Shown here: one piece after another, positions 1 through 64,000 of the stretch
Layout of the letters: every line of letters starts with the position of its first letter
Position numbering within the stretch: position 1 is the first letter of the stretch
Assembly: GCA_029252405.1 (NCBI GenBank)
Contig: JAQXBM010000074.1
Location: 124,001-188,000 of the forward strand
From: Crocinitomicaceae bacterium
GTDB taxonomy: Bacteria > Bacteroidota > Bacteroidia > Flavobacteriales_D > Crocinitomicaceae
Direction of reading: 5' to 3'
DNA: 64,000 nt
Made by a program: the position numbers and the translations under genes
The notes under the pieces: generated by a model
What the model was told of the DNA's origin: nothing
What the model saw: only the letters and a program-made list of their open reading frames with translations
The model's database searches: none

Positions 1-1349
1 ACCAAGTTAATCTGTACTTGAACTTGTCAGGGGAAAGTAACATTCGACTCAGCTTTTGGTGGGCAGAATGGAACGATGAATCGGAAGCTCAAGATGGCGT
101 ATTCGTTTCGGACGATAACGGTTTAACATTCACGAAAGTGCTCGATCTACCTGGAGCAGCATACACGGATTTAGTGTACACGCATTTCGATATGAGTATC
201 GACAGCATCAACGCGGTTCATGGATTGACAATGAGTTCTCAGTACATCGTCCGTTTTCAGCAATACGATAATTACTATTTTGCAGGAGGAAACGATGGCC
301 ACCTTTACGATGATGTTTCAGTGTATCCAGTTTGTGGATCGAGTTCGTCAATTTCGGAGTCTGCATGTACTTCTTACACGACACCAAGTGGAGATGAAAC
401 GTACACAGCCAGCGGGATTTACATGGATACTATTCCAAATGCCGTTGGTTGCGATAGCTTGATTACAATCGACCTAACGATAAATGCATCTTCGGCTTCC
501 ATTGCTGAGCAATCTTGTGGGGCTTACACAGCACCAGATGGAATGACGTATTCTACAACAGGAATTTACACAGCAATTATTCCTAATTCACAAGGATGTG
601 ATTCTACAATCACGATTGATTTACAAGTCAATCAACCCAGTTCGAATTCAATTACCGAAAGTGTTTGTGATACTTACACAGCGCCAGACGGAATGACCTA
701 CACTGCTAGTGGGAACTACACGGCAATCATTCCAAATGGAGTAGGTTGCGATAGTACGATCACAATTGACTTAACAGTTAACACTGCCTCAACAACGAAC
801 ATTACAGAGAACATTTGTTCAGGTTCGAGTTATACCGCTCCTGATGGTATGATTTACGACTCGACAGGAACCTACACCGCGCTCATTCAGAGTAGTGCTG
901 GATGTGATAGCACAATCGTTATTGATCTATCAGTAAACACGGCGACAAGTTCAACGGTCTCGGAAACAGCTTTGGATAGTTATACTGTTCCAAGTGGAGA
1001 TGAAACGTATACCCAAAGCGGGACTTACATGGACACGATTCTTAATTCAAACGGTTGTGACAGCATTATTACAATCAACTTAACGGTCGAGTACACAGAT
1101 CTGGAAGAGTTGAACACTTCTAATATTTCAGTTTACCCGAATCCAACATCTGGAATGGTTCACCTCGAAGGAATCGACGAGTTGACAGGAGTTGCATCAA
1201 TTCAAATTTTCGATAGTCGCGGTCGTTTAGTTGCAACGCTGGATGAAGTTACTGAAACATTGAATTTGCATGGAGTAGAGTCGGGAACCTACCTGGTTAT
1301 GATCCATCACGAAAATGGAACGGAGAGAATTCCGGTAGTGAAGAAATAA
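1..1349 (+). CDS. T9SS-exported repeat adhesin-like protein (5' truncated)
   Basis: The reading frame is open to the first base, so the true start lies upstream; a TTG at 18 is only an internal codon. The first ~105 visible residues look like a beta-sandwich (WWAEWNDESE, YFAGGNDGHLYDDVSVY), similar to MAM or jelly-roll domains. Five tandem repeats of about 43 residues follow, each with the pattern (S/T)E..C..Y..PSG/PDG.TY..(S/T)G.Y...I....GCDS.I.I.L.V. The last ~75 residues form a type A T9SS sorting domain (VYPNPTSGMVHLEG ... GTYLVMI). It is therefore expected to cross the outer membrane and be anchored or released at the surface. The fifth repeat lacks the first cysteine (TALDSY where the others have C). 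Binding target unknown. Confidence 0.85.
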   Translation, partial: QVNLYLNLSGESNIRLSFWWAEWNDESEAQDGVFVSDDNGLTFTKVLDLPGAAYTDLVYTHFDMSIDSINAVHGLTMSSQYIVRFQQYDNYYFAGGNDGHLYDDVSVYPVCGSSSSISESACTSYTTPSGDETYTASGIYMDTIPNAVGCDSLITIDLTINASSASIAEQSCGAYTAPDGMTYSTTGIYTAIIPNSQGCDSTITIDLQVNQPSSNSITESVCDTYTAPDGMTYTASGNYTAIIPNGVGCDSTITIDLTVNTASTTNITENICSGSSYTAPDGMIYDSTGTYTALIQSSAGCDSTIVIDLSVNTATSSTVSETALDSYTVPSGDETYTQSGTYMDTILNSNGCDSIITINLTVEYTDLEELNTSNISVYPNPTSGMVHLEGIDELTGVASIQIFDSRGRLVATLDEVTETLNLHGVESGTYLVMIHHENGTERIPVVKK

Positions 1350-1382
1350 TCTCTTATCTGAGAATAATATCACATAAGCATG

Positions 1383-1420
1383 AACACCGTTGAAATCAAA
1401 CTTCAGCGGTGTTTTTGTTT
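1383..1420 (+). terminator. Rho-independent terminator
   Basis: A stem of AACACCGTTGAA with TTCAGCGGTGTT and a 6-7 base loop is followed by a T-rich tract (tttttgttt). It lies 33 bases after the stop of the repeat protein and separates it from the next exported-protein gene. Confidence 0.8.
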
Positions 1421-1509
1421 CTTAGAGTTGTATATTTTTCAATGTAATTTGTTTTTTTTTGAGCGTCTATTGCCATATTATTTTGATCTTAGAATGAAAT
1501 AGCCACTCT

Positions 1510-2526
1510 ATGAAATATTTGATCTTAATCAGTACATTATTTTTTTCTATTAGCGCCTTCGCTCAGCTTAATACGTATACAGGAAACGTTGGGTTCGTGA
1601 TTAATCCTGGGTTTTTAGGGCCAAATTATCAGCTTTCAAATGTTCAATATACCGGGCATCCACAGGCGATTGGATCCTTTATTTGCGATTCGTGTAATCT
1701 GAATTTAGAAAAGGGAGTGATTCTCACGACGGGAGCGATTGAAACGGACAGCGGTCCGCAAGGCCCAAATGACAATCCAGCAGCAGCCATAGCCAACGGT
1801 TATGGAGGAACGAGTTTGATCAATGATTCATACAACGCTGCCGTTCTTGAATTCGACATTTATTCCTTCGTTGATACGATTCAATTTCGATACGTTTTCG
1901 GCTCTGACGAATATCCTGAATACGTTGGAAGTCAATTCAATGATCAGTTTAGAATCTTCATCGAAGGACCAGGAATAGTTGGAATTCAAGACCTAAATTA
2001 TATTCCAAGCGGTATTTACGCAGGAATTAACACGATCAATGCACAAACAAATTCGGGCTATTTTGTTGATAATGGTGAAGGATCTACGGCACCAAACAAT
2101 CAATCCGATTATTACATACAGTATGATGGGTTCACGATACCACTTATGGCGAAAGTTGCCGTGCAAGCAGGTCAAACTTATCATCTCACGATCGTTGTTG
2201 CAGATAAAGCTGACCAAATTTTCGATTCAGGCGTGTTTTTAGAACAATGCGAAGAATGCGACTATAACGCGAGTGTACCCAATGATATTTTGAATCAAAT
2301 TTCTTGTTACCCGAATCCGAGTTCTGGAAATGTCACCCTTAAATTTCCTGAGTTGACAAGTTCAGGTGAATTACGCGTCTTGAATTATCTCGGACAGCTT
2401 GTTAGAACAATTGAGGTGTCAAGCGGAGCGACAGAACTCTTCTTGAATGAATTACCAGTAGGGAACTTTGTTCTGGAAATCTCTACAGAGGATGCTATTT
2501 GGAGAGGGAAGGTGAGCGTAGAGTGA
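1510..2526 (+). CDS. Choice-of-anchor L domain protein with T9SS sorting domain
   Basis: This 338-aa protein begins with a clear Sec signal peptide (MKYLILISTLFFSISAFAQ). Residues ~25-250 match the choice-of-anchor L pattern: an early GxGF-like stretch, a GVILTTGAI motif near residue 74, then FRYVFGSDEYPEYV near 125, which is the hallmark of the family. A short Cys pair (CEEC) precedes the C-terminal T9SS type A domain (CYPNPSSGNVTLKF, then GNFVLEIS). It is likely a secreted surface protein; the ligand is unknown. It follows another T9SS cargo gene but has its own 160-base leader and an intervening terminator. Confidence 0.88.
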   Translation: MKYLILISTLFFSISAFAQLNTYTGNVGFVINPGFLGPNYQLSNVQYTGHPQAIGSFICDSCNLNLEKGVILTTGAIETDSGPQGPNDNPAAAIANGYGGTSLINDSYNAAVLEFDIYSFVDTIQFRYVFGSDEYPEYVGSQFNDQFRIFIEGPGIVGIQDLNYIPSGIYAGINTINAQTNSGYFVDNGEGSTAPNNQSDYYIQYDGFTIPLMAKVAVQAGQTYHLTIVVADKADQIFDSGVFLEQCEECDYNASVPNDILNQISCYPNPSSGNVTLKFPELTSSGELRVLNYLGQLVRTIEVSSGATELFLNELPVGNFVLEISTEDAIWRGKVSVE

Positions 2527-2700
2527 TACTCAGAGTGAGTGCGCCCAGTGTGTTCATCACTCGTTGTGCAAATAAAAAAAATGGGTATAAAAAGAAGGAA
2601 GAGCTAGCGCAGCAAGTGAAGACGAGCGACTTCTTCTTCAGAAGAATCAAGCAAGGTAGCTACTTATATCGTCGTACTACTGTTTAGAAAAGTTTAGGCA

Positions 2701-2808
2701 AAAAAAAGAGGGGCAAGCTACTCATATCGCACCGCTACAACCTCCTACCCTTGCTATGTTCCCATCCTGGGGGATTAAGAGGGAGCTGGTCGTATAAGAC
2801 TTACCCCA
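2701..2808 (-). ncRNA. ffs: Bacterial small SRP RNA (4.5S type)
   Basis: Read on the minus strand, the segment contains the apical SRP core CCCCCAGGATGGGAACA followed by AGCAAGGGTAGG. This corresponds to the conserved CAGG..GGAA..AGCA..AGG helix-8 loop bound by Ffh and matches the Bacteroidota style of this RNA. The outer arms (GCTGGGG..., then GTAGCGGTGCGATATGAGTAGC) can pair around it. Transcription ends in a T run (TTGCCCCTCTTTTTTTT). A perfect TAnnTTTG box (TACTTTTG, 2820 down to 2813) sits just before the predicted 5' end. Exact ends are estimated. Confidence 0.82.
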
Positions 2809-2812
2809 GCTG

Positions 2813-2820
2813 CAAAAGTA
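2813..2820 (-). promoter_or_regulatory. -7 promoter box of the SRP RNA
   Basis: TACTTTTG on the minus strand matches the Bacteroidota sigma consensus TAnnTTTG, about 5 bases before the predicted RNA start. No clear -33 TTG box is visible. Confidence 0.6.
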
Positions 2821-3048
2821 GTACTTTAATCGAAATCAGAAAATAAATTCCAAAGGAAATCAATAAAAATATTCAAGCACTAAAAAAGAGCTCATTTCAT
2901 CACACTCAATTGCTGAAAAATGCCCGCGTTTTCTTCCCATCTTTGGCAGCAGAGCAAGCGAAGACAGAGTTCGAGCCAGGAAGGTAAGAAGGCCATGGGT
3001 GCGAAGTCAGCGAAAACAGCATTTGTTCGATAATTCAAAACAGTAGGC

Positions 3049-3090
3049 AAAAAAAAGAGCGCCATTCCGATAGATATCTGAAGGCGCTCC
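3049..3090 (-). terminator. Rho-independent terminator of the ferredoxin gene
   Basis: On the minus strand GAGCGCC and GGCGCTC arms (3083-3089 and 3057-3063) form a GC-rich stem, followed by eight T residues. It begins about 25 bases after the ferredoxin stop. Confidence 0.85.
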
Positions 3091-3113
3091 TTAATGGTAT
3101 CTTTTTACTTGAT

Positions 3114-3461
3114 TTACAAGTGCATGAAATCTTTCTTTGCCAATAATTCATCATCCGATTCTCTGAAATCAGGATCATCAACACAACAATCTACAGGACA
3201 TACAGCCGCGCATTGTGGTTCATCGTGGAACCCAAGACACTCTGTACACTTATCCGTGGCGATGAAGTAAACATCCATATCCACAGGTTCTTGTCCATCG
3301 TCAGCCATCAAATCCTTCCCATCTAGGGTCTGGATCATTCCGGTTAACGAAGTACCATCTGAATATTTCCATTCTGCACCTCCTTCATAAATTGCTGTGT
3401 TTGGGCATTCTGGCTCGCATGCTCCACAATTTATGCACTCGTCTGTGATAATAATTGCCAT
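3114..3461 (-). CDS. Two-cluster 4Fe-4S ferredoxin
   Basis: This 115-aa soluble protein is a low-potential electron carrier. The N-terminal motif [12 protein letters not shown] binds one 4Fe-4S cluster. The second set (CTEC near residue 73, then CAAVCP near 84) has an extra insertion between its cysteines (LGFHDEPQ), as in the Allochromatium/Bacteroidota ferredoxin subgroup. The two motifs are separated by an acidic insert. It is divergent from the LuxC-like acyl-CoA reductase gene, a pairing I recall from other Bacteroidota; shared function is inferred, not shown. It has a TATATTTG promoter box and a strong terminator, so it is probably monocistronic. Confidence 0.9.
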
Positions 3462-3481
3462 TTGTATTCTTTTATTTTGTG

Positions 3482-3489
3482 CAAATATA
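3482..3489 (-). promoter_or_regulatory. -7 promoter box of the ferredoxin gene
   Basis: TATATTTG on the minus strand fits TAnnTTTG and lies 20 bases before the ferredoxin ATG, giving a predicted leader of roughly 14 bases. Confidence 0.55.
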
Positions 3490-3563
3490 CGAGCATTGTA
3501 CTATTCTGAAGTCAATTAAATTTAAAAAATCGTTAAGTCATAGGAAAAATCATTCAAGCGGAA

Positions 3564-3571
3564 TACTTTTG
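3564..3571 (+). promoter_or_regulatory. -7 promoter box directly before a GTG start
   Basis: TACTTTTG fits TAnnTTTG and ends only 4 bases before the GTG at 3576. Transcription starting 4-7 bases after the box would give a leaderless or nearly leaderless mRNA. Confidence 0.55.
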
Positions 3572-3575
3572 TACC

Positions 3576-4622
3576 GTGAAACAGAAGGAAATAGTAAGTG
3601 GATTCGCTCAATTGGGAAAGTTGATGCGGGCATTGGGGAACAACGAAGAGTGGGCAGACTTTACAGTGGGTGTTACGGAATCGGAATACGAATCCCTGAT
3701 CGGAATAATTAACCGTCAATTTTCCTACAACGGCTGGTTTACAAAAGAAAATGTCCGTAAAGCATTGCTTAATTTAGGAGATCAACTCACCGAAGAAAAC
3801 CTAACAAATTGGACTTCAAATTACAGTTTCTCGGAAAATCAGAAGCGCATTGGAATCATCATGGCGGGAAACATTCCTTTGGTTGGATTTCACGATTTTC
3901 TTTGTACACTCTGTTCTGGAAACAAAGCTGTTTGTAAACTCAGCTCAAATGACAAAACATTACTTCCAGCACTGGCGGCTCATTTAATTGAGTTTTGCCC
4001 CTCCTTAAAAGAACGCATTGAATTTAGTGGAGGTAAAATAGGGGAGATGGATGGTGTAATCGCCACTGGAAGTGATAATTCCATCAAATACTTCGAACAA
4101 TATTTTGGGAAATATCCACACATTTTCCGAAAGAACAGAACATCAGTCGCTGTTTTGGATGGAACAGAATCGAAGGAAGATTTGAATCGTTTGGGAGAAG
4201 ACATTTTCTCGTACTTCGGTTTGGGATGCCGTAACGTATCTCATTTGTTTGTACCTCAAGACTTTGAATTGAGTCATTTCTTCGAAGCAATTGTACCTTA
4301 CGGAGATATCATTCACAACAACAAATACGGAAATAACTACGATTATCACCGTGCCGTATACCTGATGAATCAAATTCCTTTGCTCGATAACAACTTCGTG
4401 CTGCTTCGAGAATCAGAAGATTTGTTTTCTCCTTTGGCCATCATTCATTTTGAGCGATACCAAGACATGAATTCAGTAAAAGAGAAGTTGTCCGATAATG
4501 AAGAAAACATCCAAGTGATTGTTGGAAATGGTTTTGAGTCTTTTGGTTCATCTCAAATTCCAACGCTATCGGATTACGCGGACGGAGTAGACGTGATGAA
4601 ATGGCTCGGGAGTATTTCGTGA
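3576..4622 (+). CDS. LuxC-like acyl-CoA reductase
   Basis: This 348-aa protein resembles the LuxC/acyl-CoA reductase family, NAD(P)H-dependent enzymes of the aldehyde dehydrogenase superfamily that reduce acyl-CoA to aldehyde. Visible features are the nucleotide-binding segment GIIMAGNIPLVGFHDFL near residue 93 and FGLGCRNVSHLFVP near 215, whose cysteine is the likely acyl-thioester nucleophile. The length is shorter than classical LuxC (~480 aa), as is normal for the Bacteroidota form. The start is GTG, supported by the promoter box ending 4 bases upstream. Its divergent neighbour is a ferredoxin. No luciferase genes are present, so the natural substrate is unknown. Confidence 0.8.
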   Translation: MKQKEIVSGFAQLGKLMRALGNNEEWADFTVGVTESEYESLIGIINRQFSYNGWFTKENVRKALLNLGDQLTEENLTNWTSNYSFSENQKRIGIIMAGNIPLVGFHDFLCTLCSGNKAVCKLSSNDKTLLPALAAHLIEFCPSLKERIEFSGGKIGEMDGVIATGSDNSIKYFEQYFGKYPHIFRKNRTSVAVLDGTESKEDLNRLGEDIFSYFGLGCRNVSHLFVPQDFELSHFFEAIVPYGDIIHNNKYGNNYDYHRAVYLMNQIPLLDNNFVLLRESEDLFSPLAIIHFERYQDMNSVKEKLSDNEENIQVIVGNGFESFGSSQIPTLSDYADGVDVMKWLGSIS

Positions 4623-4680
4623 TAGTCTAATCATTTTCTTATATTAGTCGTAAACTCCTTAACACGACTCAACGTTATTT

Positions 4681-6633
4681 ATGCCTACGCTGTCTCAAAA
4701 TGCGGTACTCGCAGAATATTTAATCAAGAATTCACTGGACTTTATTGGCTCTGCTGATGCGGAAGAGAATATTATTGAATATAATCCTGCGGCACTTAGA
4801 GCATTCGGCTATACCTTGGAAGAAATGGTTCTGCTTGACGTGTGTGAGTTGTATATTACCAACGAAGAATACGAGCGCGTAGTTCAAGCCTTGGATGAAA
4901 AAGGAGAGTTTTCTGGTGAAGTGATCAATAAACGCAAGAACGGAGAACCATTTACGTGCTACCTCTCAGCGAATATACTTTACAACGACGATGGAGAATT
5001 GATTGGAAGTATGGGGGTGTCAAGAGACATTTCTTACGAAAAAGAACTAACCAAAAAACTTGAAGTCCAGAATGAAAAGAATGCGAAACTAATCGATGAG
5101 TTGGTCAGTTTGTCGCGCATTGCTACGAACGTTTCCAACGGCGTTGTGATTACAACTCCAGAAGGACGTATGAAATGGTGTAACGATAGTTTCTCTCGAA
5201 TTACAGGCTATTCACATAACGAATTGATTGGGCATAAACCCAGCGAATTGTTTCGAGTTCCACATTTCTACATTGAAACGTTCAATGAACTTACCAAGGA
5301 TGGACCGAATTCTGATGAACCCATTCAAGTTCCTCATTATCATAAGGAAGGGCACCTTTATTGGATGCTCGTGGAGTCAACACCAGTGTACGATGATGAA
5401 GGAAATCTGACAGAGATAATTGAGGTGTGTACCGAGATAACTGACCAGAAGAAGGCTGAAATGGCACTTGTTGAAAGTGAAGCAAACTTCCGCCAGATGT
5501 CCGAAACCATTGAGGATGTTTTCTTTTTGTACAATGTATTAGACAAACAATACGAATACGTGAGTCCAAATTCACAAGACATGCTTGGAGTAGATCCAGA
5601 GTTCTTCTACGCAGGAAAAGCGTATTTGAACAAGTTTGTTTTGGCTGATGATCGACACATTATTCGGCGAGGGCGTTTGGACATTATGAGCGGTAATTCA
5701 TACGATATCGAATACAGGGTGTCTGTTGAAGGCCAGATTCGATGGTTGCGCGAACGAGCATTTCCCGTGAGAGCTGTCGATGGACAAATCATTAAGGGAT
5801 CCGGCGTCGTTTCTGATATCACAATCTTGAAACGTGATCAAGAACTTTTGGATATTCAGAACAGAAATATTGCCGAGAGCATTACCTATGCGAAGCGCAT
5901 CCAGAGTTCTACTTTGCAAAGTGAATCAGACATTCGAAAAATATTTAAGGATTCGTTCCTCTACTTTTTGCCTAAAGGCGAATTGAGTGGAGATTTTTAC
6001 ATCGCCGATTATGTAAATTCTAAGGATGATACACGACAACTGCCTGTCTTCTTTATTGGAGATTGCACAGGACACGGAGTACCTGGGGCGATTTTAAGTA
6101 TTCTTTGTCTCAGTTTGGCGCGGCAGACAATGAGAAGTCGAAAGATTCATTCACCAGCCGGAGCGCTCGCTTTTATTCGAAGAAGACTCATTAAAATATT
6201 CCATTCAGACCAAGCAAGGCAGATTAATGATGGAATGGATGCAGGTTTTGGAATCGTTGATGAAGAGAACAAACGCGTTCTTTATTCTGGTGCGAATTTG
6301 AGTGTTTTGGTTTTGAGAAAGGGCAAATGGCTGGAGATCGAAGGTTCTAAGCAACACGTTGGATACGTAGCTGACCCAAGTCCGTTCAAAGACGTCAGCT
6401 TCGATTATGAGTCAGGAGATCAGTTGTACCTGTTTACAGATGGATTTGTTGATCAGTTCGGAGGAGAAAACAACAAAAAGTATTTGAAGCGTAGATTGAA
6501 GCAATTCATCTCATCAATTGCTGACGAACCAATGAAAAAACAACGAAAGTTGATCGAAAAAGAATTCCATTCATGGAAAGGAAGGGAAGAGCAGACAGAT
6601 GATATCTGTTGTTTCGGTTTGAAACTCGATTAA
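4681..6633 (+). CDS. Triple-PAS sensor with SpoIIE-type PP2C phosphatase
   Basis: This 650-aa protein is a cytoplasmic signalling phosphatase. There are three PAS domains, at about residues 8-122 ([20 protein letters not shown] ... [10 protein letters not shown]), 140-262 ([19 protein letters not shown]) and 265-392 (ending GSGVVSDIT). A helical linker leads to a SpoIIE/PP2C domain at ~405-650 with the metal motifs [19 protein letters not shown] and [14 protein letters not shown], ending in [10 protein letters not shown]. Members usually dephosphorylate an anti-sigma-factor antagonist or similar target; no such partner gene is adjacent. There is no membrane segment. The 3' end overlaps the convergent TerB-DnaJ gene by 4 bases. 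Confidence 0.9.
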
Positions 6634-7526
6634 TTCTTGAATTCCAATAACAGTTCGTACGCCAACTGAATCTTGATAAAGCGTTCTTCTGCAATTTTCT
6701 GCTGACTTTCACTTTCTCCTGCAAATCGATCAGGATGATGCACCTTCGCCAAACTTCGGTATGCCTTTTTGATTTCATCAACGGATGCATTCACCGAAAC
6801 GCCCAGTACTTTTGCCGCTTTTTCACGTTTATATTGACCTCTTGGCTTACTTGATGCCGCTCGCCTTCTGCTGTGTTGCTCCTGCTCTCGGTTGAACGCG
6901 TCCTCATACTTCGTATACATCGCCATGATGCTATCGAAATCTTTTCGAGTGACGTCCAACTGATCCGCCACTTGAAGTAGGTATTGCTTTTCCCTCGGAT
7001 TGATGCTCCCGTCAACAGCGCTTAATCCTACCAGAAAATAGAGAAGTTGAGAGCGCTGCGAGTTGGAGCGCAGATTTTTTTTGAGCCAAGGTGTAATCGT
7101 ACTCAGGTGAACAGGATGATGAAACGAACCGTTCAAAGCTTCGGTGATATCGACGTAGGCATTTTCGAAATGACGCTCAAAATACCGATGCAGGTAGGTT
7201 ATTTTTCCTTTGAGGTCATCTGTGTCTTTGCGAAGCATCAGTCCTCCCAAACGTATGTATGCTTGCAATAAAGTGTCTTCATTAAATGCTTGCCTCCCAT
7301 CAAAAACACCTGAATCCCATTTTGTCTTGGAATGCCTGTAGTTGAATTTTGAATGTATCACTAACAGGATAACGACTCCAATAAAACTTAAGAAGGTGGG
7401 AACTCCGTTGGCCTCGCGTAGTGTTTCGAGTTCCTTGCCAGGAGGGCTGCTGTGATAAATGACAAAGGCCGGCAAAAAAACGAGCGGAACTGCTAAGAGG
7501 TAAAGTATGAATTTTGGGAACTTCAT
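6630..7526 (-). CDS. Membrane-anchored TerB-DnaJ protein (copy 1)
   Basis: This 298-aa protein has two N-terminal membrane segments (about residues 5-25 and 43-60), a TerB-like helical domain (~85-215, with [17 protein letters not shown]) and a C-terminal J-domain (~232-298) with the HPD signature ([10 protein letters not shown]). That order resembles DjlA, a membrane J-protein that recruits DnaK. The next gene is a close paralogue, nearly identical from the TerB domain onwards, which points to a recent tandem duplication with faster change in the membrane part. It lies head-to-tail after the paralogue and converges with the PAS-phosphatase gene. Confidence 0.85.
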
Positions 7527-7567
7527 TTATTCGTTAAAGTTAGCAATTCACTCAAGGTTGGAGTTCG

Positions 7568-8482
7568 TTAGTTTTTATACTCGAGCAGTTGTTCGTACGC
7601 TAACTGAATCTTAATGAAGCGTTCCTCCGCAATTTTTTGTTGACTTTCACTTTCTCCTGCAAATCGATCAGGATGATGCACTTTTGCTAAACTGCGATAC
7701 GCCTTTTTGATTTCATCAATGGAAGCATTCACAGAGATGCCTAGTACTTTCGCCGCCTTTTCACGTTTATATTGACCTCGTGGTTTACTTGACGCGGTCC
7801 GCCTTCTGCTGTGCTGCTGTTGTTCCCTATTGAACGCGTCTTCATACTTCGTATACATCGCCATGATGCTATCATAGTCTTTTCTGGTGATGTCGAGTTG
7901 TTCAGCAACTTGCAACAAGAACCGCTTTTCTCGTGGGTTGATGCTTCCATCAACCGAGGCTAATCCTGCAAGAAAATAGAGGAGCTGTGAGCGTTGAGAA
8001 TTGGAACGAAGATTTGTTCTGAGCCAGGGAGTGATGATTTTAAGATCAACTGGATTGTGAAATGCTCCGTTAAGAGAAGTCGACAAATCTTTAGCATAGG
8101 AATTCTCAAAATGACGCTCAAAATAGCGGTGCAAATAGCCCAATTTGCCTTTTAAATCAGAAGTATCTTGTCGCAGCATCAATGCACCTAGTCGAATGTA
8201 AGATTGAAGTAGGGAATCTTCCGAAAACCCTTGATCATTTCGAAATACACCCGAATTCCACTTCTCGTTTGATTTTTTGTAGGAAACATTCATGTAAATA
8301 AGCGCCCCGATAATAAGCAACGCAATGAAGAAAAAGGTGGGGAATCCCGGCGATGAGAACAAATCACCAAGTCCTCTGCCATCTTTGTCTTTGCCGCTAA
8401 ACATCAAGATGGCAACTGGGATGAATACTCCGAGCAACACGAGATTGTAAATCCAATTGGATTCCTTCTTCGGTTTACCCAT
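7568..8482 (-). CDS. Membrane-anchored TerB-DnaJ protein (copy 2)
   Basis: This 304-aa protein has two N-terminal membrane segments (~12-28 and 48-66), a TerB-like domain (~90-222, [20 protein letters not shown]) and a C-terminal J-domain with HPD ([10 protein letters not shown]). The predicted role is as a membrane co-chaperone stimulating DnaK, by analogy with DjlA. It is only 2 bases downstream of the GH92 gene on the same strand and 41 bases upstream of its paralogue, so the two copies are probably co-transcribed. Most differences between copies fall in the membrane segments and their linkers. Confidence 0.85.
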
Positions 8483-8484
8483 CG

Positions 8485-11400
8485 CTATTTCAGAATAAGT
8501 TCATCGACGAATAACCAAGTGTCGTTTCCGTTTCCTAAATGCCATTCTGGGCACTTGCCAACATTTTTTACTGTGATCCGAACTTTCGCGAACTTTGCAG
8601 GCGAACCAGGTTTCGCTGAGTAAACGACTTTGTGAGCGGCCATTGATTCTTCTGTTTCGCGTTCAATTTTACTCTTGCCAACTTCTACGAATGTCGTTCC
8701 GTCAGTGGAAACTTCGAAAACTACTTCTTTGGGAAGGAAAATCCATGATTTCATATCTGAAAGACAGCCAATCCCGATTTCAGAAAGGGAACGTCCACCT
8801 TCAAATTGAACTTCCAGGATGAGGTCTTGTGCCCAGTATCCTTGCCAATCGCCAGTTCTGAATTCGTTTCCTCCAGAAATCCCGTCAATGAGTGCGAGAT
8901 CACCTCCAGCAGCATATTGATTAGCATATTCTGAAAACAACTGAAGTGAAATCGTTTTGTCGCGTTTCACAAAGTCGTTGCGCGTATTTGTGCTGAAATA
9001 ACCGTCTTTCCAAGTTCTAGCCTGAACTTCAGTGTTATCTGTAATGGTAAAAGGCGCAGTATATTTTTTGGAGTGAATGTCAGGAATTGATCCGTCAAGC
9101 GTGTAGAAAATATCGTATTCATCTGCATTGACAACATTCAACGAAATTTGCATTTCTCTATCAAAAACACGTATCTCCTGTTCGATGAACGGAAGTGGCA
9201 CGAAGGTTTCAGGCGTTTCTGAAAGAGTAGGGGCATGCTCAAATGAACTGCGATTAGTAGCAGGTTCGCTTCCCATTTTGATGATCAACTTTCCTCCTTT
9301 GAGAATATCTTCGTGAGAAATATAATGTTGATCCAATACTTTTCTATTCAGCTTAACGCTCTGAACGTATTTGTTAGATTTTGAATTGTTCTGAGTGCGA
9401 ATTTCTAAGATTTTGCCATTTTCCAAATGGATAATCGCTTTGTCCATGATTGGACGTCCTATTTCATAGTAAGGATTTCCTGGGGCGATTTGATAGATTC
9501 CCATTGAACTCAGCACATACCAAGATGACATCTGACCGCAATCTTCATTTCCTGAAAGTCCATCAGGTTTCGTCGAGTACATTTCCTTCAAAATTCGATC
9601 GACGTATTCTTGGGTTTTGTGAGGTGCATTTGTGTAGTTGTACAAATACGCCATGTGATGCGAAGGCTCGTTTCCGTGTGCATACTGACCAATCAACCCA
9701 GTGATGTCTACTTGGTGCCTTCCAGATAAATTTGATTCCGTCGTAAACAAACGATCCAGCCAGATTTCCAAGGAGTCTTTTCCGCCCAACAAATCGGTGA
9801 GAACGCCAACAGCATGTGGTGCGTAAAGTGAGTATTGCCAGCTATTAGCTTCGGTATAGTTGAAGTTAACTTCGGCTGGATCAAATGGACTGAACCATTG
9901 ACCACTTCGTCTTGCACGCATAAATTTCGTCTGAGGGTCAAAGGTATTGATGAAGTTGAAAGATGTCTTTTCCCATTGTTTCACGGAACCAAACTCACCT
10001 TCTATTCCATCTTTTGCAGCAGCTTTCGCAAATTGAGCAATGCAGTAATCATCGTAGGCGTATTCTAAGGTTTTCGATACTGATTCTGGTTCATCGGCAA
10101 TATCAATGTAGCCGCGACGACCGAAACTTTCCTTTCCAAATTCATCAAACCTGGATGTCGCCGTCATCATATTCAAAAACTTGCTTGCGTTTATTTTTCG
10201 GTCAGAATTTCGTCCCAATCCCTTTATAAAAGCATCAGCAATGACTGAAACACTGTGATATCCAATCATGCATTCCGTTTCATTTCCAGCCAATTCCCAT
10301 ACGGGCAAATCTCCACCTTGATCAAATTGTCGCTCAAAAGTATTTAAGAAGTCTATCGTTCGATCTTGCTGAACAATCGTGTAAAGTGGGTGAGTTGCGC
10401 GATAGGTGTCCCACAAAGAGAAAACAGTATAATTCTCACCTTCAGATTCGCTGAGTTGATGGATTGCATTGTCACGTCCTCGGTATCTTCCGTCAACGTC
10501 GCTGAATAAGTTCGGTGCAAGGAATGAGTGGTAAAGCGCCGTGTAGAACGTCGTCATTGTTTCCTTGTCCTTCGAAGCAAAATCAATGCAGCTTAGTTCT
10601 TTCTCCCATTTCTGATTGACTTCAACTCTCAATCGGTTAAAATCCCAATGTGGAATTTCTTTCTCGAGATTCTGTCGTGCACCAATCTGATCCACCGCAG
10701 ACATTCCGACTTTTACCGAGATCTCTTCAACTCCTTTCGGAAAGACTAAGAGCAATTTGTTTTTCCCTCTTTTCTGCAATCGACGTACTTTCTGGAATGG
10801 AACACTCGTTTCCAAATGAAAATAAAAATGCTGTTCATTTGCCCAAGCCTGAGAAGTACGGAATCCTTGAATGGTTTTTTTATTGATGACTTCGAAATCG
10901 CTGTCAAGTACCTTATCGCGATGATCAAGGTCAATTAATATGAATCGCTTACCATCAGGATCATTAAAGGTGTATTCGTGCAATCCGCTTCGATCGCCAA
11001 CGGTTAAACGCACGTTTATATCTTCATCAATCAATTTTACGTCGTAATATCCGGGTCTTGCGTGTTCATCATCATGAGAAAATCGTGAACCGTACCCGCC
11101 TTCTGCAGAATAACCAGGCTCAACTTTTGGACTTCCCGATTGAGGAACAATCAATAAATCGCAATAATCTGGAACACCAGTTCCGCTTAAGTGAGTATGG
11201 CTGAAGCCGTAAATGATTGAATCAGAATAATGATATCCTGAACACCCATCCCAACCTTCGTAGCGCGTATCTGGACTGAGTTGCATCATTCCGAAAGGCG
11301 CTGTTGCTCCTGGGTAGGTATGTCCATGCCCACCAGTTCCGATGAACGGATTTACGTAAAATGTTTTTGATTTATTCGCGCCTTTTGTGTCTGTAGAAAT

Positions 11401-11499
11401 GTATTTTTTTCGTTGATCTTGTGCACGACGGAGATCTTCAACTTGGGCGTGTGCAGTCAGGACAACCAAACATGCAATAAGAGATGCGAATTTATTCAT
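8485..11499 (-). CDS. Secreted GH92 alpha-mannosidase with C-terminal accessory domains
   Basis: I choose the ATG at 11499, giving about 1004 aa, because it begins a signal peptide ([19 protein letters not shown]); an upstream ATG at 11523 would add eight residues with no signal function. The GH92 catalytic region runs from about residue 45 to 740. It begins with [20 protein letters not shown] and includes [25 protein letters not shown] and [18 protein letters not shown], the last being the family acid/base region. A chitobiase-C-like domain (~820-870, [19 protein letters not shown]) and a terminal F5/8-like domain follow. GH92 enzymes are Ca-dependent exo-mannosidases on N-glycans or yeast mannan. 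The 5' end overlaps the ROK kinase gene by 8 bases, so the two are probably translated together. Confidence 0.9.
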
Positions 11500-12436
11500 A
11501 TTTCTTTCGTTCATTCCAAACAAGAGAAGCTGCGCCGAGAACGGCTGCGTTAGAATCGTGCAGTGACGAAATTCTAATTTCTACTTTGTCCTGGAAAATA
11601 ATCAACATGGACTCTTCCATGTATTTCTTCACTGTAGAGGCAAATTTGGGACCACTTTGGGCAATCCCACCAAACAAAACGAATGCTTTGGGACTCGAGA
11701 AGCATGCGAAATTTGCCAATGCTTGTCCAAGTACCTTTGCCGTATAGTCGATAATTTCTAATGCAAATAGATCACCTTCGTCTGCAGAATTAAAGACATC
11801 TCTGGCGGAAGGTGTTTCAATGTTGATCAGGTTTGAGGCGGCCTTGTTCGGTGAAGACAGCTCGCTGATTGATCGCACGACTCCTGTCGCTGATGCATAG
11901 GTTTCTAAACAACCGTTTCGTCCACATCCACATAAACGACCGTCTGGAATAACTTGAATATGACCGTATTCCCCGGCAAATCCATCGTGTCCGTAAACCA
12001 GGTTTCCATCGATGATGATTCCACTTCCAAGACCTGTTCCTAGGGTAATTGTTACAAAATGTGAGAGATCACGTGCGTTTCCGTAGACCATTTCACCAAT
12101 AGCCGCAGCATTGGCGTCATTTGTCAATAACGCAGGGACATCAAAAGCTTGGTTGAATATTTGAGCGATGGGTGTAATTCCTTTCCAAGATAGGTTAGGG
12201 GCATACTCGATGTTTCCGGAATAGTAATTTCCATTTGGAGCACCAATTCCGACACCAAGAATGGAATCAGTTAGACCTCTTTCTTTAAGGTCGTCATGAA
12301 TCGATTGAACCAAATCTTTGGCAGTTTCGAATTTCTTAGTGGGTAGAGAAGTTTCGTAGAGAATATTTCCTGTTTCATCACATAATCCAAAAACAGTATT
12401 CGTACCTCCAATATCAACACCCAACGCAATTCCCAT
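11492..12436 (-). CDS. ROK-family sugar kinase
   Basis: This 314-aa cytoplasmic protein has the ROK signatures: an N-terminal ATP-binding motif (GVDIGGTNTVFGL, residue 6 on), the sugar-binding GAPNGNYYSGNI region, the catalytic Asp in LLTNDANAAAIGE (~residue 105), and the zinc motif with LCGCGRNGCLE near 168. Length and motifs fit kinases such as glucokinase, mannokinase or N-acetylhexosamine kinase. There is no N-terminal DNA-binding helix-turn-helix, so it is a kinase rather than a repressor. It precedes and overlaps the GH92 mannosidase gene, which makes mannose a plausible substrate, by inference. Confidence 0.88.
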   Translation of the reverse strand: MGIALGVDIGGTNTVFGLCDETGNILYETSLPTKKFETAKDLVQSIHDDLKERGLTDSILGVGIGAPNGNYYSGNIEYAPNLSWKGITPIAQIFNQAFDVPALLTNDANAAAIGEMVYGNARDLSHFVTITLGTGLGSGIIIDGNLVYGHDGFAGEYGHIQVIPDGRLCGCGRNGCLETYASATGVVRSISELSSPNKAASNLINIETPSARDVFNSADEGDLFALEIIDYTAKVLGQALANFACFSSPKAFVLFGGIAQSGPKFASTVKKYMEESMLIIFQDKVEIRISSLHDSNAAVLGAASLVWNERKKYE

Positions 12437-12513
12437 TCTTAATTATCTCTTAGCCGGTTCAACTTAAATTTAGAAGCCTAAAAGTAACAATTTGAGAGGT
12501 AAAAACGGATGAT

Positions 12514-13548
12514 TTACTCGAAGAGATTGAAGAGTTGAATTTTACCCTCTGTCGTGGTCGCAATCAAAAATTCGTCATTTGCTCCAAGCGAGAAAAACTT
12601 ACCGTTCGCAAATCCAGTCCAATTGACACCTCCGTCTTTTGAAAAATCAATTCCATTGCGCCCGCAGCAGTAGAAAATGCCGTTTTTCTCGAAGACACAT
12701 GAACGGTAACCTCGTGGAGCATTTTTCGGGTTGAACCAGCTTTCACCGCCGTCTTGAGTATAGAAACACGTATTTAGTCGCAATTCAGGACTTGTGTAAT
12801 CACCACCGACAATCATACCAATGCTGTCATTCGAAAAATGGATGGAGAAAGCTCCGGATCCTTCGCCGGGGTAGTAGGGCAAAACAACATCAATCCATGT
12901 TTTCCCATTGTCCGTGCTTTTGATGTAGCGACTTTGCTGTCCGCCTGTAACGAAAATGTAGGTGCTGTCATTCAAGATTTGAACATTTGTTCCGCTTGCT
13001 GCAAATCCTGCTTCATCCTTAATTGCTTCGACTTCACCTTCGCATTTGGTCCAAGTCAAACCTTCATCGTTCGTATGAAATAAACTGAATATCCCATCGA
13101 CAGGATCGCCCATTATGAAGCCGCGTTTGCCTTGAAAATCCATTCCATCTAGAAAAATACCCTTCCAAATGTCTGGTTGAATAATTTTTGTGACTCCTCC
13201 GTTGCTAATTCTGACGAGTTTTCCCGTTTCGCCGCTTTGAATTCCCATTACGTAGTCACCAGATCGCTCGACATCTCGCATTTCAACAAAATTATCCAAT
13301 CCAAAAAGCATTTGGACCGATTCCTTCTCAGTATTGAAATAGTAAAGTGTTCCGTCAGAATTTCCAGTGAAAATTCGGTGATTCTCAACTAATAAACCCC
13401 TTGCGTAAACGGAGCGGTCGTTGCAAAACATCGTCGGTGCTTTCTTGTTTCTACGGATGTACTTTTTTGTACGATATTGACCGAAAGTCGACATCGAAAT
13501 GATCAAAAAGAGCAGGCTAAGAACGATACTTGGTCGTAAATTTTTCAA
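12514..13548 (-). CDS. Secreted BNR/Ycf48-like beta-propeller protein
   Basis: This 344-aa protein has an N-terminal signal peptide (VLSLLFLIISMSTFGQ). Repeated blades carry BNR-type motifs such as TNDEGLTWTKC, STDNGKTWIDV, TQDGGESWFNP and SKDGGVNWTGF, characteristic of Ycf48-like and sialidase-type propellers. There is no T9SS sorting domain, so it is likely periplasmic. The sialidase catalytic arginine triad cannot be recognised, so I do not call an enzyme. Its 5' end overlaps the acyltransferase gene by 32 bases in another frame, indicating one transcript with the upstream lipid and recombination genes. Function unknown. Confidence 0.75.
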   Translation of the reverse strand: MKNLRPSIVLSLLFLIISMSTFGQYRTKKYIRRNKKAPTMFCNDRSVYARGLLVENHRIFTGNSDGTLYYFNTEKESVQMLFGLDNFVEMRDVERSGDYVMGIQSGETGKLVRISNGGVTKIIQPDIWKGIFLDGMDFQGKRGFIMGDPVDGIFSLFHTNDEGLTWTKCEGEVEAIKDEAGFAASGTNVQILNDSTYIFVTGGQQSRYIKSTDNGKTWIDVVLPYYPGEGSGAFSIHFSNDSIGMIVGGDYTSPELRLNTCFYTQDGGESWFNPKNAPRGYRSCVFEKNGIFYCCGRNGIDFSKDGGVNWTGFANGKFFSLGANDEFLIATTTEGKIQLFNLFE

Positions 13549-14443
13549 TTTGTTGTTGTTTGAGTTGATCTAAATCTTGAGGTACGTCGCGCTTCCAGCG
13601 TTTGTGAGACCACAACCAATGCTGCGGTTTTTTAAGGATCTCCTTCTCCAAAAGTCGAACATGTTTCTCGGTGATTTCGCCCCAAGATAGTGTTTTTGCA
13701 TCGTCTGTGATGACTTCAAGCTCCATTTCGTAATACCCGCGTTTTGGCTGGTGCGTTGCGAAATAAACAACGGCATAGTCCAATTCGTTCGCCATCATTT
13801 CCGCTCCAAAAAGTACCGCAGTTGGCTGATTGAGGAATTCCATCCAATAGCTTCTTCGGGAATCTCCAGGCGATTGATCGGACAAGACCAATACGGCCTT
13901 CGGAAGCTTCGTTTCTTTTGCCAATGCCTCGCGGTAATTCCCAGCATGAATCACATTCATTCCGAAGCGAGAGCGGCGCTCGTTCACTTTCTTGTCCCAG
14001 AACTTTGAGCTCAGAGGCATTCCGATACCGTACGCTTCAAATGGGAAAAGTAAGGCTTGAGAGGTTATTAACCACTCCCAGTTATTGTAGTGTCCAGAGA
14101 CGAGTAGCACGTTCTTTCCTTTCGCCGCAAGTTCTTCCATAAGCTCTGGATTTTGAACTTTGAATCGGCGCTGGAGGGAAGCTTTGGAAATAGTCAAATT
14201 CTTGATTCCTTCGGCTAAAATATTAGTGAAATGTCGGTAAAATTTCCGTTTGATTTTACTTCGCTCCTTGTCAGTTAAATCCGGGAAACTGCGCTTCAAA
14301 TTTTGGTCAATTACTTTCTTGCGATAAGGAACTATGGTAATGATCAACAAATAGAAGAAATCCGTGAACAGATAAAGCACTGGCAGGGGCAGAAGTGATA
14401 AAGGAATCACAAGAACGTAATATGCGAATGCGGCAAAGATCAT
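13517..14443 (-). CDS. LpxL/LpxM-like lipid A acyltransferase
   Basis: This 308-aa inner-membrane enzyme of the lysophospholipid acyltransferase superfamily has an N-terminal membrane segment (residues ~3-35) and the catalytic HX4E motif in SGHYNNWEW near residue 117. Length and layout match HtrB/LpxL late acyltransferases, which add secondary acyl chains to lipid A. It overlaps the start of rarA's stop region by 4 bases and lies near LptD and YqgE genes, consistent with an outer-membrane biogenesis neighbourhood. Which acyl position it modifies cannot be told from sequence. Confidence 0.85.
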   Translation of the reverse strand: MIFAAFAYYVLVIPLSLLPLPVLYLFTDFFYLLIITIVPYRKKVIDQNLKRSFPDLTDKERSKIKRKFYRHFTNILAEGIKNLTISKASLQRRFKVQNPELMEELAAKGKNVLLVSGHYNNWEWLITSQALLFPFEAYGIGMPLSSKFWDKKVNERRSRFGMNVIHAGNYREALAKETKLPKAVLVLSDQSPGDSRRSYWMEFLNQPTAVLFGAEMMANELDYAVVYFATHQPKRGYYEMELEVITDDAKTLSWGEITEKHVRLLEKEILKKPQHWLWSHKRWKRDVPQDLDQLKQQQIEKFTTKYRS

Positions 14444-15723
14444 TTCTTGTATTTATTTCCCCATAAACGGTTGATGTTTTCTTCGACATCTTTCTCTTTT
14501 GAGTTGCTTCCAGCAGAGAAGAAGTTCGTCCCAGTAATTTCCTGAGGCAAAAATTCTTGTGCGGCAAAATTTCCAGGGTAATCATGAGAATACTTGTAGC
14601 CTTGTCCGTATCCTAACTCTTTCATCAACTTCGTTGGAGCATTTCGGAGTGGGAGGGGAACACCTAAATTCCCTGTTTCTTTTACCAATTGTTGCGCTCG
14701 ATTGATAGCTTGATAAGCACCGTTTCCTTTGGGCGAGTTCGCCAAATAGATCGTGCATTGTGACAGAATAATTCGACTTTCTGGCCATCCAACGGATTGA
14801 ACTGCTTGGAAACAGTTATTGGCAATCAACAGTGCATTTGGATTCGCTAATCCAATGTCTTCAGAAGCTGAAATGATCAATCTTCGTGCAATAAACTTTG
14901 GGTCCTCACCACCTTCAACCATTCGCGCAAGCCAGTAAACGGCTGCATTAGGATCACTGCCGCGAATGGATTTGATGAATGCTGAGATAATGTCATAATG
15001 CTGCTCGCCATCTTTGTCGTATGAAGCTACGCTTTGCTGCGCAGTTGCTTTTACCAAGGCATTATCAATCACAATTTCCGATTGATCTTTGAATGTCCCA
15101 ATGATAATTTCGAAGACGTTTAGCAATTTGCGGGCATCGCCACCAGAAATGGCGAGAAGTGCCTCAATTTCTTTCAGTTCAATCTTTTTTGATTGAAGTT
15201 GTTCGTCCTGTGCAATCGCAGTGTGCAATATTTCCGTGAGTGAATCCTTCGTATGTCCTTTTAAGGTGTATACCTGACAGCGAGAAAGGAGCGCCGAAAT
15301 TACCTCGAACGAAGGGTTTTCAGTCGTAGCTCCAATCAAGGTGATGGTGCCTTTCTCAACAGCTCCCAGCAGCGAATCCTGCTGTGCTTTGGAAAAACGG
15401 TGGATCTCATCAATGAATAAAATCGTTCCTGATTGCTGAAACATTCCCGCGGATTCAACCTTTTGAATGACCTCGCGCACATCTTTTACACCTGATGAAA
15501 TGGCAGAAAGCGTGTGAAATGGCCGATTTAAATGTGAAGCAATGAGAAAAGCTAGCGTAGTTTTACCGACGCCTGGAGGTCCCCAGAAAATCATAGAGGG
15601 AATCAGCCCAGAATCTAAAGCGCGACGCAAAGATGCACCTTCTTTCAAAAGGTGATCTTGTCCTCTGTATTCATCCAAGGTTTTTGGACGCATACGTTCG
15701 GCTAATGGCGCTTGAATCTTCAT
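14440..15723 (-). CDS. rarA: Replication-associated recombination protein A (AAA+ ATPase)
   Basis: This 427-aa protein matches RarA/MgsA in length and motif order. The N-terminal [20 protein letters not shown] is followed by Walker [12 protein letters not shown] (~residue 49), Walker [13 protein letters not shown] (~100), sensor [11 protein letters not shown] (~131), and the C-terminal tetramerisation region containing [20 protein letters not shown]. RarA is a tetrameric clamp-loader relative acting at stalled replication forks and single-stranded DNA junctions. It is first in a minus-strand run continuing into the acyltransferase and BNR genes with 4-base and 32-base overlaps. A TATTTTTG promoter box lies 20 bases upstream (15750 down to 15743). 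Confidence 0.95.
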
Positions 15724-15742
15724 TTACGGCTTTCTTGAGGAA

Positions 15743-15750
15743 CAAAAATA
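15743..15750 (-). promoter_or_regulatory. -7 promoter box of rarA
   Basis: TATTTTTG on the minus strand fits TAnnTTTG, 19 bases before the rarA ATG. It sits just downstream of the 8-bp periodic repeat at 15760-15791. Confidence 0.5.
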
Positions 15751-15759
15751 CGCATTAGA

Positions 15760-15791
15760 GATTGAATGATTGAAAGATTGAATGATTGAAA
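15760..15791. repeat. Four tandem 8-bp repeats (GATTGAAT/GATTGAAA)
   Basis: Two copies each of GATTGAAT and GATTGAAA alternate without gaps over 32 bases in the yqgE-rarA gap. The octamer resembles the reverse complement of the repeats at 45697-45744 and 58269-58292. Confidence 0.8.
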
Positions 15792-15869
15792 GGCGACGAA
15801 ATTGAAGGATAAAGAGACCGCAATGACGAACATCATTAAATTCTTCAATTCAAGAATCTTTCAATTACA

Positions 15870-16448
15870 CTAATTATCCGAAGGATTCTTCGGGAAGTTC
15901 GCCATCACTTGAAATTTCCCACCCATGCGAGCCATGACTTCTTTCCAGAGATCATCTTTCGTGTCGTTCAGAATTTGGGTGTCCGAAAAGTTCTTCAATA
16001 CAACCCACGATTTCTCTTCGAGTTCGCTTTCAAGTTGACCTTTATCCCAGCCAGAGTAACCGATAAAGAATCGGAAAAACTTCGCGTTGGATTTATTCTT
16101 TTCCAGAATTTCCTTTACAGAATCGAAGTTTCCGCCGATGAAAAGATCACCAGCGATTTTTTGTGAATTTGGAATTTCATCTCCAAGGCAGTGAATGTAA
16201 AACAAATTGCTTTTATCAACAGGTCCGCCAATGCTAACGCGAACATCCACGTCTGGAAAATCAGGAATCAACTCTCGAATATCGACGTCCATGAAATTAT
16301 TTAGGACAAATCCGAAGCTTCCGTCGGGTGAGTAGTCACAAAGGTAAACTACTGAACGCGTGAAGAATGAATCATTCAGGAATGGCTCTGAAACCAGAAC
16401 GCGTCCTGGTTTTGGCTGGTTAGTATTTGTGAAATCAAAGTCTATCAC
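15870..16448 (-). CDS. YqgE/AlgH family protein
   Basis: This 192-aa soluble protein matches the YqgE/AlgH family (PF02622 type): N-terminal GRVLVSEPFLNDSFFTRSVV, then DGSFGFVLNNFMDVDI, SIGGPVDKSNLFYIH and the C-terminal FRFFIGYSGWDKGQLESELE. The biochemical role is not established; some relatives are linked to regulation of exopolysaccharide. It uses a GTG start at 16448; no in-frame ATG lies nearby upstream. It is encoded between rarA and the LptD-like gene on the same strand, 66 bases after the latter. Confidence 0.9.
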   Translation of the reverse strand: MIDFDFTNTNQPKPGRVLVSEPFLNDSFFTRSVVYLCDYSPDGSFGFVLNNFMDVDIRELIPDFPDVDVRVSIGGPVDKSNLFYIHCLGDEIPNSQKIAGDLFIGGNFDSVKEILEKNKSNAKFFRFFIGYSGWDKGQLESELEEKSWVVLKNFSDTQILNDTKDDLWKEVMARMGGKFQVMANFPKNPSDN

Positions 16449-16514
16449 TGTCAGAAAAATACAAATTTTATTACAATTTATGGATGGAAACGTTTTCCAA
16501 CTTGGAATTGGCGA

Positions 16515-19058
16515 TCACAAGAAAGAAGGCGGTCTTCTCACATCTATTTTCGCGTCCTTGAATAACATCGAGGTAGATCGGATGCTGAAGAGGAAGCTTT
16601 TGTTTAAACCAATCGGAGTGTAGTGGAAGGCTAGTGCCCAGCAATGCATATCGCGAGTAAGTGTGAAGCGTGAGTTAGTCACCCGTCCCGTTGCTAAATC
16701 TAAATTTGTTGTAGTCGCCAATTTCCAGCGCTTGGTGAAGCTGACATCACCAGTAACCATGAGCGTTTGGATATCAGTGTAACGATCGGTGGACGTAGTG
16801 CTGATATTTTGGTTCGCACTAATCTGATACACATGCGAAAGGGTCACTTTCCATGGGATATCGAAGTTGATGGCGTGTTCGGGGTGTAAGGCAAAGAACG
16901 CGTAATCCGAAGTCCAATTCTCTTCAATTCGCTTTTGTGTTTTCTCGATTTCCTTCCGGCTTTCTTGTGAGGTAAAAGTCACGGTTGTGGTTAAGTTGGT
17001 GTTGATGAATCGACCGAGGCGACCATTTGAATCCAAAGCCCAATCCTGCGTTGTTCTTCCCGTTGATTCGTCCCATGCGTATGCGCTGAAGGAAGAAGTA
17101 GAAACGAAATTTAACCACTTTACCGGGCTGATTCTTAAATTCAGTGAGATGTTAGATAAATTGTTCGAATCCTTGAGGATATCATAGTTACCAGTAATGG
17201 AGAAACCATCAATCAGTCGCGTTCGTTTGAAGCCATCCACCGTGTCTTTGTCACTTTTGCGTTTCAGTTCGAGGGTGTTGTTGAATCCGAAAGTTATCAA
17301 CTGTTGATCTCGCGTATTTCCAACTGAATAAAGGCTTTGCTCAAAGGGAGAATAGACGATCGTATCTCGATCTGCTCCAAAACCATCGTAAACAATTTTG
17401 TTCGAGTTCAAATTTGGAACATATCGATATGAAACAGTAGGAGTCAACACGTGTCGAACAAGTGGTTTGTTCTTTCCTACAAAGCGATAGTACGAATAAA
17501 GAACAGTTGTAGCTTGAACGTTCAAGGATAAATCATCCGCTGTTCCAAATCTTGGTAGCTTATCGACAATCATGCTGTCATTTGCTGTATCATACCATCT
17601 ATTAGTTTGCTGGAAATTCATCTTATTGCCATACTGGAGAGATGGGGTCACCTTTAAAGTGTTTTTGAAAAGACTAGCTGTTGTTTGAAGGTTAAATGTG
17701 TGACTAAATCCATTCAGAAATTCATCGTTGATTCCCGCTAAATCCCTCTTTGTAAGCAAAGAATCCGAGAATAGTGCACGATTTTGTCCTTCGAAGTTAT
17801 ACGTGACTCCAAATCGTGTAAGTAGCTGTCTCCAACCTTTCGATCCATTCACCAATTTCTTCAATGGGAAGAATCGTGTCACGTTGACATTCATAACAGG
17901 ACTTGTCAAGGAGATGTTTTCTGAAACAGAGTTTTGTCGCATACGAATTTTCATTCCTGCAGATAAGATCGGGACATTCGGAAATCTTCTGGTGAGGTTG
18001 ATGTCCGATGTAAGCGTATTATTGAAATACTGATCGTTGATTGGGTCGAGGTTGTTCTGTGTGTTGTTGTCAGAAATGTAGTTCACGTTCGCTCTAAATC
18101 CCCAATAAGGACTGGACTTCGCATCCTTCGAGTGAATCCACCCTAACGACAGTTTATTCTGATTGGAATTCGTTGGGAATCCCGATTTGAATTGCTGGAA
18201 TCCAATGTTTGTACTTCCTTGGAAGCCATATTTTTTGGAGTAGTCGGTTACATTTCTCAATCCCCAACTTCCGCGACTGTATAGTGTTCCGTAAAATGTC
18301 GTCTGCAAATTATCGTTAATCGGCACGTAATAGCCCAAATCTTGAATTCCAAATCCGAAATTGGAGATTGGAACGAATTGTGGGAAAATCAACCCTTTTG
18401 ATTTCTCTTCGGCCTGAGGGATAACACTAAACGGCAAACCAAGTGGAGTAGGGACGCCACCCACCCATAAGTTCATAGCACCCGTCACAATTCGCTTATT
18501 TGGAATCATGACTGCCTTCGACAGCTGAAAATGGTAATGTGGTTCTTCTAAATCACAGGTAGTAAATCGCCCTTTTTTGAAATGAATTTCTTCGTTCGCA
18601 TGTCGTTTCGCGACTTCCATGTACAAATGCATCTCATCTTGCACAATGGCGACTTCTTCAATAAATCCTTTTTCCGTATTGAAATTATAGCGAATCGTGC
18701 TCGCCTTAATCTGATCACTTCCATCTGAGAACAAAGGGAATTCTACTTTGCTTGAATCTTTGTCGTAAGCGTAGGTTGCCAAGACTTCATTCTTATTCAA
18801 ATCAATGAGAATGTATCCGGCACTCATGTTAATTTCGCCATTATCAACCTTTGCATCGCCATAAAGATGAACTTGTTTCTTCTTCAAATCACTGTAGATC
18901 GAATCGCGCGCACTGTAGAAAATGGGTGCGTCTAAGTCTGATTTCTCTATAACAAGCGTGTCGCGTGGCGCAGATTCTTGGGCGTAACTAACGTTGACCA
19001 AGGACATTATTAACAATGTACAGAGTATAAATAGGTATGTGGAACGCTTTTTGAACAA
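16515..19058 (-). CDS. lptD: LptD-like LPS-assembly outer-membrane protein
   Basis: This 847-aa protein has a signal peptide (YLFILCTLLIMSLVNVSYAQ), an N-terminal OstA/LptA-like beta-jellyroll region (~50-200, IFYSARDSIYSDLKKKQVHL and DAKVDNGEINMSAGYI) and a long C-terminal barrel rich in alternating aromatic strands. In Gram-negatives LptD with LptE inserts lipopolysaccharide into the outer leaflet. Bacteroidota members are divergent, and the four disulfide cysteines of E. coli LptD are not evident. The protein ends without a T9SS domain, as expected for a barrel. It is divergent from the amidase/MCE operon, with an overlapping promoter region of about 64 bases. Confidence 0.85.
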   Translation of the reverse strand: MFKKRSTYLFILCTLLIMSLVNVSYAQESAPRDTLVIEKSDLDAPIFYSARDSIYSDLKKKQVHLYGDAKVDNGEINMSAGYILIDLNKNEVLATYAYDKDSSKVEFPLFSDGSDQIKASTIRYNFNTEKGFIEEVAIVQDEMHLYMEVAKRHANEEIHFKKGRFTTCDLEEPHYHFQLSKAVMIPNKRIVTGAMNLWVGGVPTPLGLPFSVIPQAEEKSKGLIFPQFVPISNFGFGIQDLGYYVPINDNLQTTFYGTLYSRGSWGLRNVTDYSKKYGFQGSTNIGFQQFKSGFPTNSNQNKLSLGWIHSKDAKSSPYWGFRANVNYISDNNTQNNLDPINDQYFNNTLTSDINLTRRFPNVPILSAGMKIRMRQNSVSENISLTSPVMNVNVTRFFPLKKLVNGSKGWRQLLTRFGVTYNFEGQNRALFSDSLLTKRDLAGINDEFLNGFSHTFNLQTTASLFKNTLKVTPSLQYGNKMNFQQTNRWYDTANDSMIVDKLPRFGTADDLSLNVQATTVLYSYYRFVGKNKPLVRHVLTPTVSYRYVPNLNSNKIVYDGFGADRDTIVYSPFEQSLYSVGNTRDQQLITFGFNNTLELKRKSDKDTVDGFKRTRLIDGFSITGNYDILKDSNNLSNISLNLRISPVKWLNFVSTSSFSAYAWDESTGRTTQDWALDSNGRLGRFINTNLTTTVTFTSQESRKEIEKTQKRIEENWTSDYAFFALHPEHAINFDIPWKVTLSHVYQISANQNISTTSTDRYTDIQTLMVTGDVSFTKRWKLATTTNLDLATGRVTNSRFTLTRDMHCWALAFHYTPIGLNKSFLFSIRSTSMLFKDAKIDVRRPPSFL

Positions 19059-19098
19059 GAAATGCTTGTTACTTTGTTAGTTGACTGCTTTAACGAGG

Positions 19099-19106
19099 CA
19101 AAACTA
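19099..19106 (-). promoter_or_regulatory. -7 promoter box of the LptD-like gene
   Basis: TAGTTTTG on the minus strand matches TAnnTTTG, 40 bases before the LptD-like ATG, inside the divergent gap with the amidase gene. Confidence 0.4.
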
Positions 19107-19122
19107 TTAAAATTACATTGAA

Positions 19123-20292
19123 ATGGTGGAAAATATAAAGGTTAGTCGGTGCTTGGTCATGTTTTTAACAATGATTACCATCTTTAGCGCGCAAAATGGA
19201 TTCGCTCAGAGCGACGAAGCGGCTTTTGCATCCTTGAAAACGGTGGTTATTGATGCCGGACATGGCGGGAAAGATCCTGGGTGTCACGGAGGGCATGCTC
19301 AAGAAAAGACAGTTTGTTTGACAATGGCCTTGATGCTTGGAGAGCAAATTAAGAAGGACTATCCACACATTAAGGTAATTTATACTAGAGATACAGACGT
19401 TTTCGTTGAATTAAACGAGCGCGCTAAAATCGCGAATCGAAATAACGCTGATTTATTCATTTGTATTCACGCGAATGCTGCGAGTGCGGCGGCGTATGGA
19501 ACGGAAACCTACGTACTTGGATTGCACAGAACTGAATCTCAGCAAGCAGTAGCTGCTCGCGAAAACGCGACAATTCACCTCGAAGATGACGGAGGAAAGA
19601 AATACGAAGATTTTCAAATGACGCCTGACGCCATTATTGCGCGACAAATTCAATTGAGTGTCTTTTTGGATCAATCCATCAGTTTTGCCGATAAATTACA
19701 AGCTGAATTCAAATCAATAGGTCGATATGATCGCGGAGTAAAACAGGCTGGATTCTTGGTGCTTTACAAAACGACCATGCCCAGTGTATTGATTGAAACA
19801 GGCTTCCTCACGAATCCAAAAGAAGAAAAATTTCTATCCGATTCAACTACTCAGCGCCAAATGGCGAACGCGATGTTCACTGCTTTCAAAAAGTATAAAA
19901 ATGAGCTCGAGGGTGTTGAAGGTCAAGTAGAAACAAGCGATGGAACAGTGAAGGAAGAGGTGGTTCCCGAACCAAAACCAACTGAAGGAGAAACCGTTTA
20001 CACGACTTTCTCAGAGGATAAAAAAGACGTGGTCATTTTTAGAGTTCAGGTAGAGACAGCAACGTCGCCTATTCCTTTGACGGATAAGAAGTTTAAAGGC
20101 TATACTGTGTATGAATATTTACACGGTGGATTGTACAAGTATACCTACGGTACTTTCGAAAACGACGTCAAATCTGCCACAGATTATCAACGAAAATTAC
20201 GCGAACAAGGTTATCCACATGCTTTTGTTGTCGCGTTTCTTAATGGAGAGCGAATTAATTTGCAAAAAGCTGTTAACTTAGCAGAAAAATAG
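19123..20292 (+). CDS. N-acetylmuramoyl-L-alanine amidase
   Basis: This 389-aa protein is a zinc amidase (Amidase_3) that cleaves the peptide from MurNAc in peptidoglycan. The signal peptide spans residues ~8-28. The first zinc ligand lies in VVIDAGHGGKDPGCHGG (~residue 40). Further motifs are ICIHANAA with a second His, a Glu/His strand (GTETYVLGLHR) and the catalytic Glu in PSVLIETGFLTNPKEE. After an acidic linker the last ~85 residues (VIFRVQVETAT to FVVAFLNGERI) look like a SPOR-type fold that may bind denuded glycan. It heads a plus-strand operon; the MCE gene starts 4 bases after its stop. Confidence 0.92.
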   Translation: MVENIKVSRCLVMFLTMITIFSAQNGFAQSDEAAFASLKTVVIDAGHGGKDPGCHGGHAQEKTVCLTMALMLGEQIKKDYPHIKVIYTRDTDVFVELNERAKIANRNNADLFICIHANAASAAAYGTETYVLGLHRTESQQAVAARENATIHLEDDGGKKYEDFQMTPDAIIARQIQLSVFLDQSISFADKLQAEFKSIGRYDRGVKQAGFLVLYKTTMPSVLIETGFLTNPKEEKFLSDSTTQRQMANAMFTAFKKYKNELEGVEGQVETSDGTVKEEVVPEPKPTEGETVYTTFSEDKKDVVIFRVQVETATSPIPLTDKKFKGYTVYEYLHGGLYKYTYGTFENDVKSATDYQRKLREQGYPHAFVVAFLNGERINLQKAVNLAEK

Positions 20293-20296
20293 ATCC

Positions 20297-21346
20297 ATGA
20301 AGTATTCAAAGGAGATTATTACGGGAATAGCCACTGTTGTAGCCATTGGTTTACTAGTTGTTGGTGTCAATTTTTTGAAAGGTGGAAGTTTCTTCGGAGG
20401 CGATGATATTTACTACGCTTATTTCCCGAGTTCAGGAGGTGTAACGCCTGCCACATCTGTGTATGTGAATCAAGTTGAGATTGGTAAAGTACTCGAAGTT
20501 GAGTACGTTGGAGGAAAGGATTCCCTGAAGATGGTGAAGATGAAATTCAACATCCAAAAAGAAGGATTTAAAATTCCAAAAGGATCAAGAGTTGAGGCAG
20601 GCGGAATCGATTTGTTCTCAAAAGGAATCATTTTGCACATCAGTGAGGATATTTCAATGGGGAATTACAAACCAGGTGAGGCAAGTGCCATTCAGGGTGA
20701 GGTTTCCGTAGATATGATCTCTCAGGTACAAGCATATGCAGATCCAATTACGCAGCAGCTTCAAACGATGATGGGTACCGTGGATAACATGGTGAAGGGA
20801 GTTTCCGCTTTCTGGGATGAAACAGCTACATCGGAGATTGAGGCAAGTATGCGTGAGGTGAAAATCGCGATTAAGAAATTTGGTTCGGCTGCGGAGCAAA
20901 TTGAAGCTTTAGTTGGTGATGAGCGAGTGAAGATTTCTCGAATCATGAGCAATGTTCAATCAATCACAGAGACACTCAAAGAAAGTGACGATCAAGTAAA
21001 ACACATTCTGGGTAACGTGAAAACGGTTACAGATGAAATGACAACCTTGGACTTCAAAAGTGTCATAGAAGATGCTCAGAAAACATTGGAATCAGTGAAT
21101 GCCGTGCTGGAAGCAGCAACGAACGGTAACGGTACATTGGCGAAATTGGTCAATGACGAAGCACTCTACAACGAATTGGTCGAAACCAACGTTGATCTCC
21201 AACGACTCTTGAAAGATTTACAGCTACATCCTGAACGCTACATTCACTTCTCTGTCATTGGAGGAAAGGTCAAAGGCGCCGATTTTACCCCTGATGAAGA
21301 ACAGGAGTTGAAAGATTTTGTAGACGAACGGAAGAAGGGAAACTAA
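20297..21346 (+). CDS. MCE/MlaD-family lipid transport protein
   Basis: This 349-aa protein has one N-terminal membrane anchor (ITGIATVVAIGLLVVGVNFL, residues ~9-28) followed by an MCE domain (~38-115, with SSGGVTPATSVYVNQVEIGK). A long helical, coiled-coil-prone region continues to the end. MlaD proteins form hexamers that carry phospholipid between inner and outer membranes. No MlaE/MlaF genes are in the window, so the permease would be encoded elsewhere. It follows the amidase gene closely and is followed 14 bases later by the membrane iron-sulfur protein gene. Confidence 0.9.
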   Translation: MKYSKEIITGIATVVAIGLLVVGVNFLKGGSFFGGDDIYYAYFPSSGGVTPATSVYVNQVEIGKVLEVEYVGGKDSLKMVKMKFNIQKEGFKIPKGSRVEAGGIDLFSKGIILHISEDISMGNYKPGEASAIQGEVSVDMISQVQAYADPITQQLQTMMGTVDNMVKGVSAFWDETATSEIEASMREVKIAIKKFGSAAEQIEALVGDERVKISRIMSNVQSITETLKESDDQVKHILGNVKTVTDEMTTLDFKSVIEDAQKTLESVNAVLEAATNGNGTLAKLVNDEALYNELVETNVDLQRLLKDLQLHPERYIHFSVIGGKVKGADFTPDEEQELKDFVDERKKGN

Positions 21347-21360
21347 TAATTTATTGATTC

Positions 21361-22695
21361 ATGGTATCTATTGCAGCATTTGCGATAATCTCACTGGCAG
21401 GATTCGGATTCTTTGCCTGGAATATGTTGAAAATTCGTCAAAACATTCGTTTAGGGCGAGATATTGACAGATCAGATAACAAAGGTGAGCGTTGGAAAAC
21501 GATGACGCTCGTAGCGTTAGGACAAAAGAAAATGTTCACGCGACCAATCCCTGCACTTTTGCACTTTGCAATCTACGCAGCTTTCGTAATTACTCAAATT
21601 GAGTTGATTGAAATCGTAGTGGATGGATTATCTGGAAATCACCGCGTATTTAGAGAAGCCTTAGGTGGATTCTATACCTTCATGGTGAGTTTCATAGAGA
21701 TTTTATCACTCCTTGCATTGATTGCAACAGTCATCTTCCTTGCTAGAAGAAATTTATTGAAACTTCCTCGTTTAAACATGAAGGAAATGAACGGTTGGCC
21801 GAAAATGGACGCCAATTTGATTCTGTTCATGGAAATCGTGCTTGTTTGCTGCATCTTCACAATGAATGGAGCAGACGAAGTATTATACAACCGAGGGATT
21901 TCTCATGCAGCTGATCTTGGAGAAGGATCGCTAGGATTCTCATTGAGTTCATACCTCGGACCATTCATCTTTGGTGACATGAACGATGGAACGCTGCATA
22001 CATTGGAGCGAATTGGTTGGTGGGGACACATCGCAATGGTATTCGCATTCTTGAATTACTTGCCATATTCGAAGCACTTGCACATCTTGTTTGCTTTCCC
22101 GAATACCTATTACTCTAATTTAGAGGCAAAAGGTCGATTGACGAACATGGAATCTGTTACGACAGAGGTGAAATTGATGATGGATCCAACAGCCGATCCA
22201 TTTGCCGCACCAGCAGAAGGAGCTGCAGAACCACAACGATTTGGAGCGAAAGATGCAACAGACTTGACATGGAAAAACCTCCTAGATAGTTATTCCTGTA
22301 CAGAATGTGGTCGTTGTACTTCGTCTTGTCCTGCGAATGTTACTGGGAAATTGCTTTCTCCACGAAAAATCATGATGGATACGCGAGATCGTATCGAAGA
22401 GATTGGAAACAACGTCCGCAAGCACGGAAAAGATCACGATGATGGTAAAAGCTTGTTAGGCGATTACATCACACAAGAAGAAATTTGGGCATGTACGTCG
22501 TGTAACGCTTGTGTTCAGGAATGTCCAGTAAACATTGATCCACTTTCTATTATTGTTGATTTACGACGATACTTGGTGATGGAAGAGTCGAAAATGCCGA
22601 CAGAATTGACGGGAATGCTCACAAATATTGAAAACAATGGAGCTCCGTGGCAATTTAGCCCAGCGGATCGATTAAACTGGAAAGACGAAGCATAA
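21361..22695 (+). CDS. Membrane iron-sulfur oxidoreductase subunit (HdrD/DsrK-like N-half)
   Basis: This 444-aa protein has five or six membrane helices in its first ~270 residues (for example SIAAFAIISLAGFGFFAW and WGHIAMVFAFLNYL), similar to the cytochrome-b-like gamma subunit of nitrate reductase. A dicluster 4Fe-4S domain follows: CTECGRCTSSCP near 313 and CTSCNACVQECP near 381. The cysteine-rich CCG partner is a separate gene (23127-23915), with a HAD gene between. Together they would make a split heterodisulfide-reductase-like quinone-linked oxidoreductase. The donor and acceptor are unknown. The stop shares one base with the next ATG. Confidence 0.85.
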   Translation: MVSIAAFAIISLAGFGFFAWNMLKIRQNIRLGRDIDRSDNKGERWKTMTLVALGQKKMFTRPIPALLHFAIYAAFVITQIELIEIVVDGLSGNHRVFREALGGFYTFMVSFIEILSLLALIATVIFLARRNLLKLPRLNMKEMNGWPKMDANLILFMEIVLVCCIFTMNGADEVLYNRGISHAADLGEGSLGFSLSSYLGPFIFGDMNDGTLHTLERIGWWGHIAMVFAFLNYLPYSKHLHILFAFPNTYYSNLEAKGRLTNMESVTTEVKLMMDPTADPFAAPAEGAAEPQRFGAKDATDLTWKNLLDSYSCTECGRCTSSCPANVTGKLLSPRKIMMDTRDRIEEIGNNVRKHGKDHDDGKSLLGDYITQEEIWACTSCNACVQECPVNIDPLSIIVDLRRYLVMEESKMPTELTGMLTNIENNGAPWQFSPADRLNWKDEA

Positions 22696-23123
22696 TGGAA
22701 AATCAAGAAGATAAACTGATTGCTGCACAAGTAGATGGAGAAACAATTTCTCCTATTCTTCCTCCGAACATCAAGAACTATTTGATCGATATTGATGGCA
22801 CGATTACCGAAGATGTTCCAAACGAAGAGCCAGAGCGAATGGCCACTTGCGAGCCTTTTCCAGACGCACTAAAAACATTGAACGAATGGTATGACGCAGG
22901 TCATTTCATTACGTTTTTCACCTCAAGAGTAGAAGAACACCGCGAAGTGACGGAAACATGGTTGAACAAGCATGGATTCAAGTACCACGGAATGGTGATG
23001 GGAAAACCAAGAGGAGGAAACTATCATTGGATTGATAACCACATGGTGAGAGCAACCCGCTACGATGGGAAATTCACACATTTGGTAGAGAAAGAAGTTA
23101 ATATTCAAGTTTTTGAAGAATAA
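22695..23123 (+). CDS. HAD-like phosphatase domain protein
   Basis: This 142-aa protein is a HAD-superfamily member. Motif I is DIDGTITED (~residue 33), motif II is the Thr in FFTSRVEEH, and WIDNHMV near 115 is a likely acidic motif. A cap domain is absent at this size. Homologues in Bacteroidota are sometimes labelled phosphoheptose isomerase, which the sequence does not support. The gene overlaps the upstream membrane iron-sulfur gene by one base and ends 3 bases before the CCG-domain gene, so it is embedded within a redox operon. Substrate unknown. Confidence 0.75.
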   Translation: MENQEDKLIAAQVDGETISPILPPNIKNYLIDIDGTITEDVPNEEPERMATCEPFPDALKTLNEWYDAGHFITFFTSRVEEHREVTETWLNKHGFKYHGMVMGKPRGGNYHWIDNHMVRATRYDGKFTHLVEKEVNIQVFEE

Positions 23124-23126
23124 GAT

Positions 23127-23915
23127 ATGAGTTTGCACGTACCAACAATGGCCGAAAAAATGGCTGCAGGAGAATCACCAGAAATTTTGTTCTGGGTAGG
23201 ATGTTCTGGAAGTTTTGATGATCGAGCGAAGAAGATTACAAAAGCATTGGTGAAGATTTTGAACGAATGCAAAGTAGATTTTGCGGTTCTCGGAACGGAG
23301 GAAAACTGTTCGGGTGATCCTGCAAAGCGCGCTGGTAATGAGTTTACCTTCCAAATGCAAGCAATGATGAACATTCAAGTGTTGGACGGCTACGAAGTAA
23401 AGAAGATCGTTACGGCTTGTCCTCACTGCTTTAATACATTGAAAAACGAATACCCTGAGTTGGGTGGAAATTACGAAGTGATTCACCACACACAATTGAT
23501 CCAAGAATTGATCAACCAAGGTAAATTGGCCTTGAAAGGTGGAGGAACATTCAAAGGAAAGAAAATCACTTTCCACGATCCATGTTACTTGGGTCGAGCA
23601 AATGACGTTTACGATGCACCGCGAGCACTCATTGAGAAATTGGACGCTGAAATGGTGGAAATGAAGCGATGCAAAACGAAAGGATTGTGTTGTGGGGCTG
23701 GTGGAGCGCAAATGTTCAAAGAAGCTGAAAAAGGAAACAAGGAAATCAATGTTGAACGTACGGAAGATGCTCTGGAAACAAAGGCTAACGTAATCGCAAC
23801 AGGCTGTCCTTTCTGTAATACGATGATGACGGATGGAGTGAAAAACTTCAACAAGGAAAACGAAATTGAAGTCCTCGACGTTGCTGAATTGATTGCAAAC
23901 GCAGCAGATCTCTAG
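23127..23915 (+). CDS. CCG-domain iron-sulfur oxidoreductase subunit (HdrB-like)
   Basis: This 262-aa soluble protein has two cysteine-rich CCG-type modules: GCSGSFDDRA with TACPHCFNTLKNEYP in the first half, and CCGAGGAQMF near 191 with TGCPFCNTMM near 232 in the second. These modules bind an unusual 4Fe-4S cluster or serve disulfide redox chemistry in HdrB, GlpC and LldE/LutA proteins. It pairs functionally with the membrane dicluster protein two genes upstream. The following gene starts at the next base. Confidence 0.88.
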   Translation: MSLHVPTMAEKMAAGESPEILFWVGCSGSFDDRAKKITKALVKILNECKVDFAVLGTEENCSGDPAKRAGNEFTFQMQAMMNIQVLDGYEVKKIVTACPHCFNTLKNEYPELGGNYEVIHHTQLIQELINQGKLALKGGGTFKGKKITFHDPCYLGRANDVYDAPRALIEKLDAEMVEMKRCKTKGLCCGAGGAQMFKEAEKGNKEINVERTEDALETKANVIATGCPFCNTMMTDGVKNFNKENEIEVLDVAELIANAADL

Positions 23916-24362
23916 ATGAGTCTTTCAAATCTATCTCCATCTTCGAAAGTTTGGGTGTACAAATCCAATCGTGAACTGACTTCGTCAGAACAGGAATTCA
24001 TCCGCAAAGAATTAGATATTTTCATTCCTCAGTGGGCTTCGCACGGAAATCAATTATTTGGTGGAGCAGAGGTAGTGGAGAATTGGTTCGTAGTTTTGGC
24101 GGTTGATGAAACGCAATCTGCGGCTTCTGGCTGTTCGATTGATACTTCCGTTCAATTCATGAAGGCCTTAGGAAAAGAATTGAATGTAGATTTCTTCGAT
24201 CGCATGCATGTGTTGATAGCGAAAGAGGACATGAAAGTTCAGGTTCATTTTTCTGAGCTAGGATCGCACTCTGACTGGGATGTATATAATCCGTTGGTTT
24301 CAAATTTAGAAGAATTTAGGTCTGCTTGGTTGACTCCAATCAAGGAAAGCCAGTTCGCCTAG
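23916..24362 (+). CDS. Conserved unknown protein
   Basis: This 148-aa soluble protein starts immediately after the CCG-domain gene. Its recognisable segments (VWVYKSNRELTSSEQEFIRK near the start, WASHGNQLFG, then SGCSIDTSVQFMKALGKEL) occur in a Bacteroidota family often labelled ABC transporter ATPase. No Walker A or B motif is present, so that label is wrong. A single conserved-looking Cys sits in SGCSID. Its position as the last gene of the amidase/MCE/Hdr operon is the only functional clue. Confidence 0.7.
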   Translation: MSLSNLSPSSKVWVYKSNRELTSSEQEFIRKELDIFIPQWASHGNQLFGGAEVVENWFVVLAVDETQSAASGCSIDTSVQFMKALGKELNVDFFDRMHVLIAKEDMKVQVHFSELGSHSDWDVYNPLVSNLEEFRSAWLTPIKESQFA

Positions 24363-24401
24363 TCATTCAACCATTCCGATTTTTTATCCGTAATTTGTAG
24401 T

Positions 24402-24956
24402 ATGAAGCTATTTATACCACTATTCGTTGCATTTTTCGCAATTACGCCCGTTTTCGCACAAGAAACACCTGAAAAAACAGAAAAACACCTTGGTTTTGCA
24501 CTAAATTCATCCTTGATTGCTTCATCAGGATTAGTTTTTATCTCTCCAACAGCGACGTATTATCAGAATAAACATCAGTTCGAATTGGGAGCTGGATTCG
24601 GTGTTTCTCGCAGTGACATTGACCGAGCGTTCACGACAAATTTCAACTATAAATATTTCCTAAACGGAATTGCCAAACGTATTAACCCATATGCGGCGGC
24701 AGATTTGGCTTACTATAACTTCTCAAGAACACAGGGGAGTGATTGGGTTGAAATCAGTGAAGTGAGCATGTTTGTTGGTTTTGGTGCCCAGATTCAATTC
24801 TTGGAGAAGGCATATTTCGGAATTGGTATCTACGGAGGTTTGCTAACTTCTCAAGCGAATGGTTTCGAAAGTTTTGAGCCTGATGGGACGCCCGGTTTGT
24901 TTAAAGAGTTTGAGTTTGACGGGGCTGTAAAATTCAGTCTTGGATACAGATTTTGA
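24402..24956 (+). CDS. Outer-membrane beta-barrel protein (copy 1)
   Basis: This 184-aa protein has a signal peptide (MKLFIPLFVAFFAITPVFAQ) and alternating amphipathic strands ending in aromatic residues (FSLGYRF at the C-terminus), typical of an 8-stranded barrel. It is paralogous to the gene at 25404: shared segments include HYGFAINSS/HLGFALNSS, NKHQFELG/NKHQLELG and FNYKYFLNGIA/FNYKYFPNGIA. The two genes flank a broken lipoprotein reading frame. Function unknown. Confidence 0.75.
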   Translation: MKLFIPLFVAFFAITPVFAQETPEKTEKHLGFALNSSLIASSGLVFISPTATYYQNKHQFELGAGFGVSRSDIDRAFTTNFNYKYFLNGIAKRINPYAAADLAYYNFSRTQGSDWVEISEVSMFVGFGAQIQFLEKAYFGIGIYGGLLTSQANGFESFEPDGTPGLFKEFEFDGAVKFSLGYRF

Positions 24957-25403
24957 TTTCGACCGAAACCTTAACCTAAGTGTAGGCTACAGCTTTTAAA
25001 CTTGCTTTTTTTCAAGTATGACGTTTTGAGATTCGTCTTTGCATTAAACTCTGCTTATGAAATTTCTAATTCCACTACTTGTCCTTGGTTTATTGGTAGG
25101 CTCTTGTCCCTAATTACAGCATCTCAGTAGTACTGATCAAGTTTGTTACCGATTCTGGGCAAGTGAAAATGGGCTACATTAAGTTAAGGCCAATGATTTA
25201 TACAGGTTTCATCATTGTTAGGGTAGATTGCTGGGCAATTCAGCGTTAGTTCATTCCAATTTCTGTCTTTAGATTATACTACTTCCCTGAAGATTTTCAG
25301 TTGAGCGTTTCTGAATTTGTTAAAATTTCTCCGTTCGACAATTAAATTCAATAAATTGATTTATATGGTGTTAGGGAATTATCAACCCCTAAAAATCGCT
25401 AGT
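24957..25403. other. 447-bp gap with a frameshifted lipoprotein remnant
   Basis: The gap between two paralogous barrel genes holds a broken small lipoprotein frame at 25057-25249 (separate entry). The remaining sequence, 24957-25056 and 25250-25403, shows no further gene, hairpin terminator or known repeat. Confidence 0.6.
25057..25249 (+). pseudogene. Frameshifted small lipoprotein
   Basis: An ATG at 25057 opens a perfect lipoprotein signal (MKFLIPLLVLGLLVGSC, lipobox LVGS-C) that hits a stop one codon after the cysteine. Skipping one C in the CCC at 25108-25110 restores a frame that runs 45 more codons to a TAG at 25247 without interruption (PNYSISVVLIKFVTDSG...). The likely explanation is a one-base insertion in a C run, either a real pseudogene or a sequencing error. 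It lies between two paralogous barrel genes, and its signal peptide resembles that of the upstream barrel (MKLFIPL). Confidence 0.5.
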
Positions 25404-25973
25404 ATGAAAAATTCAATTTTAATCATTTGCCTGTTTTCAATTTCGCTCGTTTCGGCCCAAGAAGAATCCAAAGCCCAAGACAAACATTATGGATTTGCGA
25501 TTAACTCAAGTTTGAGCGGGACACTGAATTCCCTTTCTGTCGCGCCCACTGGTTTTCTCTATGTCAACAAGCATCAATTGGAGCTCGGTTTGGCAATTCA
25601 TCCTGGTCGTATCTCAAGTAACAATCGAAATTTAGGTGTCGAGTTTAATTACAAGTACTTCCCTAATGGAATTGCCAATCGATTCAATATGTACTTCACG
25701 ACAAATTTGACACTCACGAATCAACACTATGAGCAGAACTATTCTGGCTATAGGTACGAACGGAGAACCAATTTTCTAAATCTCACTGGAGGATATGGGT
25801 TTCAGGTGAGCCTGTTTAAGAAAGCTTATGTTGGAACAAGTTTGAATGTAGGAGTTATGACGTGTCGGGATAATATCAAGAACTCATACGGGTATTCAAA
25901 TTATGTCAGCCCAATGTTCAACGAATTTTATCTGGACGCCGCTGTTCGTTTGAATATTGGTTATAGATTTTAA
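25404..25973 (+). CDS. Outer-membrane beta-barrel protein (copy 2)
   Basis: I choose the ATG at 25404, giving 189 aa, because it opens a signal peptide (MKNSILIICLFSISLVSAQ); the upstream TTG frame adds 29 residues without signal character. The mature protein has alternating beta-strands and ends in LNIGYRF, as expected of a small outer-membrane barrel. It is a diverged paralogue of the gene at 24402. A hairpin terminator follows 8 bases after the stop. Function unknown. Confidence 0.72.
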   Translation: MKNSILIICLFSISLVSAQEESKAQDKHYGFAINSSLSGTLNSLSVAPTGFLYVNKHQLELGLAIHPGRISSNNRNLGVEFNYKYFPNGIANRFNMYFTTNLTLTNQHYEQNYSGYRYERRTNFLNLTGGYGFQVSLFKKAYVGTSLNVGVMTCRDNIKNSYGYSNYVSPMFNEFYLDAAVRLNIGYRF

Positions 25974-25981
25974 GATAAAAA

Positions 25982-26014
25982 AAGCGCGGTATGAAGTAAA
26001 TTCATGCCGCGCTT
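25982..26014. terminator. Bidirectional terminator
   Basis: The 14-bp arms AAGCGCGGTATGAA (25982-25995) and TTCATGCCGCGCTT (26001-26014) pair with one G-T mismatch and a 5-base loop. A/T runs lie on both sides, so it can end both the plus-strand barrel gene and the convergent minus-strand oxidoreductase gene. Confidence 0.85.
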
Positions 26015-26032
26015 CACTTTTTGATTGCTTAA

Positions 26033-27925
26033 TTAAATACCTTCTACCATCAAACGAGTATCTGGTAAGTTCTCCAAATACGGTATTTCCAAACTTGGTT
26101 GTGCCATTCGAGTTACAGCGTTAATTGCCGAAGCAATTGCTCCCTCTTGCCATCCAGGTAAAGATGATATTTGATCTCCAACGATGAAGAAATTCGCGTC
26201 TGAGTTATTCACTCCAGTTCCCTGAGCGATCGCATTGAATTGCTTCGTAGCATATTTTGCATCTCCCACAGCTTGCCAATAGGCCCAGCCTCCTTTAATG
26301 TGTGGCATGTTTTGCCAAGCAATGGCCAATCCATCGTGCAGTCCTTCAGCAAATTTCTCGCTAAACTTGCTAGCATCCTCACGCGCTGATTTCAAACGTC
26401 TTTTAACCGGCCATGTTCCCCATCTACGAGCTATGTCGCTAAAGTTATAGGCACCTGTCAATACACCTTTTTCATCTTGATACGCTGTTGATGGGTACCA
26501 GATCTGTTGAATTTCATTATCGGTCCAAGAAATTCCACCAAAAATTGGAACAACTCCTACCTCAGATTCATCTACGGTCTGCGTCTCCTGCTGAATTGGA
26601 CTTCCTTGCCATAATCTTCTGTTAGCTTGCCAACCAACTTTGGTGGTATCGGCCAAGAATTTAGGAACATAAACTTCTTCACCTTCCTCAACTTCGGGTT
26701 CTTTGTATCCTGGAGCGCTAGTTGGATCGAATTGAGCAACATAGACTGCTTCAAGAGCTTCTCTAAATCTGCCTTCAAATCCAGAATTCATTAATTTATC
26801 AGAGAGGATTCTCTTTAAAAAGGGCATGGCGAGATTACAAACACAGTAATCCGCTTTGTAATGAATCAATTCTTCCGTTCCTACTTGGCTCACTGAAATA
26901 ATGAACTTCTTTTCAGAATCATCCCAATCTATTCGTTTCACAGGGCTATTCAAATGAATGTTTCCGCCTAATGCTGATACTTGTTGAGCAAATGCGTGCT
27001 GAACTTGATCCATTCCACCTACTGGTTGGAATAGGGTAGGCTGCCAGAGGAAATCGGCTGGTTGGTAGAACTTCGTTCCTTCCCAAAATTTCGAATCCAA
27101 GAGGCTGTCAAAACTCAAGACATCCGCAACAATTCCCGCAGCAACACCAGGTAGAACCTTGTATCCTGTGCGCGTTCTTCCATTTTCAAACCCTGCAGTT
27201 CCTGCTGTGACGTGGTATTTCCCATTTTTATCAAGTTCACCAAAGCTGATCATCAAACTTTGGAGTTCGTCAACGCGAGCTGTCATTTCATCTTGATTGA
27301 TGTCCATTTCTGGTTTTTCGAGCAATTCCTCAGCATGACCGTAAACCATTTGTGCCAGCCAACCGCGTGTGTTGTGGTCCAATCGTCTGTAAACCATTGG
27401 TGCCCCATCAAAACTATCATTCTTCTGAACCAAATTAGATTCGGAGTTCATAACATACACTTCGACTTCAACTGAGAACTTCTTCAGGTAATGAAGTAAT
27501 CGTTTGTGACTACTTGGAATTCGACCTGGACCTGCGTTTAAGTATGGTTCTGCGTCTCCAACTGGTCGTTTGAATCGAACTACTTGCGTTTCTCCTGGTT
27601 CGGAGTCGAACAGTTTACTATTTACATCTTCCGTCAAAGTGTCTCCAGTTCGCAGACTCAAGCATCTTCCTCCTGTGCGATTCAACGCCTCTAAAACTGT
27701 AACGTTTGCTCCTGATCCATGCGATAGGATTTCATACGCCGTGGTTAGTCCGCCGACTCCGGAACCGATAACGACTACATCTTTCCCTTTCAATTGGTCA
27801 GTAGAGAGTCGTTCTGCTCCGCTAGTTACTTTTTTCTGTTGATTTGTTGCTTTTGCGAGCGCAGCGAAGGCCGCGGCTCTTGGGTGGTTAGTTAAGAAGT
27901 CTTTCCGACTTTTGTATTGTGCCAT
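26033..27925 (-). CDS. FAD-dependent amine-oxidase-like protein
   Basis: This 630-aa protein belongs to the flavin monoamine oxidase family. A Rossmann dinucleotide motif begins near residue 50 (VVVIGSGVGGLTTAYEIL), and the acidic strand end and GG motif follow (VTVLEALNRTGGRC). The C-terminal FAD-contact segment is FFIVGDQISSLPGWQEGAI near 585. The length exceeds simple amine oxidases (~450-500 aa), with extra insertions in the substrate domain. There is no classical signal peptide; the N-terminus is polar (MAQYKSRKDFLTNHP). The substrate is unknown, and L-amino acids or polyamines are only possibilities. It is monocistronic and convergent with the barrel gene. Confidence 0.82.
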   Translation of the reverse strand: MAQYKSRKDFLTNHPRAAAFAALAKATNQQKKVTSGAERLSTDQLKGKDVVVIGSGVGGLTTAYEILSHGSGANVTVLEALNRTGGRCLSLRTGDTLTEDVNSKLFDSEPGETQVVRFKRPVGDAEPYLNAGPGRIPSSHKRLLHYLKKFSVEVEVYVMNSESNLVQKNDSFDGAPMVYRRLDHNTRGWLAQMVYGHAEELLEKPEMDINQDEMTARVDELQSLMISFGELDKNGKYHVTAGTAGFENGRTRTGYKVLPGVAAGIVADVLSFDSLLDSKFWEGTKFYQPADFLWQPTLFQPVGGMDQVQHAFAQQVSALGGNIHLNSPVKRIDWDDSEKKFIISVSQVGTEELIHYKADYCVCNLAMPFLKRILSDKLMNSGFEGRFREALEAVYVAQFDPTSAPGYKEPEVEEGEEVYVPKFLADTTKVGWQANRRLWQGSPIQQETQTVDESEVGVVPIFGGISWTDNEIQQIWYPSTAYQDEKGVLTGAYNFSDIARRWGTWPVKRRLKSAREDASKFSEKFAEGLHDGLAIAWQNMPHIKGGWAYWQAVGDAKYATKQFNAIAQGTGVNNSDANFFIVGDQISSLPGWQEGAIASAINAVTRMAQPSLEIPYLENLPDTRLMVEGI

Positions 27926-28009
27926 CTTTCAGTGTTTAGTGATTTAGTAACTAAAGCTAACAATACTATTTCAAAAATCGATAAGTAGTAATACCTGATT
28001 TCGTGAAAA

Positions 28010-29032
28010 CTACACTTTTACAACCTTTTGAGAAGACTTCTTTTTCTTTTCGCGCTCTTTCAAACGAATTCCACCAACTACCTTTAATTGATAGAAGATT
28101 TGATTGTAACGCAATTCCCTGAATCGAATCGATTTTATATCGAAGTCAGTTACAAACCAAAGGAAATAATCGGGTTTTGAATAACCTGCGATAAAGCGCA
28201 GGTCCAAACGTGGGGCTAAACCAAGGACACCTCGTGTTGTACTTCCAAATTGGTAAATTTTTGATTGAATGACAGCGCCGATTCCTCCGAAGGCAGAAAA
28301 TCTCCAGTTGTTTAAACGCCCGACGTAAGCGTATCCAGGAACGACTCCCAGATCTAAAGCCGACATGTTATTCGCATAAGATTTTGACTGTGTCATATCG
28401 ATTAATTCGTTCGGCGCAAGCGATTGTCCCTCATTCGTAACTCCAAAATAATTCAGTGTTCCCTTGAGGTAAAACGTTCCTTCAGGCTTGTTGTAATGTC
28501 CAACTTTCCCAAAAACGGCCGCCATTTTGAAATCGTCGTTCCGGAAGAACCATCCATTAATAGATAAACTCTGAGCTCTTGTATTGGGACGAATTAAGTT
28601 CGGGCTGAGATTGTTCAAAGTGTCATTCCATTCATGGGCATCCACAATTACGTAGCCTCTGTTACTGCGGGCTTCGATATCCCAAAATGTTTTCTTGAAG
28701 CTGAACTTCAATCCTAAATCGAAGAGTTGAGATTTCCCAAAGCGACTTTTCGGTCGGAGCGTTCCAGGAATACCGAATCCGATGCGCAAGCCAAACCACT
28801 TGTACTTGATGCCGATTCCCATGGCCAATTGCAGGTTGTGTTTGAATCTTAACGTTCCAACACCTTCATTAAAATCGTCTTTTAAGGTAAATGGAGCGGA
28901 ATTGAATCCTAAATCGCTGTACAGCACAACTCTGTTCTTGTAGAGAGCGTAGGGGAGGGAGTCCGATGTTTCTTGTGAATGCACTGCACTCACACCAATG
29001 ATCAGAAAAAAGAAAAGAATCCACTTTTTCAT
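28010..29032 (-). CDS. DUF4421 outer-membrane protein
   Basis: The start at 29032 (340 aa) begins the signal peptide MKKWILFFFLIIGVSAVHSQ; the longer frame to 29050 adds six polar residues. The body matches the DUF4421 family: KNRVVLYSDLGFN, LGIGIKYKWFG-like MGIGIKYKWFGLRIGFGIPG, and repeated beta-strands consistent with a barrel. The C-terminus is strongly basic (KEREKKKKSSQKVVKV). A TATTTTTG promoter box ends 5 bases before this ATG, supporting the choice and suggesting a leaderless message. Function unknown. Confidence 0.82.
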   Translation of the reverse strand: MKKWILFFFLIIGVSAVHSQETSDSLPYALYKNRVVLYSDLGFNSAPFTLKDDFNEGVGTLRFKHNLQLAMGIGIKYKWFGLRIGFGIPGTLRPKSRFGKSQLFDLGLKFSFKKTFWDIEARSNRGYVIVDAHEWNDTLNNLSPNLIRPNTRAQSLSINGWFFRNDDFKMAAVFGKVGHYNKPEGTFYLKGTLNYFGVTNEGQSLAPNELIDMTQSKSYANNMSALDLGVVPGYAYVGRLNNWRFSAFGGIGAVIQSKIYQFGSTTRGVLGLAPRLDLRFIAGYSKPDYFLWFVTDFDIKSIRFRELRYNQIFYQLKVVGGIRLKEREKKKKSSQKVVKV

Positions 29033-29037
29033 CGGTT

Positions 29038-29045
29038 CAAAAATA
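29038..29045 (-). promoter_or_regulatory. -7 promoter box directly before the DUF4421 start
   Basis: TATTTTTG on the minus strand fits TAnnTTTG; only 5 bases separate it from the ATG at 29032, so the message should have little or no 5' leader. Confidence 0.5.
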
Positions 29046-29117
29046 CGCAAAAGAGATATGGAACAATCAATACAGCGAATAATTTGATTACTCAGTGTTT
29101 AAAATGAAAAAACCGCT

Positions 29118-29125
29118 TATTTTTG
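29118..29125 (+). promoter_or_regulatory. -7 promoter box of the methyltransferase gene
   Basis: TATTTTTG fits TAnnTTTG and lies 16 bases before the ATG at 29142. Confidence 0.45.
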
Positions 29126-29141
29126 TCTGACATTTATACGC

Positions 29142-29912
29142 ATGAAGAAGCTCTACAAATTCCTACTGAACAAACTTCCACGACCTTTATTGATTCGTTT
29201 GAGTTATCCTTTCAAAAAGGTAGCGCCAATCGTGTACAAAGGTGATAATGTTGAATGTCCTGTTTGTGAGCGTTCTTTCCGTAAGTTCCTTTCTTATGGT
29301 TCTGATGTAGCGCACCGCGAGAATGTGCTTTGTCCTTACGATTTAACACTTGAGCGTCACCGTTTAATGTGGTTGTACCTCAAAAATCATTCAGATTTCT
29401 TTACGAAAGATAATTTGAAAGTGCTGCACATGGCACCAGAGCAGTGTTTTCATAAAACGTTCAAGAACCAAAAGAACTTGGATTACTTGACTGCTGATAT
29501 TGTTTCGCCGATTGCCGATATTCACTTCGACTTGCACGACATTCCACTCGAAGACAATCAATTTGAAGTGATCTTCTGTAATCACGTTATGGAACACGTA
29601 GACGACGCAATTAAATGCATGAGCGAACTGTACCGCGTAATGAAGCCAGGAGGATGGGGGATCATGCAGGTGCCACAAGATCTCAATAGAGAAGAAACAT
29701 ACGAAGATTGGTCAATCACAAGTCCTGAAGAACGCGAAAAGCACTTTTGGCAGAAAGATCACGTTCGCCTGTTTGGAAGAGATTACCCGGATTGGCTGAG
29801 AAAAGCAGGTTTCACTGTGACTGAATTCGATAAGGACGCGCATTATCCAAAAGAAATCCAAGAGCGTTACCGTTTAGGTGAGAGTGAGATACTATATATT
29901 GTCTCAAAATAA
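29142..29912 (+). CDS. SAM-dependent class I methyltransferase
   Basis: This 256-aa cytoplasmic protein has an N-terminal cysteine pair (CPVCERSFRKF, near 41) with a later Cys in VLCPYDLT that could bind zinc. The methyltransferase core has LKVLHMAPEQC (motif I, degenerate), the acidic strand LDYLTADIV, FEVIFCNHVMEHVDDA (motif IV) and LYRVMKPGGWGIMQVP (motif V/VI), characteristic of Methyltransf_11. The substrate is unknown. It stands alone between a divergent DUF4421 gene and a 424-base gap. Confidence 0.85.
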   Translation: MKKLYKFLLNKLPRPLLIRLSYPFKKVAPIVYKGDNVECPVCERSFRKFLSYGSDVAHRENVLCPYDLTLERHRLMWLYLKNHSDFFTKDNLKVLHMAPEQCFHKTFKNQKNLDYLTADIVSPIADIHFDLHDIPLEDNQFEVIFCNHVMEHVDDAIKCMSELYRVMKPGGWGIMQVPQDLNREETYEDWSITSPEEREKHFWQKDHVRLFGRDYPDWLRKAGFTVTEFDKDAHYPKEIQERYRLGESEILYIVSK

Positions 29913-30336
29913 TATTTCTGAATTTTGTTTATAGTAATTGATGTTGGAGTTCGACTCCAATAATCCCGCGCGTTTTGCGTTTCTAATTCCCGTTTGTGAG
30001 AGGTCGCTGAGCGGAGTCGAAGTGCCGTTGTCACTTCCAAAACGCCCATTTTCCGCACCTTCAAAAGAAATCAATAAAACAGCATTTTATTCAATAAACC
30101 ATATTAAATATTCGATGACAAGTCGATTTTGATAATCGTTAAATTTTCGTTATTTTCTGTGCACGCATACTAAAATGAAATTTTTGGCGTTTTTATTGTA
30201 ACCAAGTCAACGAGGCTTAGTTATAGTACAAAGCCTGCAAGCTTTATAAGTCTGAAGAAAGTTAGTAAACGAGTAGTAGCGTACTAATCAGATTTAGGTT
30301 TAAACCAAACTAGAACAACAAATTAAAACCAGAAAC
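29913..30336. other. 424-bp gap with repeat element and long ECF-gene leader
   Basis: The first part (29944-30052) holds an inverted-repeat element (separate entry). The second part, ~30130-30336, forms the upstream region of the ECF sigma gene: AT-rich, with a 10-bp palindrome GGTTTAAACC at 30297-30306 about 30 bases before the ATG. I see no protein gene or tRNA. Confidence 0.6.
29944..30052. repeat. Intergenic repeat-like element (GGAGTCGAA type)
   Basis: A perfect 7-bp hairpin (TTGGAGT, loop TCG, ACTCCAA; 29944-29960) is followed at 30003-30024 by a string of the form GTCGCTGAGCGGAGTCGAAG. That string is familiar to me as a frequent intergenic repeat in Bacteroidota and some other bacteria. 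The GGAGTCGA core echoes the hairpin arm. The element has no open frame of quality. Confidence 0.5.
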
Positions 30337-30903
30337 ATGGCAGTGAATCCCATTTACCACCAGACCAAATCTACGCTTCTGCAAGAGCGCGATTGGATCA
30401 TGGAAGCGAAGAAGGATCCGGAGAGGTTCGGTCCACTGTACACGAAGTATCACGAACAGATATTTCGGTACGTCTATCAACGGATGGACGATCAAGAGCA
30501 AGCCTTCGATGTAACATCTCAAGTGTTCATCAAAGCGCTCAGTAACTTGCACAAGTATGAATACAGAGGTGTACCTTTTTCATCTTGGTTGTATCGAATT
30601 GCGAAGAGCGAACTTTACCAGAATTTTCGCGATCGCAAAGCAAAACGTACAGTCAATGTTGATACAGTTCATCTCGCAGATATTACTGAAGAATTCGATG
30701 ACGATAATTTGGTAGCGGACAAAAACAGATTAATTCGGTGTTTAGCCGAGCTCCGCGAAGCAGATCTTCAACTGATTGAACTTCGGTACTTTGAAAAAAG
30801 AGCGTATCGTGAAATAGGAGAGATTTTAGATGTTACTGAAAACAACGCTAAAGTCAAAACCTTCAGAGCGCTAGAACGACTGAAAAAACAATTTTTGAAA
30901 TAA
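30337..30903 (+). CDS. ECF-type RNA polymerase sigma factor
   Basis: This 188-aa protein contains sigma region 2 (about residues 30-95; LYTKYHEQIFRYVYQRM, FSSWLYRIAKSELYQNF) and region 4 (~130-185; LIELRYFEKRAYREIGEIL with ENNAKVKTFRALERL for -35 recognition). It lacks regions 1 and 3, as ECF factors do. The neighbour 7 bases downstream encodes a single-pass membrane protein, the usual place of an anti-sigma factor, and the third gene is a PorG-like barrel. In Porphyromonas an ECF factor (SigP) drives T9SS genes; a similar role here is inference. Confidence 0.93.
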   Translation: MAVNPIYHQTKSTLLQERDWIMEAKKDPERFGPLYTKYHEQIFRYVYQRMDDQEQAFDVTSQVFIKALSNLHKYEYRGVPFSSWLYRIAKSELYQNFRDRKAKRTVNVDTVHLADITEEFDDDNLVADKNRLIRCLAELREADLQLIELRYFEKRAYREIGEILDVTENNAKVKTFRALERLKKQFLK

Positions 30904-30910
30904 ACACGTG

Positions 30911-31717
30911 ATGAGAAAACTAAACACCACTTTGGACCGTGAACCGATGACTTCCCAGGAGATTCGAGATAGGCAGGATTTCAATTATATTCTAAAAGAA
31001 ACCGCCGTCGCGAAAGTTCCAATATGGAAATCCATCTGGTTCTACGGACCAGTTGGAATCGCAATGGTAACAATGGTCGTATCGGCCGTCAGAATTAACC
31101 CCCAAAATGAACAATTTGAAGATAAAACTACCTTAAGTCAATTTAACACAACGAACACAGAAGATTACCCAGCAAACACAATTGTTGTTGAGAAATCGGA
31201 AGAACTTACTGAAACCAAGTCCGATTCGAATAAAGAAAATGAAACAGCGATTGCTTCAACTGAACAAACGGTGGACCCCTCAAATACAGTTACTCCTAAC
31301 GTTAAAGCTGATCCACAGCAGGTGGATCCAGCTTTTTTAGCGAATGAAAAATCCAATGAACAACCAGAAGTAATGCCCGAACCACCTATTGAAAGAGTCG
31401 TTAAGATAGCTTCGGCGAAAACAATGCCTAGTATTGCTGGAGTATTTAACGGAAGAGTGGCAATTGGTTCGATCTGTTCTACAGGTAAAATCGACTGTAA
31501 CAATGGCTATGAAATCATTTCTTTTGATATCCAATACGACAATGGAATAGAAAGCACGGTAGATCGTGTTTCAGGAAGTCAAATTCCATCAACTATTTGT
31601 CGAAAATTGAGACGTTTCAACGTGGGAAGCCCGGTATTTATTACCAGAATTGTCGCAATGAATCAAAAAGGTGAAAGAAAGCAACTACTTTCAATGCAAA
31701 TAGAGCCAACCTTCTAG
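30911..31717 (+). CDS. Single-pass membrane protein, putative anti-sigma partner with GldM-C-like end
   Basis: I choose the ATG at 30911 (268 aa) over the GTG just before it. There is a cytoplasmic N-terminus of ~45 residues, one membrane helix (IWFYGPVGIAMVTMVVSAV), a Ser/Thr/Glu-rich linker of ~100 residues, and a C-terminal ~95-residue beta domain. In that domain YEIISFDIQYDNG followed by ICRKLRRFNVGSPVFITRI resembles the C-terminal domain of the T9SS motor protein GldM (GxxV...RxRRGxxVxIxxI). The position directly after an ECF sigma gene suggests an anti-sigma factor, but no zinc HxxxCxxC anti-sigma motif is present. The call is tentative. Confidence 0.6.
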   Translation: MRKLNTTLDREPMTSQEIRDRQDFNYILKETAVAKVPIWKSIWFYGPVGIAMVTMVVSAVRINPQNEQFEDKTTLSQFNTTNTEDYPANTIVVEKSEELTETKSDSNKENETAIASTEQTVDPSNTVTPNVKADPQQVDPAFLANEKSNEQPEVMPEPPIERVVKIASAKTMPSIAGVFNGRVAIGSICSTGKIDCNNGYEIISFDIQYDNGIESTVDRVSGSQIPSTICRKLRRFNVGSPVFITRIVAMNQKGERKQLLSMQIEPTF

Positions 31718-31865
31718 CCAGATATTCTTTTATTAGTCAGACGTCATAGTATCTTCATTAACAGTTGTGTTTTAATAAAATGTGTCCAACAAGTTTGGTA
31801 TACTCTTGAAACATTCATACTTTCGTAGATATTATACACTAGAATAATCGTATTAAAACGGAACG

Positions 31866-32807
31866 ATGAAATTATTAACTGGTCTAGTACTACTCTTAGT
31901 CGCAGGATTTACCTACGGACAGCATACAAACTTCAACACTCAACGAAACTGGTCGTTGAACAAGAAGGAGATTATGTTCGGAGGTGGAGCTACGCAATTT
32001 CTTGGCGATTTAGGCGGTCGCGATCAAGTTGGAAAGGATTATAGCCTTGCCGATTTGGATTTACCTTCAACAAGCTGGAATGGAATGGTTGGATACCGTT
32101 TCCGTTTTCACCCATATTGGGCAACTTCGAGTGTTTTGAATGTTGGAATGGTTAGAGGGAACGACGCTCTTACAAATGAAGTTATTAGAGAATCGAGAAA
32201 CTTACACTTCCGATCGCTAGTAGTTGAATTCGAACAAAGAATCGAGTGTATCATTGTTGCCAATGAAAAATTTGGAGCTCGATACAAAATCCCGGGAATG
32301 AAGGGATTCAAAAATCACAACGAACAAATTTACCTTTTCACAGGTGTTGGAGTAAGTTACTTCAATCCTAAAGCAATGTACAACGGAAGCTGGACAGCGC
32401 TTCGACCTCTTCGTACTGAAGGGCAAGGTTTGGCTGAAGGCCCAGATGAATACCTTCCTGTAACTGCAACGGTTCCTTTCGGAATTGGTTTTAGAATGGG
32501 AATGGGACGTATGTGGAGAATCGGAATTGAAGCAACGTACGTGAAAACATTCTCTGATTACATCGATGATGTGAGTGGAACTTACTACGATCCAAGTGCA
32601 TTGGCATCGCAAGTAGGACCAGAAGCTGCTTACTTGTCAAACCCATCAGTGCAGAACTCAACTTGGTTTGCAGCAGGACAGCAACGTGGAGACATTCAAA
32701 AAGACGCATATTTCTACTTAAACTTAGTTTTTGCTAGAAACATTACATACAAGGACTACGCGAAAGCACGTCGAGCTCCAAAATGGAGAGGACGTTACAA
32801 GTTCTAA
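31866..32807 (+). CDS. PorG-like (DUF6089) outer-membrane barrel protein
   Basis: This 313-aa protein has a signal peptide (MKLLTGLVLLLVAGFTYGQ) and the pattern KKEIMFGGGATQFLGDLGG, GYRFRFHPYWATSSVLNVGMVRGND and NLHFRSLVVEFEQRIE. I recognise this as the DUF6089/PorG type, an outer-membrane component of the type IX secretion system in some members. The C-terminal part carries an extra loop (PSALASQVGPEAAYLSN) and a basic tail. It follows the ECF sigma factor block by 148 bases and ends in a strong UUCG terminator. Whether it is the PorG of the secretion machine or a paralogue cannot be told here. Confidence 0.72.
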   Translation: MKLLTGLVLLLVAGFTYGQHTNFNTQRNWSLNKKEIMFGGGATQFLGDLGGRDQVGKDYSLADLDLPSTSWNGMVGYRFRFHPYWATSSVLNVGMVRGNDALTNEVIRESRNLHFRSLVVEFEQRIECIIVANEKFGARYKIPGMKGFKNHNEQIYLFTGVGVSYFNPKAMYNGSWTALRPLRTEGQGLAEGPDEYLPVTATVPFGIGFRMGMGRMWRIGIEATYVKTFSDYIDDVSGTYYDPSALASQVGPEAAYLSNPSVQNSTWFAAGQQRGDIQKDAYFYLNLVFARNITYKDYAKARRAPKWRGRYKF

Positions 32808-32832
32808 TTGTTAATATGTTTTGAAATTTATT

Positions 32833-32862
32833 AATGGGGCAGCTTCGGTTGCCCCATTTTCG
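32833..32862 (+). terminator. Terminator with UUCG tetraloop
   Basis: AATGGGGCAGC, loop TTCG, GTTGCCCCATT (32833-32858) form an 11-bp stem with one G-U pair. A T-rich tract follows. It ends the PorG-like gene transcript. Confidence 0.88.
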
Positions 32863-32866
32863 TTTT

Positions 32867-32874
32867 TACCTTTG
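32867..32874 (+). promoter_or_regulatory. -7 promoter box of pyrD
   Basis: TACCTTTG fits TAnnTTTG and lies 14 bases before the pyrD ATG at 32889, right after the preceding terminator. Confidence 0.5.
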
Positions 32875-32888
32875 CCAAAACCTTTGGT

Positions 32889-33920
32889 ATGTTCAAACTT
32901 ATTCGATCCTTTCTTTTCCTTTTCGATCCAGAAAAAGTGCATTACTCAACAATGAAAATGATTCGCATCACGCTCAGTATACCTGGGATGAAGGCGCTTT
33001 GGAAGAAGTTGTATGTGGTAGATCACCCCAAACTTAAAAGAGAACTTTTTGGATTAACATTCGACAATCCAGTAGGGTTGGCTGCCGGATTTGACAAAAA
33101 CGCGAGTTTCTACAATGATTTGGCGTATTGCGGATTTGGTTTCATTGAAATTGGAACCGTAACTCCCGTAGGACAAGAAGGGAATCCTAAACCACGTTTG
33201 TTCCGTTTGAAAGAAGACAATGGAATCATTAACCGAATGGGATTCAACAATGCTGGAGTAGATGCCGCAGTTGAGCAATTGAAAAATCGAAAAACAGACT
33301 TGATTATTGGTGGTAACATCGGAAAGAACAAGGTGACACCAAACGAAGAGGCAACAAGCGATTATGTGAAGTCTTTTGAGAAACTTTTCGATTATGTTGA
33401 GTACTTTGTGGTGAATGTTTCTTCGCCAAACACTCCGAATCTGCGTTCACTGCAAGAAAAAGAACCTCTAACTGAGCTATTGCGCACTTTACAGGATCTC
33501 AACTCAAAGAAAGACAAACGAAAACCGATCTTATTAAAAATTGCCCCAGATTTAACCGACGAACAGTTAGATGATATCATCGAAATTGTGAACGACGTAA
33601 AATTGGATGGAGTGATTGCCGCCAATACTACAATCAGTCGTGAAGGTTTAAAAACGAGCGATGCGCGTATTGAGGAAATCGGAGCAGGAGGACTTTCTGG
33701 AAGACCGGTTAAGAACAGATCGACAGAGGTGATTCGCTATTTGGCGACAAAATCCAACAAGTCCTTTCCAATTATTGGAGTGGGTGGAATTCACTCTGCT
33801 GAGGATGCGCTTGAAAAATTGGATGCAGGTGCCGATTTAATTCAACTGTACACTGGATTTATCTACGAAGGTCCGCGTTTGCTGAAGCGAATCAATAAGG
33901 CGATTATCGCGCGAGCTTAA
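32889..33920 (+). CDS. pyrD: Quinone-dependent dihydroorotate dehydrogenase
   Basis: This 343-aa class 2 enzyme oxidises dihydroorotate to orotate in pyrimidine synthesis, passing electrons to quinone at the membrane. The N-terminal helical membrane-association segment (residues 1-45) is followed by the FMN barrel: [40 protein letters not shown], the catalytic Ser region [22 protein letters not shown], and the phosphate-binding [11 protein letters not shown] and [11 protein letters not shown]. The length is normal (336-350 aa). It is followed 26 bases later by an HMG-CoA-lyase-like gene. Confidence 0.96.
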
Positions 33921-33946
33921 TTTCAGAATAAAGCGTATTTTTAACT

Positions 33947-34798
33947 ATGGCAAAAGTAACACTGATTGAATGTCCACGCGATGCAATGCAAGGACTTCAT
34001 GATTTTATTCCAACTGAACAAAAAATAGATTACATCAACTCAGTATTGAAGTGCGGGTTTGATACGGTAGATTTCGGAAGTTTTGTCTCACCAAAGGCAA
34101 TTCCGCAATTGCGCGATACATCGGAGGTTTTAGCTGGGTTGAACGACTCAGACAGTAAACTTTTAGCAATTGTAGCCAACGAACGTGGAGCAAATGACGC
34201 ATCGAATTTCGAACGAATTGATTATCTCGGCTATCCTTTTTCTGTTTCAGAAGAATTTCAAAAACGAAATACAAACGCGACCATTGAGGAGTCATTTTCA
34301 AGAGTGGAGCGCATTCAAGAAATAGCGAAGAAGAACAACAAGGAATTGGTGTTGTATTTATCGATGGGATTTGGTAATCCTTACGGTGAAGATTGGCATC
34401 CGGACATAGTTACAGCGTGGTGCGAGAAATTGTACTCGAAATTGGATGTGAAAATCCAAGCGCTTTCCGATACCATCGGATCTGGTACTCCAGAAATAGT
34501 CGCTTCTTTGTTTGATACCTTGATTCCAAGTTTGAGTCAGGTTGAGTTTGGAGCACATTTGCACACGATTCCTGAAAATGCCAAATTCTTGGTCGATGCG
34601 GCTTTCAATGCAGGTTGCCGAAGATTTGACGGGGCAATCAAGGGCTTTGGAGGATGTCCAATGGCAGCAGATGACTTGACTGGGAATATGCCTACAGAAC
34701 GCATGTTGGAATGGTTCATTGAGAATGAAATTGAAACGGGTGTCGATACGGATACGTTCAATACCGCAGTCAACAAAGCATTGACAGTATTCCCGTAA
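33947..34798 (+). CDS. HMG-CoA lyase-like aldolase
   Basis: This 283-aa TIM-barrel protein belongs to the HMGL-like family. The N-terminal catalytic Arg-Asp is in ECPRDAMQG, where canonical enzymes read E.GPRDG.Q. The metal-binding His pair is in GAHLHTIPENA, and the mobile-loop cysteine is in GFGGCPMAADDLTGNMPTE. Canonical HMG-CoA lyase splits HMG-CoA to acetoacetate and acetyl-CoA, in leucine and ketone metabolism. Bacteroidota carry this slightly divergent form. It follows pyrD and probably shares its transcript. Confidence 0.85.
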   Translation: MAKVTLIECPRDAMQGLHDFIPTEQKIDYINSVLKCGFDTVDFGSFVSPKAIPQLRDTSEVLAGLNDSDSKLLAIVANERGANDASNFERIDYLGYPFSVSEEFQKRNTNATIEESFSRVERIQEIAKKNNKELVLYLSMGFGNPYGEDWHPDIVTAWCEKLYSKLDVKIQALSDTIGSGTPEIVASLFDTLIPSLSQVEFGAHLHTIPENAKFLVDAAFNAGCRRFDGAIKGFGGCPMAADDLTGNMPTERMLEWFIENEIETGVDTDTFNTAVNKALTVFP

Positions 34799-34859
34799 CT
34801 TTTACGAATTTTTGAATTATACTTGACGTGAACAGCGCATTGTTTAAATAACGCATAGA

Positions 34860-35507
34860 ATGAACTATTTTTTCCCGATACTATTACTTTTTGGAGTCCT
34901 TACGGCTTGCACAGCTGAAGTAGAAGATAAACCCGAAAAGGAGGAAAGTGAAGAGTATTTTGAAGGAATTGCCACGACATTTGAAGGCAAAAAATTCGAG
35001 AACACCATCTTTAACGACTTATTGGAAGAATTGGGCGTTTGTGAATTTGAATCTTCGGACTCAACGTATTACGCAACTTGTTCACCTGAGAATTTCAAAA
35101 TTTCAAAGTTCAAAAATGAAGGAGGTCTCAAGGATGCATTCATACTTGAAATGAAGGCAGGAATTTTTCCAAAAAACGCTGAAGTGCCACTTCCACCAGT
35201 GAGACACGTGATTATTTTCGAACGGGAAGGAGGAAAATTGGTTCGCGTTGGTGGATTCCGAGGGAACTTGATAGGGAAGAGGCCGAATGCAAAATCTGGA
35301 GCCGACGATTTATTGCTCGCGCTATACGACACAGACGACGAAACCTTATTTCACTGCGTTTTCAAATGGAATGGTGGGAAATACGAGTTTCACTCAATCG
35401 AACGCTTGGATTACGGCGAAGGATTTAGAACAATCAAAGGTGAAGACAAGCTAGAAACGACACAGCAGATTTTCCAACAGCTCCGCGATAAATCCCTCAT
35501 ATTCTAG
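34860..35507 (+). CDS. Lipoprotein of unknown function (copy with DUF-like beta fold)
   Basis: This 215-aa protein has a lipoprotein signal peptide (PILLLFGVLTAC, Cys at ~17) and an acidic linker (EVEDKPEKEESEEY). The mature part has alternating strands. No known domain is recognised. The stop shares a base with the GTG of the next lipoprotein gene, so the two are co-translated and probably act together at the periplasm. Confidence 0.75.
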   Translation: MNYFFPILLLFGVLTACTAEVEDKPEKEESEEYFEGIATTFEGKKFENTIFNDLLEELGVCEFESSDSTYYATCSPENFKISKFKNEGGLKDAFILEMKAGIFPKNAEVPLPPVRHVIIFEREGGKLVRVGGFRGNLIGKRPNAKSGADDLLLALYDTDDETLFHCVFKWNGGKYEFHSIERLDYGEGFRTIKGEDKLETTQQIFQQLRDKSLIF

Positions 35508-35932
35508 TGAAACAGCTTCTCTTTCTTCTTGCCCTTGGACTTTCTGCCTGCTCCTCGAACGCCGAAATGAAGAGCGTACAGTACGACTACCTCATAAATG
35601 ATGGTAACAGTAAAGTGTGGATGATCGAGCAAATGATTGTTGGTAAATCGAACATTACGCCTCAGTTGGATCATGAAAAAGAAATCTTAATCTTTTACCA
35701 ATCTGCGAGTTTTCAATACATCCCTGTCAAGCAGTTGGGGAACAAAGTGGGTAAAACGGGAGATTATTTCCTGGACTCAGATGAAAAGGCGCTGAAGTTG
35801 TATTTCGATGATGAAAGTATTTGGGAGTTCAACTTAACTGAAATCTCAGAAGACAGTATTTACCTCGTTCCAACTGCTCAATCAGATGTGGGCTTCTCCA
35901 TGCAATTGGTGCCGTTGAAGGAGCTTTTTTAA
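35507..35932 (+). CDS. Small lipoprotein of unknown function
   Basis: This 141-aa protein starts at GTG 35507, overlapping the previous stop by one base (TAGTG). It begins with a lipobox signal (LLFLLALGLSAC). The mature domain is mostly beta (VQYDYLINDGNSKVWMIEQM, then IWEFNLTEISEDSIYLVP) and resembles lipocalin-like small proteins, without a firm match. It is encoded together with the upstream lipoprotein. Confidence 0.72.
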   Translation: MKQLLFLLALGLSACSSNAEMKSVQYDYLINDGNSKVWMIEQMIVGKSNITPQLDHEKEILIFYQSASFQYIPVKQLGNKVGKTGDYFLDSDEKALKLYFDDESIWEFNLTEISEDSIYLVPTAQSDVGFSMQLVPLKELF

Positions 35933-36236
35933 TCAAGTAAATTCGAAGAGAAAGTAATTGTTGGGCGTTCCTTCGGTCGGGCTATCCGCGAAAAGTCCAG
36001 TAGGGCTTTCTGCTATTATCCCTAACGCAGACAATCGTTTTTGGATTATCGGATTTATGGAGTGCTACCGCACTTGGATTGGCAGTGGTTTCCTACTTCA
36101 TCCAACACCGCCGAAAGCAGTCACGCAGCGAATTCAACAACTGAAGCCGAGTCCAAAAAATCAAAAAGCATGAGAAAGTGTAACTTTCGAAAGACAGCGC
36201 CAGTTAAAGAACTGATCGGAAAATCAGAAAATCGAT
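35933..36236. other. 304-bp gap with a Bacteroidota intergenic element
   Basis: The gap between convergent genes contains the repeat-like element at 35959-36030 (separate entry). The rest, 36031-36236, is non-coding: the in-frame translations are low quality and no hairpin terminator is evident. Confidence 0.55.
35959..36030. repeat. Intergenic element of the GGGCGTTCC...ATCCCTAACGC type
   Basis: The segment TGGGCGTTCCTTCGGTCGGG followed by CTATCCGC and, later, TTATCCCTAACGCA matches an element I recognise between genes in many Bacteroidota, usually with a central variable hairpin. The GCGTT and AACGC ends pair. Translation in frame gives the familiar pseudo-peptide GVPSVGLSAKSPVGLSAIIP. The function and mobility of the family are unknown to me. 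Confidence 0.6.
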
Positions 36237-37037
36237 CTACATCTTCACAAACGATCTCACAACCATTCCTTGATCCGTCACAACCTTCACAAAGTAAGAT
36301 CCACGCAACAAAGAAGAGACATTGATCTCATTCGAATCAGATGATTTCAGTACCGAACCATTCAAAGCAATCAATTCCAAGGATTGAACAATTGCCTCAG
36401 ATTGCACTTTCATAACATCAGAAACCGGATTAGGATACACCTGCACGGCTACTTCAGCCAATTCGTTAATTCCAACTGGATCTTCAATTACCGCGCGAAT
36501 ATCATCTACGTATAAAGCAAATCCATCATTTGTAGTATTTACAAAAGCCACGTGAATTGTTTCGTTATCGTAACCAAGAGCACTTAGGTCAACTTCGCGT
36601 TGAAACCAAGAACCGAATTCCTCTTCAATTAAAGCAATCGTATCTGTAAAGCTCGCCAACTGAGTATCCGTTGTAGAAACAAGCACCTTGTAATCATCAG
36701 GGAAAGAAGGATCATGCGATCGTGCCTCCCAATAAAAGAAGTTTCCGAATGAGCTCAATGCAATTGCAGGAGTGATCAACCAGCGATCCGCAGTTCCAAC
36801 TGGTTCAAAGTATGACGTCGATCCCATCACAGTATCAGCAGTATCCAATGGATCTGGTAATCGTGTCCATGCTTCTGTAAATTGCGCTGTGGCTGCATTT
36901 GGCGTAAACCCATCATTATCAACAATGGTAAATGCCGTTGGAGCGCCAGTTTGAAAATCTTCGTTGAAAATTTCAGTTTGCGAAGTCGCTGTAAATGAAA
37001 CGAAAGCGAAAGCGCCGAAAATAAGTCCTTTAATCAT
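36237..37037 (-). CDS. Choice-of-anchor J domain protein with T9SS sorting domain
   Basis: I choose the ATG at 37037 (266 aa), which opens a signal peptide (MIKGLIFGAFAFVSFTATSQ); the longer frame adds 26 non-signal residues. Residues ~22-170 fit the choice-of-anchor J or cleaved-adhesin pattern: NEDFQTGAPTAFTIVDNDG, WLITPAIALSS, FFYWEARSHDP and the end YVDDIRAVI. The C-terminus is a T9SS type A domain (VYPNPVSDVMKVQS ... GSYFVKVVTDQGMVVRSFVK). It is predicted to be surface exposed. It is followed on the plus side by convergent lipoprotein genes. Confidence 0.85.
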   Translation of the reverse strand: MIKGLIFGAFAFVSFTATSQTEIFNEDFQTGAPTAFTIVDNDGFTPNAATAQFTEAWTRLPDPLDTADTVMGSTSYFEPVGTADRWLITPAIALSSFGNFFYWEARSHDPSFPDDYKVLVSTTDTQLASFTDTIALIEEEFGSWFQREVDLSALGYDNETIHVAFVNTTNDGFALYVDDIRAVIEDPVGINELAEVAVQVYPNPVSDVMKVQSEAIVQSLELIALNGSVLKSSDSNEINVSSLLRGSYFVKVVTDQGMVVRSFVKM

Positions 37038-37186
37038 GCCGTAAAAGTAGTGTTTTGCATATAAACGAATGGTGTAATCCGAGGATGAGATTTGATTTTT
37101 ATCAAAGATTAGCAAATCGCCCTGAATTCCACAATTCTAACTGCTTTAATTAGAACGATTGAATGCTACAAAGCGTTGATTCGAAG

Positions 37187-37228
37187 AAAAAAAAGAGCGA
37201 CTTCCGTTATCAATCGAAAGCCGCCCTA
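37187..37228 (-). terminator. Terminator of the SPFH lipoprotein gene
   Basis: On the minus strand GGGCGGCTTTCG and CGGAAGTCGCTC form a 12-bp stem (with several G-U pairs) around an 8-base loop, followed by a run of T residues (TTTTTTTTC). Confidence 0.8.
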
Positions 37229-37249
37229 AAGTTGAGTAGTTATTTTCCT

Positions 37250-38038
37250 TTACTTATTTCCGCCTTCGTCATTGACAATGAACGGGGTTTTGCCATCCGT
37301 AATAATCACTTTCGTGTTGGGTGAGTTTGATAGTTCTTTCAAAACCTCCAAGCTTTTCCATTGAATGGTGCGTTCGTTCAATCCGTCAGACAGAATTTTC
37401 TGAGCATCTGCTGTACCTTGCGCCTCGATGATTTTACGTTGAGCTTCTTGTCGCTCTTTTTGCAAAATGAACTCCATACGCTGTGCTTCCTGCTCAGCTT
37501 CCAATTTATCTTCGATCGCCGTGTACAAACCAGGAGGGAGGCTAATGCTCTTAAGCAATACCGCCTCAATGATAAATCCGCGTTCGCCAACTAGGGTGGT
37601 CATTTTATCGACAATGGCTTTTTCTATTTCGCCTCGTTTACCAGAGTGCATATCTTTAGCGAAGAATTGAGCGCAAATATCCGCTGCTGCCGATCTAAAC
37701 GTACTCAAAATGACAACTTCTTCGTAATTCCGACCAATTTCTTCAATGATTTGAACGGCATTGTCTGCCTCAATATGGTAAAGAATCGATATTTCAGCTT
37801 TTACATTCAAGCCTTCTTTTGAAGGTAGATTCAACTTGACCTCTTTGTTTACAGTTCGCGTTGGTACTTTGATCATTTGAGAATAAGGTCCGACTGGAAC
37901 TTGCCCCGAAGTGTATATTTTTTTGTCTAAAACGCCACGTTTTACTTTTACCCCAACTTCTCCCGGGTTAATTGTTGCGCAGCTAGATACTAATAATGCG
38001 GCAGCCGCAACGGCCATGATTGATAATCGTGTTTTCAT
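37250..38038 (-). CDS. Prohibitin/SPFH-domain lipoprotein
   Basis: The start at 38038 (262 aa) gives MKTRLSIMAVAAAALLVSSC, a lipoprotein signal with lipobox LVSS-C; the ATG at 38047 adds three residues. The mature part is an SPFH/band-7 domain (~25-190): GEVGVKVKRGVLDKKIY, EGLNVKAEISILYHI and LLKSISLPPGLYTAIEDKL. A coiled-coil region follows (EAEQEAQRMEFILQKERQEA) and a short C-terminal tail. Prohibitins usually form membrane-bound rings linked to proteolysis. Anchoring by a lipid rather than a helix places this one on the periplasmic side. It has its own terminator. Confidence 0.85.
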   Translation of the reverse strand: MKTRLSIMAVAAAALLVSSCATINPGEVGVKVKRGVLDKKIYTSGQVPVGPYSQMIKVPTRTVNKEVKLNLPSKEGLNVKAEISILYHIEADNAVQIIEEIGRNYEEVVILSTFRSAAADICAQFFAKDMHSGKRGEIEKAIVDKMTTLVGERGFIIEAVLLKSISLPPGLYTAIEDKLEAEQEAQRMEFILQKERQEAQRKIIEAQGTADAQKILSDGLNERTIQWKSLEVLKELSNSPNTKVIITDGKTPFIVNDEGGNK

Positions 38039-38104
38039 GATATTCATATAAAATGTTTGAGCGATTTCGCTCTTAATTGATTGACTTCTATTCCTGAATT
38101 CGGA

Positions 38105-38395
38105 TTAAGCCTTTGGGGGAGGGGAACTTACTTTTTGACAGTTCGATTTAATCGCAAAATGGTAATTGACCAGTATGTTCGCGTTAGTTGTTTTTGCAAG
38201 ATCCTCAGATGAATGATGATTGAAATCTTTTAGTTGGAATTGAATTTCCTCCGTTTCGCCCTGCTTGTCCTCAAGATCAATTTCCTCAATGGTTACTGAT
38301 GCTTGTTCAAGAATTCCAGCATCTACTTTTAAGGCAATCAACGCTATGAAAGCTGAGAGCAAGGTTGCAGAAAAAAGTACGTAGAAACGCTGCAT
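38105..38395 (-). CDS. Small single-pass protein of unknown function
   Basis: This protein of about 96 aa starts at ATG 38395; the frame also opens at 38413. An N-terminal membrane or signal segment (FYVLFSATLLSAFIALIAL) is followed by an acidic stretch (VTIEEIDLEDKQGETEEIQ) and a polar tail ending in PPPKA. No family is recognised. It lies 67 bases upstream of the SPFH lipoprotein gene on the same strand and may be co-transcribed with it. Confidence 0.5.
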   Translation of the reverse strand: MQRFYVLFSATLLSAFIALIALKVDAGILEQASVTIEEIDLEDKQGETEEIQFQLKDFNHHSSEDLAKTTNANILVNYHFAIKSNCQKVSSPPPKA

Positions 38396-38488
38396 TTTTG
38401 GTGTTTGGATCAAATTCTGTTAACATAAAAATAACAAATTTCGTTCCAAAGAGCAAACTATTGATTGAGCCAAGCTCTGGGCAGGTCT

Positions 38489-38953
38489 TTACTCGGCTAG
38501 CGTGATTAAAATATCCTTGTATTCTTGATAAAAACCGTCGAAGGCAATCAACTTTTCTTTCAGGTAGGCTTCAATTTCGGGCAAATCCTTATCGTCGAAG
38601 AAATTCAAGTCTGTTCGTTCCCAGTATATACGTGAGACATTTCTTCCAGCGAAAACGCGATCAAACTCTGTCCAAATAGCGGGGGATCCCATTGCACTTT
38701 CCAGGACGACGCGCAGTTCGGTCATTTGCTCCCAAAGAATCGCGCGAACACCTTCATCCTTTGGTTGAATTTCCAATGCAAGATTGGTGAAACATCCTGT
38801 GGTATGCATCCGCAAGTACATGTCTTTAACGCCCAGAGGGTATTTAATCCAATTGATTCTTTTCCCATCAGACGAACGAACATTGCGCATTTCCTTCTGA
38901 AAACGCGTCCAAAATTCTCCATTTCGCTCCTTAAGTTCCTCTTTTGAAATCAT
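38489..38953 (-). CDS. DUF4268 domain protein
   Basis: This 154-aa soluble protein matches DUF4268: N-terminal NGEFWTRFQKEM, central WIKYPLGVKDMYLRMHTTG and C-terminal ISRIYWER-like VSRIYWERTDLNFFDD. The domain often occurs as a partner of nuclease-like or DNA-defence proteins and as a stand-alone gene of unknown function. It is on the opposite strand from the rhodanese gene and has no operon partner. Confidence 0.8.
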   Translation of the reverse strand: MISKEELKERNGEFWTRFQKEMRNVRSSDGKRINWIKYPLGVKDMYLRMHTTGCFTNLALEIQPKDEGVRAILWEQMTELRVVLESAMGSPAIWTEFDRVFAGRNVSRIYWERTDLNFFDDKDLPEIEAYLKEKLIAFDGFYQEYKDILITLAE

Positions 38954-39061
38954 TGATGCAAATGTGGTGAGTTTTTCTCAAACTAGAAGGGGAAATGGAC
39001 TTTTTTGCAACTTACGTTGCGTTCATTTGTGCTCAAAGCAGTATTTTCGAAAGAAAAAAGT

Positions 39062-39442
39062 ATGCGAATTTTATTGTTTGTTGGAGTGTTGTTGATGGCG
39101 TCTTGTTCGGAGTCGCAAGTGGATGAAGTGGTTGAAAAAGCAGGACATCAAGTCGTGAGTGCGGAAATGTTCAAGGAAATGCTAGCCGAAGAAGGGATCC
39201 AATTAGTCGATGTGCGAACATCAGCAGAATACGGCGGAGGAACAATCGGAGAAGCGCAGAATGTTGATGTTTTGGCTTCAGATTTCTCAACTCAAATAGC
39301 AAAATTAGACAAATCGAAAAAGACCTTAATCTTTTGTAAATCAGGTGGACGTAGCGGCAGAGCTGGAGTCATGATGGAAGAGATGGGCTTTGAAACCGTG
39401 ATTGATTTATCAGGAGGGTACAGCTCTTGGCCTTACAAGTAG
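39062..39442 (+). CDS. Rhodanese-like lipoprotein
   Basis: The ATG at 39062 (126 aa) is preferred because it opens a lipoprotein signal (MRILLFVGVLLMASC); an upstream frame from 39005 adds 19 residues. The rhodanese domain spans ~30-125, with LVDVRTSAEYGGG and the active-site loop FCKSGGRSGRA, whose Cys would carry the persulfide. Such single-domain proteins bring or transfer sulfane sulfur in the periplasm. The next gene begins at the base after its stop. Confidence 0.87.
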   Translation: MRILLFVGVLLMASCSESQVDEVVEKAGHQVVSAEMFKEMLAEEGIQLVDVRTSAEYGGGTIGEAQNVDVLASDFSTQIAKLDKSKKTLIFCKSGGRSGRAGVMMEEMGFETVIDLSGGYSSWPYK

Positions 39443-39808
39443 ATGAGAATTGTTCTCACTTTCATTTTGTTCTTATTCGGGGATTTTCTTTACGCGTCGG
39501 TAGTAGATACAAGTACAATTGATTCGAATTACAGGTTGCATGATTTCTACCAAGAGAAAATGGTGGACACCTCGGTTCAACTTAAACTAGTGGAGGTTAA
39601 AAGAATGCTTGACGAAAGCGATGACGAGTGGGTCACTGGTCCGATGTCGGGAGGCAATTATTCCTTAGGAGAAAATTACGACAGTCAGCAAAACATTAAC
39701 CCAAAAGTTGCCGGATTAATCACCGTTTCCTTCTTGGCGTTTATAATCTACATCATCTTTCGAGTAAGACGCAGCCTGAGAAAAGATGAACCGAGCAGAC
39801 GAAGGTAG
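39443..39808 (+). CDS. Small exported membrane protein of unknown function
   Basis: This 121-aa protein has a cleavable or uncleaved N-terminal signal (IVLTFILFLFGDFLYAS), a polar middle region and a C-terminal membrane helix (GLITVSFLAFIIYIIF) with a basic tail (RVRRSLRKDEPSRRR). The tail would lie in the cytoplasm. No family is recognised. It abuts the rhodanese lipoprotein gene, so it is probably co-transcribed. Confidence 0.65.
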   Translation: MRIVLTFILFLFGDFLYASVVDTSTIDSNYRLHDFYQEKMVDTSVQLKLVEVKRMLDESDDEWVTGPMSGGNYSLGENYDSQQNINPKVAGLITVSFLAFIIYIIFRVRRSLRKDEPSRRR

Positions 39809-39890
39809 CGCTGTATCGTTATGCCGCCTTGATTCTAAAGAAGCGCGAGAATTGATTTCTTCTCTTGAACTCCAATCGGATTATTCAACC

Positions 39891-39898
39891 TATCTTTG
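39891..39898 (+). promoter_or_regulatory. -7 promoter box directly before the DEAD-box helicase start
   Basis: TATCTTTG fits TAnnTTTG; only three bases (CGC) separate it from the ATG at 39902, implying a leaderless message. Confidence 0.5.
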
Positions 39899-39901
39899 CG
39901 C

Positions 39902-41188
39902 ATGACATTTAAAGAATTAGATCTATTGCCAGAAATTTTAAGGGCGGTAGAAGAAATGGGATACGAAAAACCAACTCCCATACAAAAAAGAGCAATTCCT
40001 GAAGCCATCAAAGGCAGAGACGTATTGGGATGTGCTCAAACTGGGACAGGTAAAACCGCAGCGTTTTCCATTCCGATTCTCCAACAAATACACGAAAATA
40101 AAGCAACTCAAGGGCGAAAACCAATTCGTTCGTTGATACTCACACCAACTAGAGAGCTAGCCGCTCAAATTGGTGATAACATCAAAGCATACGGGAAATT
40201 TCTTCCATCGCAATACGCGGTTATTTTTGGAGGAGTAAATCAAAATCCTCAAGTCAGAAGATTGAAAGCTGGAGTGGACATTCTAGTCGCTACCCCAGGT
40301 CGATTATTGGATTTGATGAATCAAGGGTACATCAGCTTAAAGAATGTTGAATTCTTCGTTTTGGATGAGGCAGATCGCATGCTGGACATGGGATTCATTC
40401 ACGATATCAATAAAATTCTTCCGAAGCTTCCGCCAAAGAAACAGACGATGTTTTTCTCTGCTACGATGCCACCTGCCATTGTGAAAATGACAAAAACCTT
40501 GCTGCACGATCCTGTCAGCATCACGGTTGATGTTGTTTCATCAGCAGCGACAACGGTTACCCAAGAGGCGTATCACGTGCTCAAGCCAGACAAGAAGAAA
40601 TTGTTACTTCATTTATTGAAGAATCCAGAAATCGATCAGGCTCTTGTGTTCTCAAGAACCAAACGTGGCGCAGATAGATTATCAAAAATCTTAGCGAAAG
40701 CGAAAATAACCTCTGGTGCGATTCATGGAGATAAATCTCAAGGTCAGCGCGAACGCGCATTGAAAGGGTTTAAAGATGGAAACCTTCGCATTTTAGTCGC
40801 AACGGATATTGCAGCTCGCGGAATTGACATCGATTCACTTTCTTACGTGATCAACTACGACATTCCCAACGAGCCTGAAACCTATGTTCACAGAATTGGA
40901 CGTACAGGTAGAGCAGGGGCGAACGGTAAATCGATTTCACTGTGCGATATTGATGAGCGTCCGTATGTCAAAAGCATCGAAAAGCTGACGGGGAAGAAAA
41001 TCGAATTCATTTTGGACCATCCTTTCCAAATTACGGATGAGGGAGTCAAAGCATACAAGGAATTGCAAGCTTCCTACGCTAAACAGAACGAAATTCAGAT
41101 GCAGAAGCGTCGTGAAGCGAAGAAACGTCGTCGTGAGCAAGGAAATACCGGTGGCGGATCAAGAAATTCGAATAAAAGAAGAAGATAG
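39902..41188 (+). CDS. DEAD-box RNA helicase (RhlE type)
   Basis: I choose the ATG at 39902 (428 aa), supported by the promoter box three bases upstream; the TTG at 39896 lies within that box. The motifs in order are the Q motif ([10 protein letters not shown]), [16 protein letters not shown], the DEAD box in [23 protein letters not shown], and [10 protein letters not shown]. The DEAD-box stretch is nearly identical to RhlE of E. coli. The C-terminus is a short basic tail ([13 protein letters not shown] and onward) that probably binds RNA. RhlE-type helicases remodel ribosome-assembly intermediates and help RNA decay, especially in the cold. Confidence 0.93.
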
Positions 41189-41200
41189 CAGATCAGATTC

Positions 41201-41226
41201 CTTATTTTTAGTTCTCTAAAAATAAG
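41201..41226 (+). promoter_or_regulatory. 11-bp inverted repeat ending at the P450 start codon
   Basis: The arms CTTATTTTTAG (41201-41211) and CTAAAAATAAG (41216-41226) are perfect complements with a 4-base loop TTCT. The element ends 2 bases before the P450 ATG at 41229. It is AT-only in the stem apart from the ends, so it might be an operator or block ribosome access rather than a terminator. Confidence 0.5.
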
Positions 41227-41228
41227 TG

Positions 41229-42629
41229 ATGCCAATTTTATTTAGAGATCTACCTGGTCCGAAGGGAATTCCCTTTTTCGGAAGTGCGTTTGACATGGAA
41301 TTGTCGAACATGCACAATCAATTTCAAGAGATGGCTGACGAATACGGTTCTGTCTACAAGATTAAGTTGGGGCCCGTCAAAATGGCGATCATTTCTGAGC
41401 CAAAAATCATTCAGTACATCCTGCGCGAGCGGCCTGAAGGCTTTATCCGAATGAAAAAGCTGGATACAATTCTTCGCGCTGAAGGTGTGCATGGTGTATT
41501 TAATGCTGAGGGCGACGATTGGAAAATGCACCGACGAATGGTCGCAAAAGGACTGGACGTCAAGCATCAAAAGGCATTTTTTGACAAGATGTTGATCTCT
41601 GTAGATCGACTCTACGCGAAATGGAAGAAAGCTGCCGATTCAGGCGAAGCCATCGATATTCAACAAGACTTTTTACGATTTACAGTCGACATTACCACGA
41701 CTTTAGCCTTTGGATTCGAAATGAATACAATAGAAGAGAAGGGCGGTGTCGTTCAGGATCACATGGAGAAGATTTTTCCGATGATTTTCAAACGCATCAA
41801 CGATCCAATTCAATGGCACAAACTGATTCGAAAGAAAGCGGATAGAGATTTTGACAAAGCACTCGACGCGATTGATTCTATGATCTACGGCTGGATTGTC
41901 GATGGTCGAAAGCGATTGGAAGATCACCCTGAGCTGAAAGAAAACCCAACGAATTTCCTAGAAGCGATTTTGGTTGAAGCTGAAAACGAAGAAGATTTCA
42001 GCGATACAGAAGTCAAAGGAAATTTGGTGACAGTGCTCATGGCAGGCGAGGATACAACGGCTCATACCTTGGCTTGGGCGATTTACTTGTTGACAAAACA
42101 TCCGGATTATCAAGCTAAACTTCAGTCTGAAATTGATGGTGCTTTGGCTGGTACGAAAAGCATCACGGAATACGAACTGACTCAAGGATTCAAGTTTTTG
42201 GAGGCAATTGCGAACGAAACGATGCGCTTGAAGCCAGTTGCTCCGTTATTGTTATTCGAGCCACTCTCTGATGTCGAAATTGAAGGATATCTTTTCAAAA
42301 AAGGAACGAGAATGCTGGTTCATTCCAGACATGCTACCTTGCAAGAAGAAAATTTCACTAATGGGAAAGATTTCTTTCCCGAGCGTTGGATGAAAGAATC
42401 GCGCTGTCCTATGCATTCAATGGATGCGTATATCCCGTTTGGCGGTGGGCCGCGATTTTGTCCAGGGAAGAATTTGGCGTTACTCGAAATGAAATTGGTG
42501 CTCTCAATGCTCTTTAAAAACTTCGATGTCGAAATGATTACGCCTCATGAAGATATCAGTGAGATTATGGCATTTACGATGATGGCGAGTGATTACAAAG
42601 TTAGGCTGAAGCATCGGGGAGGTGCTTAG
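41229..42629 (+). CDS. Cytochrome P450
   Basis: This protein of about 466 aa (ATG 41229; a GTG three bases earlier is possible) is a haem-thiolate monooxygenase. The I-helix oxygen-binding motif is LMAGEDTTAHTLAWA near residue 270, the ExxR motif is in NETMRLKP near 335, and the haem-ligand cysteine is in PFGGGPRFCPGKNLALLEM near 411. There is a proline-rich start (LPGPKGIP) and no membrane helix, so it is soluble. Redox partners are not adjacent. The substrate is unknown. A short inverted repeat overlaps its start region. Confidence 0.95.
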   Translation: MPILFRDLPGPKGIPFFGSAFDMELSNMHNQFQEMADEYGSVYKIKLGPVKMAIISEPKIIQYILRERPEGFIRMKKLDTILRAEGVHGVFNAEGDDWKMHRRMVAKGLDVKHQKAFFDKMLISVDRLYAKWKKAADSGEAIDIQQDFLRFTVDITTTLAFGFEMNTIEEKGGVVQDHMEKIFPMIFKRINDPIQWHKLIRKKADRDFDKALDAIDSMIYGWIVDGRKRLEDHPELKENPTNFLEAILVEAENEEDFSDTEVKGNLVTVLMAGEDTTAHTLAWAIYLLTKHPDYQAKLQSEIDGALAGTKSITEYELTQGFKFLEAIANETMRLKPVAPLLLFEPLSDVEIEGYLFKKGTRMLVHSRHATLQEENFTNGKDFFPERWMKESRCPMHSMDAYIPFGGGPRFCPGKNLALLEMKLVLSMLFKNFDVEMITPHEDISEIMAFTMMASDYKVRLKHRGGA

Positions 42630-42910
42630 TGATCTCATGTCAGATGCAGTTATACGTTGATAAAATATCCGAATTAATCAGGTCGAATGAATTTCTGTAT
42701 AAAATTCATTCGTTCGATTCTGGTGCATTTATGATTGATTTGTGGATAGATAAGGACTTTTATTGTATTCAACTTTTCGAAAACAAATTTGGAATCAGTC
42801 AAGTGATAGAGGAAGTTGATTTTAGCACAATCCCTGATAAGGTTTATGCTCAATGGGAAAGTTTCAAATCAGAATTGGAAAAAGTAATGCGGAATAGGAA
42901 TTTCAGATGA
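42629..42910 (+). CDS. Small unknown protein
   Basis: This frame of 93 aa starts at GTG 42629, sharing one base with the P450 stop; an ATG at 42644 gives 88 aa. It is mixed alpha/beta with a tight C-terminal basic end (VMRNRNFR). There is no signal peptide or recognised domain; tryptophan and charged residues suggest a folded soluble protein. It overlaps the following gene by 4 bases, so the two are probably co-translated. Confidence 0.5.
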   Translation: MISCQMQLYVDKISELIRSNEFLYKIHSFDSGAFMIDLWIDKDFYCIQLFENKFGISQVIEEVDFSTIPDKVYAQWESFKSELEKVMRNRNFR

Positions 42911-43290
42911 AATATTGGATCGTGATATATATGGCAATTTCTCCTTTGTTCGGAATCACCCAACAACGAGATTCACTGGTTTATTGCGAGTATCCAGATA
43001 CCGAAGCGCAGCCGCCATACCGAATTAATAAGCTGTTAAACATTGTTTTAGATAATCATCAAGTGGATACATCAGATTGCATTCGCGTGGATTCAAGATT
43101 CTATTACAATATTATCATTCTTGGAGATGGAAGTGTCTCATTGCTCAATTTGGAGTGCGTCAACGATAATCAAAGCTGTTTCATTTCCGTTGACGATCCT
43201 TCGAAACTAGAAAAATGGAAACCGGCAACGAAAAACGGAGAGAATTGTAATCAGAAAATGAGGATTCACGTATACATCCATTTGAACTGA
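42907..43290 (+). CDS. Small exported protein of unknown function
   Basis: This 127-aa protein begins with a signal-like segment (MKYWIVIYMAISPLFGITQ). The mature part has five cysteines (CEYPD, DCIRVD, ECVNDN, SCFIS, NCNQK), which could form disulfides in the periplasm. No family is recognised. It overlaps the preceding small gene by 4 bases and may be transcribed with the P450. Confidence 0.55.
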   Translation: MKYWIVIYMAISPLFGITQQRDSLVYCEYPDTEAQPPYRINKLLNIVLDNHQVDTSDCIRVDSRFYYNIIILGDGSVSLLNLECVNDNQSCFISVDDPSKLEKWKPATKNGENCNQKMRIHVYIHLN

Positions 43291-43446
43291 GTTAAATTTG
43301 CTTTTTAGAGGCTGAAATTTGGCTGCCGATCCACTATTTCAATCCAATCTGTAATCCATCGCACATATTCACCGTCTATAATCCTACAGAACCGATTTCT
43401 AAATTCAATATCGGTTTGAGAACTAATTGATTATTTTTACTATTCA

Positions 43447-44637
43447 ATGATAGAAGATCAAAAAACAGTTGTGAACATTGGAACCAATCGAAAGATTGTT
43501 GATTCCGTTCACGATATTCCAATGGAAGATTGGAATACTGTGGCTAAAAATCAAAACATATATTTGTCAATAGGGTATTTGTCCGCTTTGGAAGATGCCT
43601 TGGGCGACCAATTGCAGTACCGCTACGCTATTTCGTACACGGACAAAGGAGATCCCGCTCTCATTGCTGTATATCAATTGGTTGTTTTTGTTGATAAGCG
43701 ACGACAATACTCGAAGGATCTGTGCAATTTATCGTACCACATTCACAAAAAGATCGCTGATGTTTTCACTATCAATGTGTTGGTATGTGGAAATGTCTTC
43801 TGTGATGGTGAAAACGGGTTTTTATCTCGCCTAGTTACAAACGATCAAGCAATGGATGAAGTGGCAGCAATCACGGAATCCCTGAAAACACAGCCTTCCA
43901 TCAAGGAGAAAGCATCGATTACACTGTTTAAGGAGTTTTGGCCAGATTCAACCTCGTATTCAGATCGATTAAAACGATTGAGCTACCGCGATTTCATGGT
44001 TGATGTGAACATGGTGTTGAACTATCACGAGAGTTGGAAAACTATGGACGATTATCTCGCGAGCATGAAGACGAAATTCAGGACGCGAGCGAAGAGTGTT
44101 TATTCTAAATCAAAAGAGCTCGAATTGAAAGATTTTTCAGCGGAAGAAATTGAACAGAATTCCGAAAGAATAGAACAGCTTTTCTCAAATGTTTTGGAGA
44201 AATCAGACTTTAGCTTTGGTCGATTAAATGCAAAAGCTTTTGCCAACTTTAAACGCAATTTAGGAGATCAATTCTCGTTCAGAGGAGCTTGGCTAAATGA
44301 CCAACTTGTAGGGTTCAGTACCGCGCTTTTCAATCGGAATGTCGTGGAGGCAAACTTCGTTGGTTTGGATTATGATTTTAACAAGGAGCATTCTGTATAT
44401 CAACGATTTCTGTACGATTATGTAGAGCAGGGATTGAATGTTGGTTCTAAGGAATTACAGCTTGGACGAACAGCTGAGTTGGTTAAGAGCCAGATTGGTG
44501 CCTTGCCAACAAATATGAAGCTTTATGCGAAGCACAGGAAGAGTGTTTCGAACTTGTTGTTAAAACCAATTATCCAATCAATTTCACCGAGTGAGTTCGA
44601 AGTACGTGTACCATTCAAAGCAAACTTTAATAATTAA
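43447..44637 (+). CDS. FemAB/GNAT-like acyltransferase
   Basis: This 396-aa protein shows the layout of BioF2-like/peptidogalycan GNAT proteins. The N-terminal half has an incomplete GNAT fold, and the C-terminal half includes WLNDQLVGFSTALFNRNVVEANFVG and DYVEQGLNVGSKELQLGR. A charged central segment (SMKTKFRTRAKSVYSKSKEL) could bind a carrier or nucleic acid. The substrate is unknown; relatives join amino acids or acyl groups to cell-wall precursors. The stop shares one base with the next gene. Confidence 0.65.
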   Translation: MIEDQKTVVNIGTNRKIVDSVHDIPMEDWNTVAKNQNIYLSIGYLSALEDALGDQLQYRYAISYTDKGDPALIAVYQLVVFVDKRRQYSKDLCNLSYHIHKKIADVFTINVLVCGNVFCDGENGFLSRLVTNDQAMDEVAAITESLKTQPSIKEKASITLFKEFWPDSTSYSDRLKRLSYRDFMVDVNMVLNYHESWKTMDDYLASMKTKFRTRAKSVYSKSKELELKDFSAEEIEQNSERIEQLFSNVLEKSDFSFGRLNAKAFANFKRNLGDQFSFRGAWLNDQLVGFSTALFNRNVVEANFVGLDYDFNKEHSVYQRFLYDYVEQGLNVGSKELQLGRTAELVKSQIGALPTNMKLYAKHRKSVSNLLLKPIIQSISPSEFEVRVPFKANFNN

Positions 44638-45677
44638 TGGATTCATTAACGCAAATTGTGCTAGGCGCAGCTGTTGGAGAAGCAGTTTTAGGTAAGAAAA
44701 TTGGATCTCGAGCGATGTTGTGGGGAGCAATTGCAGGAACAATTCCAGATTTGGATGTTCTATTTCGATTCGTAACGGATGACATTACAGCAACGGAAAT
44801 GCACCGGGGTTTCTCGCATTCCATCCTTTTTAGTTTGCTTTTGGCCCCCGCGCTAGCTTGGGGCGCGCATCGGATTCATCAGAAGAAGAGGCCTACTGTA
44901 ACTCGAAGAGATTGGATTTTACTCTTTTTCCTTGCGTTGGTAACTCATCCTATGCTGGATATGCATACAACTTGGGGAACCCAGTTTTTCTGGCCGTTTG
45001 AAGTCCGAATTACCTACAACAACATTTTCGTAGTCGATCCGCTATACACGATCCCATTCTTGATTTGCTTGATGATTGCGATGTTCCACAAAAGGACGAA
45101 TCCCCGTAGGCGAATATTTAACAATGCTGGACTCATCATCAGTACTTCGTACATGGCACTAACCTTCGTGTTTAAGGGCTTCAGCTACCATGCTGTAGAT
45201 GAAAGTTTGGCGAAGCAAGGTGTTGATTTTGTTGAGATTGAAACGCTGCCTACACCGTTAAATACTGTGCTGTGGAATGCACATATTGAAACGAAGAATG
45301 GCTATCGATTTGGTCGTTATTCTTTGCTAGATGATGATCAACCAATTATTTTCTCAAAAGAATTCCCTAAAAATCATCACTTAATTGACTCTATTCGAGA
45401 CGAAAAGGCAATTCAGCAGATTCTGAAGATTGCTAACGGTTGGTACACCATAGAAAAGGCGAAAGATAAATTGATTTTCAATGATTTGCGCTTTGGTCAA
45501 TTTGGGATGAACCCGAATACGGCAAAAATCATGTGGAGATATGAAATATCTGCTGGCCCAAAGAATGAGGTGCGAGTAAAAAGACTCCAGCCGAATATGG
45601 ATGAAATCAACTTGGGTGAAGTGTTTGGTCAGCTTTGGAGAAGGATTAAAGGGGATAAGTCTGTGGAGAGTGAGTGA
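44637..45677 (+). CDS. Membrane-bound metal-dependent hydrolase (YdjM/DUF457 type)
   Basis: This 346-aa protein has about four membrane helices in its first half and the family signature: MDSLTQIVLGAAVGEAVLG at the start, GTIPDLDVLFR with conserved acidic residues, HRGFSHSILFSLLL with the metal-binding His, and THPMLDMHTTWGTQ. These residues are characteristic of the LexA-regulated YdjM/YbcI proteins. The C-terminal ~150 residues form a soluble beta-rich domain. Function is not established. It follows the GNAT-like gene with one base overlap. Confidence 0.85.
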   Translation: MDSLTQIVLGAAVGEAVLGKKIGSRAMLWGAIAGTIPDLDVLFRFVTDDITATEMHRGFSHSILFSLLLAPALAWGAHRIHQKKRPTVTRRDWILLFFLALVTHPMLDMHTTWGTQFFWPFEVRITYNNIFVVDPLYTIPFLICLMIAMFHKRTNPRRRIFNNAGLIISTSYMALTFVFKGFSYHAVDESLAKQGVDFVEIETLPTPLNTVLWNAHIETKNGYRFGRYSLLDDDQPIIFSKEFPKNHHLIDSIRDEKAIQQILKIANGWYTIEKAKDKLIFNDLRFGQFGMNPNTAKIMWRYEISAGPKNEVRVKRLQPNMDEINLGEVFGQLWRRIKGDKSVESE

Positions 45678-45696
45678 GTATTGATATCTCATTTAT

Positions 45697-45744
45697 CAGA
45701 CAATCAGACAATCAGACAATCAGACAATCAGACAATCAGACAAT
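45697..45744. repeat. Six perfect 8-bp tandem repeats (CAGACAAT)
   Basis: Six exact copies of CAGACAAT occupy 48 bases between convergent genes (reverse complement unit GATTGTCT). The tract is likely to change length by slippage. Compare the octamers at 15760-15791 and 58269-58292. Confidence 0.9.
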
Positions 45745-45753
45745 CGAATCCAC

Positions 45754-47166
45754 CTACCTGAACAAACAATCAATCGTCAAATCGTGATCCACAACAGCAG
45801 AACTATACTTATTCTCTTTCACGCCATGTGTGGTAACCATCGTTAAGAAAATACCTTTTCGCCCTGCTTTATCAGCTTTAAACTCTCGTTTTTTCGTCTC
45901 TAGGCGTTTTAAATAGCCCGCGTCAATCACAAATTCGTCGTTGTAGAATTTCATTTCACACAAATTCACCCAGTTGTCATCACGATCAATGACCATATCC
46001 ACCTGAGCATTTGAATTGTCCCAAGCGTAGTTGGTTGAAGCGATTCCTTCAATTTTTAGTGCCTTTTTGATCTGATTGCTGTGCTTCAGACAAATCGTTT
46101 CAAAGGTAAATCCGCACCAAATAGAATATTCAGGTTTCTGATACAGACGTTGCCAACTGTTTCCTTTGTATGGCTGCATGAACTTCAAGTAAAACAAGCA
46201 ATACTCATCGTAGATCCGATAAAGTGTTCCTTTCGCTTTTCCTGAGTATGAGTCGTATTGCAAGACGAATCCTGAAATTTCCAATTCCTTTAATGATCGA
46301 GAAAATCGGCCGCTTGATTGCACGCCACATTTCTTCAGTAGTTCGTTTCGACTTAGACCTTTCTTCTTTCCGTGTGCTAGGGCATCAATAATCATCTTGT
46401 GATAAGAGGAGGAGTCAAAGAGTGAATCAAAAACCTCATCAAACTCATTTTCTAAGTAAGCTCCAGGCTGAAAACATAGGCGGTCTATTGTGCTTACAGC
46501 AGATTCGCCCTTCTGAACTTGTTCCAAGTATTCGGGAATTCCCCCAAGCGACATGTAGATCTTCAATAACTCATATTCGAGCATGGGGTATTTTTTATGC
46601 TCGAAGAAATCTCTTACTTCCCCAAGAGTGAATGGTTTGAGGTTAATGCGTTGAGTGATGCGTTTGCTTAGTCCTTTGTGATTTTTAATCAGCTTTTTGA
46701 CCATATATGAAGCGGAGGATCCACAAACAACAACCACCAAATCCGTTCTGCCAACGCAGTAGTCATTCCAGAAGTTTTCAAATGCAGCCAGAAACCCTGA
46801 TTTGTTCGTAGCGATCCATGGAAATTCATCGATGAAAATGACTTTCTTTTTATTGCTTTTTCGAAGTTGAGAAATGTACTTTTTTAATAGGACAAAACAA
46901 TCAATCCAATCTTCGGGTTTTTCATCTACAAATTTGTCGGTAATCTCATTCAGCTTTGTTTGAAAGTTCTTGATCTGAACATCTCGGGTTCCTTCACTGA
47001 ATCCTGTCATTGAGAAAATCATATTTTTCTCGTAAAACTCCCTGATCAGGAATGTTTTACCGATTCTTCTGCGGCCGTAAATAGCAATTAATTCGGATCT
47101 CGAACTCTTCAAAGCATTACTAAGAACTTCCTTTTCTGTTGACCTTCCTACGATTGTTTTTGGCAT
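45754..47166 (-). CDS. AAA ATPase with DUF234-type C-terminus
   Basis: The start at 47166 (470 aa; MPKTIVGRSTEKEVL) fits the family; an upstream ATG at 47244 lies inside the inverted-repeat region. Walker A is IYGRRRIGKTFLIREF (~residue 33), and Walker B is VIFIDEFPWIATNKSG with an arginine-bearing R motif later. The middle holds a winged-helix segment (LSRNELLKKCGVQSSG). The C-terminal half is a DUF234/nuclease-like fold with FEMKFYND-like CEMKFYNDEFVID. These ATPases are frequent, often multi-copy, accessory genes in Bacteroidota and archaea, of unclear function. It is unrelated in function to both neighbours. Confidence 0.85.
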   Translation of the reverse strand: MPKTIVGRSTEKEVLSNALKSSRSELIAIYGRRRIGKTFLIREFYEKNMIFSMTGFSEGTRDVQIKNFQTKLNEITDKFVDEKPEDWIDCFVLLKKYISQLRKSNKKKVIFIDEFPWIATNKSGFLAAFENFWNDYCVGRTDLVVVVCGSSASYMVKKLIKNHKGLSKRITQRINLKPFTLGEVRDFFEHKKYPMLEYELLKIYMSLGGIPEYLEQVQKGESAVSTIDRLCFQPGAYLENEFDEVFDSLFDSSSYHKMIIDALAHGKKKGLSRNELLKKCGVQSSGRFSRSLKELEISGFVLQYDSYSGKAKGTLYRIYDEYCLFYLKFMQPYKGNSWQRLYQKPEYSIWCGFTFETICLKHSNQIKKALKIEGIASTNYAWDNSNAQVDMVIDRDDNWVNLCEMKFYNDEFVIDAGYLKRLETKKREFKADKAGRKGIFLTMVTTHGVKENKYSSAVVDHDLTIDCLFR

Positions 47167-47177
47167 GTGAAATAATT

Positions 47178-47226
47178 TATAGGTGTTCCAAAAGTAGTCA
47201 TTTTTATCTGTTTTGGAACACCTATA
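47178..47226. repeat. Inverted repeat 1 at the ATPase promoter
   Basis: Perfect 16-bp arms TATAGGTGTTCCAAAA (47178-47193) and TTTTGGAACACCTATA (47211-47226) flank a 17-base spacer. On the minus strand the -7 promoter box TACTTTTG (47196 down to 47189) overlaps the inner end of the first arm. The arm lies about 12 bases before the ATPase ATG. This is the geometry of a repressor operator or a recombinase/terminal site. Confidence 0.88.
47189..47196 (-). promoter_or_regulatory. -7 promoter box of the ATPase gene
   Basis: TACTTTTG on the minus strand fits TAnnTTTG, 22 bases before the ATG at 47166, and is embedded in inverted repeat 1, so a protein binding the repeat would block the promoter. 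Confidence 0.55.
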
Positions 47227-47254
47227 TTTAAATTTATCACTCAATAATACGAGT

Positions 47255-47303
47255 TATAAGTGTTCCAAATTAATCTTTTTACACCTGTTTTGGAACACTT
47301 ATA
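47255..47303. repeat. Inverted repeat 2, diverged copy of repeat 1
   Basis: Perfect 15-bp arms TATAAGTGTTCCAAA (47255-47269) and TTTGGAACACTTATA (47289-47303) flank a 19-base spacer. The arms share GTGTTCCAAA with repeat 1, and the spacers are similar too (TCATTTTTATCTG versus ATCTTTTTACACCTG), which indicates that the whole element was tandemly duplicated at a 77-base period. Confidence 0.85.
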
Positions 47304-47493
47304 TCCCGAAAAGTGTGAGCGTAGTAAAGTGTAAATCAGGTAAAACTACCTAAGGAGACAACAGGAAATTATCCGTATTTTTAGGCAGCTTAACGAAGTT
47401 TCTATTCAGAAAACCAACTTTCACAATGCCGTTGGATGATTAGTTTCTCGTTGATAATATCTACACATCAAAATTCACTAACACTGAAAAACT

Positions 47494-48492
47494 ATGAGTC
47501 AAAAACAAAACACAATCATCATTCACGATGGAGCTACGGACGAGCTAATGTCGATTCTTTTCGCTGCATCCATGTCCAATATCAGCATTAAAGGAATCAT
47601 GGTGCTCAACGCCGATTGCCAAGGATATCCAACAGCCAACGTCAGTAGTAAATTACTCGATTTGATCAATTTGAAAGATATTCCTGTTACTGTTTCAGGC
47701 GCACGCGGGTGGAATCCATTTCCATGGGGCTATCGCCAATATTCACTCATGGTGAATCTTTTTCCTATTGTCAATCAATATAAAGAAGATGTGATCGTGC
47801 CAGAGCCCGAAATGGATTACCCCTTAACGAAAATGGTGGATAAAGTGTATACTGAAGGCGGAAACTCGCCCGTTAAAATTCTGTGTCTTTCACCAGTTAC
47901 AGATATTGCAGAGGCGATAAAATCCGATTCCAGTTTTGCTTCTAAAATTTCCGACATCGTATGGATGGGAGGAGTGTACATTAACAATGAAACACAGTTT
48001 GGGAACATTGATACAGGAGTCGCGCCAGGAGCAAACCCAAATGCAGAATGGAATGTGTATTGGGATCCACAAGCGACGCAGGATGTGCTTAAATCTGGAA
48101 TAAAAATCAAAATGTTTCCACTTAACGTAACGAACAGCGTCATTCTTACAGGTGAAATTATTCGACAGTACTTTATTCCAGACAGCAATAAATACCCAGC
48201 ACTTGATCTTGCAGCGCAAATGTACGCGCTTGTTGCATTTCAGTACGGGTTTAGCTTCTGGGACACTGCAGCGACCGCATTTCTAGGAAAGCCAGATTTG
48301 TTCGAAATGAAGCCCGCATTTGTTGATGTTGATACATCACCAGTGCCTTCCAAGCAAGGAACAATGACGGTTGAGTTCATTTCCGAAACGCAGCCATTGA
48401 AATCGAATATAGAGATAGCAACTACTATTGATGTAGATGGATTCTACGATTACTACGTTGGGCAATTGAAGACTTTGCAGTTTAAATCATAA
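47494..48492 (+). CDS. Nucleoside hydrolase-like protein
   Basis: This 332-aa protein fits the inosine-uridine nucleoside hydrolase fold: N-terminal strand IIIHDGATDELMSILFA, then GIMVLNADCQGYP, LCLSPVTDIAEAI, WMGGVYINNETQFGN and the late NVYWDPQA. In the family the first Ca-binding motif is D.D..DD; here it reads HDGATDE, lacking the first Asp and changing the last to Glu. Either this is a subfamily with altered binding or activity is reduced. Substrate unknown. It ends at a shared bidirectional terminator. Confidence 0.75.
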   Translation: MSQKQNTIIIHDGATDELMSILFAASMSNISIKGIMVLNADCQGYPTANVSSKLLDLINLKDIPVTVSGARGWNPFPWGYRQYSLMVNLFPIVNQYKEDVIVPEPEMDYPLTKMVDKVYTEGGNSPVKILCLSPVTDIAEAIKSDSSFASKISDIVWMGGVYINNETQFGNIDTGVAPGANPNAEWNVYWDPQATQDVLKSGIKIKMFPLNVTNSVILTGEIIRQYFIPDSNKYPALDLAAQMYALVAFQYGFSFWDTAATAFLGKPDLFEMKPAFVDVDTSPVPSKQGTMTVEFISETQPLKSNIEIATTIDVDGFYDYYVGQLKTLQFKS

Positions 48493-48510
48493 TACAAGAA
48501 ATACGAGCAC

Positions 48511-48546
48511 AAAAAAGCCCTCGATTCCAAAGAATCGAGGGCTTTT
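48511..48546. terminator. Bidirectional terminator
   Basis: AAAAGCCCTCGATTC, loop CAAA, GAATCGAGGGCTTTT form a 15-bp perfect stem with A/T runs on both sides. It ends the plus-strand nucleoside hydrolase and the minus-strand trxB. Confidence 0.93.
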
Positions 48547-48559
48547 CAATTAGTTAATC

Positions 48560-49510
48560 TTAGTGTCCTTGAGCGGACAACCAACGTTCAGCGTCCAACG
48601 CAGCCATACAACCTGTTCCGGCAGCAGTAACAGCCTGACGGTATGTCTTGTCAGCAGCATCACCAGCAACAAATACACCCGCTACATTCGTTTTAGATGT
48701 TCCTGGCTCTTCGTATTCGATGTAACCAGTTTCATCCATGTTGATGTAATCCTTGAAAATATCCGTATTGGGTTTGTGGCCAATCGCTACGAAGAAACCT
48801 GTACATGGGATATCATGCTCTTCTCCAGTAACGTTGTTTTTCACGCGAGTACCAGTCACACCCTGTCCATCTCCCAAAACTTCAACCGTTTCAGTATTGT
48901 AAAGGATTTCAATGTTCTCGGTATTCTTTACCCTTTCAGCCATGATTTTTGATGCTCTAAACTCATCTCTACGCACCAACATTGTCACTTTCGTACATAA
49001 TTTCGATAGGTAGTGAGCTTCTTCACATGCCGAATCTCCAGCTCCCACGATTACTGTTTCCTGTCCGCGATAGAAGAATCCATCACAAACAGCACAAGCA
49101 GAAACTCCACCTCCTAATTCAAGGTATTTTTGTTCGCTTTCCAATCCTAAGTACTTAGCAGAAGCTCCAGTAGAAATAATTACTGTTCTTGCATGGATTT
49201 CTTTTCCATCATCCGCCCAACACTTATGAACATCACCTGAAAAGTCAACTTTATTGATAAATCCGAAACGAACATCCGTATCAAAACGTTTTGCTTGTGC
49301 TTCTAATTCTAGCATCATTGCTGGTCCAGTAACACCGTCAGGGTATCCTGGGAAGTTTTCAACTTCGTTTGTAGTTGTTAACTGACCGCCCGGCTGTAAT
49401 CCTTGGTACATAACAGGTTTCATGTCAGCACGCGCTGCATAAATCGCTGCAGTGTATCCAGCAGGACCCGAACCAATAATCAGACAGTCTACTTTTTCTA
49501 TATCACTCAT
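48560..49510 (-). CDS. trxB: Thioredoxin-disulfide reductase
   Basis: I choose the ATG at 49510 (316 aa), which gives the normal TrxB start MSDIEKVDCLIIGSGPAGYT; a longer frame to 49582 adds 24 residues unlike the family. The FAD motif is GSGPAGYTAAIYAARADM, the redox-active pair is CAVC at residues 139-142, and the NADPH motif is IVGAGDSACEEA near 155. The C-terminal FAD contact is GVFVAGDAADKTYRQAVTAA. The enzyme reduces thioredoxin with NADPH. The length fits the prokaryotic low-Mr class. Confidence 0.95.
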   Translation of the reverse strand: MSDIEKVDCLIIGSGPAGYTAAIYAARADMKPVMYQGLQPGGQLTTTNEVENFPGYPDGVTGPAMMLELEAQAKRFDTDVRFGFINKVDFSGDVHKCWADDGKEIHARTVIISTGASAKYLGLESEQKYLELGGGVSACAVCDGFFYRGQETVIVGAGDSACEEAHYLSKLCTKVTMLVRRDEFRASKIMAERVKNTENIEILYNTETVEVLGDGQGVTGTRVKNNVTGEEHDIPCTGFFVAIGHKPNTDIFKDYINMDETGYIEYEEPGTSKTNVAGVFVAGDAADKTYRQAVTAAGTGCMAALDAERWLSAQGH

Positions 49511-49666
49511 TTCGATTGTGTATTTTCTTATTTGACGTAGCAACAAAAATAATATTTCATGGTAGATTGACGTTCTATTCAAAGCATGCTTTTAATATGC
49601 GTAGGATTTCAAGTATTCTAATTGCTACTTCCTTCGTTTTTATTTTGTATTTGACGAAAAAGACAC

Positions 49667-49674
49667 TAGCTTTG
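49667..49674 (+). promoter_or_regulatory. -7 promoter box of the SF2 helicase gene
   Basis: TAGCTTTG fits TAnnTTTG and lies 25 bases before the ATG at 49700. Confidence 0.45.
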
Positions 49675-49699
49675 TAGCCCTTAATTTCGTAGTAAAATT

Positions 49700-51211
49700 A
49701 TGATCGATACCGAATTGTACCAGGCCAAAACCCTGTATCCTTTTCAAGAAAAAACCGTTCAATCTATCCTAAAGGAGTTAGCTGACAACGGTAAAGAGTT
49801 TAATCTGCTTTTCCAATTGCCTACTGGTGGAGGGAAAACTGTGATTTTTTCAGAAACGGCTCGACGTTACATTGAAACAGTAAAGGAAAAGGTATTGATC
49901 CTTACTCACCGTATTGAGCTTTCTGTTCAAACATCAAAGCAACTTTCTGCAATTGGTGTAAATAACAAAGTCATCAGCAGTGAAGTAAAAGAAATTCCAG
50001 ACGAGAGCGAGTACCATTGTTTCATCGCAATGGTGGAAACACTCAACAATCGTTTGAATGATGACAAAAACTTCATCAAAGGAGTTGGATTGGTGATTGT
50101 CGATGAGGCACACTACAACAGCTTTAGAAAAATCTTCCAATTCTACGGGAACGCAAACATCCTTGGTGTTACAGCAACGCCACTGAGTAGCAACAAAGCA
50201 CTCCCATTGAATGATAACTACCATAAGTTGTTGGTAGGGGAAAGCATTGCTTCATTAATTGAGTCTGGATATTTATCGAATGCTGAGTCGTACACTTACG
50301 ATGTGAACCTTCACGGACTGAAAATTGGTTCGAATGGTGATTTCACGGTAAGCAGTTCAGACGTTGTCTATGGAAACTACTTCATGCAAGAGAAATTACT
50401 CTTTGCTTATGAAGAAGTGGCTGTTGGTACAAAGACGCTAATTTTCAATTCAGGGATTGATACGTCAATTCGAGTAGAGGAGACCTTCAAAAAACGCGGA
50501 TACAAAATTCGTCACTTAGATTCTACCTTCAGCGACAAGGATAGAAAAGATGTATTGTCTTGGTTCAAAGAAACACCTGATGCAATTCTTACATCCGTAG
50601 GTATCTTGACAACTGGATTTGATGAGCCAACGGTTCAAACGATTATCCTAAACCGTGCTACGCGTTCATTGACTTTGTACCATCAAATGATTGGTCGTGG
50701 TTCAAGAAAGTTGCCTAACAAGGATATGTTTAAGGTCATTGATCTGGGTAATAATGTGCGTCGTTTCGGGATTTGGCAAGATTACTTGAATTGGCAAGAT
50801 GCTTTCCGTTTTCCAGACCGTTTCCTCGAAGCACGCTTGAGTGAAGCAGAAGACCTAGAATTTGAAGTAGAGTTTGAATTCCATAGAAATGTGGAAGATT
50901 TGTTGGATACGAAACCACTTTACGAGTTCTCTATCAAGGATTATTACTACGACTGTATTGACAGTGGACGAAAAGGGAAAGATGCAGTTGATGCCTCTTT
51001 GGAAAATCACTTTGAAGCGATTCGAGATGCAGCGGAAGATTATTTCCACGGTTTAGAGATCATGGGATTGTTGACAGATCACATCGAATACAGGCTGAAG
51101 CATTACACGAAGTGCATTACGAAAAGTACCCCAAACTACTTGAAGTACATCACGGAAACGTACAACCGACAATTGCGCCAGAAGCTACGTGCCGTGCTCG
51201 ATGACGAGTAA
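49700..51211 (+). CDS. Superfamily 2 DEAD/DEAH helicase
   Basis: This 503-aa protein has a full helicase core: Walker A QLPTGGGKTVIF (~residue 41), DEAH box VIVDEAHYNSF (~135), motif III GVTATPLSS (~155), and C-terminal motifs TTGFDEPTVQTI and HQMIGRGSRKLP (~340). It resembles the XPB/RecQ-like or type III restriction-helicase group found alone in many Bacteroidota. A C-terminal ~110-residue extension is rich in acidic and aromatic residues. DNA repair is a likely but unproven role. It stands alone, with a 10-bp inverted repeat after its end. Confidence 0.88.
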   Translation: MIDTELYQAKTLYPFQEKTVQSILKELADNGKEFNLLFQLPTGGGKTVIFSETARRYIETVKEKVLILTHRIELSVQTSKQLSAIGVNNKVISSEVKEIPDESEYHCFIAMVETLNNRLNDDKNFIKGVGLVIVDEAHYNSFRKIFQFYGNANILGVTATPLSSNKALPLNDNYHKLLVGESIASLIESGYLSNAESYTYDVNLHGLKIGSNGDFTVSSSDVVYGNYFMQEKLLFAYEEVAVGTKTLIFNSGIDTSIRVEETFKKRGYKIRHLDSTFSDKDRKDVLSWFKETPDAILTSVGILTTGFDEPTVQTIILNRATRSLTLYHQMIGRGSRKLPNKDMFKVIDLGNNVRRFGIWQDYLNWQDAFRFPDRFLEARLSEAEDLEFEVEFEFHRNVEDLLDTKPLYEFSIKDYYYDCIDSGRKGKDAVDASLENHFEAIRDAAEDYFHGLEIMGLLTDHIEYRLKHYTKCITKSTPNYLKYITETYNRQLRQKLRAVLDDE

Positions 51212-51256
51212 TTATTCTCTCGCTTAAATTCTGATATTCAGACATTTTCTTAATAC

Positions 51257-51290
51257 TTGCGTTACATCATTTAATTGAATTGTAACGCAA
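51257..51290. promoter_or_regulatory. 10-bp inverted repeat upstream of a T9SS gene
   Basis: TTGCGTTACA (51257-51266) and TGTAACGCAA (51281-51290) are perfect arms with a 14-base spacer. The element lies about 80 bases upstream of the ATG at 51370 and has no T run, so it is more likely an operator than a terminator. Confidence 0.5.
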
Positions 51291-51369
51291 ACGTGATATT
51301 TCAGGAACGTTTTTTGTGGAATAGTGAACGACCTTGCATCTTAATTGTACAGGTTAAAAACTTCCACCT

Positions 51370-52296
51370 ATGAAAAACATTGATATCCCAGAACCGTGTT
51401 CCGAGAATTGGAATGAAATGTCACCAACTGAAAAAGGTGCATTTTGCCAGAAATGTGCGATTGATGTTTATGACTTCACCAATAAATCAGGGGACGAAAT
51501 CCGCGATATTCTAACACTGAATATTGGAGGTCGTGTATGTGGACGAATTGAGCCGAAGCAATTGGAGGAGCTCAACGATGATTTTCATGCTTGGAAGATG
51601 AACAATAAACAGTCGTTTAACAGAGCGTGGGTATTTACTTTGCTGGTTGTTTTTGGAATGACATTGTTCAGTTGTGAAGAGGACGAGGTACCAGTAGTTC
51701 AGAAAATTCAGAAAACAGCTCAAGCCTTTTTGTCTGAAGTGCCGGAACTCACAGAAAGGGCGAATGCAGCAATTAATGTTGGGGAATCGAATTTTGATGA
51801 ACAAGCTGTGACTACTGGACAGTTGCATGTCGCAACTGATCAATTAGTTCTTCCAGAACCCGAGATTTTTGAAGAATTAATATTGGGGGAAATGGAAATG
51901 GTTGAGGAGCATCGAGAGCCGATTTACGAGGAGGCGATACGAGGTCAAGTTAAGTCTGTTAGGCATATGCTAGGAGGTATGTCATGGTCTACTGAATATA
52001 TTGAGTCCCTTCCTTTATCGAATGAACCAGTTGGCGAAGTAAAAATGTCTGGACTAGTTTATCCAAACCCTGCGAAGAACCAAACGACGTTAAAAGTCAC
52101 GATGCCAAGCAAAGCCGATGCTGAAATTCAACTCTTTTCAATGAACGGTCAACACCTGCGTTCAATTCATTCGGGAAGAATGGAGGAGGGGGAAAGCGAG
52201 TTTCCAATAGATCTAATCGATTTGGATACAGGAATGTACCTAGTTGTTGTTCAATCTGGTAAAATGAAAGAAACAATTAAATTTTCGAAAATATAG
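51370..52296 (+). CDS. Cys-domain/internal-lipobox/T9SS protein (copy 1)
   Basis: This 308-aa protein has an unusual order. A cytosolic-looking N-terminal domain of ~80 residues carries cysteines (EPCSENW, FCQKCAIDVYDF, RVCGRIE). A hydrophobic segment with a lipobox-like end (VFTLLVVFGMTLFSC, residues ~85-101) follows, then a disordered acidic linker and a T9SS type A domain (VYPNPAKNQTTLKVTMP). The Cys domain with a trailing membrane segment is common in Bacteroidota; joined to an internal lipobox and sorting domain it is odd. How it is exported is unclear: the signal would have to act after the first 80 residues. A paralogue follows. Confidence 0.82.
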   Translation: MKNIDIPEPCSENWNEMSPTEKGAFCQKCAIDVYDFTNKSGDEIRDILTLNIGGRVCGRIEPKQLEELNDDFHAWKMNNKQSFNRAWVFTLLVVFGMTLFSCEEDEVPVVQKIQKTAQAFLSEVPELTERANAAINVGESNFDEQAVTTGQLHVATDQLVLPEPEIFEELILGEMEMVEEHREPIYEEAIRGQVKSVRHMLGGMSWSTEYIESLPLSNEPVGEVKMSGLVYPNPAKNQTTLKVTMPSKADAEIQLFSMNGQHLRSIHSGRMEEGESEFPIDLIDLDTGMYLVVVQSGKMKETIKFSKI

Positions 52297-52328
52297 ACAC
52301 CATATTGAAGCTTTCAAATCCTAAGCCC

Positions 52329-53246
52329 ATGAAAAACATTACTATTCCTGAGCCGTGCTCAGAAGATTGGAACAAAATGTCGCGAACGGAGAAAGGTGCA
52401 TTTTGCAAGAAGTGTGCGATTGACGTGTACGACTTTACTGGGAAATCATCGAATGAAATTAAAGAGATCCTAGCACTAAACATTGGTAATAGGGTTTGTG
52501 GACACATTGGAAAAAGTCAGTTAGAGCAATTGAATTACGACTTTTCCATATGGCAAATGAATGATAAACAATCATTTCAGCGAGCGTGGGTTTTCACCTT
52601 GTTCGTGGTATTCGGCCTGACGCTTTTTAGTTGTGAGTGTGATGAAGAGCCAATTGTAGGTGAATTGCAAAGAACAGGTCAAGAAATTCTCGAAAACACA
52701 GAAATACCTGATTCGTTGGAGATTGAAACAGTTAGCGATAAAGTTCACGACCAGCCAACCAACAATAGTAAGGAAGCGGAACTGAAAACAATAAATCGAG
52801 AGCTTGATTTCGTGCCAATGGTCAATGGACAGGTCTGTATCGAAGAAGAACCACAAGCGCTGCAGCTCATTGAAAAAGTAGAAGATTACGAGGTTTTGAT
52901 TGATGGGGGAATGATGACCTCCTATGAGTTTGATGAATACATCGTTAATACAACGGATCATTTAGATGCCGTGGAATCTACTCCAGAACCTTCTATTACT
53001 GCCCTCGTTTACCCGAATCCTGCATCGAATCAAACAACCATTCAAGTGAACATGCCCAAACGAGCGAAAGCAGAAATAGAACTCTTCGCTTTAAATGGTC
53101 AGAAAATTCGCACAATACATTCAGGTAGAATCAAAAAAGGGGAGAGCGAATACCCGATTGATATTAGCGATTTACAAACTGGAATGTACCTTGTTGTGGT
53201 TTACTCTGATAAAATGAAAGAGACCATCAAATTCACAAAAATCTGA
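52329..53246 (+). CDS. Cys-domain/internal-lipobox/T9SS protein (copy 2)
   Basis: I choose the ATG at 52329 (305 aa), aligning with the start of copy 1 (MKNITIPEPCSEDWNKM); an ATG at 52305 adds 8 residues. The domain order is the same: Cys domain (FCKKCAIDVYDF, RVCGHIG), a hydrophobic lipobox-like segment (VFTLFVVFGLTLFSC), an acidic linker and a T9SS domain (VYPNPASNQTTIQVNMP). The linkers of the two copies are diverged but the ends match closely, which suggests an old tandem duplication with conserved termini. Confidence 0.82.
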   Translation: MKNITIPEPCSEDWNKMSRTEKGAFCKKCAIDVYDFTGKSSNEIKEILALNIGNRVCGHIGKSQLEQLNYDFSIWQMNDKQSFQRAWVFTLFVVFGLTLFSCECDEEPIVGELQRTGQEILENTEIPDSLEIETVSDKVHDQPTNNSKEAELKTINRELDFVPMVNGQVCIEEEPQALQLIEKVEDYEVLIDGGMMTSYEFDEYIVNTTDHLDAVESTPEPSITALVYPNPASNQTTIQVNMPKRAKAEIELFALNGQKIRTIHSGRIKKGESEYPIDISDLQTGMYLVVVYSDKMKETIKFTKI

Positions 53247-53248
53247 GT

Positions 53249-53878
53249 TTAATAGCTGATGTAGATGTCAACCGTATCGAATGGTGGTGTTTGAACCCAA
53301 ACTGGACCTGAGCCGCCACTGCTGCCAGTAGCCCAATAATATCCTGAATAAGCCGCATTACCATCGTTTACGCAGTAAAACGTTGAATCGACCGCTCCAT
53401 AGAAATAACGATATCCGCCAGGGCAGCACTCCGCACAATCGATTTTGCCTTCTTCTCGAATGTATTCCAAAACGTCACCTGGGACGCCTCCGGGATGTGA
53501 TATGTTAAATCTCACCCATCCTTTGGCAGTAGTTGAAAAGTCGTACACGTTATCATCTTCAATTGTTAAATCTGAGAATGGAATCGTTTCATACAAATCG
53601 AAATAATTCTCTTTTACAACTTCTAAGTAGTAGGTCTCAACTTTCTCTCTTTCAAAGGTAAACTGATAATTCCCCTCTGAATCCAAAGTGGTAGAGGCAA
53701 TTTCGTTGGTCACGGAAGATCCAGCGCCAGTTGCATATAGTTTTACCGTTGCATTCGTCAATGAAGCATTGAATGTTGCGTCCGTAATTGTTCCCTTCAA
53801 AACGAATTCCGCGGGTCCTTTTTTACAGGCGGTAATCAAAAACAGGCTTAAAACTGCCAGTAGAGCTACTTTTTTCAT
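53249..53878 (-). CDS. Lipoprotein with carboxypeptidase-like regulatory fold
   Basis: I choose the ATG at 53878 (209 aa), which opens a lipoprotein signal (VALLAVLSLFLITAC); the longer frame to 53938 adds 20 residues. Residues ~25-120 resemble a CarboxypepD_reg-like beta-sandwich (LKGTITDATFNASLTNATV, then GNYQFTFEREKVETYYLEV). A short Cys pair (DCAECC) and Gly/Ser-rich tail (GSSGGSGPVWVQTPP) follow. The ligand is unknown. It converges with the T9SS paralogue, whose stop is 2 bases away. Confidence 0.72.
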   Translation of the reverse strand: MKKVALLAVLSLFLITACKKGPAEFVLKGTITDATFNASLTNATVKLYATGAGSSVTNEIASTTLDSEGNYQFTFEREKVETYYLEVVKENYFDLYETIPFSDLTIEDDNVYDFSTTAKGWVRFNISHPGGVPGDVLEYIREEGKIDCAECCPGGYRYFYGAVDSTFYCVNDGNAAYSGYYWATGSSGGSGPVWVQTPPFDTVDIYISY

Positions 53879-54143
53879 ACAACCAAAATAAAACTTTTCA
53901 ACCGAGTAACTACGATATGAACAACTGTTTTTTTTCAAGCGCTAAGATGTGGAATCCTCACTAAATCTAGAAAGTACGGGTGTTACAGGCTTGTTGGGGT
54001 GGCTAAAGAATGAATCGAACGGAGATGTGCAGATTATCAAACAAAATTTGTTAATAGTTTTTTTTACAACTTTTTGTGATTTCTGATTTTGGGATTTCAG
54101 ATTTTTATATCTTAGTCCCCGTAACTTTTAAACACATATTATT

Positions 54144-54482
54144 ATGACAGACGGAACAACAAAGAAAAATGGGATGGCAACCGCCGCGATGGTGCTTGGT
54201 ATTATCTCACTAGCATTATTTTGGACAGGATGGATTGGACTACTCGTTGGTATTGTAGCGATTATTCTTGCTGTAGTAGCTAAGAACCAAATCAAAGCAG
54301 ATCCAAGTATGGCTGGATCAGAAGGACAAGCAAAAGGTGGTTTGATCATGGGAATTATCGGAGTGGTTCTTGCTCTTGTTATGATCATTATTGCAGTGCT
54401 TTTCGTTAATGCAGTAGCAAATGAATTCGAAGATGCTGCTATGGACTACCAAGAGCAACTTGATGCATTAGACGATATGTAA
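54144..54482 (+). CDS. DUF4190-like small membrane protein
   Basis: This 112-aa protein has two glycine-rich membrane helices (MVLGIISLALFWTGWIGLLVG near 16 and GGLIMGIIGVVLALVMIII near 66), separated by a polar loop, typical of DUF4190. The acidic C-terminus (QEQLDALDDM) faces the cytoplasm or periplasm. Function unknown. It is followed by its own terminator, with a related group of small membrane genes beyond. Confidence 0.78.
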   Translation: MTDGTTKKNGMATAAMVLGIISLALFWTGWIGLLVGIVAIILAVVAKNQIKADPSMAGSEGQAKGGLIMGIIGVVLALVMIIIAVLFVNAVANEFEDAAMDYQEQLDALDDM

Positions 54483-54503
54483 TTTTTCTTACTATCATAT
54501 TGG

Positions 54504-54540
54504 CCTTGATTCGGTTTTTTCGGATCAAGGTCTTTTTTTT
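54504..54540 (+). terminator. Rho-independent terminator
   Basis: CCTTGATTCGG, loop TTTTT, CGGATCAAGG form a 10-bp stem (one G-U) and are followed by TCTTTTTTTT. It ends the DUF4190 gene transcript. Confidence 0.88.
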
Positions 54541-54613
54541 GTAGAAAATTGAATAAAAGTTACCATTTCCGCATGATTTATTGTAATTATGCACAACCCT
54601 AAACTCTCATACC

Positions 54614-55153
54614 ATGGATGAATTAGATGACGATTTTACATTAACAGAAGATACTTCAATTATCGAAAAGAAAAGGCCAGCATTTTTGCTTGTACTTTGC
54701 ATTTTGACGTTTATCGCTTCTGGATTTGGAATCATCATGGGACTCATAAATTTCTCTGGATTTAACGATATTGAATCTCAATTCAGAAATGCGAGTGTTG
54801 GCTCAGATCCATTTTCACAAGGAGTCTTCGGGTCGATTGATATCGAAGCAATGCAGAAAATCCAAGATTTTGCCAACTTATTGAGTATTTTCGCAAGCAT
54901 CCTCTGCTTAGGTGGAGCGTTGATCATGTTCAAGATGAGAAAAATCGGTTTCCTTCCGTACGTTCTCGGTCAGGCCTTAGCAGTGTATGGATCATATGTT
55001 GCATTGAGTATTTTTAAAGAAATGGCAGATTTTATGCCAATGGGCATGGGAGACGTGCTAGAATTAACAGGAGCAATTTCAATGGTGGTAGTAGTAATAT
55101 TTGCCATCGGATTTATAATAATGTACGGAGTAAACCTTAAACACCTAAAATAA
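54614..55153 (+). CDS. Four-helix membrane protein of unknown function
   Basis: This 179-aa protein has an acidic N-terminus (MDELDDDFTLTEDTSI) and four predicted membrane helices (PAFLLVLCILTFIASGFG, ANLLSIFASILCLGGALI, LPYVLGQALAVYGSYVALSI and AISMVVVVIFAIGFIIMYG). No family signature is clear. Its stop overlaps the next ATG by one base, so it is translated with the CCC-motif gene. Confidence 0.7.
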   Translation: MDELDDDFTLTEDTSIIEKKRPAFLLVLCILTFIASGFGIIMGLINFSGFNDIESQFRNASVGSDPFSQGVFGSIDIEAMQKIQDFANLLSIFASILCLGGALIMFKMRKIGFLPYVLGQALAVYGSYVALSIFKEMADFMPMGMGDVLELTGAISMVVVVIFAIGFIIMYGVNLKHLK

Positions 55154-55530
55154 TGAGTGAATCAGATGACCTACTCGATCCAGGAGTAACAAACACAAAT
55201 ACAAACGCCGGATTTACAGGCGCTCAAAAAACTATCCCTAATGCGAATGCAGTATTGGTATTGGGAATCATTTCAATCGTTGGATGTTTCCTTTACGGAA
55301 TCCCAGGATTGGTATGTGGTATCATTGCTTTGGTGATGTTTAAGAAGGTAAAAGCAACGTATATGACTGATAAAGCAGCGTACGATGCATCTTTCAAAAA
55401 TGCGAAAGCAGGGTATATCTGTGCAATTATCGGAACAATCCTTTCTGCATTGTTCTTCTTGTACGTAATCTTTGTACTTGTAATCTTTGCTTCAGTTGCT
55501 ACATCAGGTGGCGGTTTCGGTAGATTTTGA
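55153..55530 (+). CDS. CCC-motif-type small membrane protein
   Basis: This 125-aa protein carries the family pattern NANAVLVLGIISIVGCFLYG, IPGLVCGIIALVM and a second pair of helices (AGYICAIIGTILSALFFLY). In most relatives the position here written GCFLYG is a CCC triplet; two of the three cysteines are replaced. Members sit next to DUF2752 proteins, as here: the next gene overlaps by 4 bases. Function unknown. Confidence 0.8.
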   Translation: MSESDDLLDPGVTNTNTNAGFTGAQKTIPNANAVLVLGIISIVGCFLYGIPGLVCGIIALVMFKKVKATYMTDKAAYDASFKNAKAGYICAIIGTILSALFFLYVIFVLVIFASVATSGGGFGRF

Positions 55531-55805
55531 TTGAATGTTCGTGGAAAGCTGAGTTTGGGGTCGATTGCTTGACCTGCGGCTTTCAACGCTCTTTTATTTC
55601 CCTAATCCACGGTGATTTCGTAGAGAGCTTTCTGCAATTTCCAGCGACGATTCCATTCATCGCCTGCGTATTTGTGCTCATTGCTCACCTTACTTTGAAA
55701 GTTAAGAACGGACACCGTTGGATCGTTGGACTTTTTAGTCTTACTGCATTGCTAATCGTCGTCAATTACTCCATCAAACTGATCTCTGGAGGAGCTTTTC
55801 ATTAA
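55527..55805 (+). CDS. DUF2752 membrane protein
   Basis: This 92-aa protein starts at TTG 55527, overlapping the stop of the previous gene by 4 bases. The family hallmark, a Cys-rich segment before the first helix, is present as CLTCGFQRSF (usual form C..CG.TR). Two membrane helices follow (IPFIACVFVLIAHLTL and IVGLFSLTALLIVVNYSI). DUF2752 proteins are of unknown function and often paired with the CCC-motif protein. Confidence 0.8.
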   Translation: MIECSWKAEFGVDCLTCGFQRSFISLIHGDFVESFLQFPATIPFIACVFVLIAHLTLKVKNGHRWIVGLFSLTALLIVVNYSIKLISGGAFH

Positions 55806-56123
55806 TCTTTTAGTTTGAAATCCATACCGATTTTGTCATTGGGAAGGACGCGCCTATTTTTTGAAATGAGGAAATGAATTGAAACGAGTTAATGTTTGAG
55901 GAAGCGCGCAATGAAAATGGAGCGATCACTGAAAACATCGCGTTTCAAGAAGTTGACGAAATGAAGAAAAATCAGTGCTAGACCTTTTTGTTACTTTTTT
56001 TGGCGAAGAAAAAAAGTAAAGAGTGGATACGATTATTCCTATTCACCAATGCTCAAACATTCTCCATTTTGACATTCTCCATTCTTAATTTGTTATTAAC
56101 TTTGAAATAAACAGAACAACACT
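55806..56123. other. 318-bp gap with degraded repeat element
   Basis: The gap before ettA contains text such as GTTTGAGGAAGCGCGCAATG, TCGCGTTTCAAGAAGTTGAC and GACCTTTTTGTTACTTTTTT, which I recall as parts of a common Bacteroidota intergenic repeat. A perfect hairpin TTACTTTTTTT (55991-56001) with AAAAAAAGTAA (56009-56019) closes it. No protein gene is supported. Confidence 0.55.
56097..56104 (+). promoter_or_regulatory. -7 promoter box of ettA
   Basis: TAACTTTG fits TAnnTTTG and lies 19 bases before the ettA ATG at 56124. Confidence 0.5.
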
Positions 56124-57809
56124 ATGTCAGACGATAAAAAGATCATATTTTCAATGGTCGGCGTGTCAAAAGATACACCAGCAGGAAAGCAAATAATTAA
56201 AAATATATACCTCTCGTTTTATTACGGAGCGAAAATCGGAATCATTGGATTAAATGGTTCGGGTAAATCAACGGTAATGAAGATTATCGCAGGACTCGAT
56301 CAAGCCTACAAAGGTGAAGTCGTGTTTTCAGACGGTTACACAGTGGGATACCTTCCGCAGGAGCCAGAACTCGATGAATCAAAAACGGTAAAGGATATTG
56401 TTCTCGAAGGAGCGCAAGAGACAGTTGATGTTTTGGCGGAATTTGAAGAGATCAATAACTCGTTCATGGATGAAGAAATCATGAATGATCCTGATAAAAT
56501 GGATAAACTGATCGCTCGTCAAGGTGAAGTTCAAGATAAAATCGATGCACTAGATGCCTGGGAATTGGATACAAAGCTGGATATCGCCATGGATGCACTT
56601 CGTTGTCCACCGGATGATCAATTGATCGGAACACTTTCAGGAGGGGAGCGCCGTCGTGTAGCATTGTGCCGCTTGCTGTTGAAAAATCCAGACATCTTAT
56701 TATTGGATGAGCCTACCAACCACTTGGATGCTGAATCAATTGATTGGTTGGAGCAACACTTGCAACAATACAAAGGAACTGTGATCGCCGTGACTCACGA
56801 CCGTTATTTCTTGGATAACGTTGCCGGTTGGATTTTAGAATTGGATCGAGGAGAAGGAATTCCATGGAAAGGAAACTATTCATCTTGGTTGGAGCAAAAA
56901 GGAAAACGCTTGAAAGAAGAGGAGAAATCTGAATCGAAGCGACAAAAAATGCTTGCACGCGAGCTCGAGTGGGTTAAAATGAATCCAAAAGGGCGACACG
57001 CGAAGAACAAGGCACGTATTGCTAACTACGATAAAATGCTTTCCCAAGATGCTCGCGAAAAAGAAGCGACACTTCAAATGCCGATTCCAAATGGTCCGCG
57101 TTTAGGAACTAATGTGATCGATGCTGAGAGTGTTTCAAAAGCATTCGGAGAGAAATTGTTATACAACGATTTGAATTTCAAGTTGCCGCCAGCAGGAATT
57201 GTTGGAATTATTGGACCAAATGGTGCTGGTAAAACGACAATTTTCAAAATGATCATGGATGAACTTGAGCCAGATGGTGGTTCGTTCGCAGTTGGTGAAA
57301 CGGTGAAGATTGGGTACGTAGATCAATCGCACGAAGATATTCACCCAGACAAAACAGTATTCGACGTCGTTTCGAACGGATTGGAATACGTGGAAGTGGG
57401 AGATCAAAAGATTAACTCACGCGCTTATTTATCGAAGTTCAACTTTGGTGGATCAGATCAAAACAAGAAAGTTGGAGTGTTATCCGGTGGTGAGCGAAAT
57501 CGTTTGCACTTGGCCATGACATTGAAAACGGAAGCCAATGTTCTTCTACTTGATGAGCCAACCAATGATATCGACATCAATACCTTGAGAGCACTTGAGG
57601 AAGGAATTCAAAACTTTGCAGGTTGTGCCGTAGTAATTTCTCACGACCGTTGGTTCTTGGATAGAATTTGTACGCATATCTTAGCTTTTGAAGGTGATTC
57701 TGAGGTTTATTGGTTCGAAGGATCATATACTGAATACGAAGAAAACCGTAAGAAACGTCTTGGAGAAAGCGGACCAAAACGGATCCGTTACAAGAAATTG
57801 GTGAAGTAG
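56124..57809 (+). CDS. ettA: ABC-F translational throttle ATPase EttA
   Basis: This 561-aa protein contains two ABC domains: Walker A GLNGSGKSTVMK (~residue 44) with signature LSGGERRRVALCRLLL and LLLDEPTNHLD, and Walker A IGPNGAGKTTIFK (~355) with LSGGERNRLHLAMTL and LLLDEPTNDID. Between them lies the charged linker (P-site tRNA interaction motif region, GKRLKEEEKSESKRQ). EttA (E. coli, 555 aa) binds the ribosomal E site and gates the first steps of elongation by ATP status. Length and motifs match EttA rather than Uup or other ABC-F members. The following small gene starts at the next base. Confidence 0.95.
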   Translation: MSDDKKIIFSMVGVSKDTPAGKQIIKNIYLSFYYGAKIGIIGLNGSGKSTVMKIIAGLDQAYKGEVVFSDGYTVGYLPQEPELDESKTVKDIVLEGAQETVDVLAEFEEINNSFMDEEIMNDPDKMDKLIARQGEVQDKIDALDAWELDTKLDIAMDALRCPPDDQLIGTLSGGERRRVALCRLLLKNPDILLLDEPTNHLDAESIDWLEQHLQQYKGTVIAVTHDRYFLDNVAGWILELDRGEGIPWKGNYSSWLEQKGKRLKEEEKSESKRQKMLARELEWVKMNPKGRHAKNKARIANYDKMLSQDAREKEATLQMPIPNGPRLGTNVIDAESVSKAFGEKLLYNDLNFKLPPAGIVGIIGPNGAGKTTIFKMIMDELEPDGGSFAVGETVKIGYVDQSHEDIHPDKTVFDVVSNGLEYVEVGDQKINSRAYLSKFNFGGSDQNKKVGVLSGGERNRLHLAMTLKTEANVLLLDEPTNDIDINTLRALEEGIQNFAGCAVVISHDRWFLDRICTHILAFEGDSEVYWFEGSYTEYEENRKKRLGESGPKRIRYKKLVK

Positions 57810-58247
57810 ATGAACGATCAACAACGACTGGCAATTTGCGAATTATGCTCGAACAAAGGGTTTTCACCGAAAAAAGGTGTGGTCTGCACACTAACTTCTG
57901 AGCGCCCGGCATTCGAAGATTCGTGCGCTGATTTCGAAGAAGATCCAAAAATGATGGCAAAAAAACGCCGTGAAGAGGAAGATCGTGAAAAGGCAATCCA
58001 AAATAACGCTGGGATAGGTCAAAGCCTAGAGGCAAGCCATGGAATGAACGGAAGAATTATATTCGGGATACTCTCGATTGTTGGTGCTGTGCTTTGGTTC
58101 GGACTAGGAATTGCACTGATGGACAGAATTTTCTTCTACCCGATATTCTTGGTTGGATTCGGAATCTACAAAATCATAGACGGAATCAACAACAAGAAAA
58201 GAGAAGTGGTTACGCGTAATCGCGATCTCCTCGACGATGACCTTTAG
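57810..58247 (+). CDS. Small Cys-motif membrane protein
   Basis: This 145-aa protein starts immediately after the ettA stop. The N-terminal ~40 residues have a four-cysteine pattern (LAICELCSNKGF, GVVCTLT, DSCADFEED) that could bind a metal. A charged linker (KKRREEEDREKAI) and two membrane helices (IIFGILSIVGAVLWFGLGIAL and FFYPIFLVGFGIYKII) follow, then a basic/acidic tail. No family is recognised. Co-transcription with ettA is likely. Confidence 0.68.
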   Translation: MNDQQRLAICELCSNKGFSPKKGVVCTLTSERPAFEDSCADFEEDPKMMAKKRREEEDREKAIQNNAGIGQSLEASHGMNGRIIFGILSIVGAVLWFGLGIALMDRIFFYPIFLVGFGIYKIIDGINNKKREVVTRNRDLLDDDL

Positions 58248-58268
58248 ATATTAAATTGAATATGATTT

Positions 58269-58292
58269 GGATTGTCGGATAATCAGATAATC
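58269..58292. repeat. Three degenerate 8-bp repeats (GGATTGTC, GGATAATC, AGATAATC)
   Basis: Three octamers (reverse complements GACAATCC, GATTATCC, GATTATCT) lie in the 62-base gap before pepD. Their unit length and sequence resemble the perfect CAGACAAT array and the GATTGAAT/GATTGAAA array elsewhere in the window. Confidence 0.55.
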
Positions 58293-58309
58293 GAACAACA
58301 ACTAAATAA

Positions 58310-59773
58310 ATGAGTGTAAAAAACCTTGAGCCAAGAGCAATGTGGAGCCATTTTGCTGATTTAAACGCAGTTCCACGTCCATCTAAGAAAGAAGAAAGAG
58401 TCATTCAATTCATGATGGATTTTGGAAACTCCCTTGGATTGGAAACGATTAAAGACGCAATTGGGAATGTCGTGATCAAAAAAGCAGCCTCTCCAGGAAT
58501 GGAAGATCGCAAAATTGTCATCATGCAGTCGCACCTTGATATGGTTCATCAGAAAAACTCAGACACAGTCTTTGATTTTGACAATCAGGGGATTGAAATG
58601 ATTATCGATGGTGATTGGGTACGTGCAAACGGAACGACACTTGGCGCTGATAATGGAATCGGCGTGGCAACGATCATGGCAATTTTGACTTCAACAGATA
58701 TTGCTCATCCTCCTATTGAGGCAATGTTCACCGTTGACGAAGAAACAGGAATGACTGGAGCCATGGAGCTCGATCCTTCCAATTTTGACGGTGAAATCTT
58801 GCTAAATCTCGATACAGAAGATGATGATGAGATTTCAATCGGCTGCGCTGGAGGAATTGATTCAAATACGAGCATGAAGTATACTGAAGTTGATCTTTGG
58901 GAAGATGCGGCAGTTTTTGAATTGAAAATCAGCGGTTTAATTGGAGGACATTCAGGAATGGATATCGACAAGGGAAGGGGGAACGCGAACAAGATGATGA
59001 ACCGTATCCTTCAGAAATTGATGGTAACCAAAGGATTTCAATTGATTTCAATTGACGGCGGAAGCTTGAGAAATGCAATTCCAAGAGAGTCAGTAGCGGT
59101 TTTTGCTATCAATCACGATTTTGAAGGGATGCTCGATGTGGAGTTCAGTTCAATTGCGCTGACGTTGAAAACTGAATACGCTTCAATTGAAAAAGAAATG
59201 AATTTGGCTTTGAACCCAGTGGTTTCAAATACAGCGAAAGCAGTGGGTTCAGAAGATTTGCCAAAAATCATTCGTTCGATTTATGCTTGTCACAATGGCG
59301 TATTCAGAATGAGTTCAGACATTGAAGGATTGGTGGAAACTTCGTCGAGTTTAGCGCGAGTAATTGTTGGGCATGGTGATTTTACAACTCAATCGCTACA
59401 GAGAAGTAGTGTGGAAAGCACGAAAGATGATGTGGCCAATACGATTCGAGCGAGTTTCGAAGCTGTCGGTTGCGAAGTAGTTCAAAACGGCGATTACCCA
59501 GGGTGGCAGCCGAACAAGGATTCGGAAATCTTGACCATTTTGAGAGATCTGTACGTGAAGAAATTCAATGAAGAACCGCAAGTGAAGGCGTGTCACGCTG
59601 GATTAGAGTGTGGTATTCTTTCTCAGCACCTTCCAAAAGTGGATATGATTTCATTCGGGCCGAACATTCGCGCAGCTCACTCACCAGATGAAAAAGTGCA
59701 AATATCTTCCGTTCAGAAATTCTGGGATTACTTACTCGAGGTTCTTGTTTTGATTCCAAAGAAATCAGCTTAA
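58310..59773 (+). CDS. pepD: Cytosol beta-Ala-His/aminoacyl-histidine dipeptidase
   Basis: This 487-aa protein matches the PepD/peptidase M20C family (E. coli PepD 485 aa). The co-catalytic zinc residues are in QSHLDMVHQK, the bridging Asp in LGADNGIGVA, the general base in VDEETGMTGA and a ligand Asp in NLDTEDDDE. The C-terminal zinc His lies in PNIRAAHSPDE. The enzyme cleaves dipeptides including carnosine-type His peptides in the cytoplasm. It is followed directly by DUF3820. Confidence 0.94.
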   Translation: MSVKNLEPRAMWSHFADLNAVPRPSKKEERVIQFMMDFGNSLGLETIKDAIGNVVIKKAASPGMEDRKIVIMQSHLDMVHQKNSDTVFDFDNQGIEMIIDGDWVRANGTTLGADNGIGVATIMAILTSTDIAHPPIEAMFTVDEETGMTGAMELDPSNFDGEILLNLDTEDDDEISIGCAGGIDSNTSMKYTEVDLWEDAAVFELKISGLIGGHSGMDIDKGRGNANKMMNRILQKLMVTKGFQLISIDGGSLRNAIPRESVAVFAINHDFEGMLDVEFSSIALTLKTEYASIEKEMNLALNPVVSNTAKAVGSEDLPKIIRSIYACHNGVFRMSSDIEGLVETSSSLARVIVGHGDFTTQSLQRSSVESTKDDVANTIRASFEAVGCEVVQNGDYPGWQPNKDSEILTILRDLYVKKFNEEPQVKACHAGLECGILSQHLPKVDMISFGPNIRAAHSPDEKVQISSVQKFWDYLLEVLVLIPKKSA

Positions 59774-59992
59774 ATGTTGGATAAACCACATGAATTAGTG
59801 CAATTGGCGAACATGCGTATGCCTTACGGTAAGTACGAAGGCAAGCTGCTGATTCACATTCCTGAGGCGTATTTGGTCTGGTATAGAGGTAAGGGATTCC
59901 CGAAGGGAAAACTGGGTCGACAACTCGAGTTGATGCTGGAAATCAAGACAAATGGCTTGGAAGAGTTGATTTATCCTTTGGTGAAGAAATAA
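59774..59992 (+). CDS. DUF3820 protein
   Basis: This 72-aa protein fits DUF3820 (RMPYGKYEGKLLIHIPEAYLVW, FPKGKLGRQLELMLEIK, then ELIYPLVKK). It is a small soluble domain of unknown function, seen as a single gene or fused to exonucleases. The gene starts at the base after the pepD stop, so it is likely co-transcribed with the peptidase. Confidence 0.88.
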   Translation: MLDKPHELVQLANMRMPYGKYEGKLLIHIPEAYLVWYRGKGFPKGKLGRQLELMLEIKTNGLEELIYPLVKK

Positions 59993-60038
59993 TTTCTTCT
60001 TAGCTTTCGCTAATTCAATTTCAGAAGATTCAAACAGA

Positions 60039-61469
60039 ATGCTCAGGAAATTTCACCTTCTTTTAATTTGCCTATCGCTTGTTGCACTTGGGAATGCGCA
60101 AGAAGACGTGTTTACTGAGAAGTATGGTCCAGACCAACTGAAAAGTGACCTCAATATCTTGGTTTCAGATATGAAATCGAGTCATCCAGGGCTTTACGAA
60201 TACACAACACCAGCAATATTCGATTCTCTCGCAACTGTATTTGAGACAGGGTTGACGGATTCTCTGACGCAAGAGCAGTTTCATTTACGGGTACGGAAAT
60301 TTATCAGGGTCGTTGGTTGCGGGCACACCTCGGCACAGCCATCGGATCCTTGGTACAAAGCGCTCAGGGGAAATGCCTCCACTGTACCGATGCATATTTT
60401 CTTGCAGGATGATCAAATGTACATCAGAAAGGCGTTTGACGAAAAACTTGATAGTTTAATTGGTGCAAGAGTCGTCTCGATTGATAATAGACCTGCTAAT
60501 GAGGTGTTGGCTGAGTTAAAATCAATTGTGGGAAGGGATGGGTTCGGAGAGACCCGTGTTGAACGGAATGTTCAGCGGTTGTTTCAAACCTTCTATTTGT
60601 TTTGTTACGGACAACGGGAAACTTATCAATTAGAGTTGGAGAAGTCTACAGGAGAAATGGTGAATGTCACCGTAGAAGGAAAGAATCCTAAACGGTATTC
60701 CATTCAAAAAAGACATCAACTGACAAGAGTTATTTCGGCTAAACACGCAAAATTCGGGTTCATCGATTCTGCTCGCAAGACTGCTGTGATCGATTTGAAT
60801 AGTTTTCCCACAGGCGGATACAAGAAATTTTATCGAAAATCCTTTAAACAACTCGCGGAAAACAATTCGGAAACGCTCATCATTGATTTGAGAGGGAATG
60901 GCGGTGGTTACATGCCTAACGGTAATCGACTACTGCGTTATTTGATGAAAGAGAAATTCACTTTGGATTTTAGTAAGCCTCGTAAGCAAGGAAAAAGAAG
61001 TAAGCACATCAAAGCGGGCCTTCCTGTGAGGATTACACGATTCATATTTGCTACTATTCCTGATAGAAACAAGGAAGATCCCGATCGCAATTATCAAATT
61101 CGCTACAAACCCATCAAGAAGAATGCGTTTAACGGAAAAGTATACGTCCTGACGGATGGTTGGACCTTTTCCACTGGAAGCTTCGTTACCTCGAAACTAA
61201 AGAATTCTGGTAATGCCATCGTCGTAGGCGAGGAAACAGGTGGAGGAGAGGTAGCATTCAATGCCGTTCTGACATGGAAATTATCCCTTCCGAGCAGCAA
61301 CTTGATCGTTACGCTACCGATGTATCACATCGAAATTCAGTCTGAAATGGAAGATATCGGCCGAGGAGTGATGCCTGATATTCCTGTTGTGTACGACAAT
61401 GTTCAGCAAAAACTGGACGGAATCGACCTTGAATTGGAGAAGATTCTACAATCTATTGAGACCAATTAA
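60039..61469 (+). CDS. S41-family peptidase
   Basis: This 476-aa exported protein has a signal peptide (FHLLLICLSLVALGNAQ). The first ~240 residues form a helical and PDZ-like region (RVVSIDNRPANEVLAELKS). The S41 catalytic domain contains LIIDLRGNGGGYMPNGNRLL (~residue 295), the nucleophile Ser in LTDGWTFSTGSFVTSKLKN (~380) and EETGGGEVAFN (~402). It lacks an obvious T9SS domain, so it is periplasmic. Substrate unknown; S41 enzymes process C-termini of proteins. It stands alone downstream of the pepD group. Confidence 0.87.
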   Translation: MLRKFHLLLICLSLVALGNAQEDVFTEKYGPDQLKSDLNILVSDMKSSHPGLYEYTTPAIFDSLATVFETGLTDSLTQEQFHLRVRKFIRVVGCGHTSAQPSDPWYKALRGNASTVPMHIFLQDDQMYIRKAFDEKLDSLIGARVVSIDNRPANEVLAELKSIVGRDGFGETRVERNVQRLFQTFYLFCYGQRETYQLELEKSTGEMVNVTVEGKNPKRYSIQKRHQLTRVISAKHAKFGFIDSARKTAVIDLNSFPTGGYKKFYRKSFKQLAENNSETLIIDLRGNGGGYMPNGNRLLRYLMKEKFTLDFSKPRKQGKRSKHIKAGLPVRITRFIFATIPDRNKEDPDRNYQIRYKPIKKNAFNGKVYVLTDGWTFSTGSFVTSKLKNSGNAIVVGEETGGGEVAFNAVLTWKLSLPSSNLIVTLPMYHIEIQSEMEDIGRGVMPDIPVVYDNVQQKLDGIDLELEKILQSIETN

Positions 61470-61702
61470 CAGCTCGTTTCAATCGTCTTAATGTTTTTGT
61501 CAGTTGAATTTAGTAAATAATTTACTCTTGTTTAACTATCGCTTAATGTGATATATGTACTTTTATGTCAAGTATTTAGCGCTACCTATTTTATGATTGA
61601 AGTGAAGTAAAAACTGCTCATTAGAATTATTTTTTGAGTTTTTTTGTAACATTATCTGAAACGGTGGCGTACTACTATCCAAAACATTATAACATTTTAA
61701 GA
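61470..61702. other. Upstream region of the 59-aa small gene
   Basis: This AT-rich 233-base stretch is non-coding as far as I can see. No canonical TAnnTTTG box, hairpin or known repeat is evident; a promoter for the small gene must lie here. Confidence 0.45.
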
Positions 61703-61882
61703 ATGCAGTTAATCAATACAAACCGTGTAAAGTCAGCTAAGTTTAAATTGTCTCAACACCGTGTTCAGGGAGAAAGAAGTTCTCTATCTATCCTTCAAGT
61801 AGCTCGTTTAATGGACGTAGTGAAGAATGGAGGGGATATGAACCAAGTACCAAGTCAATCTGTATTCTTTTCTTGGAACTAA
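61703..61882 (+). CDS. Stand-alone small protein of unknown function
   Basis: This 59-aa frame starts at ATG 61703 (the open frame extends back to 61634, but without a start of quality). It is basic at the N-terminus (NRVKSAKFKLSQHRVQGERS), has an amphipathic middle segment (LSILQVARLMDVV) and ends PSQSVFFSWN. No cysteine, signal peptide or membrane helix is present. A strong terminator follows its stop, as expected for a single-gene transcript. No family is recognised; it could also be a leader peptide. Confidence 0.5.
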   Translation: MQLINTNRVKSAKFKLSQHRVQGERSSLSILQVARLMDVVKNGGDMNQVPSQSVFFSWN

Positions 61883-61906
61883 TATTTGAGTAGAAGCAAA
61901 TAGGAG

Positions 61907-61936
61907 AGCTCTTCAATTTTGAGGGGCTTTTTTTAT
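61907..61936 (+). terminator. Rho-independent terminator
   Basis: AGCTCTTCA and TGAGGGGCT pair around a 4-base loop and run into a T tract (TTTTTTT). It lies 25 bases after the 59-aa gene stop. Confidence 0.75.
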
Positions 61937-61998
61937 GAGTTTACTGATGTATTTTTGTAATTTCGATATACTATTGTAGTATTTAATACGTTTTACAA

Positions 61999-62355
61999 AT
62001 GTTAATCAATGATCGCATTCGCCTAATTCTTAAAGCGAACAATTTAACTTCTTCAGAATTTGCAGACACAATTGGTGTGAAACGCTCCAATTTGAGTCAT
62101 GTTTTGAGTGGTAGAAACAAACCAGGACTCGAGTTTCTCGCGAAGATCATTGAGGCCTTCCCAAATGTCAATGCATCGTGGTTATTAACTGGAACGCAGC
62201 GCACCGGTGACTTTCAAGAAGAAGTAGTTGATGTAAAGCCAAGTGAAAAAGTCAATGCACAAATAGGAGTGACCACTACTGATTCTGAAATCGAAAAGAT
62301 TGTTGTGTTCTACAAGAACGGCACGTTTAGCTCACATCTTCCTAGTGCTCAATAA
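61999..62355 (+). CDS. XRE-type helix-turn-helix regulator
   Basis: This 118-aa protein carries a Cro/C1-type HTH in residues ~4-60 (RIRLILKANNLTSSEFADTI, RSNLSHVLSGRNKPGLEFL, ILEAFPNV-like IIEAFPNVNASWLLTG). The C-terminal half is a polar linker and a short tail (KIVVFYKNGTFSSHLPSAQ) without a sensor domain. It is a transcription factor of unknown target; no target operator is evident. Its last 14 bases overlap the convergent mnmA gene. Confidence 0.85.
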   Translation: MLINDRIRLILKANNLTSSEFADTIGVKRSNLSHVLSGRNKPGLEFLAKIIEAFPNVNASWLLTGTQRTGDFQEEVVDVKPSEKVNAQIGVTTTDSEIEKIVVFYKNGTFSSHLPSAQ

Positions 62356-63520
62356 CACCAGAAGCGATCAATTCATCGCCAATATAGATCGCAGCGAACT
62401 GTCCAGGAGTGATTCCACGTTGTTTCTGATCAAATAAAATATAGATTCCATTGTCATTAATCACTACGGTTCCGTCTTGGTGCGCTTGTCGGTATCGAAT
62501 TCTTAACGAACATTTCAAGTTTTCAATATCCTTAAATGAATAGTTCGTGTTGACAAAGTTAAACTCTTCTTTTTGAACCTTTAACGCCCATCGGTTTAGC
62601 CCCCTATGTTCATCTGTTTGACCGGAGTAAACGAGGTTATTTTCGACGTCTAAACCAATCACGAAGGAAGGCTGCGGTCGTCCACCGATGTTCAGTCCCT
62701 TTCGTTGACCAATTGTGTAGAAATGTGCTCCTTGATGCTCCGCGACAACAATTCCTTGATCTTTCTGGTAGGTAAATGGCTCAGCAAGCTCCTTTACGTG
62801 ATCTGTATCAACATGGATCTCATCATATGCGTCGAAAGCGGCTAAATCCTCAGGGATCTCAATGACATCGCCTTTCTTCGCTTTCAATTGTTGTTGTAGG
62901 AACTGCGGTAAGCTGATCTTCCCTACAAAGCACAATCCTTGTGAATCCTTTTTGTCGGCTGTGTGAAGTCCCATTTCTCTGGCTATTTCGCGTACCTCTG
63001 ATTTCTGGAGTTCTCCAATTGGGAACAATGCTTTTGCGAGCTGCTTTTGTTTCAATTGGCACAGGAAGTACGATTGGTCTTTACCGGGATCAAGTCCTGA
63101 AAGAAGTCCAAAGGTTCCATTATCGTGCTCAACCTTGCGGCAATAGTGCCCTGTAGCAACGTAATCAGCGCCAAGTTCCATCGCTGCGTTCAAAAAGACA
63201 TCAAATTTAATCTCACGGTTGCACAGTACATCAGGATTTGGTGTGCGACCAGATTCGTACTCTGCAAACATATAATCGACAATGCGTTCGCGGTATTCTT
63301 TGCTTAAATCAATCACTTGAAACGGTATTCCAAGCTCCTGAGCGATAAGTAACGCATCGTTGGAATCGTCTATCCATGGGCAATCATCGGAGATTGTAAC
63401 ACTTTCATCGTGCCAATTCCGCATGAACATACCGATCACTTCGTAACCTTGCTCAATGAGAAGATGTGCCGCCACACTGGAGTCAACTCCGCCCGATAAT
63501 CCTACTACAACCCTTTTCAT
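62342..63520 (-). CDS. mnmA: tRNA-specific 2-thiouridylase MnmA
   Basis: I choose the ATG at 63520 (392 aa), which gives MKRVVVGLSGGVDSSVAA; the longer frame to 63592 adds 24 residues. The PP-loop ATP motif is GLSGGVDSSVAAHLL (residue 7 on), the first catalytic Cys is C100 in PDVLCNREIKFD, and the second is C197 in SQGLCFVGKIS. The enzyme thiolates uridine 34 of Lys, Glu and Gln tRNAs using relay sulfur from a desulfurase. The 3' end overlaps the XRE gene. Upstream sequence contains an inverted repeat (63531-63558). Confidence 0.95.
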   Translation of the reverse strand: MKRVVVGLSGGVDSSVAAHLLIEQGYEVIGMFMRNWHDESVTISDDCPWIDDSNDALLIAQELGIPFQVIDLSKEYRERIVDYMFAEYESGRTPNPDVLCNREIKFDVFLNAAMELGADYVATGHYCRKVEHDNGTFGLLSGLDPGKDQSYFLCQLKQKQLAKALFPIGELQKSEVREIAREMGLHTADKKDSQGLCFVGKISLPQFLQQQLKAKKGDVIEIPEDLAAFDAYDEIHVDTDHVKELAEPFTYQKDQGIVVAEHQGAHFYTIGQRKGLNIGGRPQPSFVIGLDVENNLVYSGQTDEHRGLNRWALKVQKEEFNFVNTNYSFKDIENLKCSLRIRYRQAHQDGTVVINDNGIYILFDQKQRGITPGQFAAIYIGDELIASGVIEH

Positions 63521-63530
63521 GTGTTTAATA

Positions 63531-63625
63531 CTTTTCTGCGGGAAAAAATGCAGAAAAGTTTCTGCCCCCATGTTACCGCTTCGCTCTTGCATAATATTGT
63601 TTTAATCATAATTGTGTGATTAAAA
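63531..63625. promoter_or_regulatory. Two inverted repeats in the mnmA upstream region
   Basis: CTTTTCTGC (63531-63539) and GCAGAAAAG (63550-63558) are perfect 9-bp arms with a 10-base spacer. TTTTAATCA (63600-63608) and TGATTAAAA (63617-63625) are 9-bp arms with an 8-base spacer. Both sit between mnmA and the divergent exported-protein gene and may be operators or hairpins in the mnmA leader. Confidence 0.4.
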
Positions 63626-63775
63626 AATATCATGCTCGTTTCATCCTGTAAAAGTACGACTATTTCTAATTTCTAGCGTCGATTTCATGGTTTACAAAAG
63701 TAACATTGACTTATGTTTCAAAACTAAACTCATCATTAACAATTCTTGACAAAATCGACCTGACAATCGCGGAAC

Positions 63776-63783
63776 TATTTTTG
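63776..63783 (+). promoter_or_regulatory. -7 promoter box of the last gene
   Basis: TATTTTTG fits TAnnTTTG and lies 14 bases before the ATG at 63798. Confidence 0.5.
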
Positions 63784-63797
63784 TACATTCGCTTCGT

Positions 63798-64000
63798 ATG
63801 AAACATATTCTTGTCGCCTTACTTGTTATTTCTCCTTTCGGATTTCTATCTGCGCAAAATTGCGAGCAAGTTTTGTTTACAGGGAAAGTTGAAGATACCC
63901 TTCGACCGAAGACCTTTTACAATTTAATGGTGATCAATAGAACGACCGGGCGGGGAGCTTTTGGGCAGCCAGATGGTACTTTTTCCGTTTATGCAAGTAA
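63798..64000 (+). CDS. Exported protein, 3' truncated (carboxypeptidase-regulatory-like start)
   Basis: The gene runs off the window: 67 codons are visible. It opens with a signal peptide (MKHILVALLVISPFGFLSAQ) and continues with CEQVLFTGKVEDTLRPKTFY, then VINRTTGRGAFGQPDGTFSV. That pattern resembles a CarboxypepD_reg-like domain (G.V.D......N..V.N..T..G..T..DG.F.V). Larger domains presumably follow beyond the edge. Confidence 0.7.
   Translation, partial: MKHILVALLVISPFGFLSAQNCEQVLFTGKVEDTLRPKTFYNLMVINRTTGRGAFGQPDGTFSVYAS

What the first reader, a model, noticed from the sequence alone, without database searches (positions are those of the whole stretch)
47178..47303. Tandem pair of long inverted repeats on the promoter of an AAA ATPase/DUF234 gene
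Seen: two inverted repeats, with 16-bp and 15-bp perfect arms sharing GTGTTCCAAA, 17-19-base spacers and a 77-base period. The -7 box TACTTTTG (minus, 47196-47189) is embedded in the first. Neither flanking gene explains them. Inference: this is an operator pair for autoregulation of the ATPase gene, or a recognition site for the protein itself, whose C-terminal half is nuclease-like and which contains a winged-helix segment. These ATPases are often multi-copy accessory genes in Bacteroidota, so a self-associated DNA signal would be a new property. A recombinase site is an alternative.
Basis: partly seen in the sequence, partly recalled or inferred. Interest (0 to 1): 0.7.

Follow-up and report, generated by a model that had tools for sequence, protein, structure and literature searches.

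The report
Immune-like ATPase's private DNA operator
Two palindromes in front of a candidate anti-phage ATPase-nuclease gene appear to be the DNA address that this protein itself reads, and protein and address have changed together across many bacteria, which suggests a self-controlled immune gene with a private, evolvable switch.

Summary
Two dyads (47178-47226 and 47255-47303, centres 77 bp apart) lie directly upstream of a 470-aa ATPase gene; the full dyad occurs nowhere else in the genome. The ATPase is full-length PDC-S27, a catalogued phage-defence candidate: STAND/AAA+ ATPase, winged helix, intact PD-(D/E)XK-type motif.

A dyad was accepted upstream of 185 of 195 homologues of at least 30% identity, with different arms. 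With sites placed by DNA alone, only positions 11, 12, 13, 16 and 17 from the dyad centre covary with the protein above Z 7, and the top residue each time lies in the winged helix: S284 and R287 at the recognition helix, K312 in the wing. The proximal dyad usually contains the -7 box (103 of 150). A second cognate dyad, upstream or just after the stop codon, is found in 124 of 146 loci.

Best reading: the protein binds these dyads as an autoregulatory operator, probably repressing itself. Binding is strongly inferred from covariation, repression only from position. Boldest open lead: dyads of the same types in phage contigs, without the gene on the stretches examined, possibly decoys.

The parts
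47178..47226 (.). proximal dyad (operator 1): arms 47178-47193 and 47211-47226, centre 47202; half-site TATAGGTGTTCCAAAA
   Evidence: contains the -7 box; centre 36 nt upstream of the ATG
47255..47303 (.). distal dyad (operator 2): arms 47255-47269 and 47289-47303, centre 47279; half-site TATAAGTGTTCCAAA
   Evidence: centre-to-centre 77, in one of the recurring spacing clusters of the family (75-77)
47189..47196 (-). TACTTTTG, fits the Bacteroidota -7 box TAnnTTTG (consensus recalled), starts 6 nt from the dyad centre
   Evidence: same placement in 76 of 150 proximal dyads
45754..47166 (-). ATPase gene, 470 aa, start ATG 47166, stop 45754-45756; PADLOC PDC-S27
   Evidence: E 8e-176 over residues 4-469
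46516..47145 (-). ATPase domain (residues 8-217, PF01637), Walker A G31-T38, Walker B D113-E114
46213..46410 (-). winged-helix domain (residues 253-318)
   Evidence: AlphaFold2 model, mean pLDDT 93.6; weak MarR_2 match 258-301 (below cut-off)
46276..46317 (-). recognition helix and the residues before it (284-297; helix 286-297) with specificity residues S284, R287, R290, S291
46231..46233 (-). wing residue K312 (strand 311-318), covaries with arm position 11
45949..46101 (-). nuclease motif of PD-(D/E)XK type: E356, Q388-x-D390, D397, E404-x-K406
   Evidence: each in 183 to 185 of 185 homologues

Best explanation
The two inverted repeats are the private operator of the adjacent PDC-S27 gene. 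The PDC-S27 protein reads each half-site with its own winged helix: the start of the recognition helix (284, 287, 290, 291) contacts positions 12-13 and 16-17 from the dyad centre, and the wing (312) contacts position 11. Two subunits would bind one dyad. The proximal dyad covers the promoter's -7 box, so binding most likely represses the gene's own transcription. A second dyad, at recurring distances upstream as here or just downstream of the stop codon in other lineages, would make binding cooperative or loop the gene. The ATPase and the apparently intact nuclease would be the effector part, kept low until a trigger (phage infection is the guess) changes the protein's nucleotide state. Strongly inferred: cognate recognition by the protein's own winged helix. 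Inferred: dimer binding, repression, cooperativity, trigger.
For: Dyads accepted upstream of 185 of 195 homologues of at least 30% identity. IR score of 12 or more in 132 of 205 upstream regions against 1 of 615 shuffles and 0 of 205 gene-internal segments. Arm position 16 is evenly A/C/G/T across the family (48/45/42/41) yet equal on both arms in 176 of 185. Weighted mutual information with raw bases of each arm separately: only offsets +/-11, 12, 13, 16 and 17 of 73 tested exceed Z 7, topped by K312, S284 or R287, the same residue on both arms. In 92 non-overlapping close pairs (78-87 usable for these positions) the top column is S284 for position 13 (p 1.4e-5), R287 for 16 (9.4e-5) and K312 for 11 (7e-4). 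Helix 286-297 and wing strands 301-308/311-318 in a model of mean pLDDT 93.6. -7 box within the proximal dyad in 103 of 150, distal 17 of 89, downstream 15 of 55, shuffled 2.5%. Cognate dyad density 12.4 per kb at 0-100 nt upstream and 3.7 per kb at 0-100 nt after the stop, against 0.00-0.06 per kb beyond 330 nt. 43 downstream dyads found by symmetry alone, among 179 loci, share the locus's own position-16 base in 41 of 42 resolved cases (permuted 0.30).
Against: No binding or expression was measured. 10 of 195 homologues gave no accepted dyad (L140 has no upstream sequence), and the acceptance threshold was lenient. Selecting sites by symmetry raises the symmetry figures, although not the covariation with the protein. 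L143 of the ATPase domain is the second column at +/-13 (Z 9.0 and 10.3), so some covariation is shared ancestry or another contact. Some residue-base links rest on one lineage (D287 with C: the residue differs in only 1 of 14 independent pairs), and the residue classes were chosen after seeing the tables. Among the 92 pairs S284 is second, just behind A457, for position 12, and R287 is not among the top five columns for position 17. The trade-off between a second upstream dyad and a downstream dyad is strong when counted by loci (Fisher p 3.4e-7) but median p 0.109 on the tree. A site after the stop codon is not needed for simple repression.
Confidence: 0.8

Rival explanations
1. The dyads are the ends or target of a mobile unit: the nuclease-ATPase acts on its own palindromes, and the cassette dyad-gene-(dyad) moves or is copied between sites.
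For: 55 of 146 loci have a cognate dyad within 150 nt after the stop. Similarity between many homologous loci in unrelated contexts stops near the outer dyad edges; L012 and L158 are 93.9% identical in the gene and share only -127 to +38. At one site L047 and L048 are dyad-gene-dyad while G240 and G250 have one solo dyad with similar flanks; a tRNA-Asn is nearby in L047, L249 and L250 but was not found on L048.
Against: 91 of 146 loci have no downstream dyad; in many pairs without one, similarity ends at the stop codon. No target duplication seen by eye in the 55 listed loci. The window site shows variable content between two conserved genes and no dyad relic. Part of the L047 left flank is a dispersed repeat, although outside the segment shared with L250. 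Sharp edges can come from selection on the functional parts alone. No recombinase domain among the Pfam hits.
Confidence: 0.1
2. Another DNA-binding protein of the host, not the ATPase, binds the dyads.
For: A promoter dyad alone does not name its protein.
Against: Arm bases covary with the ATPase's own recognition helix and wing at five positions on both arms; the next strongest column elsewhere is L143. Dyads follow the gene across phyla: clear in Pirellula L124-L126 and Butyrivibrio L229, with short 7-bp arms in Wolbachia phage WO L227.
Confidence: 0.04
3. The dyads work as RNA hairpins (attenuator or terminator).
For: Long arms with 13-20 nt loops; downstream copies lie where terminators lie.
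Against: In 103 of 150 proximal dyads the -7 box lies inside the dyad, so the full hairpin would not be transcribed from that promoter. The downstream dyad keeps the locus-specific bases (41 of 42 at position 16), which a terminator does not need. No Rfam match at gathering score. RNA folding itself was not compared.
Confidence: 0.04

Closest known systems
PDC-S27 (PADLOC phage-defence candidate; ATPase plus PD-(D/E)XK, PMC12988326)
   Same: Full-length match, E 8e-176; 43 of 43 members of alignment A1 match. PMC12988326 (passages seen) describes ATPase fused to the PD-(D/E)XK superfamily and says most PDCs lack experimental validation.
   Different: A search inside the main text of PMC12988326 for 'inverted repeat' found none. 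Operator, recognition helix and second dyad are new here as far as searched.
IniR of mycobacteria (SSO1545-like AAA+ transcription factor, PMC5760070)
   Same: AAA+ domain like SSO1545 combined with a DNA-binding domain, binds a promoter (passages seen).
   Different: IniR is an 818-aa activator of iniBAC with a MalT-like domain; no nuclease is described in the passages seen. PDC-S27 would act on its own gene.
RptR-type repressors of defence islands (PMC12255303)
   Same: Promoter repeats bound by a repressor of its own defence island (abstract and outline seen).
   Different: RptR is a separate small protein; here the DNA reader, ATPase and nuclease are one chain and specificity diversifies.
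P1-type ParA (winged helix plus ATPase autorepressor at an inverted repeat; recalled)
   Same: An ATPase that represses its own promoter through a DNA-binding domain.
   Different: No nuclease, different ATPase class, partition role (all recalled).
Archaeal Orc1/Cdc6 initiators (AAA+ plus winged helix; structures 2v1u, 2qby)
   Same: Similar ATPase and winged-helix arrangement (VIA Z 13.6 at rmsd 7.4 and 13.9 at rmsd 9.2); origin repeats often lie beside their own gene (recalled).
   Different: No nuclease (recalled); better matches are 2qen (Z 20.8) and 2fna (Z 20.1).

Membership tests
PDC-S27 (PADLOC PDLC04984) | full-length profile match | tested here: met
   E 8e-176, residues 4-469 on profile 3-473/474
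PDC-S27 (PADLOC PDLC04984) | ATPase with Walker motifs | tested here: met
   PF01637 E 6.8e-21; G36, K37, D113, E114 in 185 of 185, T38 in 184
PDC-S27 (PADLOC PDLC04984) | PD-(D/E)XK nuclease motif | tested here: met
   E356 184/185, D390 183/185, E404 185/185, K406 184/185; nuclease activity not tested
PDC-S27 (PADLOC PDLC04984) | protects against phage | not testable with these tools
   no experiment here; PMC12988326 says most PDCs lack experimental validation (passage)
ATPase_2/DUF234 (Pfam PF01637 + PF03008) | DUF234 domain above cut-off | tested here: not met
   13.7 bits against cut-off 22.5; DUF4143 13.2 against 28.1
autoregulatory DNA-binding protein | own DNA-binding domain reads a site at its own promoter | tested here: inconclusive
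   strong indirect support by covariation and position; binding itself not measured
autoregulatory DNA-binding protein | represses or activates its own transcription | not testable with these tools
   needs a promoter fusion
transposon or homing element | defined ends with target duplication or clean empty site | tested here: inconclusive
   no duplication noticed by eye in 55 loci; one filled/solo-dyad comparison; window locus without footprint

The most novel reading that the evidence does not exclude
PDC-S27 is a self-addressed immune nuclease whose private dyad is part of the immune mechanism, and phages fight it on that ground. Phage contigs without the gene on the stretches examined carry copies of these dyads, one of them (L347) with dyads of two specificities side by side plus a degenerate third, as decoys that titrate or mis-set the protein. 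This arms race, together with insulation between copies, would explain why the half-site runs through all four bases at position 16.
Probability: 0.25. Interest if true: 0.88.

Novelty: new variant of a known kind. Interest (0 to 1): 0.74.

Why it matters
PDC-S27 is an abundant uncharacterised defence candidate (3503 detected in archaea and 4562 in bacteria by PMC12988326, passage), and the searches made here of the held library found nothing on how it is controlled or what DNA it touches. A residue-to-base recognition table from 185 natural pairs makes its DNA binding directly testable, gives an immediate assay (gel shift, promoter fusion) for a protein whose function is unknown, and predicts which copy reads which site. 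If the phage-borne dyads are decoys, it would be an unusual counter-defence made of DNA sites alone.

Tried and rejected
Tandem upstream dyads as chance: rejected. RNA families: none reached gathering score. Other full dyads in the own genome (regulon): none.

Paralogues kept apart by selection: 64 within-genome pairs, 3 with identical core, 6.9 expected from between-genome pairs of equal identity; suggestive only, not claimed. Trade-off between second upstream and downstream dyad: not significant once the tree is used.

Mobile element: looked for target duplications by eye, empty sites at the window locus and at the L047/L250 site. One filled/solo comparison, no proof. In one search, 7 of 86 genomes matched, but only G240 and G250 over the full 301 bases. 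In one search, 2 of 6 genomes matched; the left part of that query is a dispersed repeat.

Dyads away from the gene: TCGCCAAA-N19/20-TTTGGCGA in 399 genomes of the order hit 10 genomes. Five lie beside the ATPase gene (G353, G248, G035, G006, G375), two beside a C-terminal remnant (G363, G275), three without a homologue on the 3-kb stretch (G240, G250, G098).

Distant ATPase_2 proteins (22-26% identity: L016, L084-L086, L088-L092, L223, L225, L226) do not show this dyad as a group: 11 of 12 score 6-10, L016 scores 18 with an AT-rich repeat. Of eight viral homologues scanned, four (L352, L353, L356, L358) show an upstream repeat of score 11 or more, L351 a weak one, three none. Of eight named plasmid and phage loci, Butyrivibrio L229 and Emticicia L230 are clear near the start, Segatella L231 and L233 have clear repeats further up, Wolbachia phage L227 and Malaciobacter L228 have short arms, L232 and L234 show nothing clear near the start; in L228 and L229 the core spacing looks wider than 19-20.

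Rows dropped before counts: 12 loci (two of them window duplicates, the rest mostly fragments) and 7 duplicate proteins; proteins under 30% identity for the dyad survey; loci whose 7-base core held unresolved bases (more than one; any).

Phage dyads as chance: the backward control pattern gave 2 stretches against 35 for the TTCGCC dyad, or 2 stretches against 6 sequence groups when related contigs are counted once; in 7 of the 16 groups the dyad lies in a stop-to-stop frame of 150 codons or more and may be coding or chance. One further pattern gave no match.

Structure search covers mainly residues 1-348; the nuclease part was not searched alone.

Full report
WHAT IS THERE. Two inverted repeats lie between the ATG of a minus-strand ATPase gene (47166) and the divergent nucleoside-hydrolase gene (47494). 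They have 16- and 15-bp perfect arms around 17 and 19 nt, 77 bp apart centre to centre. In 40 dinucleotide shuffles of the window, arms of 14 or more occurred 0.025 times on average. The whole genome holds the full dyad only here.

THE GENE. The ATG-started protein (470 aa) matches ATPase_2 (PF01637, E 6.8e-21); DUF234 and DUF4143 are below cut-off. PADLOC calls it PDC-S27, E 8e-176, full length, as it does 43 of 43 members of alignment A1. AlphaFold2 (43 sequences) gives mean pLDDT 93.6, pTM 0.90. The best solved structures are archaeal ATPases 2qen (VIA Z 20.8, rmsd 3.2, 304 aligned) and 2fna (Z 20.1), followed by CED-4, NLR and ORC proteins, over residues 1-348. Walker residues and a nuclease motif E356 / Q388-x-D390 / E404-x-K406 are each kept in 183 to 185 of 185 homologues.

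THE REPEAT FOLLOWS THE GENE. I collected homologous loci from the genome search, genome contigs and regions: 214 usable loci, 207 distinct proteins, 205 of them scored for upstream repeats. The best upstream inverted repeat scores 12 or more in 132 of 205 loci, against 1 of 615 shuffles and 0 of 205 gene-internal segments. Among 195 loci with at least 30% identity, 185 have an accepted dyad at a lenient threshold. Arms differ (TGTTCCAAA, TGTGCCAAA, CAGCCAAA, TTCGCCAAA, CTGGCCAAA, CTTCCCAAA, AGCGGAATCT, TTGGATTTAT and more), but geometry is narrow: exact 8-mer inverted repeats in the last 170 nt peak at gaps of 17 and 19 among gaps 4-39, and between 7-base cores 278 of 281 sites have 19 or 20 nt (gaps of 18-20 allowed). 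Loci outside Bacteroidota include Pirellula, a Butyrivibrio plasmid and, with short arms, a Malaciobacter plasmid and Wolbachia phage WO, where ACCGCGG-N19-CCGCGGT surrounds a TATAAT.

THE PROTEIN READS IT. Half-sites were placed using DNA alone. Position 16 from the centre is uninformative across the family (A 48, C 45, G 42, T 41) but equal on both arms in 176 of 185 loci; spacer positions 1-6 match in 41-76 of 185. Because sites were chosen by symmetry, these figures are inflated, so the main test is covariation with the protein. With 185 proteins (effective number 109), S284 is the top column for positions 13 and 12, R287 for 16 and 17, K312 for 11. Repeating this with the raw base of each arm separately at 73 offsets, only +/-11, 12, 13, 16 and 17 exceed Z 7 (up to 19.6), and both arms give the same top residue. 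Outside the winged helix the strongest are L143, second at +/-13 (Z 9.0, 10.3), and N121 at +/-20 and R140 at +/-14 (Z 6.1-6.6), all in the ATPase domain. In the model, helix 286-297 is the recognition helix and 301-308/311-318 the wing. Among 92 non-overlapping close pairs, S284 is the top column for position 13 (changed in 12 of 15 pairs with a base change, 14 of 72 without; p 1.4e-5), R287 for 16 (17 of 23 against 16 of 61; p 9.4e-5) and K312 for 11 (4 of 4 against 10 of 74; p 7e-4). For 12 S284 is second to A457, and for 17 R287 is not in the top five. On a FastTree tree built without the winged helix, position 16 changed at least 39 times. In independent pairs on that tree the linked residue went the same way as the base in on average 5.4 of 6 (13, C), 7.4 of 10 (16, A), 5.7 of 6 (11, T) and 6.2 of 9 (12, G) pairs and almost never the other way, but 3.9 of 8 (16, G) and 1.0 of 14 (16, C with D287); the classes were picked after seeing the tables.

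RECOGNITION TABLE. Residue 284: S, T or G with CAA at positions 13-11 (with unresolved position 11 counted: S 76 of 80, T 20 of 25, G 9 of 10); D with G at position 12 (28 of 31; GGA 18); N with T at 13 (22 of 24); A with TTT (4 of 5). Residue 312: K with A (100 of 105, the other 5 unresolved), R with T (23 of 39, 11 unresolved). Residue 287: T with A (32 of 36), D with C (16 of 17), Q with A (8 of 9). Residue 291 K with C (16 of 17). The D287/K291-C link comes mostly from one lineage.

OPERATOR. The Bacteroidota -7 box TAnnTTTG (recalled) starts within -10 to +16 of the centre in 103 of 150 proximal dyads; at exactly +6, as in the window, it occurs 76 times. Distal dyads have it in 17 of 89, downstream dyads in 15 of 55, shuffles in 2.5%. 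So the promoter is mainly a feature of the proximal dyad and transcription would start at its edge. This points to an autoregulatory operator, with repression the simplest guess.

A SECOND DYAD. Of 175 loci examined, 94 have two or more upstream sites (83 two, 10 three, 1 four) and 81 one. Centre-to-centre distances cluster at 52-54, 64-66 and 75-77, with a few at 87 and 96-98, steps of about 11-12 bp (best period near 11.25-11.5, R 0.75 of 97 spacings, no null computed). A cognate dyad also lies just after the stop codon in many loci: density 3.7 per kb at 0-100 nt against 0.06 or less beyond 200 nt. 43 such dyads found by symmetry alone, among 179 loci, match the locus's own upstream base at position 16 in 41 of 42 resolved cases. 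Of 146 loci with enough sequence: one upstream plus downstream 37, one upstream only 22, two or more upstream plus downstream 18, two or more upstream only 69 (Fisher p 3.4e-7; median p 0.109 on the tree). Two or more dyads in 124 of 146 loci look useful, whether for cooperative binding or looping.

NOT ALWAYS BESIDE THE GENE. The TCGCC-type dyad occurs in 10 of 399 genomes of the order: five beside the ATPase gene, two beside a C-terminal remnant of it, three without a homologue on the 3-kb stretch.

MOBILITY. Many homologous loci in unrelated surroundings share sequence only from near the outer dyad edge to the stop codon or downstream dyad; others share more. At one site two genomes have dyad-gene-dyad and two have a solo dyad whose spacer resembles the downstream dyad, with similar flanks (tRNA-Asn nearby in L047, L249 and L250, not found on L048). 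At the window locus the gene sits in a variable slot between a YdjM-like gene and trxB: about 85 bp in G013; about 620 bp that by eye hold another small gene in G008; in G032 an ATPase fragment follows the YdjM-like gene to the contig end; in G028 the ATPase lies beside trxB while the YdjM-like gene is elsewhere. No target duplication was noticed. The cassette has travelled; that it moves itself is not shown.

PHAGE DYADS. Five dyad patterns gave matches in viral contigs (a sixth gave none): 48 distinct stretches in 16 sequence groups, 0 of 48 with a PDC-S27 homologue on the stretch. Stretches hold up to about 14.6 kb of a contig, so a homologue elsewhere on it is not excluded; none of these contigs is among the 18 homologue-bearing loci that one search found. 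In 7 of 16 groups the dyad lies in a stop-to-stop frame of 150 codons or more and may be coding or chance; in 9 it does not. The TTCGCC matches all have the 19-nt gap (35 of 35 stretches, 19 or 20 allowed), though most belong to two related groups. L347 (152-kb contig, tRNA cluster) has GGTGTTCC and CAGCC dyads 44 bp apart plus a degenerate CGCGGAAT one by eye; L348 has a GTGTTCC dyad with arms of at least 17 bp beside a tRNA. Phage genes on these stretches include portal (L377), Erf and exonuclease (L390), GroEL and tail fibre (L346) and a helicase (L405). The backward control of the TTCGCC pattern gave 2 stretches against 35, or against 6 groups. I treat this as a lead.

LITERATURE. Searches for DUF234, PDC-S27, archaeal ATPase with inverted repeat, Pfam names and decoy terms showed no report of such repeats; one search matched mostly the unrelated DUF2345, listings were not all opened, and the held library lacks many journals and preprints. 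Seen: passages of PMC12988326, PMC13356809, PMC5760070 and PMC13092281; abstract and outline of PMC12255303.

VERDICT. The repeats are real. They are the cognate recognition sites of the adjacent protein with high probability, and an autoregulatory operator with good probability. The kind (autoregulation through a dyad) is known; a one-protein ATPase-nuclease defence candidate with a co-evolving private dyad, often on both sides of the gene and mirrored in phage contigs, is a new variant as far as searched.

Noticed in passing
L346 3694-3732; L347 10698-10780; L348 5774-5812; L370-L410: Phage contigs without the ATPase gene on the stretch carry dyads of PDC-S27 type, in 9 of 16 groups outside long frames; L347 has two specificities side by side plus a degenerate third.
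   Followed up: partly
L047, L048 against L249, L250: Similar flanks with dyad-gene-dyad in two genomes and a solo dyad in two others; tRNA-Asn nearby in three of the four.
   Followed up: partly
L243 291-325, L248 1501-1535: C-terminal remnants of the ATPase are followed about 20 nt later by an intact dyad.
   Followed up: no
L017 (own genome contig C7), about 1501-1800: Possible relic of a second ATPase copy (last 51 residues, 37% identity) next to imperfect ACGCGGAA-type repeats in the window's own genome.
   Followed up: no
L235-L241, last 60 nt before the start codon: Distant PDC-S27 members in archaea, Rhizobium, Cetobacterium and Vescimonas lack this dyad; several show by eye short direct repeats such as ATTACTATAA or TCATTATC about 15 nt apart, perhaps another operator type.
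   Followed up: partly
window about 45698-45748: Tandem CAGACAAT repeats directly after the ATPase stop codon.
   Followed up: no
window 45677-48560; L255, L257: The slot between the YdjM-like gene and trxB has variable content among genus members.
   Followed up: partly
residues N121, R140 and L143 of the ATPase: Covariation of arm positions 20, 14 and 13 with ATPase-domain residues on both arms (Z 6.1-10.3), perhaps a second DNA contact or shared ancestry.
   Followed up: no
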